Source: Occultella gossypii (GTDB lineage: Bacteria; Actinomycetota; Actinomycetes; Actinomycetales; Beutenbergiaceae). Taken from it: a stretch of 64,000 nucleotides of DNA. The DNA lies in NCBI RefSeq assembly GCF_019947135.1, contig NZ_JAGSHT010000021.1:62001-126000 (forward strand), given 5' to 3'. Positions 1 to 64,000 of this stretch are shown here, piece by piece. The notes beneath the pieces are model-generated. The model was not told the DNA's origin. It made no database searches and was given only the letters and a program-made list of their open reading frames with translations. Every line of letters starts with the position of its first letter. Within the stretch, counting starts at the first letter, position 1. A program made the position numbers and the translations under genes.

Positions 1-210
1 TGGGCCCGGATGGTGACGATGGCGATCAGTGCGGTGAGCATCATCGTGTACGCCGTGCTGTGGCTCACCGCGGCCCCGGAGAGCGCGCTCTCGAGCAACC
101 TGATCGGCTCCTCGCTCGAGATCCTTGTGCTCCTGGCGTTCTCGGGTGAGACCGCGCGGAGGTTCACGAGCGGGAAGAACCCGGAGAACCACCCGATCGA
201 CGGGGTCTGA
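1..210 (+). CDS. C-terminal fragment of a small membrane protein (cut by window start)
   Basis: The reading frame is open from base 1 (codons for W-A-R precede an internal ATG at 10), so this is most likely the end of a longer gene and not a 66-aa protein. One hydrophobic segment (about residues 5-22 of the visible part) and a second weakly hydrophobic stretch (SSLEILVLLAF) are followed by a polar basic tail ending GKNPENHPIDGV. I do not recognise the family. A perfect inverted repeat spans its stop codon. Confidence 0.5.
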   Translation, partial: WARMVTMAISAVSIIVYAVLWLTAAPESALSSNLIGSSLEILVLLAFSGETARRFTSGKNPENHPIDGV

Positions 211-224
211 CCGAGTCGATCGGG
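192..224. terminator. Hairpin between convergent genes
   Basis: Perfect 10-bp inverted repeat, CCCGATCGAC (192-201) and GTCGATCGGG (215-224), with a 13-nt loop. It contains the stop codon of the left gene and lies 34 bp past the end of the convergent methyltransferase gene. No U-tract is visible, so a bidirectional terminator role is inferred from position. Confidence 0.5.
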
Positions 225-257
225 CAAGCGCCGTGCGAACGGCCATGGCCGCGCCGG

Positions 258-884
258 TCAGGCGGCCCGCTCCAGCTCGAGAAGGGTGGCCTTCGCGTCC
301 GGACCGCCCACGTAGCCACCCAGCGAGCCGTCCGCACGCAGGACCCGGTGGCACGGCACGACGACCGGCAGCGGGTTCGTCGCGCAGGCGGACCCTACGG
401 CCCGGACGGCGCCCGGGTTCCCGACGTGGATCGCGACCTCGCGGTAGGACTGGGTGTGTCCGTAGGAGATGTCCGGCAGGTGCCGCTGGACCAGGCCGCG
501 GAACCCATGGGACAGGCGACGGTCCAGTGCGACGTCGAAGGAGGTGCGGTGTCCGGCGAAGTACTCCTCGATCTGCCGGGCCGCGGGCTCCAGCCGGGCC
601 GGCGCTCGCAGCACGCGCGGGCCGATGCCCGTCGCAAGCTTCGTGAGGACCTCCTCGAAGCCCTCGCGTTCGTAGGCGACGCGGACCAGGCCGACCTCGG
701 TGGCGGCGAGCAGCAGCCGCCCGACCGGGGTGTCGACCTCGGTGTAGGCGACCTCCACGAGGCCCTGGTCCTGCGCGGCATCCTCCAGTCGGCGGTGCAG
801 GCGGGCCAGCACGTCGTCGTCGGGGGTGGTGCGCGCGAGCAGGTCGGCGGCGTCGGCGGTCGGTGGCATGGGGTTGGTGGTCAT
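258..884 (-). CDS. ogt: Methylated-DNA--[protein]-cysteine S-methyltransferase
   Basis: Suicide repair protein that transfers the alkyl group from O6-alkylguanine to its own cysteine. The 208-aa product carries the active-site motif PCHRVL (VVVPCHRVLRADGSLGGY) near residue 175, preceded by the winged-helix segment with the VGNPGAVRAVG arginine-finger region typical of Ogt/AdaB. It has an N-terminal extension of about 40 residues (PPTADAADLLARTTPDDD...) before the ribonuclease-like fold starting near VAYTEVDTPVGRLLL. Its ATG overlaps the stop of the upstream sigma factor gene (ATGA), so the two are translationally coupled and co-regulated. The extension resembles the linker segments of sigma-associated proteins, but I cannot assign it. 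Confidence 0.93.
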   Translation of the reverse strand: MTTNPMPPTADAADLLARTTPDDDVLARLHRRLEDAAQDQGLVEVAYTEVDTPVGRLLLAATEVGLVRVAYEREGFEEVLTKLATGIGPRVLRAPARLEPAARQIEEYFAGHRTSFDVALDRRLSHGFRGLVQRHLPDISYGHTQSYREVAIHVGNPGAVRAVGSACATNPLPVVVPCHRVLRADGSLGGYVGGPDAKATLLELERAA

Positions 885-1387
885 CGGTGGTGTCCTTCCT
901 CGGCAAGTCCGATCAGGTGCGGGTTGCGACGCAACGACCGCAGCCCGTCCGCGGCGGCCCGGCGGACGGCCGCCGGTGTGCCGCCGATGAGCTCGGCGGT
1001 CTGGGTGTGGGCGAGGCCACCGAGGTAGTGATAGGCGACGGCGAGGCGTTGCCGCTCGGGCAGGGCGGCCACGGCGGACCAGATGTCCGGGTCCGTCCCG
1101 CCCGGGACGCCGATGGTCGAGGCTCGGTCCGGCACCGCCTCGGTGGGGATCGCGAGCCGTGCCCGCGAGCGGGTGACGTCGATCGCCTTACGGTGCGCGA
1201 CCCGGACCAGCCAGGCCTGCACGTTGGTGTCCTCCGGAAGGCCGGGCCACTCCCGCAGGGCAGCGAGGAACGTCTCGGACCAGGCGTCGTCGGCATCCGG
1301 GCCGGGGCCCAGGACCGCACGACAGACCCGCAGGACGGTGGCGCCGTGGCGGGCCACCGCTTGCTCGAAGGGCTGTTTCATCGTCAT
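881..1387 (-). CDS. ECF-type RNA polymerase sigma factor
   Basis: 168-aa sigma-70 family factor. Region 2 covers FEQAVARHGATVLRVCRAVLG to WLVRVAHRKAIDVTRSR, and region 4 has the HTH around LPERQRLAVAYHYLGGLAHTQTAEL. The start MTMKQPFEQ at 1387 is chosen because the frame upstream lacks sigma homology. The linker between regions 2 and 4 contains GGTDPDIW. No anti-sigma gene is adjacent; instead its stop overlaps the start of the alkyltransferase gene. This suggests that a partner-switching or substrate-driven mechanism, not a membrane anti-sigma, controls it, and that alkylation damage may be the signal (inference). Confidence 0.88.
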   Translation of the reverse strand: MTMKQPFEQAVARHGATVLRVCRAVLGPGPDADDAWSETFLAALREWPGLPEDTNVQAWLVRVAHRKAIDVTRSRARLAIPTEAVPDRASTIGVPGGTDPDIWSAVAALPERQRLAVAYHYLGGLAHTQTAELIGGTPAAVRRAAADGLRSLRRNPHLIGLAEEGHHR

Positions 1388-1450
1388 CACCAGGTAGACG
1401 CGTGCGGGACCGAGAATGTGAGGTCTGCGGGTCAAGCCTAGGATCCGACC

Positions 1451-1828
1451 ATGGACCCGCTCTCCGAAGCAGACACGAACGCGGTGATCGCGATCGTCAT
1501 GGACCTGGCTCGCGCCGGCAGCACCGACGAGCTTGTGGAGTTCTTCGATCACGGTCTCGACGTCGATGTCCGCGATGCCGACGGGAACACCGCCCTCATG
1601 CTGGCCGCCTATCACGGCCACGCCCCGGCCGTCGCCGCGCTGATCGAGCGGGGCGCAGACGTGGACCTGCGCAACAACCGGGACCAGTCACCGATCGCCG
1701 GCGCCCTGTTCAAGGGCGAGGACGAGATCGTCGCTGCCCTGCGCGCGGCCGGCGCGGATCTGGACGCCGGGACCCCGAGCGCCCGTGCGACGGCCGAGAT
1801 GTTCGGCCGGGCCCACCTGCTCTCCTAG
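1451..1828 (+). CDS. Ankyrin repeat protein next to catalase
   Basis: 125-aa protein of about three ankyrin repeats: DELVEFFDHGLDVDVRDADG, then NTALMLAAYHGHAPAVAAL, then RGADVDLRNNRDQSPIAGAL, with a last half repeat ending GADLDAG. There is no signal peptide, so it is cytoplasmic. It lies 142 bp from, and converges on, the catalase gene. Small ankyrin proteins encoded beside catalases are a recurring arrangement (AnkB beside KatB in Pseudomonas, where AnkB supports catalase activity). A similar partner role is inferred from context only. Confidence 0.85.
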   Translation: MDPLSEADTNAVIAIVMDLARAGSTDELVEFFDHGLDVDVRDADGNTALMLAAYHGHAPAVAALIERGADVDLRNNRDQSPIAGALFKGEDEIVAALRAAGADLDAGTPSARATAEMFGRAHLLS

Positions 1829-1912
1829 CCCCGCCGTCGAACGCGAGGTTGTTGGCCCGGAACGCCCGGGACCAGCCAACGATGTCGCGCTCGGGCTCCA
1901 CCGGACGAACGG

Positions 1913-1946
1913 ACGGCCCGGACACCTTCATGGGTGCCCGGGCCGT
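1913..1946. terminator. Bidirectional terminator hairpin between ankyrin and catalase genes
   Basis: Arms ACGGCCCGG (1913-1921) and CCGGGCCGT (1938-1946), continued by an inner ACC/GGT pair. It sits in the middle of the convergent intergenic gap. Confidence 0.6.
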
Positions 1947-1970
1947 GGTCGCCGGTGGGTCGGACGTGGG

Positions 1971-3479
1971 TCAGACGAGTTCGCTGATCCGGTCGTCGTC
2001 ACCGAGTGCGCCGGCCTTGCGGGCCTCGATGGCCCTGCGCACACCCTCGCCGTAGGCCGGGTCGGCCAGCGTGCAGTTGTTGATGTGCCGCTCGATCGTC
2101 GTCTCGGAGGCGCCGTCGATCGCCCGGGCCGTGTTGGCGAACAGGGCCGACCGCTCTTCCGGCGTCATCTGCCGGAACAGGTTCCGCGGCTGCTCGAAGT
2201 AGTTGTCGTCGTCCTCGCGGTACTCGAACCGGTCCGCCGGACCGTCCAGGGCGAGCGACGGCTCGTTGTAGGCGGGCTGGTCCGAGAAGCGGTCGTAGCT
2301 GTTCGGGGTGTACCCGGGCACGCCGCCCTGGTTGCCGTCCACGCGCATCTGACCATCGCGGTGGTAGGTGTTCACGTTCGTGGCCCCGCGCGGGTAGTTC
2401 ACCGGGATCTGGTGGTGGTTCACGCCCACGCGGTAACGGGCGGCGTCACCGTAGGAGAACAGCCGGCCCTGCAGCATCCGGTCCGGGGACGGCCCGACGC
2501 CGGGCACCATGTTGCTCGGCGCGAACGCGGCCTGCTCGACATCGGCGAAGTAGTTCTCCGAGTTCCGGTTCAGCTCGAACTCGCCGACCTCGATCAGCGG
2601 GTAGTCCTTCTTCGACCACACCTTGGTCACGTCGAACGGGTGGAACCGGTAGTCCTTGGCGTCGGCCTCGGGCATGACCTGGATGGAGAACGTCCACTTC
2701 GGGTTCTCGCCACGCTCGATCGCGTCGAACAGGTCCCGCTGGGCGGACTCCCGGTCCCCGGCCACGAGCTTGGCGGCCTCGGCATCGGTGAGGTTCTTGA
2801 TGCCCTGCTGCGTGCGGAAGTGGAACTTCACCCAGAACCGCTCGTTCTCGGCGTTGATGAAGGAGTAGGTGTGGGATCCGAACCCGTGCATGTGCCGGTA
2901 GCCGTCCGGGATGCCGCGGTCGGACATCACGATGGTGACCTGGTGCAGCGCCTCGGGCAGGTTCGTCCAGAAGTCCCAGTTGTTCTCGGCCGAACGCAGG
3001 TTCGTGCGCGGGTCGCGCTTCACGGCGCGGTTGAGCGCCGGGAAGTGGTGCGGGTCGCGGTGGAAGAACACCGGGGTGTTGTTGCCGACGAGGTCCCAGT
3101 TGCCCTCCTCGGTGTAGAAGCGCAGCGCGAAGCCGCGGATGTCCCGCTCGGCGTCCGCGGCGCCGCGTTCACCGGCGACGGTGGAGAACCGGGCGAACAT
3201 CTCGGTCTGCTTGCCGACCTCGGAGAACAGCGCGGCCTTGGAGTACCGGGTGATGTCCTGCGTCACGGTGAAGGTGCCGAACGCCCCCGACCCCTTGGCG
3301 TGCATGCGGCGCTCGGGGATGACCTCACGGCTGAAGTGGGCCAGCTTCTCGAGGAACCACACGTCCTGGAGCAGCATCGGACCACGCGGGCCGGCGGTGA
3401 CGGCGTTCTCGTTGTCCGGAACCGGGGCACCGGCCGCGGTCGTCAGGGGCCGGGTGTTGTCTTGGAACTGTTCGGTCAT
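1971..3479 (-). CDS. katA: Monofunctional heme catalase
   Basis: 502-aa clade-3 type catalase that disproportionates hydrogen peroxide. Visible signatures: distal histidine in [10 protein letters not shown], distal asparagine in VGNNTPVFF, proximal heme-ligand tyrosine in [14 protein letters not shown], and the core block [10 protein letters not shown]. Length is normal for small-subunit catalases. The start MTEQFQDN at 3479 is preceded by AAGGA at a good distance; an in-frame ATG-less extension upstream lies inside the fur gene and is rejected. It follows the fur-type gene by 14 bp, forming a repressor-catalase operon like furA-katG/catR-catA, so peroxide derepression is likely. Confidence 0.96.
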
Positions 3480-3493
3480 TCCTTGATGCTCCT

Positions 3494-3964
3494 TCAGTGG
3501 TGGTGGGAAATCTCTGGGCGCGGCGCCGGATCGGTGCTGGCGGCCTGGCACGCGGGGCAGATGCCCCAGTAGGTGACCTCGACGGCGTCGATGATGAAGC
3601 CGGGTGCCTGGGGCACCGCGAGCGGGATCGCGCCGGGTGCTCCGTGGACGTCGGTGAGGGTGCCGCAGCGTCGGCAGACCGCGTGCTGGTGGTCGTCCCA
3701 GCGCAGCCCTTCATAGCGGGCCGACGAGTTCGGGAGATCGATCCGTCGCGCCAGATCCGCGTCGACGAGCGTCTTCAGGACGTCGTAGACGGCTTGCGTG
3801 GAACAGCCGCCGATCCGCGTACGGACCAGCCCGACGATCGCTGCGGCGTCGGAGTGCGGGTGCTCGTGGATGACCGTCAGGACGGTCACCCGCGGCCGCG
3901 TCACGCGCAGTGATGCCCCCCGCAGAAGTTCCTCCGCCTCGGACTCGATCACGTCTGCAGTCAA
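3494..3964 (-). CDS. Fur family transcriptional repressor (PerR/FurA/CatR-like)
   Basis: 156-aa Fur protein: N-terminal winged helix ([21 protein letters not shown]... [19 protein letters not shown]), regulatory metal site around [16 protein letters not shown], and two CxxC pairs (CRRC and CPAC) for structural zinc. The start codon is probably TTG at 3964, six bases downstream of a perfect palindromic operator, so the mRNA leader is very short and autoregulation is expected. Sitting directly upstream of catalase in the same operon makes peroxide sensing more likely than bulk iron control. Confidence 0.92.
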
Positions 3965-3970
3965 TCATCT

Positions 3971-3991
3971 TTTCTGGATTCATTCCAGAAA
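3971..3991. promoter_or_regulatory. Fur/PerR-type operator upstream of the fur-katA operon
   Basis: Perfect 8-bp inverted repeat TTTCTGGA (3971-3978) and TCCAGAAA (3984-3991) around a 5-nt spacer. It lies immediately 5' of the repressor start, where a bound dimer would block transcription initiation. Confidence 0.75.
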
Positions 3992-4036
3992 GGCCGGGTG
4001 TCCTGTGTCACACCGGGTCGCCCGGTGGCGGCGAGA

Positions 4037-5257
4037 TCAGCCGAGAATGATCCAGAGCAGCGCCGCGAGGATGAGGACCGCGCTGCCGGCGAGGATGCCG
4101 GGCAGCATCGACATGTCGGACGTCGTCGTCGCCGGTGGTTCGAAGGATCGGGCGACGGCGGGGGTCGCCACGCGGGGCTCGTCGCTCTCGCCGGGGCTTG
4201 CGTCGGGCGAACTGTCCGCGGCCGCGCGGTCGTGGTCCGGGCCCGTCTCGTCGTCGGCCGGGTGGAGGTCGCCGAGGTCGTCGCCGGCGGCCGTCGGGCT
4301 GTCGAGCAGGGTGACGCCGTCGTCGGAGTCGACGTCGACCCCGACGGGCCCGGTCGACCCGGCGGTCGCCGGTCGCGGCGTGCGCACGTGGGCACCGGCC
4401 GCGGGGCTCGTGGGATCGATGATCATGGTGGGCAGCGACTCGCTCAGGGCCGCGCCGGCGTCCGGGGAGAGCGTGATGCCGTCCGTGACCGCACCGGCGA
4501 ACACCGGTGCCGCGTCGAGCGGGTCGGTGTCGACGTCGGGCTCGGTGACCACGTCGGCCACCACCACGGTGACGTTGTCCCGGGTCCCCAGCACCAGCGC
4601 GGCGTTGATCAGGCCGCGAGCGGCCTCGGCCGGGTCGGGGCGGGTGAGCAGTTCACCGATGTGCTCCGCGGACAGGTAGTCGGAGAGGCCGTCGCTGCAC
4701 AGGAGCAGGCGGTCCCCTGGGCTCACCGTCAGGGCGATGATGTCCAGGTCGGCGCCGCCGGGCTGGTCGTCGAGGGAGCGCAGCAGCATCGACCGGTACG
4801 GGTGGGTGCGGGCCCGCTCCGGGGTGAGCTGGCCCTGGTCGATGAGCCGCTGCACGTGCGTGTGGTCGGTGGTGACCTGGTACAGCGAGCCTTCGTGCAG
4901 GCAGTAGACCCGGGAGTCCCCGATGTGGCCGATCGTCAGCTGCTCGCCGTCGCTGGCCACCGCGATCAGGGTGGTCCCCATCGACTCGAGCATGGCGTCC
5001 GCCTCGGACATGCCCTGGAGTGCGTGCCGGGAGGCCCGCCCCGCGTTCAGGAACTGGGTGGGGATGTCCGTGCCGGGGGAGTGCTCCACCTCGGCGAAGA
5101 CCCGCACCGCCACGCTCGAAGCGACCTCGCCGGCCGCGTGCCCGCCCATGCCGTCGGCGAGCACCAGCAGCCGTGGGCTGCCGAGAGCGGAGTCCTCGTT
5201 GTTCGTCCGGACGGTCCCGAGGTCGGTCTGCACGGCGTAGCGGAAACTCACCGCCAT
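4037..5257 (-). CDS. PP2C-family serine/threonine protein phosphatase, membrane-anchored
   Basis: 406-aa metal-dependent phosphatase. The PP2C domain (about 1-240) shows RTNNEDS, the metal-binding LVLADGMGGHAAGE, GDSRVY and LLCSDGLSDYL. A long acidic/proline-rich linker follows, and a single C-terminal membrane helix (LPGILAGSAVLILAALLWII) that anchors the catalytic domain facing the cytoplasm. Start: an ATG at 5257 with GGCGG eight bases upstream is preferred over an in-frame GTG three codons earlier. In actinobacteria such phosphatases oppose PknB-type kinases; no active kinase gene is adjacent, but the next gene upstream carries a kinase-like fold. Confidence 0.9.
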   Translation of the reverse strand: MAVSFRYAVQTDLGTVRTNNEDSALGSPRLLVLADGMGGHAAGEVASSVAVRVFAEVEHSPGTDIPTQFLNAGRASRHALQGMSEADAMLESMGTTLIAVASDGEQLTIGHIGDSRVYCLHEGSLYQVTTDHTHVQRLIDQGQLTPERARTHPYRSMLLRSLDDQPGGADLDIIALTVSPGDRLLLCSDGLSDYLSAEHIGELLTRPDPAEAARGLINAALVLGTRDNVTVVVADVVTEPDVDTDPLDAAPVFAGAVTDGITLSPDAGAALSESLPTMIIDPTSPAAGAHVRTPRPATAGSTGPVGVDVDSDDGVTLLDSPTAAGDDLGDLHPADDETGPDHDRAAADSSPDASPGESDEPRVATPAVARSFEPPATTTSDMSMLPGILAGSAVLILAALLWIILG

Positions 5258-5445
5258 CGTGTGCACCGCCTCTGACTGTCAGCCGCCTTCGGGGGCGGGG
5301 GCTTGGGAGCGAGTCTCACCCTACAACGCGGGAGGGCGCCGAATCTGCATCGCAATGGACCGAGGTGCCCATCTCCAGGAGGCGGACCTCCGGCGCGGCC
5401 GCCGCGTTCGAGTGTGGCCGGTCGTGGCCCGGTGACATTGCCGGG

Positions 5446-8238
5446 TCAGAGCGCGTTCTGCTTCTGCAGGTAGCGCAGCGCCGCCCAGCCGAGGGGTACC
5501 CGGATCCAGAACGTCAGCACCCGGAACAGCACCGCCGTCGATGCCGCGGTCGCGGTAGCGATCCCGGCGGTCCGCAGACCTGTGGAGAGCGCGAACTCCA
5601 CGGTTCCGATGCCACCCGGGGTGGGCACGGCCGAGCCGACGGCGGTACCGGTGAGGTAGACGATCGCGAGCGTCGTGGCCGGCAGGGTCTGGCCGAACGC
5701 GGCCAGCGCGGCAGCGAAGGACGCTAGGTAGCCGAGGGTCTGCACCAGGTTCCCGCCGAGGGCGAAGGCGAGCCGCTGCGGCTGGCCGACCACCCAGACG
5801 AGCCGCGGCCAGACCTGCTTCAGCGTGGGGGTGACCTTCGCGATCACCCAGCGGCGCAGCGCGGGCACCGCGAACGCGACCCCGACCACCACGGCCAGTG
5901 CCGCGGCGACGATCAGCGCGGCGCCCGAGGGAAAGCCCTGCAGTGCCCCGGAGCTGCCGGTGAGCAGGGCGATCGCGATCAGGAGCAGCACGGTGGTGAC
6001 GAACTGGGACACCTGGAGCAGGGCCACCGTGGCCAGGGCTATTGGTGTCTCGAGGCCCCGCTTCTGCATGTACCGGAGGTTGAGCGCCGCCGGGCCGACG
6101 CCGGCCGGGGCCACCAGGGTCACGACGGACGCGGCGACCTGGACCAGCGTGGTACGCCACAGCCCGAGCTTCTCGGGAGAGAACCCGACCAGCCCCATCG
6201 CGGAGCCGACGTAGGTGACCAGGCCCAGCACGAAGGCCACGACCATCCAGAACGGGTTCGCCTCGCTGATGACCTGAGCGATCTCCTGGAAGTTCAGGGT
6301 CGTCAGGAGCGCCCAGCCGGCCACCACCGCGATCGTCAGCGTGATCACCGTGCGGGCGCTGAACCGACTGAGCCGGATCGGCTCGACGATCCCGGCCGTC
6401 GGGATGAAGTCGACGAGGTGCGCGCGCAGAGCCGCCATCCCGGCCTTGTCCGCGCGGGCCTCGGCGCGGGTCTGCATCGGCAGCGCGATCGGCTGCAGAA
6501 GGGGTGCGATCTCGGCGAGCTGCTCGATGGACAGCACCCGGGCGGCGGCGGCGATGGCACGCTCGGGTCCGACCCGCAGCGCGAGCAGCGTCAGCAGCTG
6601 GGTGCGGTCGACCCGCCTGGCCAGGGAGCCGGACGCGATCTCGCCCTCCTCCCAGCCGTTCAGCCAGACCTCGCCCGCATCGGGGCCGTCGGCGTCGGCG
6701 ATCATGAGGGTGTCGGCGGTGAGGTTGCGGTGCGCGAGGCCCGCCTCGTGCGCGATCTGGAGCTGCTTCCAGGCGTTGATCATCACCTCGTCGGTGATCG
6801 CGCTGTTCGGGAGGTCGGAGAGCTGGCGGGCATGGTCGATGTGCTCACCGAGCAGCAGCACGGAGTCCTCGGTCTCGGCGATGCCGCGCAGGCGGGGACT
6901 GTTCACGCCGGCGGCGGATGCGGCGTAGTACATGAGGGCGGCGCGCTCTGCGGCCTGCCGCAACGAGACCGCGGTCCGGCGGGCCAGCCCGCGCCGCATG
7001 ATCGTCGAGATCACGGCGCTGAGCATGCCGATGACCTGCCGGTCACCATCGAGCACCACGGCGTCCCAGCGCACACCGCCGGAGTCGATGACGGCGTACA
7101 CCCGGTTCGCACCCTCGCGCTCGTTCGCGATGGTCGCGGACTCGGGCAGCTGGGCGAGCAGGCTGGTCTCGGTGTCGCTCGGGCCGCTGACCGTGTCGGT
7201 CGGGACGCGGAGTGGGTCGCTCGGGCCGTCGAGTGTGTCGTTTGGGGTGCCGAGGGCGTCGCTTGGGGCGCCGACGGTGTCGCTCGGCGCGGCGAGGGCG
7301 TCGGTCGGGGTGCCGAGGGCGTCGCTCGGGCCGCCGAGCCCGTCGGACGTCGCGGTCACTCCCGTCCGCGGGGCGGTCGGCGGCACGGTCCCGGCCCGGG
7401 ACGGTGTCGCGAACGACGGCGCGGTGTACCCGATCGGTCCCGACGCCTCGACCACATCCTGGCGCAGGTCCTCGGCGAGGGTCGAGTCGCCGATCCGGAT
7501 CACCCGGACCGGGTCCACCCCGGCCCGCCGGATGCCCTCGACGAGCTCGAGTCCATGGGCCCGCTGGCTCAGGACCCCGGACAGGTACCGCATGCCGAGG
7601 CCCGTCGCGCGGCCGATCAGCACGGACACGATCGCCGCCACGAGGGTCGCGGTCCCGGTGATCACCGTGACGACCAGGACGAACCACAACAGGTTCCAGG
7701 AGATCCGCACGATGCGGCGCCGGTCACTGGTGCCGACCGCCGTCAGGAAGGCGCCCAGCGCGGCGACCGGCGCGGAGATCGTGATCACCCAGGCGCCGTC
7801 CTGGAACCGGAGCAGGGACCGGGCCAGGGCGTTCGTGGCGAACGAGTCCAGCAGCCAGATCGCGAGCAGGGCCACGACGTAGGCGACCGCTGCCGCGGCG
7901 ATGGCGTCCAGGACGGCCCGGACGTTGCGCCGGACCAGCTGCTCGATGACCACGATGATCGGCAGCACGAGGATGAGCAGACCCTCGATCACGTTCACCG
8001 GGACGAGCAGGATCGTGCGGACCACCTGCGCCAGTGCGGACTGGACGTCCTCGGTCACGCCGGTCGTGGTCGCATAGGCGTACACGGCCAGTGCCAGGAC
8101 CGCCGCGATACCGAGCAGCGACAAAAGCATCAGGACCAGGTCGACCGGGCGCCGGACCCGGGTCAGTGGGATGTCCAGGATCCGCACCTGGCGGACCGGG
8201 CCCCTGGGGGTCACCGGCCCTGCGGAATCGGTGGACAT
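5446..8238 (-). CDS. Flippase-like LPG synthase-type integral membrane protein with embedded degenerate kinase domain
   Basis: 930-aa protein. N-terminal block of about 4-5 membrane helices (33-60, 80-100, 112-132, 150-168, 185-210), then a soluble section with eight heptad repeats (302-356), a kinase-like region (about 375-600), and a C-terminal AglD/MprF-type helical domain (about 630-925) containing TYVGSAMGL, LVAPAGVGPAALNLRY and VPTPGGIGTVEF, the conserved motifs of the UPF0104/LPG_synthase_TM family. In the kinase-like part the HRDxxxxN loop reads HRNLTADT (502-509) and no DFG is visible (NGWEE instead), so both catalytic residues appear lost. Likely role: lipid or lipid-linked glycan translocation, regulated by the pseudokinase (inference). 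Confidence 0.85.
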   Translation of the reverse strand: MSTDSAGPVTPRGPVRQVRILDIPLTRVRRPVDLVLMLLSLLGIAAVLALAVYAYATTTGVTEDVQSALAQVVRTILLVPVNVIEGLLILVLPIIVVIEQLVRRNVRAVLDAIAAAAVAYVVALLAIWLLDSFATNALARSLLRFQDGAWVITISAPVAALGAFLTAVGTSDRRRIVRISWNLLWFVLVVTVITGTATLVAAIVSVLIGRATGLGMRYLSGVLSQRAHGLELVEGIRRAGVDPVRVIRIGDSTLAEDLRQDVVEASGPIGYTAPSFATPSRAGTVPPTAPRTGVTATSDGLGGPSDALGTPTDALAAPSDTVGAPSDALGTPNDTLDGPSDPLRVPTDTVSGPSDTETSLLAQLPESATIANEREGANRVYAVIDSGGVRWDAVVLDGDRQVIGMLSAVISTIMRRGLARRTAVSLRQAAERAALMYYAASAAGVNSPRLRGIAETEDSVLLLGEHIDHARQLSDLPNSAITDEVMINAWKQLQIAHEAGLAHRNLTADTLMIADADGPDAGEVWLNGWEEGEIASGSLARRVDRTQLLTLLALRVGPERAIAAAARVLSIEQLAEIAPLLQPIALPMQTRAEARADKAGMAALRAHLVDFIPTAGIVEPIRLSRFSARTVITLTIAVVAGWALLTTLNFQEIAQVISEANPFWMVVAFVLGLVTYVGSAMGLVGFSPEKLGLWRTTLVQVAASVVTLVAPAGVGPAALNLRYMQKRGLETPIALATVALLQVSQFVTTVLLLIAIALLTGSSGALQGFPSGAALIVAAALAVVVGVAFAVPALRRWVIAKVTPTLKQVWPRLVWVVGQPQRLAFALGGNLVQTLGYLASFAAALAAFGQTLPATTLAIVYLTGTAVGSAVPTPGGIGTVEFALSTGLRTAGIATATAASTAVLFRVLTFWIRVPLGWAALRYLQKQNAL
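7171..7335 (-). repeat. Degenerate 21-bp tandem repeats inside the flippase gene
   Basis: Eight in-frame heptads of the form xxP(S/T/N)D(A/T)(L/V), for example GGPSDAL, GTPTDAL, AAPSDTV, GAPSDAL, joining the membrane block to the kinase-like block. The copies differ at DNA level, so they are an old flexible linker and not a recent expansion. Confidence 0.8.
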
Positions 8239-8305
8239 GCTCCCGATAGTAGGTGAGATGGACTCTGCGCCGTCGGTGCGTCCAGGCGCGGCGCCGATCA
8301 GCCGA

Positions 8306-9127
8306 TCAAGCCAGCCCGAGCGCCGTCAGCGCGGCGGCGGGAAGCAGGGCGTAGCCCACAAAACCCACGATATCGATCAGGGTGTGCGCGATGACCAACG
8401 GCGCCACCCGCCGTCGGCCCCATTTCGAACAGTAGAACAGACCGAAGATCACGCCCATGATGACGTTCCCGAAGAACGGGCCCCAGCCCTGGTACAGGTG
8501 GTAGGAACCGCGGATCAGCGCCGAGACCACGATGATCGACCACAGTCGCCAGCGCTTCTCGCGGAGCCGCTCGAACAGGTATCCGACCACGAGGACCTCC
8601 TCGAGGACACCATTCTTGAGGGCCGCGAGGATCAGGATCGGGACCGACCACCAGTACGGATCGAGCGCGGAGGCCTGCACCGACACCGTGATGCCGACCG
8701 CGCGTCCGGCCAGATACAGACCGAGCCCGGGGATGCCGATGATGGCGCCGAGGGCAAGACCCCAGCCGAAGTCGCGACCGGGGCGGCTCAGGTCGAGGCC
8801 GATCCGCCGGAACGGATTGCGCCCGGTGTCGCTGAGCAGGTACAGCGCGAGGGCAACCGGTACCAGCGCGAACGTCAACGAGAGCACCTGGTAGAGCAGG
8901 TCCCAGTACGGCCTCTCGGACAGTGGTGGGTTGAGCGTCGCGGTCTGGTCCCCGAGTGGGCCGCGGGTGAGGCGGTCGAGGATGTTCACGACGGCGTACA
9001 CACCGGACCGGCCGAGCGACAGGCCCATCACGATCCAGATCTCGACCGTCAGGCGCCGGGACCGGGCCTTTGCCGACGGCGGCGGTGCGGTCAGGGAGGG
9101 TGTCGACGGTTCGCCCTGGGTCGCCAT
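8306..9127 (-). CDS. CPBP (Abi/CAAX) family intramembrane glutamic endopeptidase
   Basis: 273-aa polytopic protein with about seven membrane helices. The CPBP signature is present as NGVLEEVLVVGYL (paired glutamates), SYHLYQGWG (second-motif histidine) and IAHTLIDIVGF (third motif). The usual EExxxR arginine is valine here (EEVLVV), a variant I have seen described for actinobacterial members, so activity is uncertain. The start MATQGEPS at 9127 is chosen over an upstream in-frame ATG because the latter lacks a ribosome site. The gene is read away from the HTH gene at 9238. Confidence 0.82.
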   Translation of the reverse strand: MATQGEPSTPSLTAPPPSAKARSRRLTVEIWIVMGLSLGRSGVYAVVNILDRLTRGPLGDQTATLNPPLSERPYWDLLYQVLSLTFALVPVALALYLLSDTGRNPFRRIGLDLSRPGRDFGWGLALGAIIGIPGLGLYLAGRAVGITVSVQASALDPYWWSVPILILAALKNGVLEEVLVVGYLFERLREKRWRLWSIIVVSALIRGSYHLYQGWGPFFGNVIMGVIFGLFYCSKWGRRRVAPLVIAHTLIDIVGFVGYALLPAAALTALGLA

Positions 9128-9165
9128 ACGCCGGTTATAGCGCATCCACCTGCGCGTCAGGAGGT

Positions 9166-9209
9166 GTCAATGGGGATTGACCCTCCTGGCAGCGTCAATA
9201 TAGATTGAC
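9166..9209. promoter_or_regulatory. Twin palindromic operators upstream of the small HTH gene
   Basis: Two copies of GTCAAT-N4-ATTGAC, at 9166-9181 (spacer GGGG) and 9194-9209 (spacer ATAG), centres 28 bp apart. They lie between the divergent CPBP and HTH genes and directly 5' of the HTH gene. Confidence 0.7.
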
Positions 9210-9237
9210 GGTCATGGACGATTCGGAGGTGAAGTCG

Positions 9238-9471
9238 ATGAGTGCACTGTCCGCCGCTGCCGAGGACGACGGTGACATCTTCGCCGGGCTCGCGGCGCTC
9301 GTGGAGCTACGCCGCCAGGCCGATGCCCGTGAGGAGGTGCTCGTGCGCCGGGCGCGGGGCGAGGGGCTGACCTGGGCCGAGATCGCGTTCCTGCTCGGGG
9401 TCTCCAAGCAGGCCGTGCACAAGAAGTACGGCGGCTCGCGGTTCGAACGTCGCAGGCCCGGCGGCGCCTGA
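9238..9471 (+). CDS. Small helix-turn-helix protein
   Basis: 77-aa protein: a short acidic N-terminus, a helix rich in charged residues (LAALVELRRQADAREEVLVRRAR), then an HTH reading LTWAEIAFLLGVSKQAVHKKYG. The start at 9238 is set by a strong GGAGGTGA five bases upstream; two in-frame starts further 5' would place the RBS inside the gene. The same HTH module precedes Clp-N domains in some actinobacterial proteins; here it stands alone. It probably binds the twin GTCAAT-N4-ATTGAC sites in its own promoter (inference). Confidence 0.75.
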   Translation: MSALSAAAEDDGDIFAGLAALVELRRQADAREEVLVRRARGEGLTWAEIAFLLGVSKQAVHKKYGGSRFERRRPGGA

Positions 9472-9493
9472 CTGCGGCCGGAGGGTCAGGTTG

Positions 9494-9898
9494 TCAGACG
9501 AAAATAACTTCTAGCCCGCGGGCGTCTCGGAGCGGCGCGAAGTCGTCGTCCTGTGTGACGACCGGCAGGCCGTTGGCGACCGCCGTCGCCGCGATCCACA
9601 GGTCGTTGACGTTGATACGTCGGCCGGCCTGGGCCAGGTACACCCGAAGGCGCGCCCATTCGGCCGCGACCAGGCCGTCGATCGGGAGCACCTCGATGTC
9701 GGCCACCGCCTCCAGGGTGGCCAGCCGACGGGCGCGAATGTCGACATCGGCGGCGACGAGCACGCCTGCCTGCAGCTCCGCGATGGTCACTGGGCAGATG
9801 ACGCCCTCATCCGGCAGCCTCCGACTCTCCAGTGGCCGGCCCGACTCGAGGGCGATGAACACGCTCGTGTCCAGAAGGCCTCTCGACGCGGAGGTCAT
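9494..9898 (-). CDS. vapC: VapC-type PIN-domain ribonuclease toxin
   Basis: 134-aa PIN protein. Acidic metal-binding residues appear in order as GLLDTSVFIALE, TIAELQAG, VNDLWIAATA and VTQDDDF, the complete D-E-D-D set expected for an active RNase. The ATG overlaps the stop of the antitoxin gene (ATGA), as in most VapBC operons. Confidence 0.92.
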   Translation of the reverse strand: MTSASRGLLDTSVFIALESGRPLESRRLPDEGVICPVTIAELQAGVLVAADVDIRARRLATLEAVADIEVLPIDGLVAAEWARLRVYLAQAGRRINVNDLWIAATAVANGLPVVTQDDDFAPLRDARGLEVIFV

Positions 9899-10158
9899 CA
9901 CCGAATCGGGTCGAGGTCGTCAGTCGTGTCCCCGGCCAGCGCCGCCAGATCTTCACGGATTCCGGGGTCGGCCTGTGCGCGGCTGAGCCGCCGGACGAGT
10001 TCCGCGCGCGCGATCGGCCTGCGACGCGCTCCGCGTACCGGTGTCAACTCCGCTACGGGACGGCCGCGGGAGGTGATCGTCACCTGTTCGCCCGCTTCCA
10101 CCCGTCGAAGCACGTCGGCGGTGTGGTTGCGCAGTTCTCGCGCCGCGATCTCCGACAT
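9898..10158 (-). CDS. vapB: Phd/YefM-type antitoxin (VapB partner)
   Basis: 86-aa antitoxin with the AbrB-independent Phd fold: SEIAARELRNHTADVLRRVEAGEQVTITSRGRPVAEL, then a basic linker and an acidic tail (DLAALAGDTTDDLDPIR) that should wrap the toxin. First gene of the pair. A direct repeat, CGTAGC spaced by 11 bp (about 10168-10184), lies just upstream and is a candidate autoregulatory site. Confidence 0.9.
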   Translation of the reverse strand: MSEIAARELRNHTADVLRRVEAGEQVTITSRGRPVAELTPVRGARRRPIARAELVRRLSRAQADPGIREDLAALAGDTTDDLDPIR

Positions 10159-10197
10159 GCGACAAACGTAGCACTTGCGTAGCCGCCCGCCGATGGC

Positions 10198-11484
10198 TCA
10201 GGGTCGCTTCTCGATCAACCCCACGACCTCGCAACGGTAGTGCTGGGACGCGGTCATGGACCCGCGGAACCACAGCACGGCGCGGGTGGCGGGGTCGCCG
10301 GGGACCACGATCGGACGCAGGTTGTCGACGTCGGAGTTCTCGGTGACCGGCGTCCAGTCCCAGGACGCACCGCCGTCCGTCGTCCGGCCGTGGAAGATCT
10401 CGTGGTGGTCGAGCGCCGAGTCGTCCCGCGGGTCGATCGGGGTGGAGGCGTAGACCGAGTCCAGGTCGTAGGGGTCGATCGCGACCAGGCCGGTGTAGTC
10501 CTCCTCGTGTGGCAGCAGCGCACCGCCGGCCTTGGCGAGATGGTGCACCTGCCAGGTTCCGCCGTCGAACGTGCCGTAGAAGAACCGGTGGTCGGAGAAG
10601 TTGCTGTTCTCCGGGTCGTCGCCGGCGCGGCCGGTGAGGATCGCGGCGAGCCGGCCGTCCGGGGCGCGGCGGATGTCCGTGGTCCACGCGTGGGTGATCG
10701 TGGCGCCGGCGAACTCCGATCCGGCGGCCAGGATCGTGGTGAGCTCCACCTGGGACGGTGCCTGCTCGTCGAGGACCGGCCCGCCGACGACGGTGCCGTC
10801 GCTGCTGTGCAGGGCTCCGCCGGAGATGTACCCGTGGTAGATCGAGTTGTTGTAGTCGCGCGGGTGGTGGTCGGTGGTGATCAGGTCGATCCGGTCGGTG
10901 CCGTTGCTGACGTACCGGGTGTAGCCGTTGACATATCCGATCTTGGGGCGGGTGAAGAGCTTGCCGCCGAAGTCGAACGTGGTGCCGTCGTCGGTGGAGA
11001 CCAGGATCGAGGGGTCGTCGTTGATGGCGCGCGCGAAGTTGTACAGCCGGCCCTCGTCGGCGAGGTGGTGCAGGTTGGAGTAGGTGACCCCGCGCCCGTC
11101 GGTGAGCTCGGCCCAGTCGAACGACTGCTCGGGCTCCCACGCCGTGGCGTCGTGCGGTGCGGACGAGATCCGCCACCGGGTCAGGTTGTCCGTCTTGTGC
11201 TTGGTGTACATGGCCAGGTAGCGGCCGTCCGGGCGGATGAACAGGGCCGCGGTGTTGTGGTCGTCGGTCTCCAGGCGCTCGTGCAGCACGACCACCTCGG
11301 AGTCTCCCGTAGCCAGATCCACGACGGCGATCTCCACGTTGCCCGCGCGCGCCTCGCCGCCCGGGCCCTCCGGCGCCGGGATCGAGCCCACCAGCAGGGT
11401 GTTCGTGACCGGGTCGATCAGGGCGCGCTCGTCCTGGAACCAGCACCACGCACCGTTGTCGTTGATTAGTTGCACCGTCGCCAT
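10198..11484 (-). CDS. BNR_4 repeat-containing protein (putative polysaccharide lyase-type beta-propeller)
   Basis: 428-aa protein without signal peptide. It begins MATVQLINDNGAWCWFQDERALID, the hallmark opening of BNR_4 (PF15892) proteins, and repeats aspartate-box-like turns (STDDGTTFDFG, TTDGGASWDW) expected of a seven-bladed propeller. BNR_4 proteins include ulvan lyases of PL24/PL25 and related unsaturated-uronate enzymes; others are uncharacterised. No catalytic set can be confirmed by eye. The start at 11484 is chosen at the family-conserved N-terminus; the upstream frame is cysteine/arginine rich and non-homologous. It stands alone, with no sugar transporter beside it. Confidence 0.8.
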   Translation of the reverse strand: MATVQLINDNGAWCWFQDERALIDPVTNTLLVGSIPAPEGPGGEARAGNVEIAVVDLATGDSEVVVLHERLETDDHNTAALFIRPDGRYLAMYTKHKTDNLTRWRISSAPHDATAWEPEQSFDWAELTDGRGVTYSNLHHLADEGRLYNFARAINDDPSILVSTDDGTTFDFGGKLFTRPKIGYVNGYTRYVSNGTDRIDLITTDHHPRDYNNSIYHGYISGGALHSSDGTVVGGPVLDEQAPSQVELTTILAAGSEFAGATITHAWTTDIRRAPDGRLAAILTGRAGDDPENSNFSDHRFFYGTFDGGTWQVHHLAKAGGALLPHEEDYTGLVAIDPYDLDSVYASTPIDPRDDSALDHHEIFHGRTTDGGASWDWTPVTENSDVDNLRPIVVPGDPATRAVLWFRGSMTASQHYRCEVVGLIEKRP

Positions 11485-11571
11485 GAACCTGATCCTGCCA
11501 GTTGGAGAGCCCTTTCCGCACCTCCGGCCGGTGTGGCGACGTCCGACACTTGCGCACATTCGGGACGCGTG

Positions 11572-11602
11572 GCAGAGTAGTTTGTAGCACAAACCACTCT
11601 GC
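11572..11602. promoter_or_regulatory. 31-bp near-perfect palindrome in front of the ABC exporter operon
   Basis: Arms GCAGAGTAGTTTGT (11572-11585) and ACAAACCACTCTGC (11589-11602) flank AGC; 13 of 14 positions pair, with one A/C mismatch. It touches the ribosome binding site (AGGAAGG, 11603-11609) of the first gene, so a bound regulator would block the operon. Confidence 0.75.
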
Positions 11603-11615
11603 AGGAAGGCGCACG

Positions 11616-12383
11616 ATGACCGTCGATGAACCTGGCGCGACGAACGCCGACGGTGCTCACGGGCCGGTCGCCGACCCGCGGCCGGGCGCGGCCCGGGCCG
11701 AGGCGTCGTCGCTCGACCGTGGCGGCGGCGAACTGGACCCGAATGCGGAGGACGACGCGCCGCCGTCGGACCCGGCGGCCGTCCTGGCGATGATCGCGGC
11801 CCAACGCGCGGCCACCCGCAAGGGCGTCGAGCCGAACGGGCCGCTCCTGTTCGGGACCTGGGGCGTCGCGTGGCTGATCGGCTATCTGATCCTGTACTTC
11901 ACCTACGACGAGGCGCTCGGTCGCGCGCCCGCCTGGGGATTCGTGGTGTTCGGGCTCTGCCTGATCGCGGCGCTGGTGATCACGGCCGTGCACGTCGCGC
12001 GGCGGGTCGCCGGCGTCCGGGGTGTGTCCGCCGCGGAGGGGGCCATGTACGGCTGGAGCTGGATGATCGCGTTCGTGGCGGCCTGCCTGCTGTTCGCCGG
12101 GCTGTCCCGTGCAGGTGCTTCGCCGGATGTGATGGCGATCGCCACGAACGGCGTCAGCGCTCTGATCGTGGCCGTCATGTACATGGCCGGCGGTGCGCTC
12201 TGGCGGCAGGTGCGGATGTTCGCCCTCGGCGCCTGGGTGGGGGTGGTCGGCGGGGGTGCGGCCCTGGTCGCGCAGCCCAACACGTATCTCGTCATGGCGC
12301 TCGCCGGTGGTGGCGGGTTCCTCGTGGCCGCCGTCGGGGACCTGCTCGTGACCAGGCGGCGGGCGAGGCGGTCGCGGCGATGA
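11616..12383 (+). CDS. Membrane protein of an ABC exporter operon
   Basis: 255-aa protein with a disordered acidic N-terminus (about 70 residues) and six predicted membrane helices starting at LLFGTWGVAWLIGYLILYF and ending in a basic tail (TRRRARRSRR). The start at 11616 has AGGAAGG six bases upstream. Its stop overlaps the start of the winged-helix regulator. Function unknown; conserved position in front of a regulator plus ABC-2 exporter suggests an accessory or sensing subunit. Confidence 0.7.
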   Translation: MTVDEPGATNADGAHGPVADPRPGAARAEASSLDRGGGELDPNAEDDAPPSDPAAVLAMIAAQRAATRKGVEPNGPLLFGTWGVAWLIGYLILYFTYDEALGRAPAWGFVVFGLCLIAALVITAVHVARRVAGVRGVSAAEGAMYGWSWMIAFVAACLLFAGLSRAGASPDVMAIATNGVSALIVAVMYMAGGALWRQVRMFALGAWVGVVGGGAALVAQPNTYLVMALAGGGGFLVAAVGDLLVTRRRARRSRR

Positions 12384-12682
12384 CCGAGCTCGAACTGGAT
12401 CCGGTGATCCATGCCCAGGCGCGGCTGCGGGTGGTCGCCACCCTCGCGACCCTCGACGCGGGCGACCGGATGGCCTTCCCGAAACTCCAGAAGCTGCTCG
12501 AGATGACCGCGGGCAATCTCTCCACCCACCTCCGCAAGCTCGAGGAGGCCGACTACGTGCAGATCGACAAGCGGTTCGAGGGTCGCAGCCCGGCCACCTA
12601 CCTCGAACTCACGAAGAAGGGCCGCCGGGCCTTCGAGACCTACACCGAAACTCTGGAAGCACTCCTGAGAGGAGCGCAGTGA
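12380..12682 (+). CDS. Winged-helix transcriptional regulator (HTH_34/MarR-like)
   Basis: 100-aa single-domain regulator: LDPVIHAQARLRVVATLA, the recognition region FPKLQKLLEMTAGNLSTHLRKLEEADYV and the wing FEGRSPATYLELTKKGRRAFETY match the PF13601 family. Coupled by ATGA to the membrane protein before it, and its stop overlaps the ATPase start region. Regulators of this type usually control the ABC exporter they sit with; the palindrome at 11572-11602 is the likely target. Confidence 0.85.
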   Translation: MTELELDPVIHAQARLRVVATLATLDAGDRMAFPKLQKLLEMTAGNLSTHLRKLEEADYVQIDKRFEGRSPATYLELTKKGRRAFETYTETLEALLRGAQ

Positions 12683-13593
12683 TGGAACCGATCGTCAGCG
12701 TCCGAGACGTGCGCCGCAACTTCGGCGACGTCGTCGCCCTGGATGGGGTGAGTCTCGACGTCCACCCCGGCGAGATCGTCGGCCTGCTCGGCCCGAACGG
12801 CGCCGGCAAGACCACCCTGTTGTCCCTGATCAACGGGCTCCGCAAGCCGGACTCCGGCACCGTCCGGCTCTTCGGTGGCGACCCCCGCAAGGCCTCGTCC
12901 CGCTTCGGGCTGGGCACCACCCCGCAGGAGACCGGGCTACCTGCCACCCTCAAGGTCGGTGAGGTCATCGACTTCGTCGGCGGCCACTACAGCGACCCGA
13001 TGGGCCGCGACGAACTCCTCGACCGGTTCGAGCTGCGGGACCTGGTGACCCGGCAGACCGGGGGCCTGTCCGGCGGTCAGAAGCGTCGCCTCGCGGTGGC
13101 CCTCTCGCTCGTCGGCCGCCCGTCCCTCGTGCTCCTCGACGAGCCGACCACCGGCCTCGACGTGGAGGGCCGCCGTGCCTTGTGGCGGGCCCTGCGGGAC
13201 TACCACGCCGAGGGTTCGACGATCATCCTCACCAGTCACTACCTGGAGGAGGTCGAGGCCCTCGCCGAACGCGTGGTCGTGGTGGGCGGCGGCCGCATCC
13301 TCGCCGACGACCGCCTGGACCGGGTCCTCGCACATGTGAATGCCCGGCGGGTGAGCCTGCACACCGGCGCCGCGGCGGCGGAACTCGCCGCGCTGCCCAC
13401 GGTGACCGCCGTGCAGACCGACGGCGACCACGTCCGGCTGCTCGTCTCGGACTCCGACGCGTTCGTCCGGCACCTGGTGGCCTCGGGCACCGAGTTCTCC
13501 GGACTCGAGGTCCGCGGCGCCTCGCTCGAGGAGGCCTTCCTATCCCTGACCGGCACGACCGGCGCGCCCGAGACCGAGGAGGTCGCAGCATGA
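12682..13593 (+). CDS. ABC transporter ATP-binding protein
   Basis: 303-aa ATPase of a DrrA/CcmA-type exporter: Walker A GPNGAGKTT, Q-loop TTPQETGLP, signature LSGGQKRRLAV, Walker B LVLLDEPTTGLD, H-loop TSHYLEE. About 80 C-terminal residues follow, as in drug/lipid exporters. The ATG at 12682 has GGAG seven bases upstream and is preferred to the GTG one codon earlier. Pairs with the permease that overlaps its stop codon. Confidence 0.93.
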   Translation: MEPIVSVRDVRRNFGDVVALDGVSLDVHPGEIVGLLGPNGAGKTTLLSLINGLRKPDSGTVRLFGGDPRKASSRFGLGTTPQETGLPATLKVGEVIDFVGGHYSDPMGRDELLDRFELRDLVTRQTGGLSGGQKRRLAVALSLVGRPSLVLLDEPTTGLDVEGRRALWRALRDYHAEGSTIILTSHYLEEVEALAERVVVVGGGRILADDRLDRVLAHVNARRVSLHTGAAAAELAALPTVTAVQTDGDHVRLLVSDSDAFVRHLVASGTEFSGLEVRGASLEEAFLSLTGTTGAPETEEVAA

Positions 13594-14393
13594 GCACCGC
13601 CACCGCACAGGCACCGATCGGGGCCACGCCCCGCAGCGGGCCGAGCCTGCCCAGCCTGATCCTGCTGCACGCGAGATTCTCCGTGCTCGAGACGATCCGG
13701 ATCCCGATCGCCGTGGTCGGTAACCTGCTGTTCCCGACGCTGGCCATGTTCTTCTTCGTGGTCCCCAACTCCGCCGTGGCCGGTGATCCGGTGATCGCCA
13801 CGGCGGCCGTCGGGCAACTGGCGATGTTCTCGGTGATGTCCACGTTCCTGTTCACGTTCGGCTCCGGTGTGGCCGAGGACCGGGCCCTCCCGTTCGACGG
13901 ATACGTACGCACGCTGCCCGCCGGGGCGGCGCCGCGGATGCTCGGCCGGGTCCTGGCCGGGTGTCTGTTCGCGCTGGTCAGCCTGATCCCGCTCGGGGTG
14001 GTCGGTGCCCTCCTCACCGAGGCCACCGCACCGCCCGCGACGGTGGTGCTCGCCGCGCTCATGGTGCTGGTGGTCGGCCTGCCGTTCCTGATGCTCGGCC
14101 TCGCGATCGGCTACCGGATGAGCAGCAAGGCGGCGATCGCCGTGGTCCAGGCGGTGCTGTTCCCGCTCGCGTTCGCCGGCGGCCTGTTCCTGCCCGCGGA
14201 GATGTTCCCGAGCTGGCTGAACGCCTTCTCCCAGGCCCTGCCCAGCCGTGCCGGACGGGACCTGCTCATCCAGGTGCTGACCGGCCAGCAGGCATATCCG
14301 CTGGCTCTGCCGGTGCTCATCGCCTGGGGTCTGCTGTTCACGGAGCTCGCCGTGCTGGCCTACCGCCGCGACGAGGGTCGCCGCTTCCACTGA
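13590..14393 (+). CDS. ABC-2 type transporter permease
   Basis: 267-aa integral membrane protein with six helices typical of ABC-2 exporters, including the conserved C-terminal half MSSKAAIAVVQAVLFPLAFAGGLFLPAEMFPSWL. Start overlaps the ATPase stop (ATGA). With the ATPase it should form a homodimeric-permease exporter; the substrate is not evident. Confidence 0.9.
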   Translation: MSTATAQAPIGATPRSGPSLPSLILLHARFSVLETIRIPIAVVGNLLFPTLAMFFFVVPNSAVAGDPVIATAAVGQLAMFSVMSTFLFTFGSGVAEDRALPFDGYVRTLPAGAAPRMLGRVLAGCLFALVSLIPLGVVGALLTEATAPPATVVLAALMVLVVGLPFLMLGLAIGYRMSSKAAIAVVQAVLFPLAFAGGLFLPAEMFPSWLNAFSQALPSRAGRDLLIQVLTGQQAYPLALPVLIAWGLLFTELAVLAYRRDEGRRFH

Positions 14394-14442
14394 GCGCGAT
14401 GCCCGACGGCGGCCGCCGGGGCACCGGTGCGAGAATGGGGCG

Positions 14443-15327
14443 ATGGGTCGCAGCAGACCCGCAACCATCGGGCCGATCGTCGAGCGCGCCACCCTGAGGG
14501 CCATGGCGCGTGTGGTGCGGCGCGAGCCGGCGGTCCGAGCGTTGTCGGTGGAGCCTGCGGTGGACTCCGCGCATGCGGTCCACCGGCTGCGCGTGGCCGT
14601 GCGGAAGCTGCGGGTCCTGCTCGCCGCGTTCGGGCCGTACCTGGACCCGGACTTCTCCGGCCCGCTGCGCGGGCGGCTGTCGGAGCTCTCCGACGCACTC
14701 GCCGCGGTCCGCGATCTCGACGTGCAGCTGGTCGGCCTCGACTGGGAGACGACGGCGTCCGCTGCGTTCGCGATGGACGTGGAACCGTTCCTCGGCCTGC
14801 TCCGGTCCGATCGCGCCGACGCGCTCCGGCGGCTCGAGGATCGCCTGGCGGCACCGGAGCATGCCGCACTGATGGCTGACCTGCGTGCGGACCGGGTCCC
14901 GGTCCGCCACGGTGACGTCCGGGCCCGTCGCGCGCTGCGCCGACGCCTGCGCAAGGCCTGGCGCCGGACCCGTGACCGTGTGGCCACCGCCGAGGCAGGG
15001 TCAGGTTCCCTCCACGAGGTCCGCAAGTCCGTCAAGCGGCTGCGCTACCTCGCCGAGATCGCCACCGACCCGATCGGACGGCCCGCGAAGCGGCTCGCCA
15101 CCCAGGCCGAGCGGACGCAGGAGCTCCTCGGGGCGCACCAGGACGCCGTCGTCCTGGACCGGATGGTCCGGAGCTACGTCGCGGAAGCCACCGGCCTGCC
15201 GCCGGCCACGATGTTCGCACTCGGGGAGCTCATCGGCCGGGCGCAGGAACGGCGCCGACGGATCGAGCAGGACTGGCCGCACCGGCGCGACCGGCTGACC
15301 CACCGGGCCCGCCAACTCCTCGACTGA
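14443..15327 (+). CDS. CHAD domain protein (polyphosphate-associated)
   Basis: 294-aa all-helical protein with two CHAD half-repeats: the first around SAHAVHRLRVAVRKLRVLLAAF, the second around GSLHEVRKSVKRLRYLAEI. These conserved HxxRxxxKxLR-type basic helices bind polyphosphate in characterised CHAD proteins. Strongly basic overall. A Ppx/GppA phosphatase gene lies 2.6 kb downstream, a possible functional link through polyphosphate, though they are not in one operon. Confidence 0.88.
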   Translation: MGRSRPATIGPIVERATLRAMARVVRREPAVRALSVEPAVDSAHAVHRLRVAVRKLRVLLAAFGPYLDPDFSGPLRGRLSELSDALAAVRDLDVQLVGLDWETTASAAFAMDVEPFLGLLRSDRADALRRLEDRLAAPEHAALMADLRADRVPVRHGDVRARRALRRRLRKAWRRTRDRVATAEAGSGSLHEVRKSVKRLRYLAEIATDPIGRPAKRLATQAERTQELLGAHQDAVVLDRMVRSYVAEATGLPPATMFALGELIGRAQERRRRIEQDWPHRRDRLTHRARQLLD

Positions 15328-15366
15328 CGGGGCGCCAACGGCCGGCTTGACCAGCCCAGCGTTCGC

Positions 15367-15387
15367 CTTGAGCGAAGGTGACTCAAC
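15367..15387. promoter_or_regulatory. HAIR-type HspR operator upstream of hsp20
   Basis: CTTGAGC (15367-15373), 7-nt spacer, ACTCAAC (15381-15387). It matches the HspR-associated inverted repeat CTTGAGT-N7-ACTCAAG with one change in each arm, and lies 86 bp before the hsp20 start, consistent with HspR repression relieved on heat shock. Confidence 0.8.
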
Positions 15388-15473
15388 CTCGGGAACGATC
15401 CTCCGCCGTCGGGGGTTGTGCCTGGCATGAGGGACCGGCGTAGGGCCGGACCCGGTCAGACGAGGAGATAGAC

Positions 15474-15926
15474 ATGGCTCTCACCTTCGACCCCTTCCGC
15501 GAGGCGGACCGGCTCGCGTACCGCACCTCCACCCGCGTGCCCCGCTGGATGCCGATGGACCTGCACCGCAGCGGTGACGCGTTCATCGTCGAGATCGATC
15601 TGCCCGGCGTTTCGCCGGAGAGCATCGACCTGGATGTGGACGGCAACACCCTGACCGTCCAGGCCGAGCGTGCCTCGAGCCTCGGCGACGGTGAGCGGTG
15701 GATCGCCAAGGAGCGCGCGACCGGCACCTACCGCCGGCAGCTCAGCCTCGGCGACGGGCTCGATGCGGCCGCGATCCAGGCCGACTACGCCCACGGCGTG
15801 CTGACCGTGACCATCCCGGTGGCGGAGCAGTCCAAGCCCCGCAAGATCGAGGTGCGCACCACGGGGCCGGTCATTGAGCCGGTCACCGAGGGCCAGGCGG
15901 ACGTCCAGGAGGACGCTGCCGCCTGA
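15474..15926 (+). CDS. hsp20: Hsp20/alpha-crystallin small heat shock protein
   Basis: 150-aa chaperone that holds unfolding proteins. The alpha-crystallin domain runs from MDLHRSGDAFIVEIDLPGV to YAHGVLTVTIPVAE, ending with the conserved GVLTVTIP segment and a short acidic tail. A GAGGAGA ribosome site precedes the ATG. Single gene, bounded by a HAIR operator upstream and a strong hairpin downstream. Confidence 0.95.
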   Translation: MALTFDPFREADRLAYRTSTRVPRWMPMDLHRSGDAFIVEIDLPGVSPESIDLDVDGNTLTVQAERASSLGDGERWIAKERATGTYRRQLSLGDGLDAAAIQADYAHGVLTVTIPVAEQSKPRKIEVRTTGPVIEPVTEGQADVQEDAAA

Positions 15927-15955
15927 CCTGAGGACCCTGGCGGATCGCCACGAAC

Positions 15956-15989
15956 AACGAGCCCCGGCCGCAAGCGGTCGGGGCTCGTT
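15956..15989. terminator. Strong bidirectional terminator between hsp20 and copZ
   Basis: 16-bp arms AACGAGCCCCGGCCGC (15956-15971) and GCGGTCGGGGCTCGTT (15974-15989) with one G-T wobble; the A/T ends give a T-run in both directions. Confidence 0.8.
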
Positions 15990-16023
15990 CACGTCCGGGG
16001 TCGGCGCGGGATCCGGGAGCGCG

Positions 16024-16251
16024 TCAGGCGTGGATCGCCACCACCGCGTAGCCCGCCTCATCGACGGCCTCGCGGATGGCGGCCTCGTCGAGCGGCGCGT
16101 TCGAGACGACGGTCACCGGTGACGGCTCGCCCGCGCGGAGCTCGACGGAGACGTTCAGCACGCCGTCGACTCCCTCGATCTCCTCGGTGACGTGGGCCAC
16201 GCAGTTCGCACAGGTCATGCCCGTGACGTCGATCGTGGTGGTGCGGTCCAT
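16024..16251 (-). CDS. copZ: Copper chaperone / heavy-metal-associated domain protein
   Basis: 75-aa ferredoxin-like HMA domain with the metal site GMTCANCV (CxxC) at residues 11-18. It delivers Cu(I) in the cytoplasm. It is the second gene after csoR (24-bp gap). No CopA ATPase is encoded next to it in this window, so its partner is elsewhere. Confidence 0.93.
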   Translation of the reverse strand: MDRTTTIDVTGMTCANCVAHVTEEIEGVDGVLNVSVELRAGEPSPVTVVSNAPLDEAAIREAVDEAGYAVVAIHA

Positions 16252-16275
16252 GGGGGTTCCTTCCGGGTTCTGGGG

Positions 16276-16575
16276 TCAGGAGCGGACGAGCCGGGCTATC
16301 GCGGCGGAGGCCTCGCGGACCTTCTCCTCGCCCTCCTCGGAGGAGGAGCGGGCCGCGTCCACCACGCAGCTGGCGAGGTGATCGTCCAGCAGTCCGAGGC
16401 TCACCGCCTGCAACGCCTTGGTGACGGCGGAGACCTGGGTGAGGATGTCGATGCAGTAGGTGTCGTTCTCGACCATCTTCGCGATGCCGCGAACCTGGCC
16501 CTCGATGCGGCGCAGGCGCTTGAGGTACGCCTCCTTGTCCGCGACGTATCCGTGGTCGTGTCCGTGCTCTTCCAT
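16276..16575 (-). CDS. csoR: CsoR family copper-sensing repressor
   Basis: 99-aa all-helical DUF156 protein, YLKRLRRIEGQVRGIAKMVEND opening, with the Cu(I) ligand triad Cys41 (TYCIDIL), His66 and Cys70 (DDHLASCVVD). The histidine-rich N-terminus (EEHGHDHGY) is typical of actinobacterial members. The ATG at 16575 sits 9 bp downstream of a perfect inverted repeat, so it represses its own csoR-copZ operon until copper binds. Confidence 0.95.
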   Translation of the reverse strand: MEEHGHDHGYVADKEAYLKRLRRIEGQVRGIAKMVENDTYCIDILTQVSAVTKALQAVSLGLLDDHLASCVVDAARSSSEEGEEKVREASAAIARLVRS

Positions 16576-16584
16576 ATCCCGAGT

Positions 16585-16601
16585 ATACCCCCAGTGGGTA
16601 T
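16585..16601. promoter_or_regulatory. CsoR operator
   Basis: ATACCC (16585-16590), 5-nt spacer CCAGT, GGGTAT (16596-16601), a perfect inverted repeat with the C/G-tract form of known CsoR sites. Confidence 0.8.
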
Positions 16602-16716
16602 CGATGTGCTCAGAGTGTGGGCACTGGACAACAGAACGGTCACGATCAGGGCCCTGCGGATATCGATCCGATATCGACCCGCCTCTCGGGTGCACTCGGC
16701 CCATACCGTGAGGGCC

Positions 16717-17919
16717 ATGACCACAGACCGCCTCTCCCGGCTCCGCCGCGGCATCGTGCTCGCAGCAGTCGCCGGCGTGGCCGCGCTCGGTGCCGTCGTG
16801 GTCCCCGCACCCGCGCAGGCGTGCGCCTGCGGCGGCTACGTGGCGGCCGACGGGTACGAGGTCGCGGTCAACCGCGAGGTCGCCGCGATCGCCTGGGACG
16901 GTGAGACCGAGCGGATCCTGCTCGAGATGGACGTCCTCACCGATGCGCCCGACGCCGCGCTGCTGATCCCCACCCCGGCGCCGGCGCAGGTCGGGCTCGG
17001 CGACTCCGAGTTGTTCGACGAACTCCTCGACGTGATCGCCCCCGAGGTCGAGGTCACCTACACCTGGTGGCCCGAGGCCTCGTTCGGCGACGGTGCCGGC
17101 GGGGCACCTGAGGCGTCCGCACCCGACCTGGGCGTGGACGTCCTGGAGACGGTCGACCTCGGGCCGCTCGAGGCCAGTGTGCTCTCCGCGGACGACGCGG
17201 ACGGCCTGGCCCAGTGGCTCGAAGCGCACGACTACGTCATGCAGGACGGTCTCGCCACGGCGCTGCGGCCGTACATCACCGAGGGCTGGTACTACGTCGC
17301 GATGCGGCTGACCACTGATGCCGCCGACCTCTCCGGCGAGCTGCAGCCGGTGGACCTGACCTTCGCCTCCGAGTCCCTCATCTATCCGATGCGGCTGTCC
17401 GCGGCGGCCGCCACCGATCAGTTCGTCCGCACCTACGTGTTCGCGGACCGGCGAATGGCGCGCACCGACGCGAGCGAGGACACCGCGTCGATCGACCTCC
17501 GGTTCGCCGGTGCCGTCGACCCGGCGGCGGTCGAGAACCCCACCCTCGCCGAGATCGCCCGGGCCACGCCGTACCTGACCGTGATGGACCAGTGGTTCCA
17601 CGAACCGTCCACCGAGATCGTCTCCGACTTCACGTTCTCCGCGTCCACCCAGACCGGGGACTACCGCGAGGTGGTCCACGAGACCCGAATGCGAGAGATC
17701 CTCGGCATGCCGGCAGGCCCGGTGCTCACGTTCCTGGGCCTGGTCGCTGCCGCACTCGCCCTGCTCCTCGGCGGGCGGGCCGTGAGCCGCCGGGCACGCC
17801 GCCGGGCGGCCGGCCCGCCAGGGCCTCGCCCGTCGGCGGAGAGCGGGCCCGAGCCGCGGCCGGCGCCACCGGCCGGAGTCGGTGGTAGCGGCCAGGAGCG
17901 GCACCCCAGCCACCTCTGA
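16717..17919 (+). CDS. DUF2330 domain-containing secreted/membrane protein
   Basis: 400-aa protein with a signal peptide (RRGIVLAAVAGVAALGAVVVPAPAQA), a mature N-terminus starting CACGGYVA, the DUF2330 body (EVAVNREVAAIAWDGETERILLEMD), and one C-terminal membrane helix (VLTFLGLVAAALALLLGG) with a basic proline-rich tail. It should sit on the outer face of the membrane. DUF2330 has no known function. The start at 16717 follows an AGGG; frames upstream run through the csoR gene on the other strand and are not coding. Confidence 0.85.
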   Translation: MTTDRLSRLRRGIVLAAVAGVAALGAVVVPAPAQACACGGYVAADGYEVAVNREVAAIAWDGETERILLEMDVLTDAPDAALLIPTPAPAQVGLGDSELFDELLDVIAPEVEVTYTWWPEASFGDGAGGAPEASAPDLGVDVLETVDLGPLEASVLSADDADGLAQWLEAHDYVMQDGLATALRPYITEGWYYVAMRLTTDAADLSGELQPVDLTFASESLIYPMRLSAAAATDQFVRTYVFADRRMARTDASEDTASIDLRFAGAVDPAAVENPTLAEIARATPYLTVMDQWFHEPSTEIVSDFTFSASTQTGDYREVVHETRMREILGMPAGPVLTFLGLVAAALALLLGGRAVSRRARRRAAGPPGPRPSAESGPEPRPAPPAGVGGSGQERHPSHL

Positions 17920-17961
17920 TCCTCGCCGGAGGCGCGGCAGGCCGCCGAGTAGACTCGCGCG

Positions 17962-18885
17962 GTGCGACTGGGCGTCCTTGACATCGGTTCGAACACGGTT
18001 CACCTCGTGGTGGTCGACGTGGTCCGCGGCGCCCACCCCAACCCGGACCTGGACGAGCGGGTCACGCTGCGGCTGATGCAGTACCTCACCGACGATGGTG
18101 CGATCAGTGACGCGGGGATCGCCGCCCTGCTCAAGGCCGTCGACGGCGCCGTCCGGCTCGCGCGCGAACAGCGGGTCGACGAGGTCCTCACCATGGTGAC
18201 GTCCGCCGTCCGCGAGGCGACGAACGGCGACGCGGTGCTCGCCCGGATCCGTGAGCGCCTCGATGGTGACCTCCAGGTGCTCGCCGGTGAGCAGGAGGCG
18301 GCTCTGACGTTCCTCGCGGCCCGCCGTTGGCTCGGCTGGGCCGCCGGGAGGCTGCTCGTCCTGGATATCGGGGGTGGTTCGCTCGAGGTCGCGCTCGGCG
18401 TGGACGAGGTGCCGGACCTCGCCGTGTCGCTGCCGCTCGGCGCCGGCCGGCTGACCCGGACCCACCTGCGCCACGACCCGCCGCTGCCGGAGGAACTGAA
18501 GCACCTGCGTTCCGTGGTCCGTGCCGAGCTCAAGCCGCTCGTGGCCAGGGTCCGGGCCGAGCCGAGGCCGGACCACGTGGTGGCCACGTCCAAGACGTTC
18601 CGGTCGCTGGCTCGGCTCGCCGGGATGAGCGTGGCGGGCGTCGGTCCGGACCAGCGCTGGCAGATGAGCACCTCGCTGCTCTCGGACTGGGTGCCACGCC
18701 TGGCCCGCATCCCCGCCGAACAGCGCATGGAACTGCCCGGCATCACGCCCGAGCGGACCTATCAGATCGTCGCCGGTGCCGTGGTGGCCGAGGAGGTCCT
18801 GCGCGGCCTGCGGGTCGAGATCGTCGAGATCTGCCCGTGGGCGCTGCGCGAGGGGGCGCTGCTGCGACGGCTCGACCAGGTCTGA
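17962..18885 (+). CDS. ppx: Ppx/GppA family phosphatase (exopolyphosphatase-like)
   Basis: 307-aa ASKHA-fold phosphatase: phosphate-1 loop GVLDIGSNTVHLVVVDV, the second DIGGGSLE, and adenosine-motif-like region ITPERTYQIVAGAVVAEE. It lacks the C-terminal HD domain of E. coli Ppx, as usual in actinobacterial Ppx1-type enzymes of this size. GTG start. Substrate is either inorganic polyphosphate or pppGpp. Confidence 0.92.
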   Translation: MRLGVLDIGSNTVHLVVVDVVRGAHPNPDLDERVTLRLMQYLTDDGAISDAGIAALLKAVDGAVRLAREQRVDEVLTMVTSAVREATNGDAVLARIRERLDGDLQVLAGEQEAALTFLAARRWLGWAAGRLLVLDIGGGSLEVALGVDEVPDLAVSLPLGAGRLTRTHLRHDPPLPEELKHLRSVVRAELKPLVARVRAEPRPDHVVATSKTFRSLARLAGMSVAGVGPDQRWQMSTSLLSDWVPRLARIPAEQRMELPGITPERTYQIVAGAVVAEEVLRGLRVEIVEICPWALREGALLRRLDQV

Positions 18886-19203
18886 GCCCGCCGGACTCGG
18901 GAAGGCCGGCACGACGACGACGAAGGACTGATCCCGGGTCTCTCCCGAGGTATCGCTGCCGACCGCTCCGGCACGAGAGCGAGGGCGGATGGGGGCTACG
19001 CCACGCCTGTGACGTCTGCCGGGTGGGGTGGTCGGGTCTGTGGATGGTGTGGCATCCGGGGGTGGTTCGGTCGGTCGTGGGGATTGTTCGAGGGTCTGGT
19101 GTCTCGTTGTCCACAATGGGTTGACATCCTCCTTGTCTCGTCGGTCAACTCCCGTAGCGTGGTTCTCACTAGCACACACGTTCGAGGGTTGGGGGTGAGG
19201 AAC
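18886..19203. other. 318-bp intergenic region before the HNH gene
   Basis: No gene. About 19010-19115 is strikingly G/T-rich on the plus strand. A TTGACA hexamer at 19122-19127 and GGTCAACTC further on could be promoter elements for the downstream gene. The last 40 bases contain ACGTTCGA, half of a LexA-like site, but no second half is convincing. Confidence 0.4.
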
Positions 19204-20913
19204 ATGGACTGGACCACGGGTCACACGCCCGGCGACGGCGCACCCGAGCAGGGCACCGGTCCAGTCGACCTCGCCACGGACCCGCGGCGCGAGGTGGGCC
19301 TGGGCGCGTTGTTGAACGGGTCGTTGGATGACCGGCTCTTCGTCCTCGACTGTGTCACCGCCGCGATTGCGGCCGCGGACCCGTTCGAGGAGCAGCACGA
19401 CCACACCGGGCGGGCCCTGGGTGCGGCGAGTGTGCGGGCCCACCGCGATATCGAGATCTTGACGGGTCGGCGGTTGGACTGGCTCGCGGCCGAGCGCGCC
19501 GAGGGCATGTGGGATCTGTCTGGGAAGGTCCGCACCTACCCCCAGCACGTGGCCCGCACGCACAGGATGTCCTTCGCCCGGGCCGCCCGTGAGGTCCGCC
19601 TGGCGGACCGGCTCACCAACGACCTGCCCGAGGTCCGCGCAGCCCTACGCACCGGCGACCTCGGCATCGAACAGGCCGGCCTGATCGCGACCGTCGCGGC
19701 CTCGAGCCCGGCCCGCCGGGCCGCGCTACGGCTACCCGCCCGCGGCATGCGCAACGACGCCACGGAGGCGGACGACACGACTGGAGCGAGCGCGGCCGAC
19801 GATGGGGCGGGTGCGGCCGACGCCAAGGCTGCGGGCGAGAGTGCGTTTGATGATGATGCGACCGCGGAGTCGGTGATCCTCAAGCTCGCGAGTGCGGGGT
19901 CGTTCGAGGACCTGCGGGTGGTGTGCAAGTACTTCGCCGCGCTCTCGGACGCCGAGTCCGACGAGCGCGGCTACCGGGAGGCCTGCGAGCGGGAGTTCTT
20001 CGACCTCGCCGCCACGACCGGCGGGTTCCACCTGTCCGGGTTCCTCACCGAAGAGCACGGCCACCTGGTCAAGGAAACCCTCGCCGCCCTCACCCCGGTC
20101 CCGGCTGCCGGTGATACCCGAACCGCCAGCCAACGCCGCGCCCAAGCCCTCGCCGACGCCGCACAACTCATCCTGAACCAAGGCCTCGCCGGCACCGGCC
20201 AATCCGTAAGGCCACACATGGGCGTGCTGATCAGCGCCCCCGAATTCGAACACATCCTCGCCACCAGCGCCCACCACGGCTGGGACACCACCGACACCGG
20301 GGCCGACCCCACCGGGGCCGACCCCACCGAGGCCGTCGGGGTGGACATCCCCGACTGGGCCCGCCTGGACCCCGACACCGACCCGGCCGACCCCTGCGAC
20401 GCACGCCCGGTGTTCGGCCGGGACCTGCCACCGCTACGGCCCGGCACGAGTGGCCTGACCACCCTCAAGGCCCTCGAGGGCGTGGACTGGGCCGCGATCT
20501 TGTCCCAACCCCCAGCGACCTGGGCCGACGGCACCGGCCCGGTCCCACCCTCAGTACTACGCCGGATCGCCTGCGGCGGCGAGATCTACCGCGTCATCTT
20601 CGGCCCCGACTCCGAAATCATCAACGTCGGACGCGCCCACCGCCGCTTCACCAACGCCCGACGCCGAGCCATGATCGCCAGAGACCGGCACTGCACCTAC
20701 CCCGGCTGCGCCGCCCCACCCCCACTGTGCGAAGGCCACCACTCCGTCGTCCACTGGGCCGACGGCGGCGACACCGACCTGCACAACGGCGCCCTCCTAT
20801 GCTTCTACCACCACCGCTACGTCGACACCCACCAAATCACCATGATCTGGAACGGCGGAGAATGGCAATTCTTCACCAAAGACGGCGACCAGATCCACGG
20901 CCCCGGACCCTAA
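19204..20913 (+). CDS. HNH endonuclease signature protein with DUF222 (13E12-repeat family)
   Basis: 569-aa member of the multi-copy actinobacterial 13E12/REP family. DUF222 runs from about residue 30 to 450 (LDWLAAERAEGMWDL, FARAAREVRLADRLTNDLPEVRAAL). The C-terminal HNH nuclease reads CTYPGCAAPPPLCEGHH...H...N...H, with zinc cysteines and the HH-N-H catalytic set intact. The middle contains an alanine/aspartate-rich insert (ATEADDTTGASAADDGAG) and a duplicated GADPT. The start at 19204 has GTGAGG upstream. Base composition changes from G-rich at the 5' side to C/A-rich on the coding strand in the 3' third, unusual within one gene. Function unproven; often considered a mobile or phase-variable family. 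Confidence 0.9.
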   Translation: MDWTTGHTPGDGAPEQGTGPVDLATDPRREVGLGALLNGSLDDRLFVLDCVTAAIAAADPFEEQHDHTGRALGAASVRAHRDIEILTGRRLDWLAAERAEGMWDLSGKVRTYPQHVARTHRMSFARAAREVRLADRLTNDLPEVRAALRTGDLGIEQAGLIATVAASSPARRAALRLPARGMRNDATEADDTTGASAADDGAGAADAKAAGESAFDDDATAESVILKLASAGSFEDLRVVCKYFAALSDAESDERGYREACEREFFDLAATTGGFHLSGFLTEEHGHLVKETLAALTPVPAAGDTRTASQRRAQALADAAQLILNQGLAGTGQSVRPHMGVLISAPEFEHILATSAHHGWDTTDTGADPTGADPTEAVGVDIPDWARLDPDTDPADPCDARPVFGRDLPPLRPGTSGLTTLKALEGVDWAAILSQPPATWADGTGPVPPSVLRRIACGGEIYRVIFGPDSEIINVGRAHRRFTNARRRAMIARDRHCTYPGCAAPPPLCEGHHSVVHWADGGDTDLHNGALLCFYHHRYVDTHQITMIWNGGEWQFFTKDGDQIHGPGP

Positions 20914-20921
20914 CCAGCACA

Positions 20922-20939
20922 CACGCCCCCCGGGGCGTG
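20922..20939. terminator. Hairpin after the HNH gene
   Basis: CACGCCCC and GGGGCGTG separated by CC, 9 bp after the stop codon, in the gap to the convergent MFS gene. Confidence 0.6.
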
Positions 20940-21097
20940 CCAACCCGGGCTGTCCCACGACTCGAGAGCGTCAACCGCCCGCCATGAAACCGAGAGCACT
21001 CATCTGGCATGAGGGCACAGGGCGGGCGCACCACGTCAGCCGGTCGCTGCCACGCTCCCCTGTTCCGCAAGCACCATCGTTCGCGACGGCATCCGGC

Positions 21098-22705
21098 TCA
21101 GTGCGTCCGCGACGGCACGCTGGGCTCCGGTTGCCTACCCGCAGCGTCCGCGCTGCGCGGTCCGCCGGCACCGTGGTCGCCGTCGGCACGGCGCAGGGCC
21201 AGGCCGACTCCGACGGCGGTGAGCGCCATGGCCACGACCCCCGCCACCGCCGTCGCCGCCATGCCCTCGGCGAAAGCCGTCTTGGCTGACTCGAGCAGTG
21301 CGCCGCCGACCGCCGGATCGGCCGCGCCCGCGGCCACCTCGACTGCGCCCCCGAGGGTCTCGCCGGCCGCGGCCCGTTCGGCTGCGGGTAGCACCGCCGG
21401 AATCTCCACCTGGGCGCGGTAGGTCGCCGAGGCGAGGCTGCCGAGGATCGCCACGCCGAACGCGGAACCCAGCTCGTAGGCGGTCTCGGAGATGCTCGAC
21501 GCGGCTCCGGCGCGGGCCGGCGGGACGGCGGCGAGGATGGCGTCGTTCGTGAGCGTCTCTGTGAAGCCCGCACCGGCGCCCACGAGCACGAAGATCGCGA
21601 CGAGCACCCCGATGCCGGAGTCCCCGGTGAGGGTGGTGCCGAGCAGGTAGCCGCCGCCGGATACGGCGATCCCGAGCGGCACGAGCACGTGCAGCGGCGC
21701 ACGCTCGGCCACCGCGGCCGCGATCAACCCGCAGGTCACGGTCGCGACGAGCCCAGGCAGCAGCCAGAGCCCCGCGACCATGGGGCTCAGCCCGAGCACG
21801 AGCTGCAGGTACTGGGCGAGCAGGAACAGCAGGCCGGCGATCGCCAGCGCGGCCACCAGGTTCGCGACCACTGATGCCGCGAATACCGGCCGCTGGAACA
21901 GGCGCACGTCCAGCAGCGGTTCGGGCCGGCGCAGTTGCCGGCGCACGAACCAGGTCCCCGCGATCACGGCGACCAGGAGCGGCGCCACCGCGCCGACCAC
22001 GAAGCCGTCATGCGCGAAGGTCTTGACCCCGTACACCACGGGCACGGTCGCCAGGATCGAGAGCGTCACGCTCAGCACGTCGAACCGGCCGGTGCGGTCC
22101 CCCCGTGACTCCGGCACCAGGAACGGTGCCGCGATCAGGAACACGACCAGCACTGGGACGTTCAGGAGGAACACGGACCCCCACCAGAAGTGCTCGAGGA
22201 GCCACCCACCGACGATCGGACCTAATGCCGCCCCGCCGGAGAACCCCGCGGCCCATACCGCGATCGCGAACCGTCGTTCGCCGTCGTCGGTGAACACGTT
22301 GCGCAGCAGTGCGAGCGTGGCCGGCATCAACGTCGCGCCGAAGACCCCCATCGCGGCACGGGCCGCGATCAGGTGCGAGGCGTCGGCGCTGAACGCCGCC
22401 CAGACGCTGACCACGCCGAAGCCGGTCGCGCCGATCAGCAGCAGCCGGCGACGGCCGAGCCGGTCACCCAGGGTGCCCATCGTGACGAGTAGACCGGCGA
22501 GGACCAGCGGGTAGATGTCCACGATCCAGAGCAGCTGGGTGGCGGTCGGCTGCAGGTCCCGGCTCAGGGCAGGCACCGCGAAGGAGAGCACCGTGTTGTC
22601 GATGCTGACCAGCAGCACCGGCAGCATCAGCGCGACGAGCGCGAGCCAGCGGCGTCGGGTGCTTGGTGAAACGGCGTGGCTCGACGCGGCGAGGGGGGTG
22701 GACAC
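21098..22705 (-). CDS. MFS transporter, DHA2 (EmrB/QacA) drug exporter family
   Basis: 535-aa 14-helix antiporter: SIDNTVLSFAVPALSRDL (motif D1), LGDRLGRRRLLLIG (motif A), and the motif-C-like GPIVGGWLLEHFWWGSVFLLNVP. A GTG start at 22705 with CAGGAG seven bases upstream is chosen. Expected to export lipophilic drugs or cations in exchange for protons. It is divergent from a TetR gene with an operator between them, the standard local-repressor arrangement. Confidence 0.93.
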   Translation of the reverse strand: MSTPLAASSHAVSPSTRRRWLALVALMLPVLLVSIDNTVLSFAVPALSRDLQPTATQLLWIVDIYPLVLAGLLVTMGTLGDRLGRRRLLLIGATGFGVVSVWAAFSADASHLIAARAAMGVFGATLMPATLALLRNVFTDDGERRFAIAVWAAGFSGGAALGPIVGGWLLEHFWWGSVFLLNVPVLVVFLIAAPFLVPESRGDRTGRFDVLSVTLSILATVPVVYGVKTFAHDGFVVGAVAPLLVAVIAGTWFVRRQLRRPEPLLDVRLFQRPVFAASVVANLVAALAIAGLLFLLAQYLQLVLGLSPMVAGLWLLPGLVATVTCGLIAAAVAERAPLHVLVPLGIAVSGGGYLLGTTLTGDSGIGVLVAIFVLVGAGAGFTETLTNDAILAAVPPARAGAASSISETAYELGSAFGVAILGSLASATYRAQVEIPAVLPAAERAAAGETLGGAVEVAAGAADPAVGGALLESAKTAFAEGMAATAVAGVVAMALTAVGVGLALRRADGDHGAGGPRSADAAGRQPEPSVPSRTH

Positions 22706-22747
22706 GGGGTACTCCTGGCAGGTGGTCGGGCAGTCGCCAATCACTGT

Positions 22748-22761
22748 ACCGTCTGGACGGT
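22748..22761. promoter_or_regulatory. TetR operator between the MFS exporter and its regulator
   Basis: ACCGTC-TG-GACGGT, 6-bp arms, in the 79-bp divergent promoter region; the flanks TA/TTTA are A/T-rich as in many TetR sites. Confidence 0.7.
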
Positions 22762-22784
22762 TTAGTCCGCGATAGAGTGTGATC

Positions 22785-23321
22785 ATGTCCACAGCCAGGC
22801 ATCGAATCCTCGACGCGCTCGAGCAGGTCCTCATCGCCGATGGCCCTGCCCTGGCGACGATCGAGCACGTCGCCGCGACGGCCGGCGTCTCCAAGGGCGG
22901 CCTGCTGTACCACTTCGGCAGCAAGGAAGCCCTCTACGAGGGGTTGCTCGCGCGACTGACCGACGCCGCCGAGCAGGTGCGGGTCGGGACCGACGCGCGC
23001 GCCGCCGTCGGCGAGTACTTGCGCCAGTCCACGGTGGCCGATGACGCCTACAGCATCACGATGCTCGCCGCGCTGCGACTGGTCGGGGCGCCCGAGGTCG
23101 ACGTGCCGGCGGCCCTGGCGAATGCCAGTGACCAGTGGTTCGCCCCGGTCGGCGCGCTCATCGCGGACCCGGTCACCGCGCGCCTGGTGCAGCTGGTGGG
23201 GGACGGCCTCTACCTGAACGCCCTGGTGGCCGGATCGGCCAGCGAGCACGACCCGGCCGTGGTGGACCGGCTGTTGGGCTCGCTCGAACAGGAGCCGGCG
23301 GGGGACCGGCGCGAGCCCTGA
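22785..23321 (+). CDS. TetR/AcrR family transcriptional repressor
   Basis: 178-aa regulator. HTH: ILDALEQVLIADGPALATIEHVAATAGVSKGGLLYHFGSKEALY; the variable C-terminal part resembles the TetR_C_37-like group (DQWFAPVGALIADPVTARLVQLVGDGLYLNAL). Divergent from the exporter; most likely represses both genes by the ACCGTC-N2-GACGGT site. Confidence 0.92.
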   Translation: MSTARHRILDALEQVLIADGPALATIEHVAATAGVSKGGLLYHFGSKEALYEGLLARLTDAAEQVRVGTDARAAVGEYLRQSTVADDAYSITMLAALRLVGAPEVDVPAALANASDQWFAPVGALIADPVTARLVQLVGDGLYLNALVAGSASEHDPAVVDRLLGSLEQEPAGDRREP

Positions 23322-23326
23322 GGAGC

Positions 23327-23343
23327 CGGGGCCGATGGCCCCG
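23327..23343. terminator. Hairpin between tetR and purB
   Basis: CGGGGCC-GAT-GGCCCCG, perfect 7-bp arms in the 26-bp gap between convergent stop codons. Confidence 0.6.
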
Positions 23344-23347
23344 AGGG

Positions 23348-24778
23348 TCAGGCCAGGTGGTCCACGAGTCGCTGCGCGAGCCCGGTGTACGAACCCGGGG
23401 TGAGGTCCAGGAGCCGGTGCGCGACGTCGTCGGGCAGTCCCAGCCCGCCGATGAACTCGCGCATCGCGGCCCGGTCCACCCGGCGGCCGCGGGTCAGCTC
23501 CTTGAGCCGCTCGTAGGGGTCGGCCATCCCCTCGGCGCCGGCGACGGCGGCCGCGCGCATCGCGGACTGCACGGCCTCGCCGAGCACCTCCCAGTTGCCG
23601 TCCAGGTCCCGGGCCATCGCCTCGGCGTCCACGTCGAGCCCGGCCAGCCCGCGGCGCACGTTGTCCAGAGCGAGCAGCGAGTGCCCGAACGCGACGCCGA
23701 TGTTGCGCTGTGTGGTGGAGTCGGTGAGGTCGCGCTGGAGCCGGGAGGTCACCAGGGTCGAGCCGAGCGTGTCCAGCAGCGCGCAGGAGATCTCGAGGTT
23801 CGCCTCGGCGTTCTCGAACCGGATCGGGTTCACCTTGTGCGGCATCGTCGAGGAGCCCGTGGACCCCTGCGCGGACAGCCGCTGCTTGAAGTAGCCGAGC
23901 GAGATGTAGGTCCACACGTCGGTGGCGAGGTTGTGCAGCACCCGGTTGAACCGGGCCACGTCCGCATACAGCTCGGCCTGCCAGTCGTGGCTCTCGATCT
24001 GCGTGGTGAGTGGGTTCCAGGTGAGCCCGAGGCCGGTCACGAACTCCCGGGCCACGGTCTCCCAGTCCGCGCCGGGGACCGAGATCGCGTGTGCGCCGTA
24101 GGTGCCGGTGGCGCCGTTGATCTTGCCGAGGAACTCCGCCGATTCGATCCGCCGCAGCTGGCGGCGCAGTCGGTGCGCGAGCACGGCGAGCTCCTTGCCG
24201 AGCGTCACTGGGGTCGCGGGCTGGCCGTGGGTGCGGGCCAGCATCGGCACCGCCGCGTTCACGCGGGCCAGGTCCGCGACGGCGTCCGCCACCGTGTGCG
24301 CGGCCGGCAGCCAGACCTGCCCGACGGCGGAGCGCACCGTGAGCGCGTAGGACAGGTTGTTGATGTCCTCGCTCGTGCAGAAGATGTGCACGATCTCGGT
24401 CACGTCCGGCAGCACCGTCTCGCCGAGCGCGTCCGGCGCGGCGGCGAGGCGCCGCTTGAGGAAGTACTCGACGGCCTTGACGTCGTGCAGCGTCTCCCGC
24501 TCGATCTCGGCCAGCTCGGCGATCTCGGCGGAACCGAAGGAGTCGACGACGCCGCGCAGGTAGGCGACCTCCGCCGTCGACAGCGTCGGTGCGCCGGGCA
24601 GCACGCCACCGGTGGTCAGGTGGATGAGCCACTCGACCTCCACGTGCAGCCGGGCCCGGTTCAGGGCCGCCTCCGAGAGGTGGTCCACGAGCGGCGCCAC
24701 GACTGGCCGGTAGCGCCCGTCCAGAGGGCCCAGGGCGATCGGCGGGGTCAGGTCGGCAAGGTCCACGCGTGAGGGCAT
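23348..24778 (-). CDS. purB: Adenylosuccinate lyase
   Basis: 476-aa enzyme of purine synthesis that cleaves SAICAR and adenylosuccinate, releasing fumarate. The fumarase-superfamily signature is present as GSSTMPHKVNPIRFENAE, with catalytic THGQPATPVT and TSEDINNLSY. Length and sequence (PIALGPLDGRY opening) match the E. coli-type PurB subgroup. It is a single gene followed upstream by the fructosamine-kinase-like gene on the same strand (62-bp gap). Confidence 0.97.
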   Translation of the reverse strand: MPSRVDLADLTPPIALGPLDGRYRPVVAPLVDHLSEAALNRARLHVEVEWLIHLTTGGVLPGAPTLSTAEVAYLRGVVDSFGSAEIAELAEIERETLHDVKAVEYFLKRRLAAAPDALGETVLPDVTEIVHIFCTSEDINNLSYALTVRSAVGQVWLPAAHTVADAVADLARVNAAVPMLARTHGQPATPVTLGKELAVLAHRLRRQLRRIESAEFLGKINGATGTYGAHAISVPGADWETVAREFVTGLGLTWNPLTTQIESHDWQAELYADVARFNRVLHNLATDVWTYISLGYFKQRLSAQGSTGSSTMPHKVNPIRFENAEANLEISCALLDTLGSTLVTSRLQRDLTDSTTQRNIGVAFGHSLLALDNVRRGLAGLDVDAEAMARDLDGNWEVLGEAVQSAMRAAAVAGAEGMADPYERLKELTRGRRVDRAAMREFIGGLGLPDDVAHRLLDLTPGSYTGLAQRLVDHLA

Positions 24779-24840
24779 GGGGCAATCATCCCAGAGCGCA
24801 CGGCTCCCCCCGAAGCTGTCTCACACGGTCGCGTCAGCCG

Positions 24841-25656
24841 TCAGACGTACGCGGCGGCGGCCCCGACCGCGGCGTCGGCGTAGGAGCTGCCGAACAGCAC
24901 CGTGTGCACGAGCAGCGGGTTGAGCTGGTGCAACGCGATCCGGTCGGGCCAACCGTCCGCGAGCGGGGACACCTCCTGGTAGCCCTCGAGGATCTCGCGC
25001 AGGTGCGGCTGGCCGAACAGGTCCAGCATCGCCAGGTCGGTCTCGGCGTGCCCGCCGTGCGCGGTCGCGTCGATAAGGACCGCCTCGCCGCCGGCGTCGG
25101 CGTCCCACAGCACGTTGCCGTTCCACAGGTCTCCGTGCAGGCGGGCGACGGCGGGGCGTCCTTGTGCTGTGCGCTCGCGGACCCCGGCGGGCTGGTCGTG
25201 CTCGAGGTCACCGGCCACGAGCCGGGCCGCGACCGCCTCGACGGTAGCCGCGCCGTCGGGCGTGATCGAACCCTGCCCGACGGCGGTGCGCAGGAACGGC
25301 AGCACGCGTGCGGTTGCGTAGAACTCGCCCCAGGTGAGCGCCGTGAGCGGCGCGTGGTTCGGGGCGCTCGGGCCCGGCATGGGCGCCTGCGCCATGAAGC
25401 CGCCGGTGCTGCCCGGTACCTGGCCGAAGAAGTCGGCGCGGGCGGCGTGGGTGCGGGCCAGCGCCGCGCCGAACGCCCGGGCCGCGGCAGCCGTGGTGGT
25501 GCCGGACCGGATCGACTCCAACTCGAGTACGCCGGGGCCGACGTCGTGCACCCGGGCCACCCGGGCGCCGTCGGGTACTTGGGCGAGCCAGCGCAGGCCG
25601 TCGGCCTCGGCGAGTGCGGCGTCAGGGTGTGGGAACCGGGTCTTGCGCCAGGTCAC
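24841..25656 (-). CDS. Fructosamine kinase family protein
   Basis: 271-aa APH-fold kinase. Catalytic loop LHGDLWNGNVLW and the metal-binding LIDATAHGGHAETDLAM (family usual LIDPAxYYGHRExDLAM) are visible. Phosphorylates ketoamines such as fructosamines or ribulosamines on glycated proteins, leading to deglycation. It begins with GTG at 25656, overlapping the stop of the tyrosine phosphatase (GTGA); this wzb-like phosphatase plus fructosamine kinase pairing is common in actinobacteria. Confidence 0.9.
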   Translation of the reverse strand: MTWRKTRFPHPDAALAEADGLRWLAQVPDGARVARVHDVGPGVLELESIRSGTTTAAAARAFGAALARTHAARADFFGQVPGSTGGFMAQAPMPGPSAPNHAPLTALTWGEFYATARVLPFLRTAVGQGSITPDGAATVEAVAARLVAGDLEHDQPAGVRERTAQGRPAVARLHGDLWNGNVLWDADAGGEAVLIDATAHGGHAETDLAMLDLFGQPHLREILEGYQEVSPLADGWPDRIALHQLNPLLVHTVLFGSSYADAAVGAAAAYV

Positions 25657-26138
25657 GGGAGCCGTTCGCGCACGTGCGCCACAACGCCGGGGGTCGCCGC
25701 GAGGATCTCGGCGTAGCTGATCTCGAAGTCGCGCCGGTCGCCGTAGTAGGGGTCGGCCACCTCGTCGTCCTCGCGGTCCGGGTCGAAACTGCGCAACAGG
25801 CGGACCTTCTCCTGCGCGCCCGGATCCGGAGCGAGCCGGAGCAGGGTGTCGACGTGGCTCTGGTCCAGGGCCAGGATCAGGTCCGCGTCGGTGAAGTCCC
25901 CGGCAGCGAACCTGCGCGCCCGGTGGTCGGTGAGGCGGTGCCCCTTCTCGGACAGCACCGCCAGCGCCCGGTGGTCCGCATCCTCGCCGAGGTGCCAGTC
26001 CCCGGTGCCGGCGGAGAACACCCGGACCCGGTCGGTGAGCCCGGCGTCGGCGATGGCGTCCCGGATCACCACCTCGCCGATCGGGGAGCGGCAGATGTTC
26101 CCGGTGCACACGACAGCGATCGTGAAGAGGTCGGCCAT
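25653..26138 (-). CDS. Low molecular weight protein-tyrosine-phosphatase
   Basis: 161-aa phosphatase with the P-loop VCTGNICRSP (CX5R) at the N-terminus and the general-acid motif DPYYG. The start MADLFTIAVV at 26138 puts the P-loop at the usual distance; an alternative ATG three codons upstream exists, and neither has a clear ribosome site. Coupled to the fructosamine-kinase-like gene. Confidence 0.92.
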   Translation of the reverse strand: MADLFTIAVVCTGNICRSPIGEVVIRDAIADAGLTDRVRVFSAGTGDWHLGEDADHRALAVLSEKGHRLTDHRARRFAAGDFTDADLILALDQSHVDTLLRLAPDPGAQEKVRLLRSFDPDREDDEVADPYYGDRRDFEISYAEILAATPGVVAHVRERLP

Positions 26139-26169
26139 GCCAGCCATTGTGGACGCGGCGCCGCCGGGC

Positions 26170-26665
26170 CGCACCCAGGGCACCGGGAAGGGTGCTGTAG
26201 GTGCAGTCCGCGACGGCGAGGGGCTGGTTGCTTCCGGCCAGGGCATAGCGCACCACGCCGTCGTTGCGTCCGGCGCACAGGAGGATGCCCATGGTCGGGG
26301 CGTGCTGATCCTGGTTCCGAACGTTGGCGTCGACCCCGCTGACGTAGAACCCGAGTTGGCCGGCGTGCTCGTGGGCGGAGGCGCCGACCTTGAGCTCGAG
26401 CACGACGAACCGGTTCTGGATCCAGTTGACGAAGAGCAGGTCGATGTGGAAGTCGTCGCCCGAAAAGTCGGGCGATGACGCGCGTGCCCCAGCCCTCGGC
26501 GCCCTGCCGCTCAAGAAGTGGTCGTGCCGATCCGCCAGCAGAGGGCGAGCAACGCGGTGTTGACGACGCTGGGCACGCCAGCGGGCCTCAGCGACTGTGC
26601 GCTTGAGATCGGCTAGCGATCGCGGGTAGTCGTCGGGAAGGTTCTGGTACTCGGTGATCGTGTGG
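26170..26665 (-). pseudogene. Remnant of a DUF1016/YhcG PDDEXK nuclease gene
   Basis: The start region encodes ITEYQNLPDDYPRSLADLKR, the conserved DUF1016 N-terminus, but its initiator is ATC instead of ATG. After ARWRAQR the match shifts frame (VNTALLALCWRIGTTT then a stop). About 150-200 residues are missing, and the C-terminal nuclease half resumes as DDFHIDLLFVNWIQNRFVVL, ELKVG, HAGQLGFYVSGVDANVR, HAPTMGILLCAGRNDGVVRYAL and ends without a proper terminus near TYSTLP. Start loss, frameshift and internal deletion make this non-functional. Bases 26666-26846 beyond it hold nothing recognisable. Confidence 0.8.
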
Positions 26666-26846
26666 CTCCGATCTCCGCGGCGATGGGGTATCCGACGACA
26701 AGTCACCCCTCCAGCGTCTCTGGACTCGGTCCGACAGGCGGGGGCTGACTCGCGGAGATTCGCGCGGACGTCTGAGCCATGAGACTGGGCGACGGTGCAA
26801 TGCGACCCGAGGTTGGTGACTGCCCGGCGTGAAGTGGAAATGGCGG

Positions 26847-28187
26847 TCAGGGGACCTGCCACATGGTGAGTGATCCATCGTCGGTGATGATCGCGAGTCG
26901 TCGGCCCTCGGCGCTGGTTGCCATGGGTGTGCCTGGGAGGTCGGCGGTCCAGCGGGTCTCGCCGGACTCGATCTCAAGGCCCGCGAGGCTGGATGTGCCG
27001 TCGTCGCTGGTGGTGGTGAGTAGGACGCCATCACCGGCGTAGCAAAGGGACCATTGGCTGGTTACGGGGTTGGACTACAGTTGATCTCCAGTGGTGGCGT
27101 CCAGACCGTAGAGGTTGGCTTCTGTGCGCACGATGATGGTGCCCCGCTGACGCGCGACGGTGTGGGCGGGGGAATCAGCGATGGCGGCAGTCCAGAGGGT
27201 GTCGCCCGTCGACGCCGAGACTGCGGTGGGCTGGTCGGGCAGTCGCGAGATGTAGAGGTCCGCGCGAGGGTCGTCGTCCACGCATATCGGCGAGGCGTCT
27301 CGCGGCCGCGTGATCACGTCGTTGCCGTGGAGCGGGTAGAAGCGCAGTTGGCCGCCGTTGGGCTCCGCCACGACCACGACGTCGTCCGAGACTTTGTACG
27401 CGGTGGTGTTCTCCAGGAGCACCTCACCGGTGTCAGCGTCGAGGACGGCTCCGCGTGTGCTGCTGATGACCAACTGACCTGCCGAGGGCTCGATGGAGCG
27501 GCGATAGTAGGAGGTCTCTCCGGCTATCGGGCCAACGACGCGACGCCATTGTTCGTTCGCTGTGGTCCAGCCGCGGTAGCGGATCACACGCTCGCCATCG
27601 GGGTCAGCGCGAAGCACGATGAGATCGCCATCGTGCTCGGCGGCTGCCAGCGCCTGCGGTGCGGCGGTGCGTCGGACGTCGCCGGTGGTGAGGTCGATCG
27701 ACAGAATCGAGGCATCCGCGCCGGACCCCGTGACGCATACCAGGGAGGTCTGTGGGCGAGCGCAGGTCAGTGTCTCCTCGCTGAGCGTCCACAGCAGGGC
27801 GCCGTCGTGGGCGTCGAAGGCAAGGATCGTGGACGCGACGGGCCGAAGGTCTGGATCGAAAGCTCGGACAGGCACGAGCACGACGTCGGCGAGGAGGTGG
27901 ACCTCGAAGGCCTGCTCGTCGGCCACTAGGTCGACATTGGACGACCAGGCCTCGACCACTGGCTCTTCGAGCCCGGTCAGCCGCCCCCACACGGGCGGCG
28001 GACCCAGCGTGGCATTCGGGGGCACCGCCAGCACGCCGCCCAGCACCAGGGCGACCGCGGCCAGGGTCCACCCGAGCCAGCCCGGACGACGAGGGGCTCC
28101 ACCGGGCTCGTGGCCGGGCCCGGGCTGGATGTGATCGTCGAACGCACCTACGCCCGCACCGACTTCGAACTCCTCGTGATCGCCCAT
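26847..28187 (-). pseudogene. PQQ-like beta-propeller membrane protein interrupted by one amber codon
   Basis: One continuous frame of 446 codons apart from TAG at 27075-27077. Visible: an N-terminal disordered part, one membrane helix (WLGWTLAAVALVLGGVLAVP), then a propeller with PQQ-type blade ends (ILAFDAHDGALLWTL, AVSASTGDTLWTAAI, LYGLDATTGDQL). Past the TAG the same frame continues as SNPVTSQWSLCYAGDGVLL and LAGLEIESGETRWTADLPGTP, the expected last blades, ending MWQVP. Without readthrough, 370 residues are made and about 75 lost. The start at 28187 has AGGG nine bases upstream. A recent nonsense mutation, sequencing error or readthrough are all possible. Confidence 0.82.
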
Positions 28188-28216
28188 TCCGGCCATCCCT
28201 GCATTATGGTCCGGGG

Positions 28217-28435
28217 ATGAGTTTCGACTTCGTCTGGCTTCCGGCTGTGATCGTGCCATGGCTGATCGGAGCGGCGCTGGCATACGGGGTCATTCGGCTC
28301 GGGGTCAAGCACGGCATCCTTGACGCAGACCGCCAGCGCACGCGCGATGCCTCGAATGGCCGGCACTTCGGGCCGCAGGGGAGACATCCCGCTGGCCTGA
28401 CCGGTGACTCCACCTCCGAGAAGCAGCCCGAATAG
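28217..28435 (+). CDS. Small single-pass membrane protein, hypothetical
   Basis: 72-aa protein with one N-terminal helix (VWLPAVIVPWLIGAALAYGVIRLGV) and a polar tail rich in R, H and G. Divergent from the PQQ-propeller gene with 29 bp between starts. Not recognised. Confidence 0.5.
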   Translation: MSFDFVWLPAVIVPWLIGAALAYGVIRLGVKHGILDADRQRTRDASNGRHFGPQGRHPAGLTGDSTSEKQPE

Positions 28436-28629
28436 GTGAGGCAGGCGAGGGCCGACCGGGTCCACTCACTGGAGTCTCACCGATGGGGCCGAGTTGCCGG
28501 CGCCGGGTGTTTGCGTGGTCGCCATGCCTGAACTGATCACACACCGGATGCGGGTGCGGGGTTCCTCCATGCGTCGGCCTGGTCAGGGCGCATACAGCGG
28601 CTCCGCCGACTCGTAGTCCCACAGCTACC

Positions 28630-29067
28630 ATGGCCACCCCTCGCGACTCCACCGAGTTCGACGTCGCCGAGCCTGAGCCGGCCCAGCCACGGGCGACGGT
28701 CGAGCGGGGAGGGGCACACCCAGCCGCGGGCTGGGTACTCACCGCGATCCTGCTCGCGATCGCCGGCATCATCGCTGTCCCCAACGCGGTCCCTCTGACC
28801 ATGCACCGCGTCGCCGACCCCTCCTACGTGGCCTGGTCCTGGAACGGGACCGATCCACTCTCCGACGACGAAACAGATCACCTCTATCGGACGTTGGTTC
28901 AGAACCAGCCCCAGCACCGCGAGCCGTGGCGGTGCACGCGCCTCGCGGAATCGGAGAGCCAGTTCTTCGACCGTCCCGGCGACACCATCATCTGCACGGC
29001 CGGCGACCAGGTCATTACCACAGTCGTCGCGATCCCCGCCACGAGCAGGAAGGCTGAAGACTCCTGA
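28630..29067 (+). CDS. Hypothetical membrane protein resembling the N-terminus of the neighbouring propeller gene
   Basis: 145-aa protein: acidic N-terminus, one helix (GWVLTAILLAIAGIIAVPNAVPL) and an extracytoplasmic part with two cysteines (RCTR, IICTAG). The GW-helix-AVPN-x-W-S-W/N layout parallels GWTLAAVALVLGGVLAVPPN...AWSSN in the amber-interrupted gene, suggesting a shared origin for the N-terminal modules. No known family. Confidence 0.55.
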   Translation: MATPRDSTEFDVAEPEPAQPRATVERGGAHPAAGWVLTAILLAIAGIIAVPNAVPLTMHRVADPSYVAWSWNGTDPLSDDETDHLYRTLVQNQPQHREPWRCTRLAESESQFFDRPGDTIICTAGDQVITTVVAIPATSRKAEDS

Positions 29068-29228
29068 TCCAATGGCGCCGCCCTGGTTAGCGCCAGCGGC
29101 CGCGCGGAACTTGGGCTGCAGGCGCAACCGTGGATAGCGGTCCACAGGCGAGGAGGCAGTGCAGGCGGGTCCACCGGCGCGGGCGCACCCGCGGCAGGCG
29201 GTAGGGAGCGCTGCCTAGCGTCGGTGTC

Positions 29229-29528
29229 ATGAGAGCACCCTCGCCCATGATCACCTCGCCGGGCCTGTCCAGCGGCGCCGCGTCAGCACTCCTGGCGTCA
29301 GCCGCCGAGCAGGTCCGCCTCGGCAGAGCCGCCTACGCCACCGTGCTGCCCGAGCACTGGGACTCGCCTGCCGCGAGCGCCTACCGACGCCGGATCGGCA
29401 CGCTCACTTCCGCCGCCGATCGTCTCGCCCAGACGCTCGACGCCGCCGCGGCGGCGGCCCGCGTCCACGAGAACCAGAGCGCCGCCGTCCGCGCCGCGTT
29501 GGCCGGGCCGACGATGACCCCGCGATGA
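29229..29528 (+). CDS. WXG100-like small protein
   Basis: 99-aa helical protein of WXG100 size. A helix-turn-helix hairpin is suggested by ALLASAAEQVRLGRAAYATV, then HWDSPAASAYRRRI (W at the turn) and LTSAADRLAQTLDAAAAAARVHENQ. The typical WxG reads WDS. Its stop overlaps the start of the lipase-like gene (ATGA), so the two are made together. Possible type VII-type partner or chaperone; no ESX machinery is in this window. Confidence 0.6.
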   Translation: MRAPSPMITSPGLSSGAASALLASAAEQVRLGRAAYATVLPEHWDSPAASAYRRRIGTLTSAADRLAQTLDAAAAAARVHENQSAAVRAALAGPTMTPR

Positions 29529-31090
29529 CCGTCGGCAACGGTGGGGGAATGGTGCCCGACTGCGCACCGTCCAGCGCTGCGGGGAACGCCGCTGCCGCAC
29601 AACTCGTCGTCTACGGCACGCCGCTGGCCGCGGACCCGGCCGAACTGCGGGACCTGGCGGCCGCCGTCGACGGCGGTTCTGAGCAGGTCGGCCGCGGCCG
29701 CGGCCTGCTCCAGCGCGCCCTCGCGATCCTGCAGGAGACCGCCACCCTCGACGCCGGCTCGGCAGGGCCGGCGATCGCCCGGTGCTGGGAGGCGCTGCTC
29801 TCCATCGGCGGGGTCAGCGAGGAGGCGGACGGGATCGCAGCGGCACTGCGGACGGCGGCCGCGGACTATGAGCGGGCCGAGGCGCAGGCGCAGTCGGGGT
29901 TCACCCGGGGCCTCACCGTGACACAACCGTCGGCGCTGGCCCTGCCATGGGACCCGATCGGCATGATGCGTCCGTTGACCATGCTGGGCGCTGCGTTCGC
30001 CGGGGCTTTCGCTCGGGGGCAGTGGACTCCGACCGACGCGCAGTTCGGCGCCTACCTGGAGTCCTGGGCGGGAACCGTTACGAGTTCGCTCGGCGTGTAC
30101 ACGATGGGCGAGGACCGTCCCGGCTCATCGATTCAAACCCTGGCCGGGTTGCTCGCCCCGTTGGCGACCGTCGGGATGGGCATCGGGCACGCGGTGCGGG
30201 TGCGTCAGATCGATCCGCCCGGAATCGTGCCGACCGGGGCGCCGGCAACGGCCGCGGGCCCGGCACTGAACGGGGTAACCGGAGTGGTCGGCAGCCTGTA
30301 CGGGCTGTATCCGCGTTACGGCGGCCCGGAGGGTGGGATCCGGGTCGACCGGGTGGTCGGACCGGACGGCGCGGTGTCCTGGCAGGTCATCGTGCCCGGC
30401 ACCCAGACCGAGCTGGTCCCTGAACTGGCCCTACCGCAGCTGGCCGGCGGGCCGCCGCCGGCCGACCCGGGTTGGGCAGTGCCGATGCCGTATCCGGGGA
30501 CCGTGCTGCGGCAGCCGGCGAACGCGATCAACAACGAGAACCCGTTCGACTGGGGCACGAACATCCAAGCCTTCGCCGGGATGGACACCGCAGTGGAGGA
30601 CGGCGTGATCCAGGCCATGGAGCAGGCGGGCATCCCACCGGACGAGCCGGTGTTGCTCGTCGGGCACTCCCAGGGGGCGATGACGACGATGCGGCTCGCG
30701 GAGGCCCCGGCGTTCACCGAGCGGTTCGAGGTCCGGTCCGTGATCACCGTCGGCGGGCCGGTGGGCCACATCCAGACCCCCGACGGCGTGGCGGTGCTCA
30801 ACATCGAGCACGTCGACGACCTCACGTCAGGGCTGGAGAACACCGCCAACCCGGTCGAACCCGGCCGCACCACGGTGATCCGGGACCTGGCTGTCTCGCC
30901 CGACCCGATGGATCAAGGGGTGACGTCGGTCGCTCAGGCCCATGACATCCCGGCCTACGTGCGCACCGCACAGATGATCGATGCCTCGACCGACCCGGCC
31001 GTGCGCGCCTGGTTCGCGGCCTCGCAGGATGTCCTCGGCGGCGCCGGGGACGCGGCGTCCTCGCGCTACTACCAGTTCGAGCGGGAGTGA
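29525..31090 (+). CDS. Alpha/beta-hydrolase with N-terminal helical domain (putative secreted lipase/esterase effector)
   Basis: 521-aa protein. Residues about 30-135 are alanine-rich helices (ELRDLAAAVDGGSEQVGRGRGLLQRAL ...) like WXG/LXG-type secretion domains. A middle region contains a hydrophobic segment (LTMLGAAFAGAFARG). The C-terminal half has a lipase-type nucleophile elbow, VLLVGHSQGAM, with downstream D and H candidates (NIEHVDD, AQAHDIP). No Sec signal is present. Coupled to the WXG100-like gene. I infer export as a pair; substrate unknown. Confidence 0.72.
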   Translation: MTVGNGGGMVPDCAPSSAAGNAAAAQLVVYGTPLAADPAELRDLAAAVDGGSEQVGRGRGLLQRALAILQETATLDAGSAGPAIARCWEALLSIGGVSEEADGIAAALRTAAADYERAEAQAQSGFTRGLTVTQPSALALPWDPIGMMRPLTMLGAAFAGAFARGQWTPTDAQFGAYLESWAGTVTSSLGVYTMGEDRPGSSIQTLAGLLAPLATVGMGIGHAVRVRQIDPPGIVPTGAPATAAGPALNGVTGVVGSLYGLYPRYGGPEGGIRVDRVVGPDGAVSWQVIVPGTQTELVPELALPQLAGGPPPADPGWAVPMPYPGTVLRQPANAINNENPFDWGTNIQAFAGMDTAVEDGVIQAMEQAGIPPDEPVLLVGHSQGAMTTMRLAEAPAFTERFEVRSVITVGGPVGHIQTPDGVAVLNIEHVDDLTSGLENTANPVEPGRTTVIRDLAVSPDPMDQGVTSVAQAHDIPAYVRTAQMIDASTDPAVRAWFAASQDVLGGAGDAASSRYYQFERE

Positions 31091-31094
31091 GGAG

Positions 31095-31487
31095 TCAGCG
31101 GGTCTGCTTCTTCCTTCCATCGGGCAGGATCAAGGTGAGGATCACCGCGATGATCGAGATCACCAGGGCCGCGAGCACCGCTGACCAGAACCCGTCCACC
31201 GTCAGGCCATAGGTCGTGAACGAGGTGAGCCAGCTCGTCAGCATCAGCATCAGGGCGTTGACGACGAGGTGGAACAGCCCGAGGGTCAGGATGTAGAACG
31301 GGATCGAGAGCACCTGGACGATCGGTTTGACGATCGCGTTGACGAGCGTGAAGACCAACGCGACCACCGCCACCACGATCAGGGTGCCGAGCGGGGTGCC
31401 GTCCGTGGCCAGTTCCAGACCGGACAGCCACAGCGACGTCAGCCAGATGGCGATCCCGTTGATGATCACTTTGATGACGAAACTCAT
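31095..31487 (-). CDS. Phage holin 4 superfamily-type membrane protein (PF04020)
   Basis: 130-aa four-helix membrane protein: KVIINGIAIWLTSLWLSG, VVALVFTLVNAIVKPIVQVLSIPFYILTLGLFHLVVNALML. The NAIVKP...LPFYILTLGLF core is the family hallmark. Despite the family name this is a housekeeping-type protein in actinobacteria, and there is no prophage here. The start at 31487 has GGGAGGA eight bases upstream. Confidence 0.88.
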   Translation of the reverse strand: MSFVIKVIINGIAIWLTSLWLSGLELATDGTPLGTLIVVAVVALVFTLVNAIVKPIVQVLSIPFYILTLGLFHLVVNALMLMLTSWLTSFTTYGLTVDGFWSAVLAALVISIIAVILTLILPDGRKKQTR

Positions 31488-31597
31488 GCGTCCGATCCTC
31501 CCATGTGCGGTCCGGAGATGGCAGGGGGCCGCGGTCTCTGGCGAGCCGCTGGTGACGGACGCGTGCATCGACCGGTGCGCACGGGCATGCTGGGCGG

Positions 31598-32752
31598 ATG
31601 GCATCGCGCATCCCCGGACCACCGGCCTTCGACGCACCCCCACCACCCCCGGAGACACCGCCGGTGCGGCTGCGCAAGGAACTGCTGGACCTGCCCGCGC
31701 ACGTGCCCGGCGCGGTCGGGGCCACGGCCGCCGTGTTCAAACTCTCCGCAAACGAACTGCCGTTCCCGCCGCTGCCCGCGGTGATCGCGGCCATCCACGA
31801 CGCGGCCGAGGACGTGAACCGCTACCCGCAGGTCTACGGCGCCCGGCTGCTGCGCGCCCTCGCCACGCACCACGGGGTCGTCGAGGACCAGGTGCTGATC
31901 GGCAATGGTGCGGTCGCGCTCGCCGAACTGCTGATCCGCTCCATGTGCTCGCCCGGCGATGAGGTGGTGCATCCGTGGCGGTGCTTCGAGGCCTATCCCG
32001 CCGTGGCCCGGGCGAACGGGGCCGTCAGCGTGCCGGTGCCCCTGCGCGCCGACGGCAGCCATGACCTGGCCGCGATGGCCGTCGCGGTCACCGAGCGCAC
32101 CCGGGTGATCGTCGTGGCCGCCCCGGCGGACCCGACCGGTGCCTCGATCACCCACACCGACCTGTTGGCGTTCCTCGAGGTGGTGCCGGTCGACGTGATG
32201 GTGATCCTGGACGAGTCCTACGTCCAGTTCGACCGCACGGCCGACCGGATCGACTCCCGTGCCCTGATGCCCATCCACAAGAACGTGGTGGTCCTGCGCA
32301 CCTTCTCGAACGCCTACGGCCTGGCCGGGCTGCGCATCGGATACGCCCTGGCCCGACGGCGCTTGGTGCGGGTGCTGCGCCGGGTCTCCACCCCGTTCGG
32401 CGTCAGCGAGCTCGGTCAGGTCGCGGCCATGGCCGCCCTGAACCAGACGGCGCTCGTGGAGTCCCGGGTGGCGGAGATCGTCGCCGAACGGGACCGCGTC
32501 GTGGCGGCCCTTCGCGACCAGGGGTGGGACGTCGGCGAGCCACAGGGGAACTTCTACTGGCTGCCGCTGGGCGAGCGCAGTTCCTTGTTCGCCCGGGACA
32601 CCGTGCAGTCCGGCGTGACCGTCCGCCCGTTCCCGGGCGAGGGCGTGCGGATCTCGATCGGGGAGCCCGAGGCCAACGACATCGCGCTCGGCGTCGCGGC
32701 ACGGTGGGTGCGCAGGGTGATGTCGCCCGGGGAGCCGGGTGGCTTCGCCTGA
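31598..32752 (+). CDS. HisC-like class I/II aminotransferase homologue lacking the PLP lysine
   Basis: 384-aa fold-type I protein similar to histidinol-phosphate/aromatic aminotransferases (FKLSANELPFPP, GNGAVALAELL, VILDESYVQFD, TFSNAYGLAGLRIGYA). At the place of the Schiff-base lysine (TFSKAYGLAGLR in HisC/Pat) the codon at 32309-32311 is AAC, giving Asn238. The NNPTG motif reads ADPTG, so the PLP-ring-contact Asn is Asp178. The frame is otherwise intact and full length. Transaminase activity is therefore doubtful; it may be a pseudoenzyme or use another chemistry. Divergent from the holin-family gene. Confidence 0.85.
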   Translation: MASRIPGPPAFDAPPPPPETPPVRLRKELLDLPAHVPGAVGATAAVFKLSANELPFPPLPAVIAAIHDAAEDVNRYPQVYGARLLRALATHHGVVEDQVLIGNGAVALAELLIRSMCSPGDEVVHPWRCFEAYPAVARANGAVSVPVPLRADGSHDLAAMAVAVTERTRVIVVAAPADPTGASITHTDLLAFLEVVPVDVMVILDESYVQFDRTADRIDSRALMPIHKNVVVLRTFSNAYGLAGLRIGYALARRRLVRVLRRVSTPFGVSELGQVAAMAALNQTALVESRVAEIVAERDRVVAALRDQGWDVGEPQGNFYWLPLGERSSLFARDTVQSGVTVRPFPGEGVRISIGEPEANDIALGVAARWVRRVMSPGEPGGFA

Positions 32753-32789
32753 GCGCCGCAGCGTCCCGGGCGCCACGCAGGCTTGGCCG

Positions 32790-32822
32790 ATCCGACGCCG
32801 ATCCGACGCCGGTCCGATGCCG
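32790..32822. repeat. Three 11-bp tandem repeats
   Basis: ATCCGACGCCG twice (32790-32800, 32801-32811), then GTCCGATGCCG (32812-32822). Short, intergenic. Confidence 0.7.
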
Positions 32823-33020
32823 ATCGTCGTTCGGCGGGCCGAGCCGTTCCGATGGCGCTGCCCGGGCACAGACTTCGCGCGTGTTGGTGGCGGCGCGCGG
32901 TCCGAAGTGCGACATTGGTGCTATGCCCTGACCGGGCACCTCAGGTAGCTCTTCACCGACGCAGAGTTGGAGGTTCTCTACAAAATCGACCCCGCGACGT
33001 GGTGGATCGGCCGAACTCGG

Positions 33021-33055
33021 AACTTACGGTCCCGTAGCCTACGCTGGCGTAGGTT
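33021..33055. promoter_or_regulatory. Two overlapping TetR-type operators before the E1/E2 operon
   Basis: AACTTACG-GTCC-CGTAGCCT (33021-33040) and AGCCTACG-CTGG-CGTAGGTT (33036-33055), centres 15 bp apart. Both follow a pattern AxCYTACG-N4-CGTAGSYT; the core of the second, CCTACGC-TG-GCGTAGG, is perfect. They lie 48 bp before the E1-alpha start. Confidence 0.7.
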
Positions 33056-33102
33056 GCACGTTGCGAACCGTTGATCCACATTCCACACGAATGGAGTTCG
33101 GT

Positions 33103-34254
33103 GTGATTCAGTCCGACACCCACGGGGAGACCCCCCACGTCGGCACACAGGATGACGATCTCATCCAATTGCTCACCGTCACCGGCGAGCGCGTGCACCA
33201 ACAGACCTATTCACCGCTGGTCGAGCACCTCGACCGCGCGGCTCTCGAGGGCCTCTACCGGGACATGGTCCTGGTCCGTCGGTTCGACACCGAGGCCACC
33301 GCACTGCAGCGGCACGGCGAACTCGGGCTCTGGCCGCAGTGCCTCGGCCAGGAGGCGGCCCAGATCGGCTCCGGGCGGGCACTCGCCGCCCAGGACCACG
33401 TGTTCCCGTCCTATCGCGAGCACGGCGTCGGCTGGACCCGGGGCCTGGACTTGCGCAAGGTCCTGCACCAGTTCCGCGGTGAGGACCACGGCGGCTGGGA
33501 CCCGGCCGAGCACAACTTCTCGCTGTACACGCTCGTGATCGGCTCGCACGCACTGCACGCGACCGGCTACGCCATGGGTGTGCAGCGCGACGGCGACGTC
33601 GGCACCGGGGACCCCGACCGCGACCGTGCCGTGGTCGCCTACTTCGGCGACGGCGCCACCTCCCAGGGGGACGTGAGCGAGGCGATGGTGTTCGCCGCCG
33701 TCAACGACGCACCCGTGGTGTTCTTCTGCCAGAACAACCAGTGGGCGATCTCCGAGCCGACCGAGCGGCAGAGCCGCGTCCCGCTGTACCGCCGCGGCTC
33801 CGGCTTCGGCATCCCGGGCGTCCGGGTGGACGGCAACGACGTGCTCGCTTGCTACGCCGTCACCCAGGAGGCGCTCGAGCGGGCCCGAAGCGGCGGCGGC
33901 CCCACCTTCATCGAGGCCGTCACCTACCGGATGGGTGCGCACACCACCTCCGACGACCCCACCCGCTACCGCAGCCGGGCCGAGGAGGACCACTGGCGCA
34001 CCCGGGACCCGATCGACCGGCTCAAGCTGCACCTGGTCGCCGAGGGCACCACGCCCGAGTTCTTCACGGCCCTCGACGAGGAGGCAGAGGAGTTCGGCGC
34101 ACAGATCCGCGACTACTGCCGGTCCATCCCGAAGGCCGCTCCGAGCCGCATCTTCGAGCACGTGTACGCCGCCGAGCACTCCCTGGTGGAGGCCGAGCGC
34201 TCCTGGTTCAACGACTACGAGGCGGGCTTCGCCACGGAAGGAGCGCAGCGATGA
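33103..34254 (+). CDS. 2-oxoacid dehydrogenase E1 component, alpha subunit
   Basis: 383-aa thiamine-diphosphate enzyme subunit of a pyruvate or branched-chain 2-oxoacid dehydrogenase. ThDP motif GDGATSQGDVSEAMVFAAVNDAPVVFFCQNN, phosphorylation-loop-like YRMGAHTTSDDPTRYR, and GLWPQCLGQEAAQIGSG. The GTG at 33103 has GGAG six bases upstream and is preferred to an in-frame ATG four codons earlier. First gene of an E1-alpha, E1-beta, E2 operon; no E3 lipoamide dehydrogenase follows, so that subunit is shared from elsewhere. The sequence is closer to the branched-chain/PdhA group of Gram-positives than to AceE. Confidence 0.93.
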   Translation: MIQSDTHGETPHVGTQDDDLIQLLTVTGERVHQQTYSPLVEHLDRAALEGLYRDMVLVRRFDTEATALQRHGELGLWPQCLGQEAAQIGSGRALAAQDHVFPSYREHGVGWTRGLDLRKVLHQFRGEDHGGWDPAEHNFSLYTLVIGSHALHATGYAMGVQRDGDVGTGDPDRDRAVVAYFGDGATSQGDVSEAMVFAAVNDAPVVFFCQNNQWAISEPTERQSRVPLYRRGSGFGIPGVRVDGNDVLACYAVTQEALERARSGGGPTFIEAVTYRMGAHTTSDDPTRYRSRAEEDHWRTRDPIDRLKLHLVAEGTTPEFFTALDEEAEEFGAQIRDYCRSIPKAAPSRIFEHVYAAEHSLVEAERSWFNDYEAGFATEGAQR

Positions 34255-35267
34255 GCGAGACAACCGGAATCCAGCGGATCCCGATGGCGAAGGCCATCAA
34301 CCTCGGTCTGCGCCGCTCCATGGAGCGCGACGACAAGGTCCTCCTGATGGGCGAGGACATCGGCAAGCTCGGTGGCGTGTTCCGGGTGACCGACGGCCTC
34401 CAGAAGGACTTCGGCACCACCCGGGTGGTGGACACCCCGCTCGCCGAGTCCGGCATCATCGGCACCGCGATCGGGCTCGCGCTCGCGGGCTACCGGCCCG
34501 TCTGCGAGATCCAGTTCGACGGCTTCATCTTCCCCGCCTACGACCAGATCACCACGCAGCTCGCCAAGCTCCACTACCGCTCCCGCGGGGCGCTCGAGCT
34601 GCCGGTCGTGATCCGGGTCCCGTTCGGCGGCGGGATCGGCGCGGTGGAGCACCACAGCGAGTCCCCCGAGGCCCTGTTCGCGCACACCGCCGGCCTGCGG
34701 GTGGTCAGCCCGGCCAATCCGGCCGACGCGTTCACGATGATCCAGCAGGCCATCGCCTCCCCGGACCCGGTGCTCTTCCTGGAGCCGAAGGCCCGGTACT
34801 GGGACAAGGCCGAGGTGGACGTGACCGCCGGCGACCAGGCGCTCGACCTCGGCGGCATCGGCGGTCTGCACACCGCTCGCGTGGTGCGCCCGGGCGCGGA
34901 CGTGACCATCGCCGCCTACGGGCCCACCGTCGCGACCGCGCTGGCCGCAGCCGGGGTCGCCGAGCAGGAGGGCCACAGCGTGGAGGTGCTCGACCTGCGC
35001 TCGATCTCCCCGATCGACTTCGACACCATCGCCCACTCGGTGCGCCGGACCGGTCGCCTGGTCGTGGCGCACGAGGCGCCCGTGTTCTTCGGGGCCGGTG
35101 CCGAGATCGCCGCCCGGATCAGCGAGCAGTGCTTCTACTCCCTCGAGGCTCCGGTGCTGCGCGTGGGTGGGTTCCACGCGCCCTACCCGGTGGCCAACAT
35201 CGAGGAGGACTACCTGCCGAACCTGGATCGGGTCCTGCACGCCGTCGACGCCGTTCTGGCGCACTGA
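34251..35267 (+). CDS. 2-oxoacid dehydrogenase E1 component, beta subunit
   Basis: 338-aa transketolase-fold subunit: KAINLGLRRSMERDDKVLLMGEDIGKLGGVFRVTDGL opening, the conserved EHHSESPEALFAHTAGL, and DLRSISPIDFDTI in the C-terminal domain. Starts by ATGA overlap with the alpha subunit after a GGAAGGAG ribosome site. Forms the alpha2-beta2 E1 decarboxylase. Confidence 0.95.
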   Translation: MSETTGIQRIPMAKAINLGLRRSMERDDKVLLMGEDIGKLGGVFRVTDGLQKDFGTTRVVDTPLAESGIIGTAIGLALAGYRPVCEIQFDGFIFPAYDQITTQLAKLHYRSRGALELPVVIRVPFGGGIGAVEHHSESPEALFAHTAGLRVVSPANPADAFTMIQQAIASPDPVLFLEPKARYWDKAEVDVTAGDQALDLGGIGGLHTARVVRPGADVTIAAYGPTVATALAAAGVAEQEGHSVEVLDLRSISPIDFDTIAHSVRRTGRLVVAHEAPVFFGAGAEIAARISEQCFYSLEAPVLRVGGFHAPYPVANIEEDYLPNLDRVLHAVDAVLAH

Positions 35268-35299
35268 GCCGCGCGACCGCGCAGAACTTGGAGTCAGTC

Positions 35300-36775
35300 A
35301 TGCCGAAATACCTCGAGTTCCGTCTCCCTGATGTGGGAGAGGGCCTCACCGAGGCCGACATCGTCGACTGGAAGGTCGCCGTGGGCGACCGGGTGACCGT
35401 CAACCAGGCGCTCGTCGAGATCGAGACGGCGAAATCGCTCGTGGAACTGCCGAGCCCGCACGCCGGCGTCATCAGCAAGGTGCTGGTCGAGGCCGGTGCG
35501 ACCGTCGAGGTGGGCACGCCGATCGTGGTGATCGACACCGACCCCGACGGCGCTCCGGAGGACGACGGCGGTTCGCCCGCCGTCGCGAGTGGTTCCGGTG
35601 GCGCCGCCGACGGCGCAGCGTCCGCCGACGACGAGACCAGCGGTGACGTACTGGTCGGGTACGGCACCAAGCACGCCGCGGCGTCCCGCCGCCCGCGCCG
35701 CGCCGCCGAGCCGGCACCGGCCGGCGGGCCGGCCGCGCAGCCGGCACCGCCCGCACCCGCCACCCAGCCGGCGCCCGCCGCACCCGCAGCAGCGCCGCCG
35801 TCGCCCCCTGCGCCCGCGACCGCACCCACGAGCACGGGAACCGTCGACGGCCAGGCCGCTGCGCCGTCGTCCACGATCTTGGCCAAGCCCCCGGTGCGCA
35901 AGCTCGCGAAGGATCTCGGCATCGAGCTGAACCGGGTGCCGGGCACCGGTCCCGGCGGCATCATCACCCGGGGTGACGTGGAGGCGGCGGCGCAGCGGTC
36001 CGAGCCCGAGCGCCTGGTCAGCTACCCCGGCGACGACCGGCCCTGGCTCGACGGTGGCGTCGTGTCCGCGGACGGGCGCCAGACCCGGGTGCCGGTGCGC
36101 AGCGTGCGGGCCCGGACCGCGGAGGCGATGGTCGCGTCCGCGTTCACGGCGCCGCACGTCACCGTGTTCCAGACCGTGGACGTGACGAAGACGATGAAGC
36201 TCGTGGCCCGTCTCAAGGAGGACCGCGACTTCTCCGACACCCGGGTGACGCCGCTGCTGATCGCGGCGAAGGCGCTCATCCTGGCGATCCGCCGGCACCC
36301 GACGATCAGCGCCGCGTGGGACGACGCAACCCAGGAGATCGTCTACAAGCACTACATCAACCTCGGCATCGCGGCGTCCACCCCGCGGGGGCTCGTGGTG
36401 CCGAACATCAAGGACGCGCACCGGATGAGCCTGCACGAGCTCGCGGTGGCCCTCGGCGATCTCACCGCCACCGCGCGGGCCGGGAAGACCACGCCCGCGG
36501 CGATGACCGACGGGACCGTCACGATCACGAACGTCGGGGTCTTCGGGATCGACACCGGCACGCCGATCCTGAATCCGGGGGAGTCCGCGATCCTGGCGTT
36601 CGGGGCCATCACGCAGCGCCCGTGGGTGCACCACGGCAAGATCAAGCCCCGTTGGGTGACCCAGCTGGCGCTGTCGATGGATCACCGGCTGATCGACGGT
36701 GAGCTCGGCTCCCGGGTGCTCGCGGACACGGCGCGCACGCTGGCGGACCCGGCCCAGGGACTCGTCTGGGGCTGA
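35300..36775 (+). CDS. 2-oxoacid dehydrogenase E2 (dihydrolipoamide acyltransferase)
   Basis: 491-aa core enzyme. Lipoyl domain at residues 1-80 with the lipoylated lysine in EIETAKSLVEL; a long Ala/Pro-rich linker (about 105-190); peripheral-subunit-binding domain (PVRKLAKDLGIELNRVPGTGPGGIITRGDV); and the catalytic domain ending SMDHRLIDGELGSR, with the HxxxDG active-site motif. One lipoyl domain only. Last gene of the operon, 32 bp after E1-beta. Confidence 0.95.
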   Translation: MPKYLEFRLPDVGEGLTEADIVDWKVAVGDRVTVNQALVEIETAKSLVELPSPHAGVISKVLVEAGATVEVGTPIVVIDTDPDGAPEDDGGSPAVASGSGGAADGAASADDETSGDVLVGYGTKHAAASRRPRRAAEPAPAGGPAAQPAPPAPATQPAPAAPAAAPPSPPAPATAPTSTGTVDGQAAAPSSTILAKPPVRKLAKDLGIELNRVPGTGPGGIITRGDVEAAAQRSEPERLVSYPGDDRPWLDGGVVSADGRQTRVPVRSVRARTAEAMVASAFTAPHVTVFQTVDVTKTMKLVARLKEDRDFSDTRVTPLLIAAKALILAIRRHPTISAAWDDATQEIVYKHYINLGIAASTPRGLVVPNIKDAHRMSLHELAVALGDLTATARAGKTTPAAMTDGTVTITNVGVFGIDTGTPILNPGESAILAFGAITQRPWVHHGKIKPRWVTQLALSMDHRLIDGELGSRVLADTARTLADPAQGLVWG

Positions 36776-36799
36776 CGCCGAGGCGGTTCCGGCCGGGAC

Positions 36800-37759
36800 C
36801 TACCAGTTCTGGCCGGAGCCGTCCCCGCCCCCGGAGGCCTGCTCCTCCGCGTCGCGGGAGGCCTGCGCCTCCTCGTTCCGGCTCTGCAGCTCCTCCTGGC
36901 GCGGGTCGACGGACTCGCCGCCGGAACCGGACTCGCTGGGTTCCCCGGAGCCGGACTCGCTGCCGGACTCGCTGGGTTCCCCGGAGCCCGATTCGCTGCC
37001 GGACTCGCTGGGCTCGCCGGAGCCCGATTCGCTGCCGGACTCGCTGGGCTCGCCGGAGCCGGACTCGCTGCCGGACTCGCTCGGCTCCCCGGTGCCGGTC
37101 TCGCTCGGCTCGCCGGACGGCTCCTCGCCCTGCTGCTCCTGCTGCTGTTGCTGCTGCTCCTCCGACTGCTCCTGGCTCTCCTGCTGGCGTTCCTCGGCCT
37201 CCTGGGCCTGCTCGCCGCCGTTCCCACCGGACTCGCCGCAGTCGGCCAGGATGTCCTGGGCCTCCGTGTAGCGGGCCGTGGACTGCGCGAAGTCACCGGC
37301 GATCCGGGCCTCGTCGCCGAGCCCTTCGACGGCGAGCGAGTAGTTGGTCCGGACCGTGCACTCGTCCGCGCCGCGGGGCTCGCCCTCCGGGGCCTTGGGC
37401 ACCATGTTCAGCGCCACCTCGAACTCCTGGGTGGCGCCGAAGAAGTCCCCGCCCGCGTAGATGGCGGTGCCCTGGTTGAAGTAGGGCTTCCACGGCTCGA
37501 TGACGTTGAAGAACTCGAGCGCGGCGAACCGCTCCGCGGCGGTGTTGTGGTTCTGGTTGTCGTAGGCGCTCTGACCGGCGGTGTTGATCGCGACGGCGCT
37601 GAGCAGCTTGAGGGCGGCCAGGAACGCGATCACGACCACGGGCAGCGACCAGAGCAGCAGGGCCCGGCGGCGCTTGGCGAGTTTGTCCAGGAACCGCTTG
37701 TCGCGGATCTCCTCCGTGGTCTGGAACTCCCCGGGCGGCGGCAGTATGTCGACGCTCAT
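36800..37759 (-). CDS. TPR-like membrane protein of the MoxR-VWA operon, with Ser/Glu/Gly repeat tail
   Basis: 319-aa protein: one membrane helix (LLLWSLPVVVIAFLAALKLL), then a tetratricopeptide-like region (AAERFAALEFFNVIEPWKPYFNQGTAIYAGGDFFGATQEFEVAL), then a Gln-rich stretch and four perfect-length GEPSESGSESGS repeats. It occupies the BatB/BatC (TPR) place at the end of the moxR operon. Its start overlaps the stop of the VWA gene. The low-complexity tail should be extracytoplasmic or exposed and is likely to vary in length between strains. Confidence 0.8.
   Translation of the reverse strand: MSVDILPPPGEFQTTEEIRDKRFLDKLAKRRRALLLWSLPVVVIAFLAALKLLSAVAINTAGQSAYDNQNHNTAAERFAALEFFNVIEPWKPYFNQGTAIYAGGDFFGATQEFEVALNMVPKAPEGEPRGADECTVRTNYSLAVEGLGDEARIAGDFAQSTARYTEAQDILADCGESGGNGGEQAQEAEERQQESQEQSEEQQQQQQEQQGEEPSGEPSETGTGEPSESGSESGSGEPSESGSESGSGEPSESGSESGSGEPSESGSESGSGEPSESGSGGESVDPRQEELQSRNEEAQASRDAEEQASGGGDGSGQNW
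36923..37090 (-). repeat. 36-bp tandem repeats coding GEPSESGSESGS
   Basis: Four full units plus a partial fifth, codons nearly identical between copies, so a recent slippage-prone array. Confidence 0.9.
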
Positions 37760-38841
37760 CGTGGGCTCCCCTTCCCGGCCGGTTCGGGTTCACGCCGGGA
37801 GTTCTCCCGACGGCGATCCCTGGTCTCGACCTCGTTCTTGCGGCGGGCCTTGGGTACCTCGCGGGTGAGGTCCCATGCCTCCCAGGCGAGCAGCAGCGCA
37901 AGGATGACGGCGGCCGGCCAGTAGACGTCCCGATAGGTGGTGTTGTCGCGGCGTCCGTCGGCGGCGATGTCCTGGACGTCGATGCCCTCGACGAGGAAGC
38001 TCACGTCGTCCGGGGTGATCCGGTGGGTGAACTCCACGCCGAGCTGTCCGGCCAGGGTACGCAGGTTGTCCTCGTTGTACTGCGAGATGCCCGGCTGGCC
38101 GTCGGGGCCGGTGATGTACGGCGCGCCGGTGCCGAAGCCGGTGTCGGAGGTGCCGTCGTAGGAGCGCATCATGCCGCCCTCGGTGGTGCCGTAGCCCATC
38201 ACGGCGCCGCCGTCGAAGAGCGGGCCGAGCGCCTCGAAGGACTCGAACTCGTTGCCGCCCGCGGAGTCGGAACCGTCGGTGTTCTCTCCGTCGGAGAGGA
38301 AGAACACCAGGCGCACGTTCTCAGGGCCACGCTCGAGCGCGGCGTTCACCGAGTCGGTCAGGGCCTGCAGGGGACGGTCGATCGAGGATCCTGCTGAGTA
38401 GGCGGTGATCTCCTGGGTGACCGTGTCCGCCCAGGACCGCACGGCTCGGGCGTCCGTGGTCATCGGCAGCTGCCGGGTGGCCTGGGAGTCGAACGAGATG
38501 ATCGTGTACCGGGCGCCCGGCATGGCCTCGGTGAGCGCCACCATGTCGGCCTGCACACCCTCCAGGCGAGCCCGTCCGCCGTCGTAGTCCTCGGCGGCCA
38601 TCGACCCGGTGCGGTCGACGACGAAGAACAGTTCCGCGTTCGAGGTCAGCAGTTCGCTGTCCGTGCGTGGCACGGCGGGGCAGAGCCCGATGACCAGGGC
38701 GGCCACGAGGATCCCGGACCGGCGCAGCCAGTCCCGGCGGCGGTCGCCGCGGGACGCCTTGACCCGCCACACGGCGAGCCCGATCAGGGGCACGAAGATG
38801 ATGAGGAGCAGCCAGAGCGGCAGCAGCATGCGCAGGGTCAT
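37756..38841 (-). CDS. VWA domain membrane protein (BatB-like)
   Basis: 361-aa protein: two N-terminal helices (LLPLWLLLIIFVPLIGLAVW and SGILVAALVIGLCP), a von Willebrand A domain with MIDAS FVVDRTGSM and SDGENTDGS, and a C-terminal helix (VYWPAAVILALLLAWEAW) with a basic tail. The DxTGS form of the MIDAS keeps a metal-capable side chain set. Coupled on both sides by ATGA overlaps. Confidence 0.87.
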   Translation of the reverse strand: MTLRMLLPLWLLLIIFVPLIGLAVWRVKASRGDRRRDWLRRSGILVAALVIGLCPAVPRTDSELLTSNAELFFVVDRTGSMAAEDYDGGRARLEGVQADMVALTEAMPGARYTIISFDSQATRQLPMTTDARAVRSWADTVTQEITAYSAGSSIDRPLQALTDSVNAALERGPENVRLVFFLSDGENTDGSDSAGGNEFESFEALGPLFDGGAVMGYGTTEGGMMRSYDGTSDTGFGTGAPYITGPDGQPGISQYNEDNLRTLAGQLGVEFTHRITPDDVSFLVEGIDVQDIAADGRRDNTTYRDVYWPAAVILALLLAWEAWDLTREVPKARRKNEVETRDRRRENSRREPEPAGKGSPR

Positions 38842-39878
38842 GTCCGCAACCTCCAGACGGCGAGGATGTATATCCCGACGAGTGCCATCAGCCAGGGGAA
38901 GTACTGCTCCGGCCGGTCGCTGACCACCACCTCGGGGTTGGCGTCCAGTTCGGCCGCCTGCTGGGAGGTGATGTTGTCGATGATGCCGTCGACGGCGTCG
39001 GGGTCGTCGCTGGCGTAGAAGAGCCCGTCGTGCAGTTCCACGACGTCGCGGTACTCCTTCTCCTGGGCCGCGGACGTCGGGGTGACCTCGCCGGCATAGA
39101 AGCCGTGCAGGGTGATGCCGCGCTCGGCCACGAGTTCACCGGCCTCGGGCAGGGTGTAGATCTCGTTGCCGAACACCTCGTTGTCCGTGGCCAGGATGAT
39201 GGACCGGGATCTCTCGGTGTCGGTCAGGTCGAAGGACAGGGCGCAGGTGGCCAGCCCGTCGCCGACCAGGGACGAGGAACTGTCACCCAGGCCCGTCGTG
39301 CCGAGCACGAAGTCCAGCAGCCGGTCGTAGGCGGCCGGGTCGAAGGACAGGTCGTCCAGGGAGTCCAGGTCGAAGTCCAGGGCGTCCGCGGCGTACCGCA
39401 GCTCCTCCTCGACGAGGTCGTAGTCGTCGGTGAGTGGGAACACTGTGCGGGACGTGGAGTTCCAGATCGAGAGCGCGATCCGTTCGCCGTTGAAGCTGGG
39501 CAGCAGCTCGAGGAACTTCTCCACCACCTGGGTGTCGTACTCGATCATCGAGCCGGACACGTCCAGGCAGAGGACGATGTCCCGGGTCGCCAGCTCGTCC
39601 GCGCGGGTGACCTTCTCCACCGGTCGGGCGGCCAGGAACCCGGTCGCCACGACGGCGCCGATCAGCACGACCGCGAGGCCGCTGAGCAGCACCCGGTACT
39701 TGCTCATCCGGGACCGGAACGAGGGCAGCGAGGTCAGGTAGGACGCGTTCGCCACCCACGTGACGGCGGTGCGTTCCCGCTTCGCGGCCCGCGCGAACCA
39801 GCCGGCCACGAGTGCCGCTACGGCCACCACGATCACGGCGGCGATCGCCCACGGGTGCAGGAAGGTCTCGGTCACCAT
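38838..39878 (-). CDS. VWA domain membrane protein (BatA-like)
   Basis: 346-aa protein: N-terminal helix (HPWAIAAVIVVAVAALVAGWF), second helix (LLSGLAVVLIGAVVATGFLAA), a VWA domain with MIDAS VLCLDVSGSM and ATDNEVFG, and a C-terminal helix (YFPWLMALVGIYILAVW). With the second VWA protein it forms the membrane part of a MoxR-dependent complex; such systems are linked to assembly or activation of other proteins. Confidence 0.87.
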   Translation of the reverse strand: MVTETFLHPWAIAAVIVVAVAALVAGWFARAAKRERTAVTWVANASYLTSLPSFRSRMSKYRVLLSGLAVVLIGAVVATGFLAARPVEKVTRADELATRDIVLCLDVSGSMIEYDTQVVEKFLELLPSFNGERIALSIWNSTSRTVFPLTDDYDLVEEELRYAADALDFDLDSLDDLSFDPAAYDRLLDFVLGTTGLGDSSSSLVGDGLATCALSFDLTDTERSRSIILATDNEVFGNEIYTLPEAGELVAERGITLHGFYAGEVTPTSAAQEKEYRDVVELHDGLFYASDDPDAVDGIIDNITSQQAAELDANPEVVVSDRPEQYFPWLMALVGIYILAVWRLRT

Positions 39879-40381
39879 TCCCGGACCACCCCCCGTGCGG
39901 CCTCGGTCGCGGACAGCGCCTCCGCGTCGGAGTCGGACGCGAACGCCGGCTCCTGGTAGTCCTCGAGCAGCATGGAGAGCCGGTCGGTGCCCTCCAGGGT
40001 GGCGATCTCACCGACGGTCAGCGAGCTCGTGTCCATCCGCAGTCGGCCGTTCGCGAACTCCCGCAGGATGTGGTTCAGGTCCAGGTGCAGGGTGCGCAGG
40101 TCGGACTCGCCCTCCCGGTAACGGGCCTCGGCGGCGTCCACCTCGTCGAGCGTCTCCTTGCGCAGGCCGGAGTACCGGTCCCGACGGCCGCCGTCGGCAT
40201 CCGTCGCGGACCGCTCCCGGGTGAAGTAGAAGACCCACCAGTACCAGGCGGCGATGAGGACCAGCAGCGCGGCCCCGACGATCCACACCCACATCGAGAA
40301 CGACGCCGGGTCGACGGGTTCGTTGATCGGGGCGGCTCCGATGACGGCCGCGGCGGTGGCGACGGTCTCAGTGGCGAGCAC
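39872..40381 (-). CDS. Hypothetical single-pass protein of the MoxR-VWA operon
   Basis: 169-aa protein with one helix (SMWVWIVGAALLVLIAAWYWWVFYF) and a helical cytoplasmic part (TLDEVDAAEARYREGESDLRTLHLDLNHILREFANGR). GTG start with GAGGAGG seven bases upstream. It lies where BatD/DUF4381-like proteins occur in these operons and may be a short counterpart. Overlaps both neighbours. Confidence 0.75.
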   Translation of the reverse strand: MLATETVATAAAVIGAAPINEPVDPASFSMWVWIVGAALLVLIAAWYWWVFYFTRERSATDADGGRRDRYSGLRKETLDEVDAAEARYREGESDLRTLHLDLNHILREFANGRLRMDTSSLTVGEIATLEGTDRLSMLLEDYQEPAFASDSDAEALSATEAARGVVREW

Positions 40382-41258
40382 GGCGCTGCCTCCTCAACAG
40401 GTCGAACATCCGGTCGATCAGTTCGTCCTCACTGTTGGCGGTGACGGCCTCGACGCCCTGCCGGCGCAGCATGGCCGCGACGTCCTGACGGCGACGCAGC
40501 GCCGCGTCGGCCGCCTCGGCGGCGAGGTCCTTGCGCGAGCGCAGGTACTCGGGGATCTCGAGGTGGCTGTCGACGTCGTCGATGACCCGCTCCGAGAACG
40601 CCGTGGGCAGTGCGTCGCCGATCTGGATCACCATCACCTCGTGGCGGGTCCGCAGCCGCTTCAGGCCGAGCTCGTGCTCGGGCAGCGGCCGGGCCTCGTC
40701 GGTGATCAGGACCACCAGGGAGCGTCGGGTGAACCAGGTCAGGACCCGGTCGAACACCCGGTTCAGGTTGCTCGGCGGCGCCTGGAGATCAAGCATCGCC
40801 TCGGCCCGGCGCAGCAGCATCTCCATGTGTTCGGTACCGCCCCGGGCCGGGATCTGCACGACGCGGTCCTCGTCACCGGCCACCAGGGCCACCAGGTCCC
40901 CGCGGGCCCGCGCCAGGTAGCAGATCACCTCGGCGGCGAACAGGGCGATGTCGGACTTCTTCGAGCCGTCCGGGGCAGTCGCGGCCATGTTCCGGCCGGT
41001 GTCCACGGCGAGCACCATGGCCACGTTCGAGTCGCGCACGAACCGGCGGATCACCGGGTGCCCGGACGAGGCGCTGGACTTCCAGTCGATGTCGCCGACG
41101 TCGTCGCCGAACTGGTACAGCGCCATCTCGTCGAAGTCCTGGCCGTGGCCGGAGTAGATGGACCGGTGCCGTCCCTCCAGCAGGCCCGCGGCGCGCCGGA
41201 CCGTGGGAAGGTCGAGCCGTGCTCGGACCTTCGCCAGGCGCGATCGGGACTGTGCCAA
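40368..41258 (-). CDS. DUF58 domain-containing protein
   Basis: 296-aa protein; core motif YQFGDDVGDIDWKSSASSGHPVIRRF followed by a VWA-like fold (VLAVDTGRNM, LVVLITDEA). Soluble. TTG start with AAGGAG eight bases upstream. Standard partner of MoxR ATPases. Confidence 0.9.
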   Translation of the reverse strand: MAQSRSRLAKVRARLDLPTVRRAAGLLEGRHRSIYSGHGQDFDEMALYQFGDDVGDIDWKSSASSGHPVIRRFVRDSNVAMVLAVDTGRNMAATAPDGSKKSDIALFAAEVICYLARARGDLVALVAGDEDRVVQIPARGGTEHMEMLLRRAEAMLDLQAPPSNLNRVFDRVLTWFTRRSLVVLITDEARPLPEHELGLKRLRTRHEVMVIQIGDALPTAFSERVIDDVDSHLEIPEYLRSRKDLAAEAADAALRRRQDVAAMLRRQGVEAVTANSEDELIDRMFDLLRRQRRARH

Positions 41259-41328
41259 AGGGGTGACTCCTTGCTGATCGGGAGGGTGGTTCGCCGTCAG
41301 TACTGGGATGCGGGGTGCCGCGGCCCGG

Positions 41329-42351
41329 TCAGGGGCTCGGCACCGCCGCGTAGACCGCGTCGATGAGCGACTCGGGCGCCACGTTGTTCGCGAGCGCGTC
41401 GTAGGTGCGCACGATGCGGTGTCGCAGGATCGAGTGGCGCAGGGCCTTCACGTCGTCCGGGACCACATAGGAGCGGCCGGCCTGAACGGCGAGCGCCTGG
41501 GCGATACGCATCAGGGCGATGCCACCACGAGGGCTCGCGCCGACGCGCACGTGCTGGCTCAGGTTCGGCAGCGGGCGTGGCCCACCACCACGGGTGGTGT
41601 TGATGATCGCCACGATGTACTGCTTGATCGCGGTGTCCACATAGACCTTCTCCACCAGCGACTGCAGGAACTCCAGGTCCGGCAGCGAGATCGGCTGCGC
41701 GGACAGCGGGGCCGTCATCGACCCGGAGTTGATCCGCTCGAGGATGTCCACCTCCTCGTCCGGCGCGGGGTAGGTGAGCACCTCCTTCATGAGGAACCGG
41801 TCCATCTGGGCCTCGGGCAGCACGTAGGTGCCCTCCTCCTCGATGGGGTTCTGGGTGGCTAGCACCATAAACGGCCTGGGCAGCTTGAAGACCTCGCCGC
41901 CGATGGAGGTCTGCTTCTCCTGCATCGCCTCGAGCATCGCGGACTGGGTCTTCGCCGAGGACCGGTTGATCTCGTCGAGCAGCACCAGGTTCGCGTGCAC
42001 CGGCCCGAGCTGGGTGGCGAACTCACCGGTGGCGTAGTTGTAGATCTGGGTACCGATGATGTCGTTCGGCATCAGGTCCGGCGTGCACTGGATCCGGTGG
42101 AACGAGCCACCGACGGAGGAGGCCAGGGTCTGCGCGGCCGTCGTCTTGGCCAGTCCGGGCACCGATTCGAGCAGGACGTGCCCGCCGGCGAGCAGTGAGG
42201 AGACCAGCGCGGTGCGCAACGGGGCCTGCCCCACGATGCGCTGATCGAACACCCGCGAGATCTGCCCGAGCAGCGCGGTGGCGCGGCGGGTGTCGTCATA
42301 GGAGATGGGTGATGTCGATGGCGCCAGGTGTGACGGGGCTGGGTTGGACAT
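41329..42351 (-). CDS. moxR: MoxR-family AAA+ ATPase
   Basis: 340-aa ATPase: Walker A LLESVPGLAKTTAAQ, Walker B LVLLDEINRSSAKTQ, sensor 1 VLATQNPIEEEGTYVLPEAQMDRF, and lid domain PRGGIALMRIAQALAVQAGRSYVVPDDV. Promoter-proximal gene of the six-gene moxR-DUF58-VWA-VWA-TPR operon and the likely chaperone motor for it. The ATG at 42351 follows GGGAG. Confidence 0.94.
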   Translation of the reverse strand: MSNPAPSHLAPSTSPISYDDTRRATALLGQISRVFDQRIVGQAPLRTALVSSLLAGGHVLLESVPGLAKTTAAQTLASSVGGSFHRIQCTPDLMPNDIIGTQIYNYATGEFATQLGPVHANLVLLDEINRSSAKTQSAMLEAMQEKQTSIGGEVFKLPRPFMVLATQNPIEEEGTYVLPEAQMDRFLMKEVLTYPAPDEEVDILERINSGSMTAPLSAQPISLPDLEFLQSLVEKVYVDTAIKQYIVAIINTTRGGGPRPLPNLSQHVRVGASPRGGIALMRIAQALAVQAGRSYVVPDDVKALRHSILRHRIVRTYDALANNVAPESLIDAVYAAVPSP

Positions 42352-42600
42352 GGTCTCCCACTTGGTGACGACGGCGGATGCACCGGCGATTATGCCAGTG
42401 CTTCCTTGGAGTTCCCTGGGCGGCGACGGGCAGCGCTGCCCATCCGTGCGCCCAGCGGGCGCCGCCAGGGCGACCGAGATCTCCCCACCCGGCTCGTTCG
42501 CCCGGGACCTGCTCGGTTGCCGCCGGCCGGCGTGCCATCGGGCCGCGGCCAGATCCCGGGCGCGGCCGGCGGGCACCCCGGCGCGGATTAGGCTCGTTGG

Positions 42601-44652
42601 GTGTCCGTGATCCCTGCCCCGATGCGCTGGGTGCTCGCCGCGCTGCCGACGGCGGTGCTCGCCTGCGTCCTCGGCCTCGCCTTCTCCGGTGCGGCCGCGC
42701 CGACGCTGGTCGCGGACTCCGGCGCGCTGGTCCGGTGGGGCCTGCCGGTCGTCACGGTGCTCAGCGAGGCGGCCGCGGCGGTGACCCTCGGCGGGCTCGT
42801 GCTGATGCTCTTCGCGCTGCCGCGACCGCCGGAGCCGGAGCAGACCGCGAGGCCCACGTCGACACGGGCGAAGGAGCGCACCGGCGACCGGTCCCGGGCC
42901 GGCCGGTCCGACAGGGCCGATGGGGTCGCTTGGACGCTCGCGGCCCGGGTGGTGGCCTGGTCCGGTCCGGCGTGGGCGCTGCTGCTGGTGGCGGACATGG
43001 TGCTCGGATACGCCTCCGTCGCGGGCCGGCCGCTCGGGGGCGCAGGCTTCGGCGACGAGCTCGCGTTCTACCTCACCGAGATCTCCACCGGCCGTGCCGC
43101 CCTCGTCACCGCGATCATCGCCGCCCTGGCCTCCGTGGCGTGCGTCGCCGTCTCCGGGTACGGCACCGCGATGCTCGCGGCCGTCGTGAGTTTCGCCGTA
43201 CTGATCCCGGTCGCGACCACCGGGCACGCCGCCGGCACCGCGAACCACGACCTCGGCATGACCGGCCTGTTCGCGCACCTCGCCGCGGTCTGCATCTGGA
43301 TGGGCGGCCTGGTGGTGCTGTGCATCTGCGCGCCGCGGCTGGGCCGGGACCTGCGTGCCGCCGTAGGGCGCTACTCCACCATCGCGATCTGGGCGTTCCT
43401 CGGCGTGGGCCTGTCCGGGGTGGCGAACGCCTGGATCCGGCTCGGCTCGCCGTCCGGCTTCCTCACCGACTACGGCCTGATTCTGCTCGCGAAGATCGCT
43501 GCGTTCGTGGTGCTCGGCGCGTTCGGGTATCTGCACCGGCAGCGCACGATTCCGAAACTGCCGGCCGACGGCGGCTCTCGCGCCGTGTTCTGGCGGCTCG
43601 CCGGGGTCGAGGTGCTCGTGATGGCCGCGGCCACCGGGCTCGCGGTGGCGCTCGCCTCCACCGGTCCTCCGGTGGCGCAGGTGCCGGTCGAGGGGCAGAG
43701 CCCGGCCGAGGTGCTGTCCCAGTACCCGGTGCCCCCGGCGCCGACGCTGGCCCGGTGGTTCACCGAGTGGACCCCGGACCTGCTGTTCGGCACCCTGAGC
43801 CTGGTCCTGGCGGTGCAGTACCTGCGCTGGGTGTGGCGACTGCGTCGCCGGGGCGACTCCTGGCCGGTGCACCGCACGGTGATCTGGGTCGTCGCCGTCG
43901 CCGCCTTCGCGTGGGTGACCTGCGGCGGCCCCACCGTCTACGGCCGGATCATGTTCAGCGCGCACATGCTCGAGCACATGAGCCTGGTGATGGTCATTCC
44001 CATCCTGTTCGTGCTGGCCGCACCGGTGACGCTGGCGCTACGGGCGCTGCCGGGCCGCACCGACGGCTCCCGGGGCCCCCGCGAGTGGCTGCTCGCGCTG
44101 GTGCAGTCACGGGCGGCCCGGATCTTCGGGAACCCGGTCGTGGCCGCCGTGAACTTCGTCGGCTCGTTGATCCTGTTCTATTTCACGCCGCTGTTCGAAC
44201 TCGCGCTGACCACCCACCTCGGTCACATCGGCATGGTGGTGCACTTCAGCCTGGCCGGGTACATGTTCGTGAATGTCCTGATCGGTATCGACCCCGGCCC
44301 GGCCCGGCCCAGTTACCCGCTGCGGCTGCTGCTGCTGTTCGCGACCATGGCGTTCCACGCGTTCTTCGGGGTCGCGCTGATCTCGATGACCACCCTGCTC
44401 GCCGCCGACTACTTCGGTGCCCTCGGCCTGCCCTGGGGTGTGGACGCGCTCGCGGACCAGGAGACCGGCGGCGAGATCACCTGGGGCATCGGGGAGGTAC
44501 CGAGCCTGGTCCTGGCGGTGAGCCTCGCCGTCGCCTGGGCGAAGGACGACGCCCGCACGGCCAAGCGCCTCGACCGTGCCGCCGACCGGGACGACGATGC
44601 CGATCTCAAGGCCTACAACGCGATGCTCGAGCGGATGTCCAAGGACGGCTGA
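42601..44652 (+). CDS. Fused CopD / CtaG-type cytochrome c oxidase assembly membrane protein
   Basis: 683-aa polytopic protein with about 15 helices. N-terminal half resembles CopD copper uptake proteins (TTGHAAGTANHDLGMTGLFAHLAAVCIWMGGL, histidines for copper). C-terminal half is the CtaG_caa3 domain (FTEWTPDLLFGTLSLVLAVQYLRW, FSAHMLEHMSLVM, HLGHIGMVVHFSLAGYMF, FHAFFG). It supplies copper to cytochrome oxidase. This fusion is widespread in actinobacteria. GTG start; single gene ending in a strong hairpin. Confidence 0.93.
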   Translation: MSVIPAPMRWVLAALPTAVLACVLGLAFSGAAAPTLVADSGALVRWGLPVVTVLSEAAAAVTLGGLVLMLFALPRPPEPEQTARPTSTRAKERTGDRSRAGRSDRADGVAWTLAARVVAWSGPAWALLLVADMVLGYASVAGRPLGGAGFGDELAFYLTEISTGRAALVTAIIAALASVACVAVSGYGTAMLAAVVSFAVLIPVATTGHAAGTANHDLGMTGLFAHLAAVCIWMGGLVVLCICAPRLGRDLRAAVGRYSTIAIWAFLGVGLSGVANAWIRLGSPSGFLTDYGLILLAKIAAFVVLGAFGYLHRQRTIPKLPADGGSRAVFWRLAGVEVLVMAAATGLAVALASTGPPVAQVPVEGQSPAEVLSQYPVPPAPTLARWFTEWTPDLLFGTLSLVLAVQYLRWVWRLRRRGDSWPVHRTVIWVVAVAAFAWVTCGGPTVYGRIMFSAHMLEHMSLVMVIPILFVLAAPVTLALRALPGRTDGSRGPREWLLALVQSRAARIFGNPVVAAVNFVGSLILFYFTPLFELALTTHLGHIGMVVHFSLAGYMFVNVLIGIDPGPARPSYPLRLLLLFATMAFHAFFGVALISMTTLLAADYFGALGLPWGVDALADQETGGEITWGIGEVPSLVLAVSLAVAWAKDDARTAKRLDRAADRDDDADLKAYNAMLERMSKDG

Positions 44653-44680
44653 CCCGCACCCCCGTGCCGGGACGGGGACG

Positions 44681-44698
44681 GACCCCTGACCAGGGGTC
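44681..44698. terminator. Hairpin between the CtaG fusion and the lipoprotein gene
   Basis: GACCCCTG-AC-CAGGGGTC, perfect 8-bp arms. It overlaps the stop codon of the convergent lipoprotein gene. Confidence 0.65.
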
Positions 44699-45620
44699 AG
44701 CAGGTGGCGAGCAGACGAGGCAGCACGATGGTGGCGAGGTACTCGCCGTACCCGGACGGCCAGTCCGGGAGGTCCGTGGTGACCGGGTGGGCGAGCACGG
44801 CGACCACGCAGCCGCGGTCGGCGGTCCACGCCTCGGCGGCGAGACCCCATTCGGGGCCTGAGTACGTGCGGCCGTCGCCGCCCGGGACCTCGAGCGGCGT
44901 CGTCGGACCGCCCACCGGCTCGCCGAGGGTGATGTCGACGCCGTGGTTCGTGCGGAACGTGAAGCCGACGCCGCTGGGGGACTCGTACGCGCCGCCGACC
45001 ACGGCGTCCGTGACGCGGACCGCCGCCGCGAACTCGAGCCCGAGCTCGGCGCCGAGATCTTCGGCCACGAGGGTCGCGTACGGCGCCGCGGCGGCGCCGT
45101 CGAGCAGGGTTCCGGTGCTCAGCGCCTCACCCATCAAGGACGTGGTGGTGGCGACGTCCTCGTCCTCCGGGGTGTTCAGCGACGGGAACGTCTCGAGGAT
45201 CTCGAAGGTATAGGCATCGAGCACCAGCGCCGACTCCGCGGGCCAGGACGGGTCCACCGGGACGGGGCACGGCGGTTGTCCGGTCGAATACGCGACACCG
45301 TCCTCGTCCCGGTCGATGCTGTCGATGATCGTCATCGTGTAGGTGTCGACCATGATCGTCGCAGGGTGGGCCAGGATCTCGGCCTCCAGATCGGCGGGAT
45401 CCTCCGGGGTGGAGCCCCACGCGGTCTCGTAGCTCGAGCCTGGCCCGTAGGCCACGAGGTCGGTCGCGGCCTCCGCGCATTCCGGCGCCGCGGGCGTGGC
45501 GCTCGCGCCGGTGGCCACCGGCGGTGTGGTGGCCACCGGATCGTCCGCGGCGGCCGTCGCACAGGCGGACAGAGCCAGCAGGAGTGCGCTTGCTCCGACG
45601 ATCATCCGAGGGTAGTGCAC
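44697..45620 (-). CDS. Putative lipoprotein, unknown function
   Basis: 307-aa protein with a lipoprotein signal (IVGASALLLALSAC, lipobox LSAC). GTG start with AGGAGGT five bases upstream. The body contains EAATDLVAYGPGSSYETAWG, two repeated phrases of the type DTYTMTIIDSI and DAYTFEILETF, and four cysteines. No known domain. Tail-to-tail with CtaG, head-on behind the esterase gene (25-bp gap), so it may be co-transcribed with it. Confidence 0.7.
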   Translation of the reverse strand: MHYPRMIVGASALLLALSACATAAADDPVATTPPVATGASATPAAPECAEAATDLVAYGPGSSYETAWGSTPEDPADLEAEILAHPATIMVDTYTMTIIDSIDRDEDGVAYSTGQPPCPVPVDPSWPAESALVLDAYTFEILETFPSLNTPEDEDVATTTSLMGEALSTGTLLDGAAAAPYATLVAEDLGAELGLEFAAAVRVTDAVVGGAYESPSGVGFTFRTNHGVDITLGEPVGGPTTPLEVPGGDGRTYSGPEWGLAAEAWTADRGCVVAVLAHPVTTDLPDWPSGYGEYLATIVLPRLLATC

Positions 45621-45645
45621 GAGCGACCTCCTGTGTCTGGCCGCC

Positions 45646-46629
45646 TCACGGGCGGTGGGCGGCGATGTGGGCAAGCGTCCCGGCGATGCTCTCGGCGACC
45701 TCCTGCTCCTGCCCCGGGTACTCGGTGTGACCGGCAGCGACGACGTACAACTCGGTCGGACCGGCGAGCCCGTTGTGGACGGCGAACTGACCCGGCGGCG
45801 GAACGGAGGGGTCCCAGAGGGCCGCCTCCACCCGGGTCGGGACGGTGATCCGGGTCGCTGACGTCGACGCGTCGAAGTACCGCAGTACCTCCCGGGCCTC
45901 CGGGTGCGCGGCGACGTGGTGGCGCACCGACTCCCCGCTCCCGGTGCACGGCATCCGCAGCCGCAGGTCGTGCTGACCGAAACTCGGCACCACCAGCGTG
46001 GCCGCGAAGAACCGGTCGTCCCACGGCAGCGCGAGCGCGCCCTGCCCGCCGCCGAAACTCCCGCCGTGGAAGTAGAGCGGCAGGTCGCCGACGAGGCGAG
46101 TCAGCGCCGTAGCAGCGCACCAGATGTCAGCGGCGCAGCCACCGAGGATGTAGCTCTGTGCCGACTCGATGCCCACCAGCACGTGCCGGGCGCCCTCCGA
46201 GGGGATGCCGTCGACCAGGCTCGCGGTCGGCAGCCCGCGGGCGACCGGGAAGATCACCGCGGCGTCCGCCGGGACCCGGGCCAGATCCGGGGTCTCGCGC
46301 CCGCCGTATCCATGGCTGTGCACCATCCCGATCGCCGGCGGCCCGGCCACCGGGAGCGCGAACCAGCCGCCGAGCGTCAGCCCGTCCGTGGTGTGGAAGC
46401 GGACGGTGTGCAGTTCGTGGTCGCCGCTGCGGCCGATCGGAACGAGCACCGGATCCGGATCCACGGCCCGCGCGAGCGCTGCGAGATCCCGCCAGAACTC
46501 GGCGAAGCCGGGCGGCTCCGGCACCGGCTCGAGCGCCAGCAGTGCGTCCAGGTCGTAGCCATAGGTGGCGTCGTCGGCGTCCGGGCCGAACCAGTCCTCG
46601 AACGGGGGTCGCACCCGGAGCCCAGTCAT
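45646..46629 (-). CDS. Acetylxylan esterase-like alpha/beta hydrolase (AXE1, CE7-like)
   Basis: 327-aa cytoplasmic esterase. Oxyanion-side IGMVHSHGYGGRE, nucleophile elbow FHGGSFGGGQGALAL (family usual GGSQGGG), acid TRVEAALWDPSVPP and histidine VVAAGHTEY. Likely deacetylates xylo-oligosaccharides or cephalosporin-like esters, as CE7 enzymes do; a Gln-to-Phe change beside the serine is atypical. The start MTGLRVRPPFEDW is chosen at 46629. Confidence 0.82.
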   Translation of the reverse strand: MTGLRVRPPFEDWFGPDADDATYGYDLDALLALEPVPEPPGFAEFWRDLAALARAVDPDPVLVPIGRSGDHELHTVRFHTTDGLTLGGWFALPVAGPPAIGMVHSHGYGGRETPDLARVPADAAVIFPVARGLPTASLVDGIPSEGARHVLVGIESAQSYILGGCAADIWCAATALTRLVGDLPLYFHGGSFGGGQGALALPWDDRFFAATLVVPSFGQHDLRLRMPCTGSGESVRHHVAAHPEAREVLRYFDASTSATRITVPTRVEAALWDPSVPPPGQFAVHNGLAGPTELYVVAAGHTEYPGQEQEVAESIAGTLAHIAAHRP

Positions 46630-46770
46630 GGCGCCCACCCTACTGATGCCCGGCGTGCGCGACCGGGCGTGTCAACCTGCGGCCCATTCCACCGAGTCAG
46701 CCGCGCGATCGCGCCGTCGCATGGGGATTGGGGGAGGACGGGATGCAGGTTGTCGTGATAGGACCGTGCG

Positions 46771-48948
46771 GTGACCACAGACACCTCCCGCAGTGACGCG
46801 CCCACCCCGACCGCGACCAGCTCCGAGGCGACCGCGGATGGATCCGCCGCCCCCACCGAGGACGCTGCCCCGCCCACCCCGTTCCACGACCTCGACGCCT
46901 ACGTCGCGCTGCCGCGTGCGGGGGGCCTGGCGCTGTCCCCGGACGGCACCCGCCTGGTGGTGGGCGTCGCCGCCCTGAACCACGACTCGACGGCGTACGT
47001 CACCTCGCAGTGGGACGTCGACCCGGCGGGGGAGCGGCCCGCCCGTCGGCTCACCCGCGGCACCAAGGGCGAGAGCCAGGCCACGTTCACCGCGGCCGGC
47101 GACCTGCTGTTCGTCGCCAAGCGGGCCACCGCCGAGACCGGCGAGGACAAGGCCAAGCCCGCGCTCTGGGTCCTCCCGGCTGCCGGCGGTGAGGCCCGCG
47201 TGCTGGCGACCCGACCCGGCGGCGTCGGCGCCATCACCGCCGCGCGCGCCGCGGACACGGTCATCGTCACCGCGGACACGCTGCCGTCGGCCACGGACAC
47301 CGAGTCCGAGCAGCGGCTCCGGGACCTGCGCTCGGACAACAAGGTCAATGCGATCCTGCACACCGGCTACCCGGTCCGGTACTGGGACTCCGACCTCGGC
47401 CCGGACCGGCCCCGGCTGTTCGTGGCCGAGGCGAGTTCCGCCGTCGTCGCGTCCGCCCCGGACCAGGCGCCCGACGACCCGACGGACCCGGACGCGCCCC
47501 TCGAACTGCGTGACCTCACCCCGGATGCCGGCGCCCACCTGACCAACACCGGACTGGACCTCAGCGCCGACGGCACCACCGCCGTCACCTCCTGGAACCG
47601 GCCGATGGCCAAGGGTGCGGTGCGTTCGATCCTGGTCCGCATCGATGTGGCCTCCGGCGAGCGCACCACCATCGCCGACGAGGACGACGCGGAGTTCGGC
47701 GGCGCCCGAATCAGCCCGGACGGGACTCGCGTCGCCTACATCCGCGAGACGCTCTCCACGCCGGAGAGCGCCCCCGAGGTCACCCTCTGGGTCGCGGGCA
47801 CCGACGGCACCGCACCGCAACAACTCGCCGGCGACTGGGACCGCTGGCCCGCCTCGCTCGTGTGGCTGCCGGACTCCTCCGGGCTCCTCGTGACCGCGGA
47901 CGACGACGGCCGCTCGCCGGTCTTCAAGGTCACCCTGACGGGCGGGCCGAGCCGGCTCACGCCGGACGACGGCGCGTACACCGATGTCGTCGTCGCGCCG
48001 GACGGTTCGGCCGCGTACGCCCTGCGCAGCTCGTATGAGTTCCCGAGCGAGGTGGTCCGGATCGACCTGTCCGACGGCGTCGCCGAGCCGGTCACGACGC
48101 TGCGGTCCCCGGTGCCTCGCCCGGTCCTGCCCGGCACCCTGCGGGAGGTCGAGACGACTGCCGCGGACGGTTCCCGGGTGCGCGCCTGGCTGGCCGTGCC
48201 CGAGGGTGCCTCCGAGGAGGACCCGGCCCCGCTGGTGCTGTGGATCCACGGCGGCCCGCTCGGGTCGTGGAACGCGTGGAGCTGGCGCTGGTGCCCGTGG
48301 CTGCTGGTGGCCCAGGGCTACGCCGTGCTGCTGCCGGACCCGGCGCTGAGCACCGGCTACGGCCAGGACTTCATCCAGCGCGGCTGGGGAGCCTGGGGCG
48401 AGGCGCCGTTCACGGACCTGATGGCCGTGACCGATGCCGCGGAGGCGCTGCCCGAGATCGACGCGACCCGGACCGGCGCGATGGGCGGCTCGTTCGGCGG
48501 GTACATGGCGAACTGGGTGGCCGGCCACACGGACCGGTTCAAGGGCATCGTCACGCACGCGAGCCTGTGGGCCCTCGACGGGTTCGGCACCACCACCGAC
48601 GCCGGCTACTTCTGGGGCCGCGAGATGACCCCGCAGATGGCGCTCGCGAACTCTCCGCACCTGTCCGTGGAACGGATCGCCACGCCGATGCTCGTGGTCC
48701 ATGGGGACAAGGACTACCGGGTGCCGATCGGTGAAGGGCTGCGGCTCTGGTACGAGCTCCTCTCAAAGTCCGCGCTCGCTGCCGACGAGGACGGGCGCAG
48801 CCCGCACCGGTTCCTGTACTTCCCGGACGAGAACCACTGGGTGCTCACCCCGCAGCACGCGAAGGTCTGGTACCAGGTGGTCGCAGGGTTCCTCGCCGAG
48901 CACGTGCTGGGTCAGGAGGCGCCGGCGCTGCCGGAGACGCTCGGGTGA
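46771..48948 (+). CDS. S9 family (prolyl oligopeptidase) serine peptidase
   Basis: 725-aa peptidase: N-terminal beta-propeller with WD40-like PD repeats (GGLALSPDGTRLVVGVAAL, GGARISPDGTRVAYIRE, DVVVAPDGSAAYALRS), C-terminal catalytic domain with nucleophile GSFGGYMANW, Asp in HGDKDYRVP and His in ENHWVLTPQH. No signal peptide, so cytoplasmic. Acylaminoacyl-peptidase or DPP-like activity expected. GTG start, single gene. Confidence 0.93.
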   Translation: MTTDTSRSDAPTPTATSSEATADGSAAPTEDAAPPTPFHDLDAYVALPRAGGLALSPDGTRLVVGVAALNHDSTAYVTSQWDVDPAGERPARRLTRGTKGESQATFTAAGDLLFVAKRATAETGEDKAKPALWVLPAAGGEARVLATRPGGVGAITAARAADTVIVTADTLPSATDTESEQRLRDLRSDNKVNAILHTGYPVRYWDSDLGPDRPRLFVAEASSAVVASAPDQAPDDPTDPDAPLELRDLTPDAGAHLTNTGLDLSADGTTAVTSWNRPMAKGAVRSILVRIDVASGERTTIADEDDAEFGGARISPDGTRVAYIRETLSTPESAPEVTLWVAGTDGTAPQQLAGDWDRWPASLVWLPDSSGLLVTADDDGRSPVFKVTLTGGPSRLTPDDGAYTDVVVAPDGSAAYALRSSYEFPSEVVRIDLSDGVAEPVTTLRSPVPRPVLPGTLREVETTAADGSRVRAWLAVPEGASEEDPAPLVLWIHGGPLGSWNAWSWRWCPWLLVAQGYAVLLPDPALSTGYGQDFIQRGWGAWGEAPFTDLMAVTDAAEALPEIDATRTGAMGGSFGGYMANWVAGHTDRFKGIVTHASLWALDGFGTTTDAGYFWGREMTPQMALANSPHLSVERIATPMLVVHGDKDYRVPIGEGLRLWYELLSKSALAADEDGRSPHRFLYFPDENHWVLTPQHAKVWYQVVAGFLAEHVLGQEAPALPETLG

Positions 48949-49021
48949 GCGAGCCCGCCCGGCCGCCCGTGCGCCGCGGCTAGACTCACCCGCAGCGCCG
49001 GGACCCAAGCGAGGATGATTC

Positions 49022-50350
49022 ATGGACGCAGTTCGGGGCCCCTTGCCCGAGGCGGTGACGATCGGTGTGATCGGGGCGGACCGGTTCATTCACCGGGTCG
49101 CCGCCGTCGCCCGGGAGGAGACCCGCACGCCGTATCGGCTGGTCACAGGCGCGGCCGACCGAGAGGTCGACGCCCGCGAGCGAGCCATGCGGCTCGTCGG
49201 CGACGTGGACGTGCTGTTGTTCTCCGGTCCGCTCTCCTACGACGAGGCGATGTCGGACGGCCCACTGCCGGTGCCGGCCACGTTCGTGCCGACCGGGGGC
49301 GTGGCGCTCCCGACGGCGCTGCTGCGCGGGGCGCTCACCGGTGCGGTGGATCCGGCCCGGGTCAGCATCGACTCCGCACCCGAGCGTGACGTCCGCGAGA
49401 CGTACGCCGAGCTCGGTCTGCCCACGGATGACGTGCACGTGCTGGAGTACCGGGAATCGGTGACGGCCGAGCAGTTCCTCGCATTCCATCGCGAGCACTA
49501 CGACGCCGGCCGCACCAGTGGCGCGATCACCACCGTGCCCTGGTTGGCCGAGCAGCTCTCCGAGGCGGGTATCCCCAACATCACGATGGCTCCCGCCGTG
49601 ATGACCCTCCGGGCCACACTGCGCACCGCCCGCCTGCTCGGTAGCGGAGCCAGGCTCGAGGACTCCCGGATCGCGATCGTCATCGTGCGCCTGCCTGACT
49701 CCGCGCTGCCCAACCGCACCAGCTCCAGCAACTACTGGTACCAGGAACTGATGCTCTCCCTGCACCGGGCGCTGCTGCACGACGCCCGCAGGATGGACGC
49801 CGCGGTGCTGCAGCGCGACGAGAACAGCTACCTCGTCATCACCACGATGGGCTCGCTGCGATCGGGCACCGACGATCTCGCGCGCGCCCCGTTCCTGGCG
49901 TCCATCCGTGCTGCCCTGAGCCTGGACGCCGGGGTCGGGATCGGTCTCGGCATGACCACGCTGGAGGCCGAGGAGAACGCGCAGGCCGCGGTCAACCTCG
50001 CGGTGGCCAGCAGCGGCGGGCTGGCCTATCTGGTGGGTCCGCACGGCAATCCGGTGCCGCTGCCGGAGTCGGCGGAGAACCCGGCCCCGGAGCCGGAGCC
50101 GGTTGCCGACCGCCAGGCCGAGATGCTCCAGGAGATCATCGGGCTGCTCGACACCTCCGGCGACGACAGCCGCGTGGTGGACGCCGATCGCGTCTCCAGG
50201 CTGCAGGGGGTCACCCTGCGAACCGCCAGGCGCACGTTGCGCGGCCTCGTGGACGCCGGCCTCGCCTGGCCGATGCCACCGGCGCGGGTGCAGAAGGCGG
50301 GCCGCCCGCCGGTGCGCTACCAGCTGCTGGACGAACGCCTCATCACCTGA
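49022..50350 (+). CDS. Transcriptional regulator with GGDEF-like fold and C-terminal winged helix
   Basis: 442-aa protein. Residues 10-200 are an alpha/beta sensor-like part (VTIGVIGADRFIHRV, DVDVLLFSGPLSYDEAM, AITTVPWLAEQLSEAGI). The middle (RIAIVIVRLPDS ... AAVLQRDENSYLVITTMGS ... VGIGLGMTTLEAEENAQAAVNLA) has the order and spacing of a degenerate GGDEF/cyclase domain as in CdaR/PucR-type regulators. The end (VVDADRVSRLQGVTLRTARRTLRGLVDAG) is a winged helix. It precedes a catabolic-looking gene run on the same strand and is the best candidate for its regulator. Ligand unknown. Confidence 0.65.
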   Translation: MDAVRGPLPEAVTIGVIGADRFIHRVAAVAREETRTPYRLVTGAADREVDARERAMRLVGDVDVLLFSGPLSYDEAMSDGPLPVPATFVPTGGVALPTALLRGALTGAVDPARVSIDSAPERDVRETYAELGLPTDDVHVLEYRESVTAEQFLAFHREHYDAGRTSGAITTVPWLAEQLSEAGIPNITMAPAVMTLRATLRTARLLGSGARLEDSRIAIVIVRLPDSALPNRTSSSNYWYQELMLSLHRALLHDARRMDAAVLQRDENSYLVITTMGSLRSGTDDLARAPFLASIRAALSLDAGVGIGLGMTTLEAEENAQAAVNLAVASSGGLAYLVGPHGNPVPLPESAENPAPEPEPVADRQAEMLQEIIGLLDTSGDDSRVVDADRVSRLQGVTLRTARRTLRGLVDAGLAWPMPPARVQKAGRPPVRYQLLDERLIT

Positions 50351-50435
50351 TCGTTCGAACCCCTCCACCATTTAGGACTGCCGCAATATAGATTTCGCAC
50401 TGTACTTATGAAGCGGGTTCCGGCAGGCTGGACCC

Positions 50436-52220
50436 GTGACCGCATCCACACGCCTCGCGCCGACCTCGTCCGACTCGCCGACGGCCCCGGGCCCGGCCGT
50501 CACCCTCTGGGAGGGCACTGCTCCGGACACCGACCAGCCGAACTTCCCCACCTACGCCAGGGAGTTGCTCGCGCACGCGGGGATCACGCATCACGCCACC
50601 GCGGGCGGTGCCGGGCTGACGCCTGGTGGTATCGCGCTGCTCACCACGCCGGTCACGTCGGACGAGGCGGGCGTCCTGTCCGCCTGGGTCGCGGGTGGCG
50701 GTTACCTGCTCGTCACCGGTGACCTCGGGCCGGTTGCCCGACTGGCCGGGGTGGTCCCGGGCGAATTCGTGCCGACGGCCCAGGTGACCGTGCGTGACTG
50801 CGCGTTCTGGTCCCAGGTGCCTGGCAGGGCGCTGCGCGCGATCGGCGGTCGCGCGCTCGCGCCGGCCGAGGGGACCGACACCCTGGCCACCTGGGCCGAC
50901 GGCGCCGCGGCGATCACCGTGCGCCACCACGGCGCCGGTGCGGTGGTGGCGTTCGGGGCGGACGTCCTCCAGTCGGTGGTGCGCATCCAGCAGGGCTACC
51001 CGGTGCACACCGACGGCACGGCGGCCGCCGACGGCACCACGCCGATCGACGACGGGATCCTGAAGGCCGAGGACGGCGCTGCCCTCGACCTGGACGCCGA
51101 CCGGGCGATGCCGCCCGGGCAGCCGGACCTGGCCCCGGGCTTCCTGCATGCGTACCCGCCGCCGTCGGCCGTGCCGATGTTCGACCAGCCGCATGCCGAC
51201 TGGTGGCGCTCCCTGCTGCTGCAGGCGGTGTGGTGGGCCGCGCAGGAGGGCGGCGCCGTGGTTCCCTGGCTCGGGTACTGGCCGGCCGGGATCGCTGCGA
51301 TCGCGCACATGTCCCACGATTCCGACGGCAACGAGCCCGAGGACGGCCTGGCCGCGCTGGCCGCGTTCGCCGAAGCCGAGGTGGCGGTCACCTGGTGCCA
51401 GGTGTTCCCGGGCGGATACGGGCCCGAGATCTATGAGCAGATCACGGACGCCGGGCACGAGCATGCGCTGCACTACAACGCCATGGACGATGCGGACCTC
51501 GCGACCTGGGGCTGGCCGCAGATGCGGGCGCAGTACTCCTGGGCGCAGGCCGTCACCGGCCGGGAGGACATCGTCTCGAACAAGAACCACTACACCCGCT
51601 GGGAGGGCTGGGACGAGTTCTACACCTGGTGCGAGCGACTCGGAATCAAGATCGACCAGTCGCGCGGACCGAGCAAACAGGGCAATGTGGGGTTCCCGTT
51701 CGGCACCGCGCATGTCTCGTTCCCGCTCGCCGCGCCCGGCGCCGAGACCGACTTCCGCGATGTGCTCAACCTGCCGTTGCACACCCAGGACCTTGCCTGG
51801 GCCGGCCACGTCGCCACCCGGGACGTGATCCTCGACGCCGTCCAGGCCCAGCACGGCGTGGCCCACTTCCTGTTCCACGGCCCGCATCTGAACGGCAAGC
51901 CGCTCACCCGTGCCGCCTGCGTCGAGGTTGCTGCCGAGGCTCGTCGTCGTGGCATGCCGTGGTGGACGGCCGAGCAGATCAACGACTGGGAGCGGACCCG
52001 GCGCCGGGTGCGGGTCGAGATCTCACGCGGCGGGAGCGACTGGCTGATGAGCGCCACCACCGACGTCCCGGTCGAGGGTGTGGCGATCCTGCTCCCCACG
52101 GGACTGCGGGTGTCCGGCCCGAAGCATTCGGCCGTCGAGGTCACCCGGCACGGCCGTGCCTTCACCGAGCTCGCCGTCGACCTACCGGCGGGGACCAGCA
52201 CGTGGACGCTCACCCGGTGA
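50436..52220 (+). CDS. Putative polysaccharide deacetylase-like enzyme with N-terminal GATase-like domain
   Basis: 594-aa protein, no signal. The N-terminal about 150 residues look like a Rossmann/GATase-type domain (PNFPTYARELLAHAGI, DEAGVLSAWVAGGGYLLVTGDLG). The central region has a NodB-like barrel pattern: AHMSHDSDGNEPEDGL (metal Asp), AGHEHALHYNAM (His pair), NHYTRWEGWDEFYTWCERLGIKIDQS. A small beta domain ends the protein (VRVEISRGGSDWLMSATTDVPVEGVAIL). I infer a hydrolase acting on N-acyl or O-acyl groups of a carbohydrate; the specific family is not certain. GTG start; its stop overlaps the next gene. Confidence 0.6.
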   Translation: MTASTRLAPTSSDSPTAPGPAVTLWEGTAPDTDQPNFPTYARELLAHAGITHHATAGGAGLTPGGIALLTTPVTSDEAGVLSAWVAGGGYLLVTGDLGPVARLAGVVPGEFVPTAQVTVRDCAFWSQVPGRALRAIGGRALAPAEGTDTLATWADGAAAITVRHHGAGAVVAFGADVLQSVVRIQQGYPVHTDGTAAADGTTPIDDGILKAEDGAALDLDADRAMPPGQPDLAPGFLHAYPPPSAVPMFDQPHADWWRSLLLQAVWWAAQEGGAVVPWLGYWPAGIAAIAHMSHDSDGNEPEDGLAALAAFAEAEVAVTWCQVFPGGYGPEIYEQITDAGHEHALHYNAMDDADLATWGWPQMRAQYSWAQAVTGREDIVSNKNHYTRWEGWDEFYTWCERLGIKIDQSRGPSKQGNVGFPFGTAHVSFPLAAPGAETDFRDVLNLPLHTQDLAWAGHVATRDVILDAVQAQHGVAHFLFHGPHLNGKPLTRAACVEVAAEARRRGMPWWTAEQINDWERTRRRVRVEISRGGSDWLMSATTDVPVEGVAILLPTGLRVSGPKHSAVEVTRHGRAFTELAVDLPAGTSTWTLTR

Positions 52221-53533
52221 AGGGCTCCGGCCTCGAGGTCGGCGTCGACCGCACGGACATCACCCCGCTCGGCGCAGTGCCGCTGGCCGGGTTCGCCGCA
52301 CGGGAGGGGCAGAAGCCCGCCGGGGAGGTCCTGGCGCCGCTGCACGTGCGCGCGATGGCGATCCGCAGTGGCGGCGAGCCGCCCGTGGTCCTGGTCACCG
52401 CCGATCTGCTCTGGTGGGGGGACGACATCGTGGCCTCCCTGCGCTCAGCCTTCAGTGCGCGGTTCGGGCTGTCCCCGGAATCGTTGGTACTGCATGCCAC
52501 CCACACCCACTCCGGACCGCAGGCCTCGCGGGGAATGGCCCCCTCGCTCGGCGTCCCGGACGACGGCTATCTCGACCGGCTCGAGCAGCAGACCCTGGCC
52601 TGTATCGAGCGTGCGCTCATCACGAGCACCCCGGTCCGGGTGGAGACGGCCCGGGTCGGCGCCGGTCTGACCGTCGACCGGCGATGGGCACGGACGGCCG
52701 GCGAGATACCCGTATCGCCGATCGACAGCGACCTGACGGTGGTGCGGCTGGTGGGCGAGGACGAGGCAGCCGTTGCGCTGCTGGTGCACTTCGCGTGCCA
52801 CCCGGTGCTGCACCACGGCAACGCCGTCACCCCGGACGTGGCTGGCACCCTGGCCGACGTGCTCGAGCGGGACACCTCGCCGTTCGTGATGTACCTCCAG
52901 GGTTGCTGTGGCGACGTGAACCCGGACCGATACGAGGCCGACGGCGAGTTCGTCAACGGTGGCCAGGCCGACGTGGAGGACTTCGCCCGGCACCTGGCCG
53001 AGCTGGCCCGCGGTGCCGTGGCGGATGCGGCCCCGGCCGGGCCAGGGGCCGTGTCGATCAGCCGCCGGTCGGTGGTGCTGCCGCTGCAGGACCGCGCGCC
53101 CTGGCAGCGGGTCATCGCGTGGGCCGCCGCCGACGGAGTCCGGGCGGAGTGGGCCAGGATGATGCTGGCCGATCCGGCCAGGTTCGCCCGCGACCCGCGC
53201 CTGCAACTGGTCAGGATCGGCCTCACGCGGGACCTCTCCTTGCTCGGGCTCTCCGGTGAGCCGGTGAGCCACTACGGACTGTTCACCCGCGAGCTGAGCG
53301 GCGGGCGCTGCCTGCCGATGGGCTACACCGACGGCATGACGACGTACCTGGTCACTCGCCGTCACCTGGCCGAGGGCGGGTATGAACCGTACGAGGCGCC
53401 GCTCTACTTCGGCCTGCCGGCGCCGCTGGCGCCCGCTGCCGAGCAGCTGATCCTCGACGAGATCGCGGCCCTGGTGGCGCCCACGGCGCCGGCGCGGCCC
53501 GGCCCTGAGCGCGAAGAAGTTACGAGACGGTAA
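52217..53533 (+). CDS. Neutral/alkaline ceramidase-like hydrolase
   Basis: 438-aa protein of the ceramidase N-terminal-domain family: VGVDRTDITPLGAVPLAGF opening, metal-binding LHATHTHSGPQ, HFACHPVLH, and QGCCGDVNPDR at the place where ceramidases carry GDVSPN with the nucleophilic serine (Asn here). Bacterial relatives without a signal peptide and of this length are uncharacterised and need not act on ceramide; an amidase for an N-acylated sugar or cyclitol is plausible. Starts with GTG overlapping the previous stop (GTGA). Confidence 0.8.
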   Translation: MKGSGLEVGVDRTDITPLGAVPLAGFAAREGQKPAGEVLAPLHVRAMAIRSGGEPPVVLVTADLLWWGDDIVASLRSAFSARFGLSPESLVLHATHTHSGPQASRGMAPSLGVPDDGYLDRLEQQTLACIERALITSTPVRVETARVGAGLTVDRRWARTAGEIPVSPIDSDLTVVRLVGEDEAAVALLVHFACHPVLHHGNAVTPDVAGTLADVLERDTSPFVMYLQGCCGDVNPDRYEADGEFVNGGQADVEDFARHLAELARGAVADAAPAGPGAVSISRRSVVLPLQDRAPWQRVIAWAAADGVRAEWARMMLADPARFARDPRLQLVRIGLTRDLSLLGLSGEPVSHYGLFTRELSGGRCLPMGYTDGMTTYLVTRRHLAEGGYEPYEAPLYFGLPAPLAPAAEQLILDEIAALVAPTAPARPGPEREEVTRR

Positions 53534-53594
53534 CGAGACGTCGACGAAGAATCGTTGACGCGGCGGGGGAGTTACCCATAACGTCAGGGCAGTT

Positions 53595-53621
53595 CGAGAT
53601 TTACGGACAGTCCAAATCTCG
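53595..53621. promoter_or_regulatory. Palindromic site upstream of the ABC importer operon
   Basis: CGAGATTT (53595-53602) and AAATCTCG (53614-53621) enclose GGAC-A-GTCC (53605-53613). It lies 48 bp before the substrate-binding-protein gene and could be an operator or a hairpin. Confidence 0.6.
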
Positions 53622-53669
53622 CAGGACACCGATCAGAGCTGATAACCGTCGACCGAGAGTGAGCACACG

Positions 53670-55463
53670 ATGCGCGCTGGACCCCTGACTCGCCGCCCGA
53701 TCGGTACGGTGGCCGCTGCCGCCGTCGTCGCGCTGTCCCTCGCAGGTTGCTCGCTCTTCGGCGATTCCGACGGCGATACCGGCGGTGGTGACGGCGACGC
53801 GGCCACCGGGGGCAGCATCACAGTCGCAGCCACGAACTTCGCGCACATCGACCCGCAGAGCATCACATTCGGCATGTGGCTCGTGCAGATGGGCCTGCTC
53901 GAGGGTCTGGTGCTGCAGACCCCGGACGGCACCGACGTGCGGCCCGGGGTCGCGGACGAGTGGGAGGTGAGCGAGGACGGGACCACCTACACCTTCCACC
54001 TACGGGACGGCATCGTCTGGTCCAACGGTGAACCCCTCACCGCCGACGATTTCGAGTGGACCTACGAGCGGCTGCTGGACCCGGAGCGCGGCGCGAGCGG
54101 GGTGACCACCGGCGCGTCCTCCTATCAGGTGCCCCTGGGCATCCTGAACGCCGAGGACTACAACACCGGCGTGATCACTGACTTCGACCAGGTGGGCGTC
54201 GAGGCGGTGGACGAGCAGACGCTCGAGTTCACCCTCGACGCGCCCAACCCCGGCTTCCTGATGGGCCTGACCTACCCGTCGATGCTCCCGCTGAACCCGG
54301 AGGCTGTCGAGGGCGAGGCCGACTGGCAGCAGCCGGAGAACTGGGTCGGCAACGGGCCGTACAACCTGGCGGCCTGGACGGCGAACTCGAGCATGCGGTT
54401 CGAGCGGAACCCGGAGTACTGGGACGCGGAGAACGTCGCACTCGACGAGATCAACGTCCAGCTCGTGGAGCAGGGTGCGATCACCACCACCGTGCCGTAC
54501 GAGAACGGCGAGGTCGACATCCAGGCGATCGGCGAGCCAGCCGAGATCTCGCGCTTCCTCGCCGACCCGGTACTGAGCGAGCAGATGCACGTGCTGGAGA
54601 ACGCCGGCACGGCCTACATGATCCCGCTGCACAGCACGAACCCCGTGATGGAGGACCCGAGGGTGCGCACGGCGCTGAGCCTCGGCCTGGGGCGCCAGGA
54701 GATCGCCGGCATCAGCGAGATGACCGAGCCGGCCTCCACCCTGCTCTCGCCCATCGTGCCCGGCTGGACCGAGGAGATCGCGGCCCACGAGCAGATGTGG
54801 GGCGAGGCTGCCGTCGCCGAGGCACAGGAGCTCCTCGCGGACGCCGGGTACCCGGGCGGTGAGGGCTTCCCACCACTGACCCTGCTCGCAGGTTCGGACT
54901 TCCCCCAGCTGGACGCCATCATCGACACCTGGGGCACGAACCTCGGGATCGAGGTCACGAAGGACGTCGTCGAGGTAGGCGTCTACGTGGAACGCCGCTA
55001 CGCGATGCACGACGAGAACTACGTGGGCCTCTGGTACGGCTCCTTCTCCGGGATCAGCACCTGGCCCTACCAGGTGGAACAGTTGTGGTCGCCGGACATG
55101 CTGCGCCAGGCCGGGCTCGACGCCGCCGGGTACCAGCAGTTCGTGGACGCCCAGGTTGACGAGACCCTGTCCCCGGGCGACCGCACGGCCGCACTGGAGG
55201 AGATCCTCGCCACCAGCACCACCGACGAGGCACAGGAGTTCGCCGAGCTGGTCGCGGCCACCCGGGAGACGGTCGACGAGGCGGAGCAGCAGGAGATCTT
55301 CATCGAGGCAGCCAGCGTCCGCGAGGATGCCGAGCTCATCATCCCGGTGACCTGGAGCCATGTGGTGTTCGTGGCGCAGCCCCGGGTACAAGGGCTGGAG
55401 ATCCGCGCCCAGGCCGATCGCTACTACTTCAAGGACCTCTGGGTCGACGACTCGGCGCAGTGA
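53670..55463 (+). CDS. ABC transporter substrate-binding lipoprotein, family 5 (oligopeptide type)
   Basis: 597-aa lipoprotein: signal peptide with lipobox LSLAGC (acylated Cys near residue 28), acidic linker, then SBP_bac_5 body (LVLQTPDGTDVRPGVADEWEVSEDGTTYTFHLRDGIVWSNGEPLTADDFEWTYERL is split here only for reading: key parts are RPGVADEWEVSEDG, FHLRDGIVWSNG and TADDFEW). Captures peptides or amino-compounds outside the cell. Its stop overlaps the first permease start (GTGA). First gene of a complete five-part importer operon. Confidence 0.92.
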   Translation: MRAGPLTRRPIGTVAAAAVVALSLAGCSLFGDSDGDTGGGDGDAATGGSITVAATNFAHIDPQSITFGMWLVQMGLLEGLVLQTPDGTDVRPGVADEWEVSEDGTTYTFHLRDGIVWSNGEPLTADDFEWTYERLLDPERGASGVTTGASSYQVPLGILNAEDYNTGVITDFDQVGVEAVDEQTLEFTLDAPNPGFLMGLTYPSMLPLNPEAVEGEADWQQPENWVGNGPYNLAAWTANSSMRFERNPEYWDAENVALDEINVQLVEQGAITTTVPYENGEVDIQAIGEPAEISRFLADPVLSEQMHVLENAGTAYMIPLHSTNPVMEDPRVRTALSLGLGRQEIAGISEMTEPASTLLSPIVPGWTEEIAAHEQMWGEAAVAEAQELLADAGYPGGEGFPPLTLLAGSDFPQLDAIIDTWGTNLGIEVTKDVVEVGVYVERRYAMHDENYVGLWYGSFSGISTWPYQVEQLWSPDMLRQAGLDAAGYQQFVDAQVDETLSPGDRTAALEEILATSTTDEAQEFAELVAATRETVDEAEQQEIFIEAASVREDAELIIPVTWSHVVFVAQPRVQGLEIRAQADRYYFKDLWVDDSAQ

Positions 55464-56515
55464 TCGTGGGCTACCTGGAGTATGTCGCCCGCCGCCTGGT
55501 GCGGATGGTCCTGTCGCTCGTCGTGGTCTCCGCGCTCGCGTTCACCCTGCTGCAGCTGGCACCGGGCAGTTTCGCGGACATTCAGCGCGCCAATTCCGGC
55601 TCCACCGGGATGGCGGGGGCTGGTGCCCAGGAGGTCGCCGGTGAGTTCGCCACCCGGTACGGGGACGAGGTCCCGGCCTGGCAGCAGTACCTCGTGTTCA
55701 TGAAGGGCGCGCTGACCTGGGATCTGGGTCCCTCGTACAAGTACCCCGCGCAGTCCGTGGAGAGCATCATCGCGCAGGGCTTCCCCGTCTCCGCGGCACT
55801 CGCGCTGCTCGCCACAACGCTCGCCCTGGCGATCGCGATCCCGATCGGGGTGTTCGCGGCACTCAAGCAGCGCACCCTCTGGGACTCCGGCTCGATGTTC
55901 GTCCTCACCCTGGGGCACGCACTGCCGAACTACCTGACGGCGGTGTTCCTGGTGCTCGTGTTCGCCGGCGCCTGGCACGTGCTCCCCGCCGCCGGCTGGA
56001 ACGGCCCGGAGAACCTGGTCCTACCGGTGGTGGCTCTTGCCATCGGGCCACTCGCGGTTCTGGCCCGGTACGTGCGCTCGTCGATGCTGGACACACTGGG
56101 GGAGGAGTACGTCACCGCCGCGATCGCGAAGGGCGGACGGCCGGGCGTTGTGATCCGCAAGCACGTGCTCCGCAACTCCCTCATCCCGCTGGTGACGGTC
56201 ACCGGCCCGATGCTGGCCGCGCTGATGACCGGCACCGTGTTCATCGAGACGATGTTCCGGATCCCCGGCCTGGGGTTGTCCTTCACCCAGGCCGCGTCCA
56301 GCCGGGACATGCCGCTGCTGATGGGCACCACCCTCTTCTTCGCGATCATCCTCATGGCCACGAACCTGGTGGTCGACCTCCTCTATGGCCTCCTCGACCC
56401 GCGCGTCCGCGCAGAAAGTGGGCGAAAGCTACGTGGCCCTCGCATCAGCAGAAGAGACATCCCCGGCGCAGACCCGGATCAAGGCGGCAGGTCCGGGGTC
56501 CCGAGCCTGGGCTAG
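55460..56515 (+). CDS. ABC transporter permease (DppB/OppB type)
   Basis: 351-aa permease with the six-helix layout and EAA-loop EYVTAAIAKGGRPGVVIRKHVLRNSLIPLVTVTGP. The natural domain ends at LVVDLLYGLLDPRVRAE; about 40 further residues are Arg/Gly/Pro-rich and overlap the next permease gene by 131 bp in another frame. This tail looks like readthrough into neighbouring coding sequence and may reflect a lost stop codon or a sequence error. Confidence 0.9.
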   Translation: MIVGYLEYVARRLVRMVLSLVVVSALAFTLLQLAPGSFADIQRANSGSTGMAGAGAQEVAGEFATRYGDEVPAWQQYLVFMKGALTWDLGPSYKYPAQSVESIIAQGFPVSAALALLATTLALAIAIPIGVFAALKQRTLWDSGSMFVLTLGHALPNYLTAVFLVLVFAGAWHVLPAAGWNGPENLVLPVVALAIGPLAVLARYVRSSMLDTLGEEYVTAAIAKGGRPGVVIRKHVLRNSLIPLVTVTGPMLAALMTGTVFIETMFRIPGLGLSFTQAASSRDMPLLMGTTLFFAIILMATNLVVDLLYGLLDPRVRAESGRKLRGPRISRRDIPGADPDQGGRSGVPSLG

Positions 56516-57332
56516 GTTCCGCGCGAACCGGATGGCGTTCATCAGCCTCTGGGTCGTGGCGCTCCTGGTCCTGGTCGCCATCTTCGCGCCGCTCGTCGCG
56601 CCGTACGGCACGCAGGAGACCGACTACGGCCACCAACTCGCGCCGATCGGCTCGCCCGGCCACCTCCTCGGCACCGACACCCTCGGCCGGGACATCCTCT
56701 CGCGGCTGGTCTTCGGCTTCCGGACGGCGCTGCTCGTCGCATTCGCAGCCGAGGTGATCTCGGTGCTCGTAGCGCTCGTGGTGGGCCTGCTGGCCGGCTA
56801 CCGGGGTGGCCGGGCGGACGGCATCCTGATGGCGGCCACCGACATCATGTACGCGTTCCCCACGTATCTCTTCGCGGTGCTGTTGGTCACGGTCTTCGGG
56901 CGGAGCTTCTGGTCGGTGATGGCGGCGATCGCCGTGGCCGGCTGGGTCACCCAGGCCCGGCTGATCCGGGCCCAGGTGATGACGCTCAAACGACGGGACT
57001 ACGTCGAAGCCGCCCGCAGCATGGATGCCCAGGGGCCCACCATCGCGATGCGCTACATCCTCCCGAACGCACTCGGTCCGCTGCTGGTCACCACCAGCTT
57101 CGCGGTGCCGGCGGCCATCACCACCGAGGCCGGCCTGTCCCTGCTCGGTCTCGGCATCTCCGACATGCCGTCCTGGGGGGCCATGATCAACGAAGGAGTC
57201 AGATACGCGAGCTCCGCGCCGCACATGATCATCTCGCCTGCCATCGCGTTCGCGGTGACGCTGCTCGCGTTCACCTGGATAGGCGACGGCATCCGGGATG
57301 CGTTCGACATCACCTCGGAGGCCCGCCGGTGA
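56385..57332 (+). CDS. ABC transporter permease (DppC/OppC type)
   Basis: 315-aa permease: N-terminal RFRANRMAFISLWVVALLVLVAIFAPLVAPY, the LGTDTLGRDILSRLVFGFRTALLVA block, and EAA-loop DYVEAARSMDAQGPTIAMRYILPNALGPLLV. ATG at 56385 lies inside the previous gene; GTG codons at 56418 and 56433 are alternative starts. None has a convincing ribosome site, so the start is uncertain. Ends in a GTGA overlap with the ATPase. Confidence 0.9.
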   Translation: MASSTRASAQKVGESYVALASAEETSPAQTRIKAAGPGSRAWARFRANRMAFISLWVVALLVLVAIFAPLVAPYGTQETDYGHQLAPIGSPGHLLGTDTLGRDILSRLVFGFRTALLVAFAAEVISVLVALVVGLLAGYRGGRADGILMAATDIMYAFPTYLFAVLLVTVFGRSFWSVMAAIAVAGWVTQARLIRAQVMTLKRRDYVEAARSMDAQGPTIAMRYILPNALGPLLVTTSFAVPAAITTEAGLSLLGLGISDMPSWGAMINEGVRYASSAPHMIISPAIAFAVTLLAFTWIGDGIRDAFDITSEARR

Positions 57333-58981
57333 GCCGCTCCACCTCGCCCGTCACGATCGACCCGCAGGCACCGCTGCTCGAGGTGAGCGGTCTGCGCACC
57401 GGCTTCCGCCGCGCCGACGGCGGCCAGTTCGTCGCCGTCGACGACGTCACCTTCCGCCTCGAGCAGGGCCAGGCTCTGGCGATCGTCGGCGAGTCCGGCA
57501 GCGGCAAGAGCGTGACCATCAGATCCCTGCTGCGGCTGCTGCCCCGCACCGCCAGCATCCTCGGCGGCGAGGCGAGGCTGGCCGGCATCGACCTGATCGG
57601 CGCATCCGACCGGACGTTGCGCCGGGTCCGCGGCCGTGAGGTCGGGATGGTGTTCCAGAACGCGATGGAGGCGCTCAACCCGACGATCCCGGTGGGCCGT
57701 CAGCTGGCCGAGGCGCTGACCTGGCACGGACTGTGCAGCCGCGGCGAGGCACGTGCGCGGGCCATCACCACGCTCGGCGACGTGGGCATCCCGGAGCCCG
57801 AGCGGCGCGCCCGGATGTATCCGTTCCAGCTCTCCGGTGGCATGCGCCAGCGCGCCATGATCGCCATGGCCATCATCGCCGAACCCCGGCTCGTGGTCGC
57901 CGACGAGCCGACCACGGCCCTCGACGTCACCGTGCAGGCACAGGTCCTCGACCTGCTCGCCGAGATCAAGGACCGCGGCACCGGGCTGATCATGGTCACC
58001 CACGATCTGGGCGTCGCCCGGCGCTTCTGCGACGACGTGCTGGTGATGAACCAGGGCAAGGTCGTCGAGTCCGGCCGGATCGACGCGGTGCTCGACTCCC
58101 CGCGCGAGCCCTACACCCGCATGCTCCTCGAAGCCACGCTCGAGGTCGGGGACGTTGCGGCCACACCACCGGAGGCGGTGGAAGCGCCGGTGCGCGAGCC
58201 ACTCCTGGTCGCCGAGCGCCTCGACAAGACGTTCCGCTCCCGGGGCGGGCAGACCCACGCCGTCCGGGACGTGAGCCTGGCCATCCGGCCCGGCCGGACC
58301 CTCGGGCTCGTCGGCGAGAGCGGCAGCGGCAAGTCGACGGTGGCCCGGCTGGTGATGGGCCTGCACGAGCCGGACTCCGGCCGGGTCCTGCTGGACGGGC
58401 AGGACGTGCACGGCGAGGAGTCCCGGCTGCAGCGCCGGCGGATGCAGATGGTGTTCCAGAACCCGTACGGGTCGTTGCTGCCGCACTACACGGCCGGGGC
58501 GAACATCACCGAGTCGCTGCGCCTCCAGGAGATCGGCACCACGGGTGAGCGCACCGAGCGGGCCGCCGAACTGCTGCGCCTGGTCGGCCTCTCCCCGGAT
58601 GACGCCCGCCGCTACCCGCAGCAGTTCAGCGGTGGACAGCAGCAGCGCATCGCCATCGCCCGGGCCCTCGCCCCGGAGCCCGACGTGCTCGTCTGCGACG
58701 AGCCCACCTCGGCGCTCGACGTCTCCATCCAGGCGCAGATCCTCGATCTGCTGGGTGAGATCCAGGAACGACTCGGGGTGGCCTATTTGCTGATCTCCCA
58801 TAACCTCGCGGTCGTGGAGCGGATGTCCGACGAGGTGGCAGTGATGAAGGACGGTGCCATCGTCGAGCGCGGGGAGCGGCGGGCCATCTTCGGCGACCCG
58901 CAGCACCCCTACACCCATCAGCTCCTGGACGCGATCCTGCCGGTGCGTGGCTCGAGGATGCCGCGGGCCGCGATCGCGTGA
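57329..58981 (+). CDS. ABC transporter ATPase with two fused ATP-binding domains (DppD-DppF type)
   Basis: 550-aa protein. Domain 1: Walker A GESGSGKS, signature LSGGMRQRAMIAM, Walker B LVVADEPTTALDV. Domain 2: GESGSGKST, FSGGQQQRIAIARAL, VLVCDEPTSALDV. Each domain carries the oligopeptide-type C-terminal extension (DSPREPYTRMLLEA; GDPQHPYTHQLLDAI). All key residues are intact in both. The last 64 bp overlap the end of the convergent aminotransferase gene. Confidence 0.94.
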   Translation: MSRSTSPVTIDPQAPLLEVSGLRTGFRRADGGQFVAVDDVTFRLEQGQALAIVGESGSGKSVTIRSLLRLLPRTASILGGEARLAGIDLIGASDRTLRRVRGREVGMVFQNAMEALNPTIPVGRQLAEALTWHGLCSRGEARARAITTLGDVGIPEPERRARMYPFQLSGGMRQRAMIAMAIIAEPRLVVADEPTTALDVTVQAQVLDLLAEIKDRGTGLIMVTHDLGVARRFCDDVLVMNQGKVVESGRIDAVLDSPREPYTRMLLEATLEVGDVAATPPEAVEAPVREPLLVAERLDKTFRSRGGQTHAVRDVSLAIRPGRTLGLVGESGSGKSTVARLVMGLHEPDSGRVLLDGQDVHGEESRLQRRRMQMVFQNPYGSLLPHYTAGANITESLRLQEIGTTGERTERAAELLRLVGLSPDDARRYPQQFSGGQQQRIAIARALAPEPDVLVCDEPTSALDVSIQAQILDLLGEIQERLGVAYLLISHNLAVVERMSDEVAVMKDGAIVERGERRAIFGDPQHPYTHQLLDAILPVRGSRMPRAAIA

Positions 58982-60213
58982 GCGTGCACCTTGGTGAGCG
59001 CAGCCGCGATGTCGGCAACGTCGCCGGGACCGTAGCGCTCGTTCCAGGCGATCACCAGCAGGCGGGTGTCGATCAGCTCCTCGGTCACGGGGCACAGGCC
59101 GGGGTGGTACTCCGGGGTCACGTCTGCCGGTGGGTCCGTGAGCGGGAACCCCGAGGTCCCGTAGGTGCGTCGTTCGGCCAGCACCGGGGTGAGGTAGAGC
59201 GGGCGCTGGATGTACCCGCCGGAGGCTGGGATGCCCTCGGCCTGGAGCGCCCTCGCGTACCAGTGCGCGTCGGCGCCGGTGCGGTGGGTGTCCAGGAACA
59301 CCGGGAACTGCCAGTAACTGTTCCCGTCGGCCGGTGCCGCGCTCAGGCCGTCCAGCCCGTCGACGACGTCCGTGAGCGTCGCGGCGGTTCGACGGCGATC
59401 CTCGACGACCCCGGCGAGCCGGGTCAGCTGCACCCTGGCGATGGCGGCCTGCAGTTCGGTCATCCGGTAGTTCAGGCCGAGGAACAGGTGGGTCCGCTCG
59501 TCGGTGTCCCGCGGCCAGGCCTTGTCCGCGAACAACCTGGCCCGGCGGGCGAGTGCCTCGTCGGAGGAGATGGTCAGGCCGCCGTCGCCGGCGGTGATGT
59601 GCTTCGACTGCTGCAGGCTGAAGCAGCCGAGGTGGCCGACGGTGCCGGCGAGTGCGCCGTCGGTACCGACCCGCGTGAGGTACGCCTGTGCGCAGTCCTC
59701 GATCAGCACGATCCCGTGCGCATCGGCCAGGGCGCGCAGTTCGACCACCGGTGCGGGCTGGCCGAACAGGTGCACGGCGATGATCGCGCGGGTGCGGGAC
59801 GTGATCCGGGCAGCGACCGAGGCCACGTCGAGATTGCCGGTGGCCGGATCGACGTCGGCGAACACCGGGACCGCGTTCTGGGCGAGGATCGGCAGTACGG
59901 TCCCGGCGTCGCTGAGTCCTGTGGTGATGATCTCGTCGCCCGGCTCGGGGTCCACGGCCGCCACCGCGAGGTGGATCGCCGCCGTTCCGGAAGACGAGGC
60001 GACCGCGTGTGGCACGCCGTAGTACGCCGCGAAGTCGGTCTCCAGGGCCCGGGTCACCTCACCGACCGTCGAGTTGAGCCGGCCGCTGCGCAGCACCGCG
60101 AGGACCGCCGACTCCTCCTCGACGCCGAGGGTGCGACCCTCGGCGGACTGCACGGACGGGAACGGTGCGGTGCGTACTGGCGCACCGCCGTCGTGCGCAA
60201 GAACGTCGGACAT
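58918..60213 (-). CDS. DegT/DnrJ/EryC1/StrS-family PLP aminotransferase (A)
   Basis: 431-aa sugar/cyclitol aminotransferase: SSGTAAIHLAVAAV, IEDCAQAY, and the PLP lysine in CFSLQQSKHITAGDGG. Includes the C-terminal insertion of the AHBA/2-deoxy-scyllo-inosose type (GNSYWQFPVFLDTHRTGADAHWYARAL). Start ATG with GGGGAGA five bases upstream. Divergent from a second DegT gene and convergent (64-bp overlap) with the ABC ATPase. Transfers an amino group between a sugar or cyclitol ketone and Glu/Gln/Ala; works in synthesis or in reverse for degradation. Confidence 0.92.
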   Translation of the reverse strand: MSDVLAHDGGAPVRTAPFPSVQSAEGRTLGVEEESAVLAVLRSGRLNSTVGEVTRALETDFAAYYGVPHAVASSSGTAAIHLAVAAVDPEPGDEIITTGLSDAGTVLPILAQNAVPVFADVDPATGNLDVASVAARITSRTRAIIAVHLFGQPAPVVELRALADAHGIVLIEDCAQAYLTRVGTDGALAGTVGHLGCFSLQQSKHITAGDGGLTISSDEALARRARLFADKAWPRDTDERTHLFLGLNYRMTELQAAIARVQLTRLAGVVEDRRRTAATLTDVVDGLDGLSAAPADGNSYWQFPVFLDTHRTGADAHWYARALQAEGIPASGGYIQRPLYLTPVLAERRTYGTSGFPLTDPPADVTPEYHPGLCPVTEELIDTRLLVIAWNERYGPGDVADIAAALTKVHAHAIAARGILEPRTGRIASRS

Positions 60214-60325
60214 GAGGATCTCCCCTGGTGGATCGTGGATGACGCAACGCCGTCACACTATCGACCGACACCCTTTTTGTCGCTAACCTAATCCTCAATC
60301 CGGTATGCCTAAATTGGAGCACGTG

Positions 60326-61552
60326 ATGACCGTTGCTACACCGTCCCTCGCCATCAACGGCGGCCCGGCCGAGCTGGAAGGTCTGCCCGCGCTCCCGACC
60401 TGGCCTCGGTTCGGTCCGGAGGAGGAACGAGGACTGCTCGAGGTGCTCCACTCCGGCGCCTGGGGCAGCACCCATGGCGACGTGGTCGCGACGTTCGAGC
60501 GGGAATTCGCCCGGAGTCAACAGGCCGAGCACGCGATCGCGCTCAGCAACGGCACCCTCGCGCTGGTCGCGGCGCTACGGGCGGCGGGGGTCGGCCTCGG
60601 GGACGAGGTGATCGTCCCGCCCTACACGTTCATCGCCACCGCGGCGGCGGCGTTGTTCGTCGGCGCCATCCCGGTGTTCGCCGACGTGGACGCGGACAGC
60701 CATCTGTTGGACCCGGCAGCAGTCGAAGCCGTGGTCACCGAGCGCACGAAGGCCGTCATCCCGGTGCACCTCGCCGGCAACGTCGCGGACATGACGGCGT
60801 TCGCCGAGCTCGGGCGGCGACTCGGGCTGACCATCATCGAAGATGCCGCGCAGGCGGCCGGGGCGCAGTGGGAGGGCCGCGGAGTCGGCACGATCGGCGA
60901 CCTCGGCACGTTCAGCTTCCAGTCCTCCAAGAACCTGAGCGCGGGTGAGGGAGGCATCGTCACGACCAACAACAAGGAGCTCGCCGGCGCCGTGTACTCC
61001 CTCGTGAACGTGGGCCGGGTGCCCGGTGGCGGCTGGTACCAGCACGACGCCGTCGGCTACAACCTGCGGCTCACCGAGTTCCAGGGTGCGATCCTGCGAG
61101 CGCAGCTGGCCCGCCTGCCGGAGCAGCAGGAACTGCGCGAGCGCAACGCCCTGGCCCTGGCCGAGCAGCTCGCCGGCGTGGACGGGGTTGCCGTTGCGCC
61201 GACCGACGAACGGGTCACGGCGCACGGGCGCCACCTGTTCCTGTTCCGGGTGCCCGGCCTCGGCGAGCGGGGCCTGCGTGATGCGGCGGCTGCGGCCCTT
61301 GCCGCCGAGGGCATCCCGGCCGCCACCGGGTACGTCCCGCTGCACCGCAACGGTGCCCTGCTGGGCGAGTCCCGTGCCCTGGCGTCGAAGCTGGGCCAGC
61401 CGATGCCCGAGGCGGACTGCCCGAACGCGGACCTGGTCAGCAGCGACACGCTCTGGCTGACACAGTCGGTCCTGCTCGGGTCCGAGGAGCAGATCAGCGC
61501 CGTCGGGCGTGCGATCGCCAAGGTGGTCGGCCGCGCCGACGACCTGGGCTAG
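60326..61552 (+). CDS. DegT/DnrJ/EryC1/StrS-family PLP aminotransferase (B)
   Basis: 408-aa relative of (A): LSNGTLALVAALRA, GDEVIVPPYTFIATAAA, IIEDAAQAAGAQWEGR, and the PLP lysine in FSFQSSKNLSAGEGG. Start ATG at 60326 is set by GGAG six bases upstream; an in-frame ATG seven codons earlier has none. Similar in length and domain content to (A), but clearly diverged, so they likely act on different positions of one substrate or form a heteromer. Confidence 0.92.
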   Translation: MTVATPSLAINGGPAELEGLPALPTWPRFGPEEERGLLEVLHSGAWGSTHGDVVATFEREFARSQQAEHAIALSNGTLALVAALRAAGVGLGDEVIVPPYTFIATAAAALFVGAIPVFADVDADSHLLDPAAVEAVVTERTKAVIPVHLAGNVADMTAFAELGRRLGLTIIEDAAQAAGAQWEGRGVGTIGDLGTFSFQSSKNLSAGEGGIVTTNNKELAGAVYSLVNVGRVPGGGWYQHDAVGYNLRLTEFQGAILRAQLARLPEQQELRERNALALAEQLAGVDGVAVAPTDERVTAHGRHLFLFRVPGLGERGLRDAAAAALAAEGIPAATGYVPLHRNGALLGESRALASKLGQPMPEADCPNADLVSSDTLWLTQSVLLGSEEQISAVGRAIAKVVGRADDLG

Positions 61553-61619
61553 CTCGCCCCCGACGCCCGCTCCCGAGGCGCCACCCGGCGGGTTGCGGGC
61601 CGTGCAGCGCTCGCGTCGT

Positions 61620-62330
61620 TCAGCCGACGGAGAGGGCGTCCAGGGCCAGATCGGTGCCGGTGATCGAGACCTGCACCCCGCCGTCGAGCACGGCGACCTC
61701 GGTGATCTCGATGCCCTCCGGCAACTGGTCGAGCGGCACGTCCAGACCGCCGAGGTCGCCGATCAGGTTCCCGGGGATGTCCTCGGCGGACACGGTTGCG
61801 CCGGCGATGCTGAAGCTCGTGGGGGTGACGCTGATCGAGTTCCCGTTCGCAACCGGCTCCAGGCCGACCGTGATCGGGAGCCCGAGCAGGTTCGCCGTGG
61901 CGACGAGCTCGCCGTCGACCACATCGATCCCGACGCCCTCGGGCACGTCCTCGGAGGAGGCCAGCGCCGCCTGCAGCGTCTCCACGGGCAGGGTCATCCG
62001 CAGGTCCAGGTCGTCGACGGTGCGCGGCTCGCCCGTACTCACGCCGAGCAGTCGCACGTCCACGTCCTGGAACGTCATGTCCTGATAGGTGGCCGAGGCG
62101 GCGGTGAACCGCACGTCCTCGAGCCGGCCCGCCAGGACCTGCGGCAGGAACAGGAAGCCGCCGATCTCCACCTCGATGTCACCGGAGAGCTCCGGCACCG
62201 ACGTGGTGATCTCCTCCTCGAGCTGCGCCTCGGTCTGCGCCACCAGGTACCGGTCGACGCCGAACGCGACGCCGAGCAGCACGACCAGCAGCACCAGGGT
62301 GCCGAGCAGGATCTTCCATCCGCGGGACAT
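61620..62330 (-). CDS. DUF2993 (LmeA-like) domain protein
   Basis: 236-aa protein with one N-terminal membrane anchor (GWKILLGTLVLLVVLLGVAFGV) and the DUF2993 beta-rich body (DIEVEIGGFLFLPQVLAGRLEDVRFTAASATYQDMTFQDVDVRL is read here as key parts GGFLFLPQVLAGRLEDV and DMTFQDVDV). In Mycobacterium the family member LmeA binds phosphoinositides and supports lipomannan elongation. Extracytoplasmic orientation expected. Confidence 0.85.
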   Translation of the reverse strand: MSRGWKILLGTLVLLVVLLGVAFGVDRYLVAQTEAQLEEEITTSVPELSGDIEVEIGGFLFLPQVLAGRLEDVRFTAASATYQDMTFQDVDVRLLGVSTGEPRTVDDLDLRMTLPVETLQAALASSEDVPEGVGIDVVDGELVATANLLGLPITVGLEPVANGNSISVTPTSFSIAGATVSAEDIPGNLIGDLGGLDVPLDQLPEGIEITEVAVLDGGVQVSITGTDLALDALSVG

Positions 62331-62348
62331 GGTGCCCACGGTAGGCGA

Positions 62349-63068
62349 TCAACCCTGGGAGGCGCCGAGGTGTTCGTCGAGGAACGCGAGGGTGAGCGGC
62401 CACGCGGCGGCGGAGGCCCCCGCGTGGTGGAAGGCCGGGTTCGGGTTGTCGAACGCGTGACCGGCGCCCTCGTGCAGGTGGAACTCGGCACGGTCGTTGT
62501 CCGCGGTGACGGCGGCGCGGATCTTCTCGACCACGTCGAGCGGGATGTAGGCGTCCTCGGTCCCGAAGTGGTGCAGGCTCGGGTTGCCGACCGCCTGCGC
62601 CAGATCGAGCAGGTTCGGCAGCGCGGAGCCGTAGTAGGAGACGAGCGCGTCGACGGGCTCCAGGGCGGCCACGTTGAACGCGAGCCCGCCGCCGTAGCAG
62701 AAACCGATCACGCCGACGCCGCCGCTCACCTCCGGAGCCGCGCGCAACGCCGTCAGGGTCGTGCGGGCCTCGGCGAGGGCGTCCGCCCACGGCAGTTGCT
62801 GGGCGAGCGCCATGCCCTTGCCGAGCTGGTCCGGGTCATCGTCGTCCACCTCGCCGGCGTCCAGGCGCCAGTACAGCTGCGGCGCGTACACGACGTACCC
62901 GGCCCGCGCCAGGTCCGCTGCGCGGTCCCGGATGTATTCGCTGACGCCGAAGATCTCCTGCAGCAGGAGCAGGCCGGGGCCGATGCCCGACGGCGGCAGC
63001 CACCTGTGCACAGGCAGGTCACCGGAGCCCGTGGGTACGGTGCGGACCTCATGGGTCGGGTCGGTCAT
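62349..63068 (-). CDS. Dienelactone hydrolase family protein
   Basis: 239-aa alpha/beta hydrolase with the cysteine nucleophile in GVIGFCYGGGLAFN, acid in FGTEDAYIPLD and histidine in EGAGHAFDN, the C-D-H triad of dienelactone hydrolases. Cytoplasmic. Start MTDPTHEV at 63068. Immediately upstream lies the first copy of the duplicated leader, which therefore could drive genes in both directions. Confidence 0.93.
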   Translation of the reverse strand: MTDPTHEVRTVPTGSGDLPVHRWLPPSGIGPGLLLLQEIFGVSEYIRDRAADLARAGYVVYAPQLYWRLDAGEVDDDDPDQLGKGMALAQQLPWADALAEARTTLTALRAAPEVSGGVGVIGFCYGGGLAFNVAALEPVDALVSYYGSALPNLLDLAQAVGNPSLHHFGTEDAYIPLDVVEKIRAAVTADNDRAEFHLHEGAGHAFDNPNPAFHHAGASAAAWPLTLAFLDEHLGASQG

Positions 63069-63109
63069 GACGGTCACGGTAGCGGTACCGACCCTCGGGT
63101 GGGGGAGGG

Positions 63110-63131
63110 ACATCCCCGGCCCGGGGGATGT
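63110..63131. promoter_or_regulatory. Palindrome in the first copy of a duplicated promoter region
   Basis: ACATCCCC-GGCCCG-GGGGATGT, perfect 8-bp arms, 33 bp before the membrane-protein start. A degenerate copy is present in the related leader near 63728-63745. Confidence 0.6.
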
Positions 63132-63163
63132 GCGCCGCGACGCGGCTCGCGAGCGTGTTTCGC

Positions 63164-63688
63164 ATGACCACCCGGATTCTTCAGACGACCCACGCACCGC
63201 CGGCCGTTCGGTGGGCCGCCCGGATCGGTATCGCCTCGCTGCTGCCCTACGCGCTCATCAAGACCTACTGGGCCATGGGCGGTCGAGCCGGACTGAGGGA
63301 TGGCTTCGATTTGGCCACGGAGTTCCGGCGCAACGGTGCGCCCGAGGCGATCATCTGGCTGGAGCGGCACGGCATCGACTTCACCGCCATCCTCGCTCTC
63401 GTGGGATCGGTCCTGCTGGTCGCACTGATCCGGCCCTGGGGGATGCGGCTGCCGCGATGGATGGTGCTCGGGCCGGCTTGGGCGGGCGCGGCGTTCCTCG
63501 TCCCGTACGGCACCCTGACGGCGGTCGTCGCACTCGCCGGCTCGAACGATGACCGAACCGCCGCCACCACCGGCTGGCTCACGGCAGCAGCCGTCGCCGC
63601 CTTCTGTGGGATCGGAAGCGCGCTCGCCATCTGCGCGCGGTCATATCAGCGGCGTTCGGCACCGCGACATGACTCGGGTCGGTCGTGA
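63164..63688 (+). CDS. Hypothetical four-helix membrane protein
   Basis: 174-aa protein with about four helices (IGIASLLPYALIKTYWAM, FTAILALVGSVLLVALI, WMVLGPAWAGAAFLVPYGTL, GWLTAAAVAAFCGIGSALAI). The motif PYALIKTYWAMGG is characteristic of a small actinobacterial membrane family I cannot name. The preceding 95 bp are duplicated in front of the next gene. Confidence 0.7.
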   Translation: MTTRILQTTHAPPAVRWAARIGIASLLPYALIKTYWAMGGRAGLRDGFDLATEFRRNGAPEAIIWLERHGIDFTAILALVGSVLLVALIRPWGMRLPRWMVLGPAWAGAAFLVPYGTLTAVVALAGSNDDRTAATTGWLTAAAVAAFCGIGSALAICARSYQRRSAPRHDSGRS

Positions 63689-63775
63689 CCGTCACGGCAG
63701 TGGTCCCCCGCGCGGGGGAGAGGTGTCCCCGCACCGGGGGGTGCGCACCGCACCGCGGTTCGCGAGCGTGGTGGC

Positions 63776-64000
63776 ATGAACCTGCAGACCCCTCAGAGAT
63801 CACGGGCACCACAGGCCCTTCGGACCACCCGGACGGCACGCCGGCTCACTGTCTTCGCCGGCTGGGCCATGGTCGCGATCGCGGTGCTCCACACCCTCGC
63901 CATCGCCGTGCACCCGTACTGGGCCGAGTGGTTCGCCGGCGGGCTCCGGGGGTCGGACCCCGACCCCCTCTCGCTGGCCACGTTCTGGGCCCTACCCGGT
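63776..64000 (+). CDS. Membrane protein, truncated by window end
   Basis: 75 codons in frame to the last base. A basic N-terminus and the first helix (GWAMVAIAVLHTLAIAV) are followed by HPYWAEWFAGGLRG. Possibly of the DUF6463 type (small actinobacterial membrane proteins). Shares its upstream sequence with the previous gene, so both are likely under one regulator. Confidence 0.6.
   Translation, partial: MNLQTPQRSRAPQALRTTRTARRLTVFAGWAMVAIAVLHTLAIAVHPYWAEWFAGGLRGSDPDPLSLATFWALPG

Follow-up and report, generated by a model that had tools for sequence, protein, structure and literature searches.

The gene at positions 5446 to 8238 of the window (the whole stretch of DNA that was analysed, 64,000 nucleotides from Occultella gossypii) encodes a protein in which a predicted kinase fold stripped of its catalytic residues lies between two membrane blocks. 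We think it probable that this protein is a lipid translocase with the flippase/scramblase fold of MprF, whose pseudokinase, of Bud32/WaaP-like descent, regulates it by allostery or scaffolding, independently of nucleotide. The inter-block domain is probably a controller or scaffold of the lipid mover and not a phosphorylating enzyme. The residue losses, the predicted fold, the selection and the synteny described below were established by computation.

Architecture of the fusion protein

An earlier description of this DNA, made from the letters alone (hereafter the sequence-only reading), gave the coordinates of the ORF correctly and left out its strand, which is the minus strand; the start codon is ATG. 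The gene and the parts of its product that precede the kinase domain are as follows.

5446..8238, minus strand: flippase-pseudokinase fusion gene, ORF of 930 aa, whose N-terminus MSTDSAGPVTPRGP is common to the closest orthologue (L002)
7579..8148, minus strand: N-terminal membrane block, residues 31-220, about 6 predicted membrane helices (two of them in 31-102), AF2 model
7444..7554, minus strand: helix and two strands, residues 229-265, a possible addition to the kinase N-lobe, seen in the full-length model only
7183..7425, minus strand: linker predicted to be disordered, residues 272-352, pLDDT <50, dN/dS near 1
7174..7345, minus strand: tandem repeat inside the linker, 21-bp unit (7 aa, G-x-P-S/T-D-x-x type), about 8 copies, 76% matches for the 21-bp unit

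In the full-length AF2 model, helical blocks at residues 31-220 and 628-926 flank the kinase-like segment, just as the sequence-only reading had placed it, sandwiched between membrane blocks. When this model was compared with known structures, most kinase rows began at residues 218-241. Judged by eye, Arg-rich loops precede helix 1, follow helix 6 and connect helices 2/3 and 4/5, which fits a kinase domain in the cytoplasm, where it would presumably reside. Pfam scans of the window protein and its orthologues assigned no family to the N-terminal block. A Pfam side-match to CRPA (E 4e-4) was set aside as chance, since it is below its own cut-off and present in 1/47 orthologues. The linker, whose repeat is Ser/Thr-rich, evolves almost freely (dN/dS over residues 272-355 of 1.13, 1.00 and 0.91 vs L002, L003 and L004, respectively), and residues 264-378 are reduced to 14-30 residues in 17/47 orthologues.

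A predicted kinase fold

6403..7146, minus strand: pseudokinase domain, residues 365-612, AF2 model with mean pLDDT 79.2 and pTM 0.77

Structure prediction had been named as the check that could fail to find a kinase fold here, and a kinase fold was predicted, with pLDDT of at least 70 in 207 of the 270 residues of the kinase-domain model. By VIA, the predicted domain resembles PRPK/Bud32 (Z 17.5, rmsd 3.0 over 194 residues) and WaaP (Z 15.0), so that its closest folds by this measure are those of the atypical kinases Bud32/WaaP, not that of PknB; Foldseek puts canonical kinases first, with TM-scores of only 0.4-0.5. At the sequence level, a 33-member family profile (some members being catalytically intact) matches protein kinases of known structure with a best E of 3.1e-8, meaning that the kinase match exceeds chance. 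A kinase profile built solely from 22 orthologues reaches a best E of only 0.017, though the 60 matches listed are protein kinases without exception. The window protein alone has no Pfam kinase match, and phmmer with the whole protein vs PDB sequences returned nothing at E up to 1. The Kdo profile matches 8/47 orthologues, and the arch_bud32 equivalog scores 14.4 bits vs a cut-off of 125, which does not place the domain in Bud32/KEOPS.

Loss of the catalytic residues

7057..7059, minus strand: Val394, at the beta3-Lys position by alignment, Lys in 0/98 orthologues
6709..6732, minus strand: degenerate catalytic loop HRNLTADT, residues 503-510, read from the sequence
6640..6657, minus strand: GWEEGE, residues 528-533, occupying the DFG region, with W529 and G532 unchanged in all 98 orthologues

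The loop HRNLTADT (HRD Asp to Asn, catalytic Asn to Thr) is where the sequence-only reading had seen it, and the DFG position, where it had seen no DFG, reads G-W-E (residues 528-530). The loss goes further than that reading saw. Among 98 distinct orthologous domains, the beta3 Lys, the alphaC Glu, the catalytic Asn and the DFG Asp are each kept in none, and the HRD Asp in 4, with Asn in its place in 27 (the window protein included); the window protein itself has none of the Lys, HRD Asp and DFG Asp. The beta3-Lys position holds V in 68, L in 10, I in 8, G in 8, and F, T, N and M in one each. H503 (the HRD His), W529 (a Trp at the DFG-Phe position), D544 (the alphaF Asp), G557, G532 and Q582 are each present in 98/98, and 16 residues separate the DFG position 528 from the alphaF Asp. 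As judged from sequence and model, the domain would be a true, conserved pseudokinase for which no phosphotransfer is predicted. The sequence-only reading had suggested a ligand-binding or scaffolding pseudokinase; of this, the pseudokinase stands, and a scaffolding or allosteric role is more likely than the binding of ATP, because the beta3 Lys, the alphaC Glu and the metal Asp have been lost as well.

The domain could instead be a non-canonical enzyme with a different mode of nucleotide binding, transferring a group other than phosphate, as the kinase fold of SidJ does, which reportedly glutamylates, or it could sense a ligand such as a lipid headgroup. H503, W529, G532 and Q582, invariant as they are, could mark a re-purposed pocket. 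Excerpts of PMC12599244 describe bacterial pseudokinases for which alternative ways of binding ATP have been proposed, and pseudokinases with degraded motifs that can still bind ligands. The same excerpts report Arg at the beta3-Lys position of ActPs2 and DYD, whereas in the orthologues this position is hydrophobic or Gly in 96/98 and Lys or Arg in 0/98. The DFG-Asp position, moreover, is acidic in none of the 98, and we regard such an enzyme or sensor as rather improbable.

Selection and relatives

The kinase domain is under strong purifying selection, with dN/dS of 0.034, 0.062 and 0.148 vs L002, L003 and L004, respectively, next to 0.026, 0.051 and 0.129 for the N-terminal block and 0.027, 0.031 and 0.074 for the C-terminal block. 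In more distant pairs (L005, L008 and L011) it rises to 0.24-0.32, which is still close to or lower than the values of the membrane blocks (0.24-0.42) and lower than those of the linker (0.67-0.91). That the window gene might be a decayed allele, which intact orthologues would have revealed, or else an annotation error, is therefore extremely improbable: 0/98 orthologues are catalytically complete, selection is strong, and 29 of the 30 listed loci have no internal stop, the one broken copy (L027, a single TGA) being in another genome.

A relic without regulatory function, kept merely to join the two membrane blocks, would fit the position of the domain between them and the fact that the kinase-fold core positions are the best kept. 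A dN/dS about as low as that of the membrane blocks, together with a specific and invariant replacement motif, exceeds what a spacer needs, and we judge this explanation quite unlikely.

The regulatory domain that we favour would have evolved from a Bud32/WaaP-like kinase whose catalytic residues are still all present in a few distant relatives among the actinobacteria. Five such relatives (L045, L046, L047, L049 and L059) keep the set, which makes an active ancestor likely, and the orthologue side of the tree is catalytically dead throughout (47/47). Loss from an active ancestor is the likely direction of change on this tree, which is quick and unrooted. In the window clade, the ATP- and Mg-binding residues would have been lost, while the core HRD His, the alphaF Asp and the Trp at the DFG-Phe spine position were retained; wired between two membrane blocks, the pseudokinase would set the activity or the partners of the translocase. 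The relatives include Cellulomonas, Oerskovia, Isoptericola, Ruania and Occultella (among the best 80 of 126 relatives, which are the named loci). The kinase rows number 128 after removal of (i) L042-L044, with a segment of <180 aa, (ii) L062, in a wrong reading frame and (iii) copies with identical cores, and the tree took 75 of them; L040 and L041 are counted among the 30 distant rows, yet the tree places them on its orthologue side. Set A3 comprises the window protein and 71 of the 80 named loci, and set A4 the window protein and 46 of the 80.

The C-terminal membrane block

5455..6363, minus strand: C-terminal MprF/AglD-type membrane block, residues 626-928, PF03706 E 4.5e-30, MprF 9j8s VIA Z 19.5

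The sequence-only reading had recognised an MprF/AglD-type protein, and LPG_synthase_TM (PF03706) matches residues 632-917 with 105.6 bits vs a curated cut-off of 33.4, as well as 47/47 orthologues at E 0.01 or better. The modelled block aligns to the first half of the flippase domain of MprF (271 residues in 9j8s), and five MprF entries align to it with Z of 17.9-19.5. A profile of the block finds no MprF among PDB sequences, so the link to MprF lies in the fold, PF03706 and an NCBIfam match below its cut-off. This last match (NF033480, bifunctional MprF) reaches 48.4 bits vs 600 and covers only positions 10-291 of the 841 in the profile. Compared with MprF, the window protein lacks the rest of that profile and the synthase domain, and has an extra N-terminal block and the kinase-fold domain. 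Pfam matches of the window protein and its orthologues include no LysPG/aminoacyl-PG synthase domain, and a surface-charge role is accordingly not implied; lipid translocation, on the other hand, would be the expected activity.

E881 and R906 are invariant in 47/47 sequences and 25 residues apart. The gate pair of RtMprF, Glu280-Arg304, is 24 residues apart (excerpts of PMC8131360), and E881/R906 may correspond to it, as spacing and motif, rather than a residue alignment, suggest. In PaMprF, transport withstands mutation of the equivalent salt bridge (excerpts of PMC11980842).

Comparison with known systems

The mycobacterial MviN/MurJ (Rv3910, ActPs3) has also been proposed to join a lipid flippase to a pseudokinase inside the cell in which every catalytic motif is degraded (excerpts of PMC12599244 and PMC6180346). 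Its membrane part belongs to the MurJ family and that of the window protein to LPG_synthase_TM, and its pseudokinase comes after the membrane part, whereas that of the window protein lies between two membrane blocks. With no MVIN Pfam match at E up to 1, the window protein appears analogous to MviN/MurJ and no member of it. ActPs2 is, like the window family, actinobacterial and membrane-linked, and is changed from Asp to Asn at the HRD motif, as are 27/98 domains of that family, but its beta3 Lys is replaced by Arg in almost all members, and about 90% carry an activation-loop insertion of about 250 aa (excerpts of PMC12599244); the window family has no such Arg in 98 domains, and the corresponding stretch of the window protein has 16 residues. 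Bud32/PRPK and WaaP (Kdo), the solved folds closest to the window kinase domain by VIA, are enzymes, whereas the window family has lost the Lys, Glu, Asn and DFG Asp in all sampled orthologues and the HRD Asp in 94/98.

The control of bacterial lipid scrambling and flipping is little understood, and MviN was the one bacterial flippase found in the open-licence literature whose pseudokinase has been studied. The same literature yielded no paper on the present architecture, or on PF03706 with a kinase or pseudokinase, and no experiment on any family member. The family adds another architecture, in common actinobacteria, and, because it has catalytically complete cousins, a dead form of the fusion can be compared with one that is perhaps live. 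As membrane kinases, these cousins could phosphorylate the very lipid or carrier that they flip.

Neighbouring genes

8306..9145, minus strand: CPBP/Rce1-like intramembrane protease gene, 67 bp upstream of the fusion gene, PF02517 E 2.9e-16
4037..5266, minus strand: PP2C phosphatase gene, downstream of the fusion gene, PF13672 E 1.2e-15, with a C-terminal hydrophobic tail seen in the translation

A CPBP gene lies upstream in 56/80 loci, on the same strand in all 56 and 0.6-5.7 kb distant in 26 of them. Where at least 1.5 kb of upstream sequence is available, it was found in 53 of 71 loci and not in the other 18; the other 9 of the 80 loci have less than 1.5 kb, and 3 of these have the gene. 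E182, E183, H216, H254 and D258, which we take to be the catalytic-motif positions, are conserved in 57/57 CPBP sequences, and the Arg of what is presumably the EExxxR motif is Val in 57/57; the PF02517 match and the Glu/His residues assign the protein to the CPBP/Rce1-like proteases. An extension of the association to the whole fusion family is not supported, as the gene was found in 1/20 further loci of 9-19 kb (L157, which branches deep on the orthologue side) and in 0/16 of those on the non-orthologue side, in a tblastn search with the window CPBP that a very diverged copy could escape. Across the clade, the protease encoded just upstream is a likely partner, perhaps a physical one, and a concrete first candidate. 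More tentatively, and with the balance somewhat against it, the family may form an Actinomycetota class of pseudokinase-controlled lipid translocases separate from MviN, in which the kinase of an ancestral fusion died in whole lineages to leave an allosteric switch for scrambling that its Trp spine keeps permanently assembled, coupled in the window clade to a dedicated CPBP protease.

The PP2C gene follows on the same strand with the 188-bp gap that had been noted earlier, counted from the ATG at 5257 (179 bp from an upstream GTG). Its proximity had been read as a hint of phospho-regulation; the neighbour is real, but the link is limited to the window's bacterial family, where it adjoins the flippase in 22/22 loci, and the CPBP association is broader. 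PP2C was found in 8/80 named loci and, as a general partner, was rejected. A flippase regulated as MviN is (excerpts of PMC12599244 and PMC6180346), in which phosphorylation of the linker or pseudokinase by a Ser/Thr kinase is followed by binding of an FHA protein and is undone by PP2C, would draw on this adjacency, on the 15 Pkinase matches over the cut-off in the genome and on the Ser/Thr-rich repeat linker. The linker is near-neutral and much shortened in many orthologues, however, and PP2C is beside 0/8 orthologues outside the family, which retain the pseudokinase, so that we consider this mode of control unlikely as the main one. We know of no phosphosite on the flippase-pseudokinase protein. 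Within the window's bacterial family, phosphorylation may still be an extra layer on top of the allosteric or scaffolding role preferred here, with the adjacent PP2C possibly acting on the variable Ser/Thr-rich linker. As a side observation, one family of ABC-transporter genes occurs in 43/80 loci, mostly upstream and on the opposite strand.

The predicted kinase-fold domain of a probable flippase fusion

The window protein is a probable pseudokinase-bearing lipid flippase, a known kind of protein in a variant form. Features noted in the window are as follows:

5446-8238, minus strand: flippase-pseudokinase fusion gene (930 aa open frame, ATG start)
7174-7345: tandem repeat in the linker, 21-bp unit encoding a 7-aa Ser/Thr/Pro/Asp-rich repeat
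9494-9901, minus strand: PIN-domain protein gene (PF01850, E 2.5e-19), which may encode a toxin of the VapC type

The sequence-only reading had placed a kinase-like segment (about residues 375-600) between two membrane blocks, and this segment is real; the predicted domain covers residues 365-612. Neither the protein nor the segment alone has a kinase match in Pfam, and phmmer, run against PDB sequences up to E 1, finds no match to the protein, but the signal shows once relatives are added: a profile of 33 family members matches protein kinases of known structure (best E 3.1e-8). At E up to 0.1, the Kdo/WaaP profile is matched by 11 and the Pkinase profile by 9 of these 33 members, and at the stricter limit of E 0.01 Kdo/WaaP is matched by 8/47 full-length orthologues. 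A profile built from orthologues alone (22 sequences) gives a weak signal, with a best E of 0.017; among the matches listed for it, all 60 are protein kinases.

The predicted fold agrees. Specifically, the AlphaFold2 model of the segment, built on a 72-sequence alignment (pLDDT 79, pTM 0.77), has an N-lobe of strands with an alphaC helix and a helical C-lobe, and is poorly predicted between beta3 and alphaC. The best 50 Foldseek rows are protein kinases (best E 5e-8, TM-scores 0.4-0.5). When Foldseek's top 1000 were re-compared by VIA-align, human PRPK (Bud32) came first (Z 17.5, rmsd 3.0, 194 residues) and WaaP second (Z 15.0), with canonical kinases behind at 14.5 and below. Most kinase rows of the full-length model start at residues 218-241, ahead of the disordered linker; going by this model, the N-lobe may follow directly on from the final membrane helix in the first block. 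The linker varies in length, with 14 to 150 residues aligned to residues 264-378 of the window protein in 47 orthologues.

Loss of catalytic residues and selection

Judged by its residues, the domain is a predicted pseudokinase across the whole clade. For the window protein this had already been proposed from the catalytic loop HRNLTADT and the lack of a DFG, and the alignment of 128 distinct kinase segments from which residue states were read bears it out, the kinase being more completely dead than was first seen: 0/98 orthologues retain the beta3 Lys, 0/98 the alphaC Glu, 0/98 the catalytic Asn, 0/98 the DFG Asp and 4/98 the HRD Asp. All 98 share the HRD His (H503), a Trp where the DFG Phe would lie (W529) and the alphaF Asp (D544), as well as G532, G557 and Q582. 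His, Phe and Asp have established roles in the kinase regulatory spine, and the Trp at 529 would fill that spine here.

Against the two closest species, dN/dS (a simple Nei-Gojobori count, with linker values based on 57-84 codons) is 0.034 and 0.062 for the kinase domain, 0.026-0.051 for the membrane blocks and 1.13 and 1.00 for the linker. The corresponding values are 0.148, 0.074-0.129 and 0.91 against the orthologue L004, and 0.24-0.32, 0.24-0.42 and 0.67-0.91 against the more distant orthologues L005, L008 and L011. The pseudokinase is therefore not a dying domain, because its values resemble those of the membrane blocks, whereas a dying domain would resemble the linker.

Five distant segments out of 30 (L045, L046, L047, L049 and L059) retain the four catalytic residues Lys, HRD Asp, Asn and DFG Asp. 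In a tree of 75 rows, with 'dead' defined as fewer than two of these four residues, all 47 rows on the orthologue side are dead, and the other side has 16 dead rows besides 5 intact and 7 partial ones; well-supported branches force at least five changes of the label. This unrooted tree is naturally read as showing repeated losses that began from an active ancestor, without proving it. Another fusion group (L051-L053, large-genome family f21), with Thr at beta3, H-R-R in the catalytic loop and the DFG Asp kept in 2/3, represents a separate route to a pseudokinase.

A match is present in 39/59 relatives searched. By kinase-segment identity, the closest named relatives are Occultella (97 and 89%) and Ruania (74 and 72%). 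Among 296 genomes drawn from the phylum, with three candidates scored per genome, 65 have some match and 34 (the window's own genome counted in) have one that runs from the kinase segment to where the flippase block ends. A plasmid collection of 72,556 records gave 6 matches, including Actinomyces oris, Streptomyces and Mycolicibacterium.

Membrane blocks

The Pfam family LPG_synthase_TM (PF03706) matches residues 632-917 at E 4.5e-30 and is also matched by 47/47 orthologues; the NCBIfam MprF model matches this part of the protein only, at 48.4 bits against a cut-off of 600. The modelled C-terminal block (626-928) superposes on residues 27-341 of solved MprF structures (Z 17.9-19.5), and a sequence profile of this block recovers no MprF entry from the PDB set. 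In RtMprF, according to PMC8131360, Glu280-Arg304 is the gate salt bridge. E881 and R906, invariant in 47/47 and spaced 25 residues apart, are a suggestive match to it, not a residue-aligned one. PMC11980842 reports that PaMprF, with no energy source, scrambles many lipids and that its transport withstands mutation of the equivalent salt bridge. From its modelled fold, the window protein is likely to translocate lipids. Its Arg-rich loops, judged by eye, fit a cytoplasmic kinase domain.

Neighbouring genes

A PP2C phosphatase gene (4037-5266, minus strand) does lie beside the fusion gene, as had been noted with a hint of phospho-regulation, but the link is lineage-limited (22/22 loci in the window's bacterial family vs 0/8 outside), and PP2C adjoins the fusion gene in 8/80 named loci. 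The genome has three PP2C_2 matches, this gene being one, and 15 Pkinase matches over the cut-off. Another of the three, on contig C34, has two Pkinase matches nearby, at distances of about 3.7 and 5.3 kb, an arrangement like that of a PstP-PknAB cluster.

The better-conserved candidate partner, missed in the sequence-only reading, is a CPBP/Rce1-like protease gene, 67 bp upstream in the window. It occurs in 56/80 loci, or 53/71 with at least 1.5 kb of upstream sequence, always on the fusion's strand (56/56); 30/56 adjoin or overlap the flippase open frame at their end and 26/56 lie at 0.6-5.7 kb. The paired loci, which are not independent, span 18 named genera as counted from titles. The gene was found in 1/20 further loci, next to a deep orthologue, and in 0/16 of those 20 that fall outside the orthologue side of the tree, and the pairing therefore seems to belong to the orthologue clade. 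The putative catalytic residues E182, E183, H216, H254 and D258 are present in 57/57. In the same protease (8306-9145, minus strand), Val occupies in 57/57 the position where the EExxxR motif has its Arg, the other expected catalytic residues being intact.

Comparison with known systems

Mycobacterial MviN (MurJ) is the best functional analogue. PMC12599244 and PMC6180346 describe it as a proposed lipid II flippase carrying a pseudokinase that lacks ATP binding; PknB phosphorylates this pseudokinase, which binds FhaA and is not required for growth. The window protein differs in membrane family and domain order, and is therefore not an MviN member. Membership of the ActPs2 family (PMC12599244) was also considered, and the protein failed two tests for it. 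Flippase, MprF and lysylphosphatidylglycerol are not mentioned in the main text of that 2025 review of bacterial pseudokinase families, and no description of this fusion was found in the open-licence literature searched. Overall, the initial observation was right and its interpretation mostly so.

The same 5.84 Mb genome holds a second kinase-flippase fusion (L031 / L160; G000:C14:146533-147858), with 32% identity over residues 481-927. It is likewise degenerate, with Arg at beta3, H-G-S in place of HRD and D-L-S at the DFG site.
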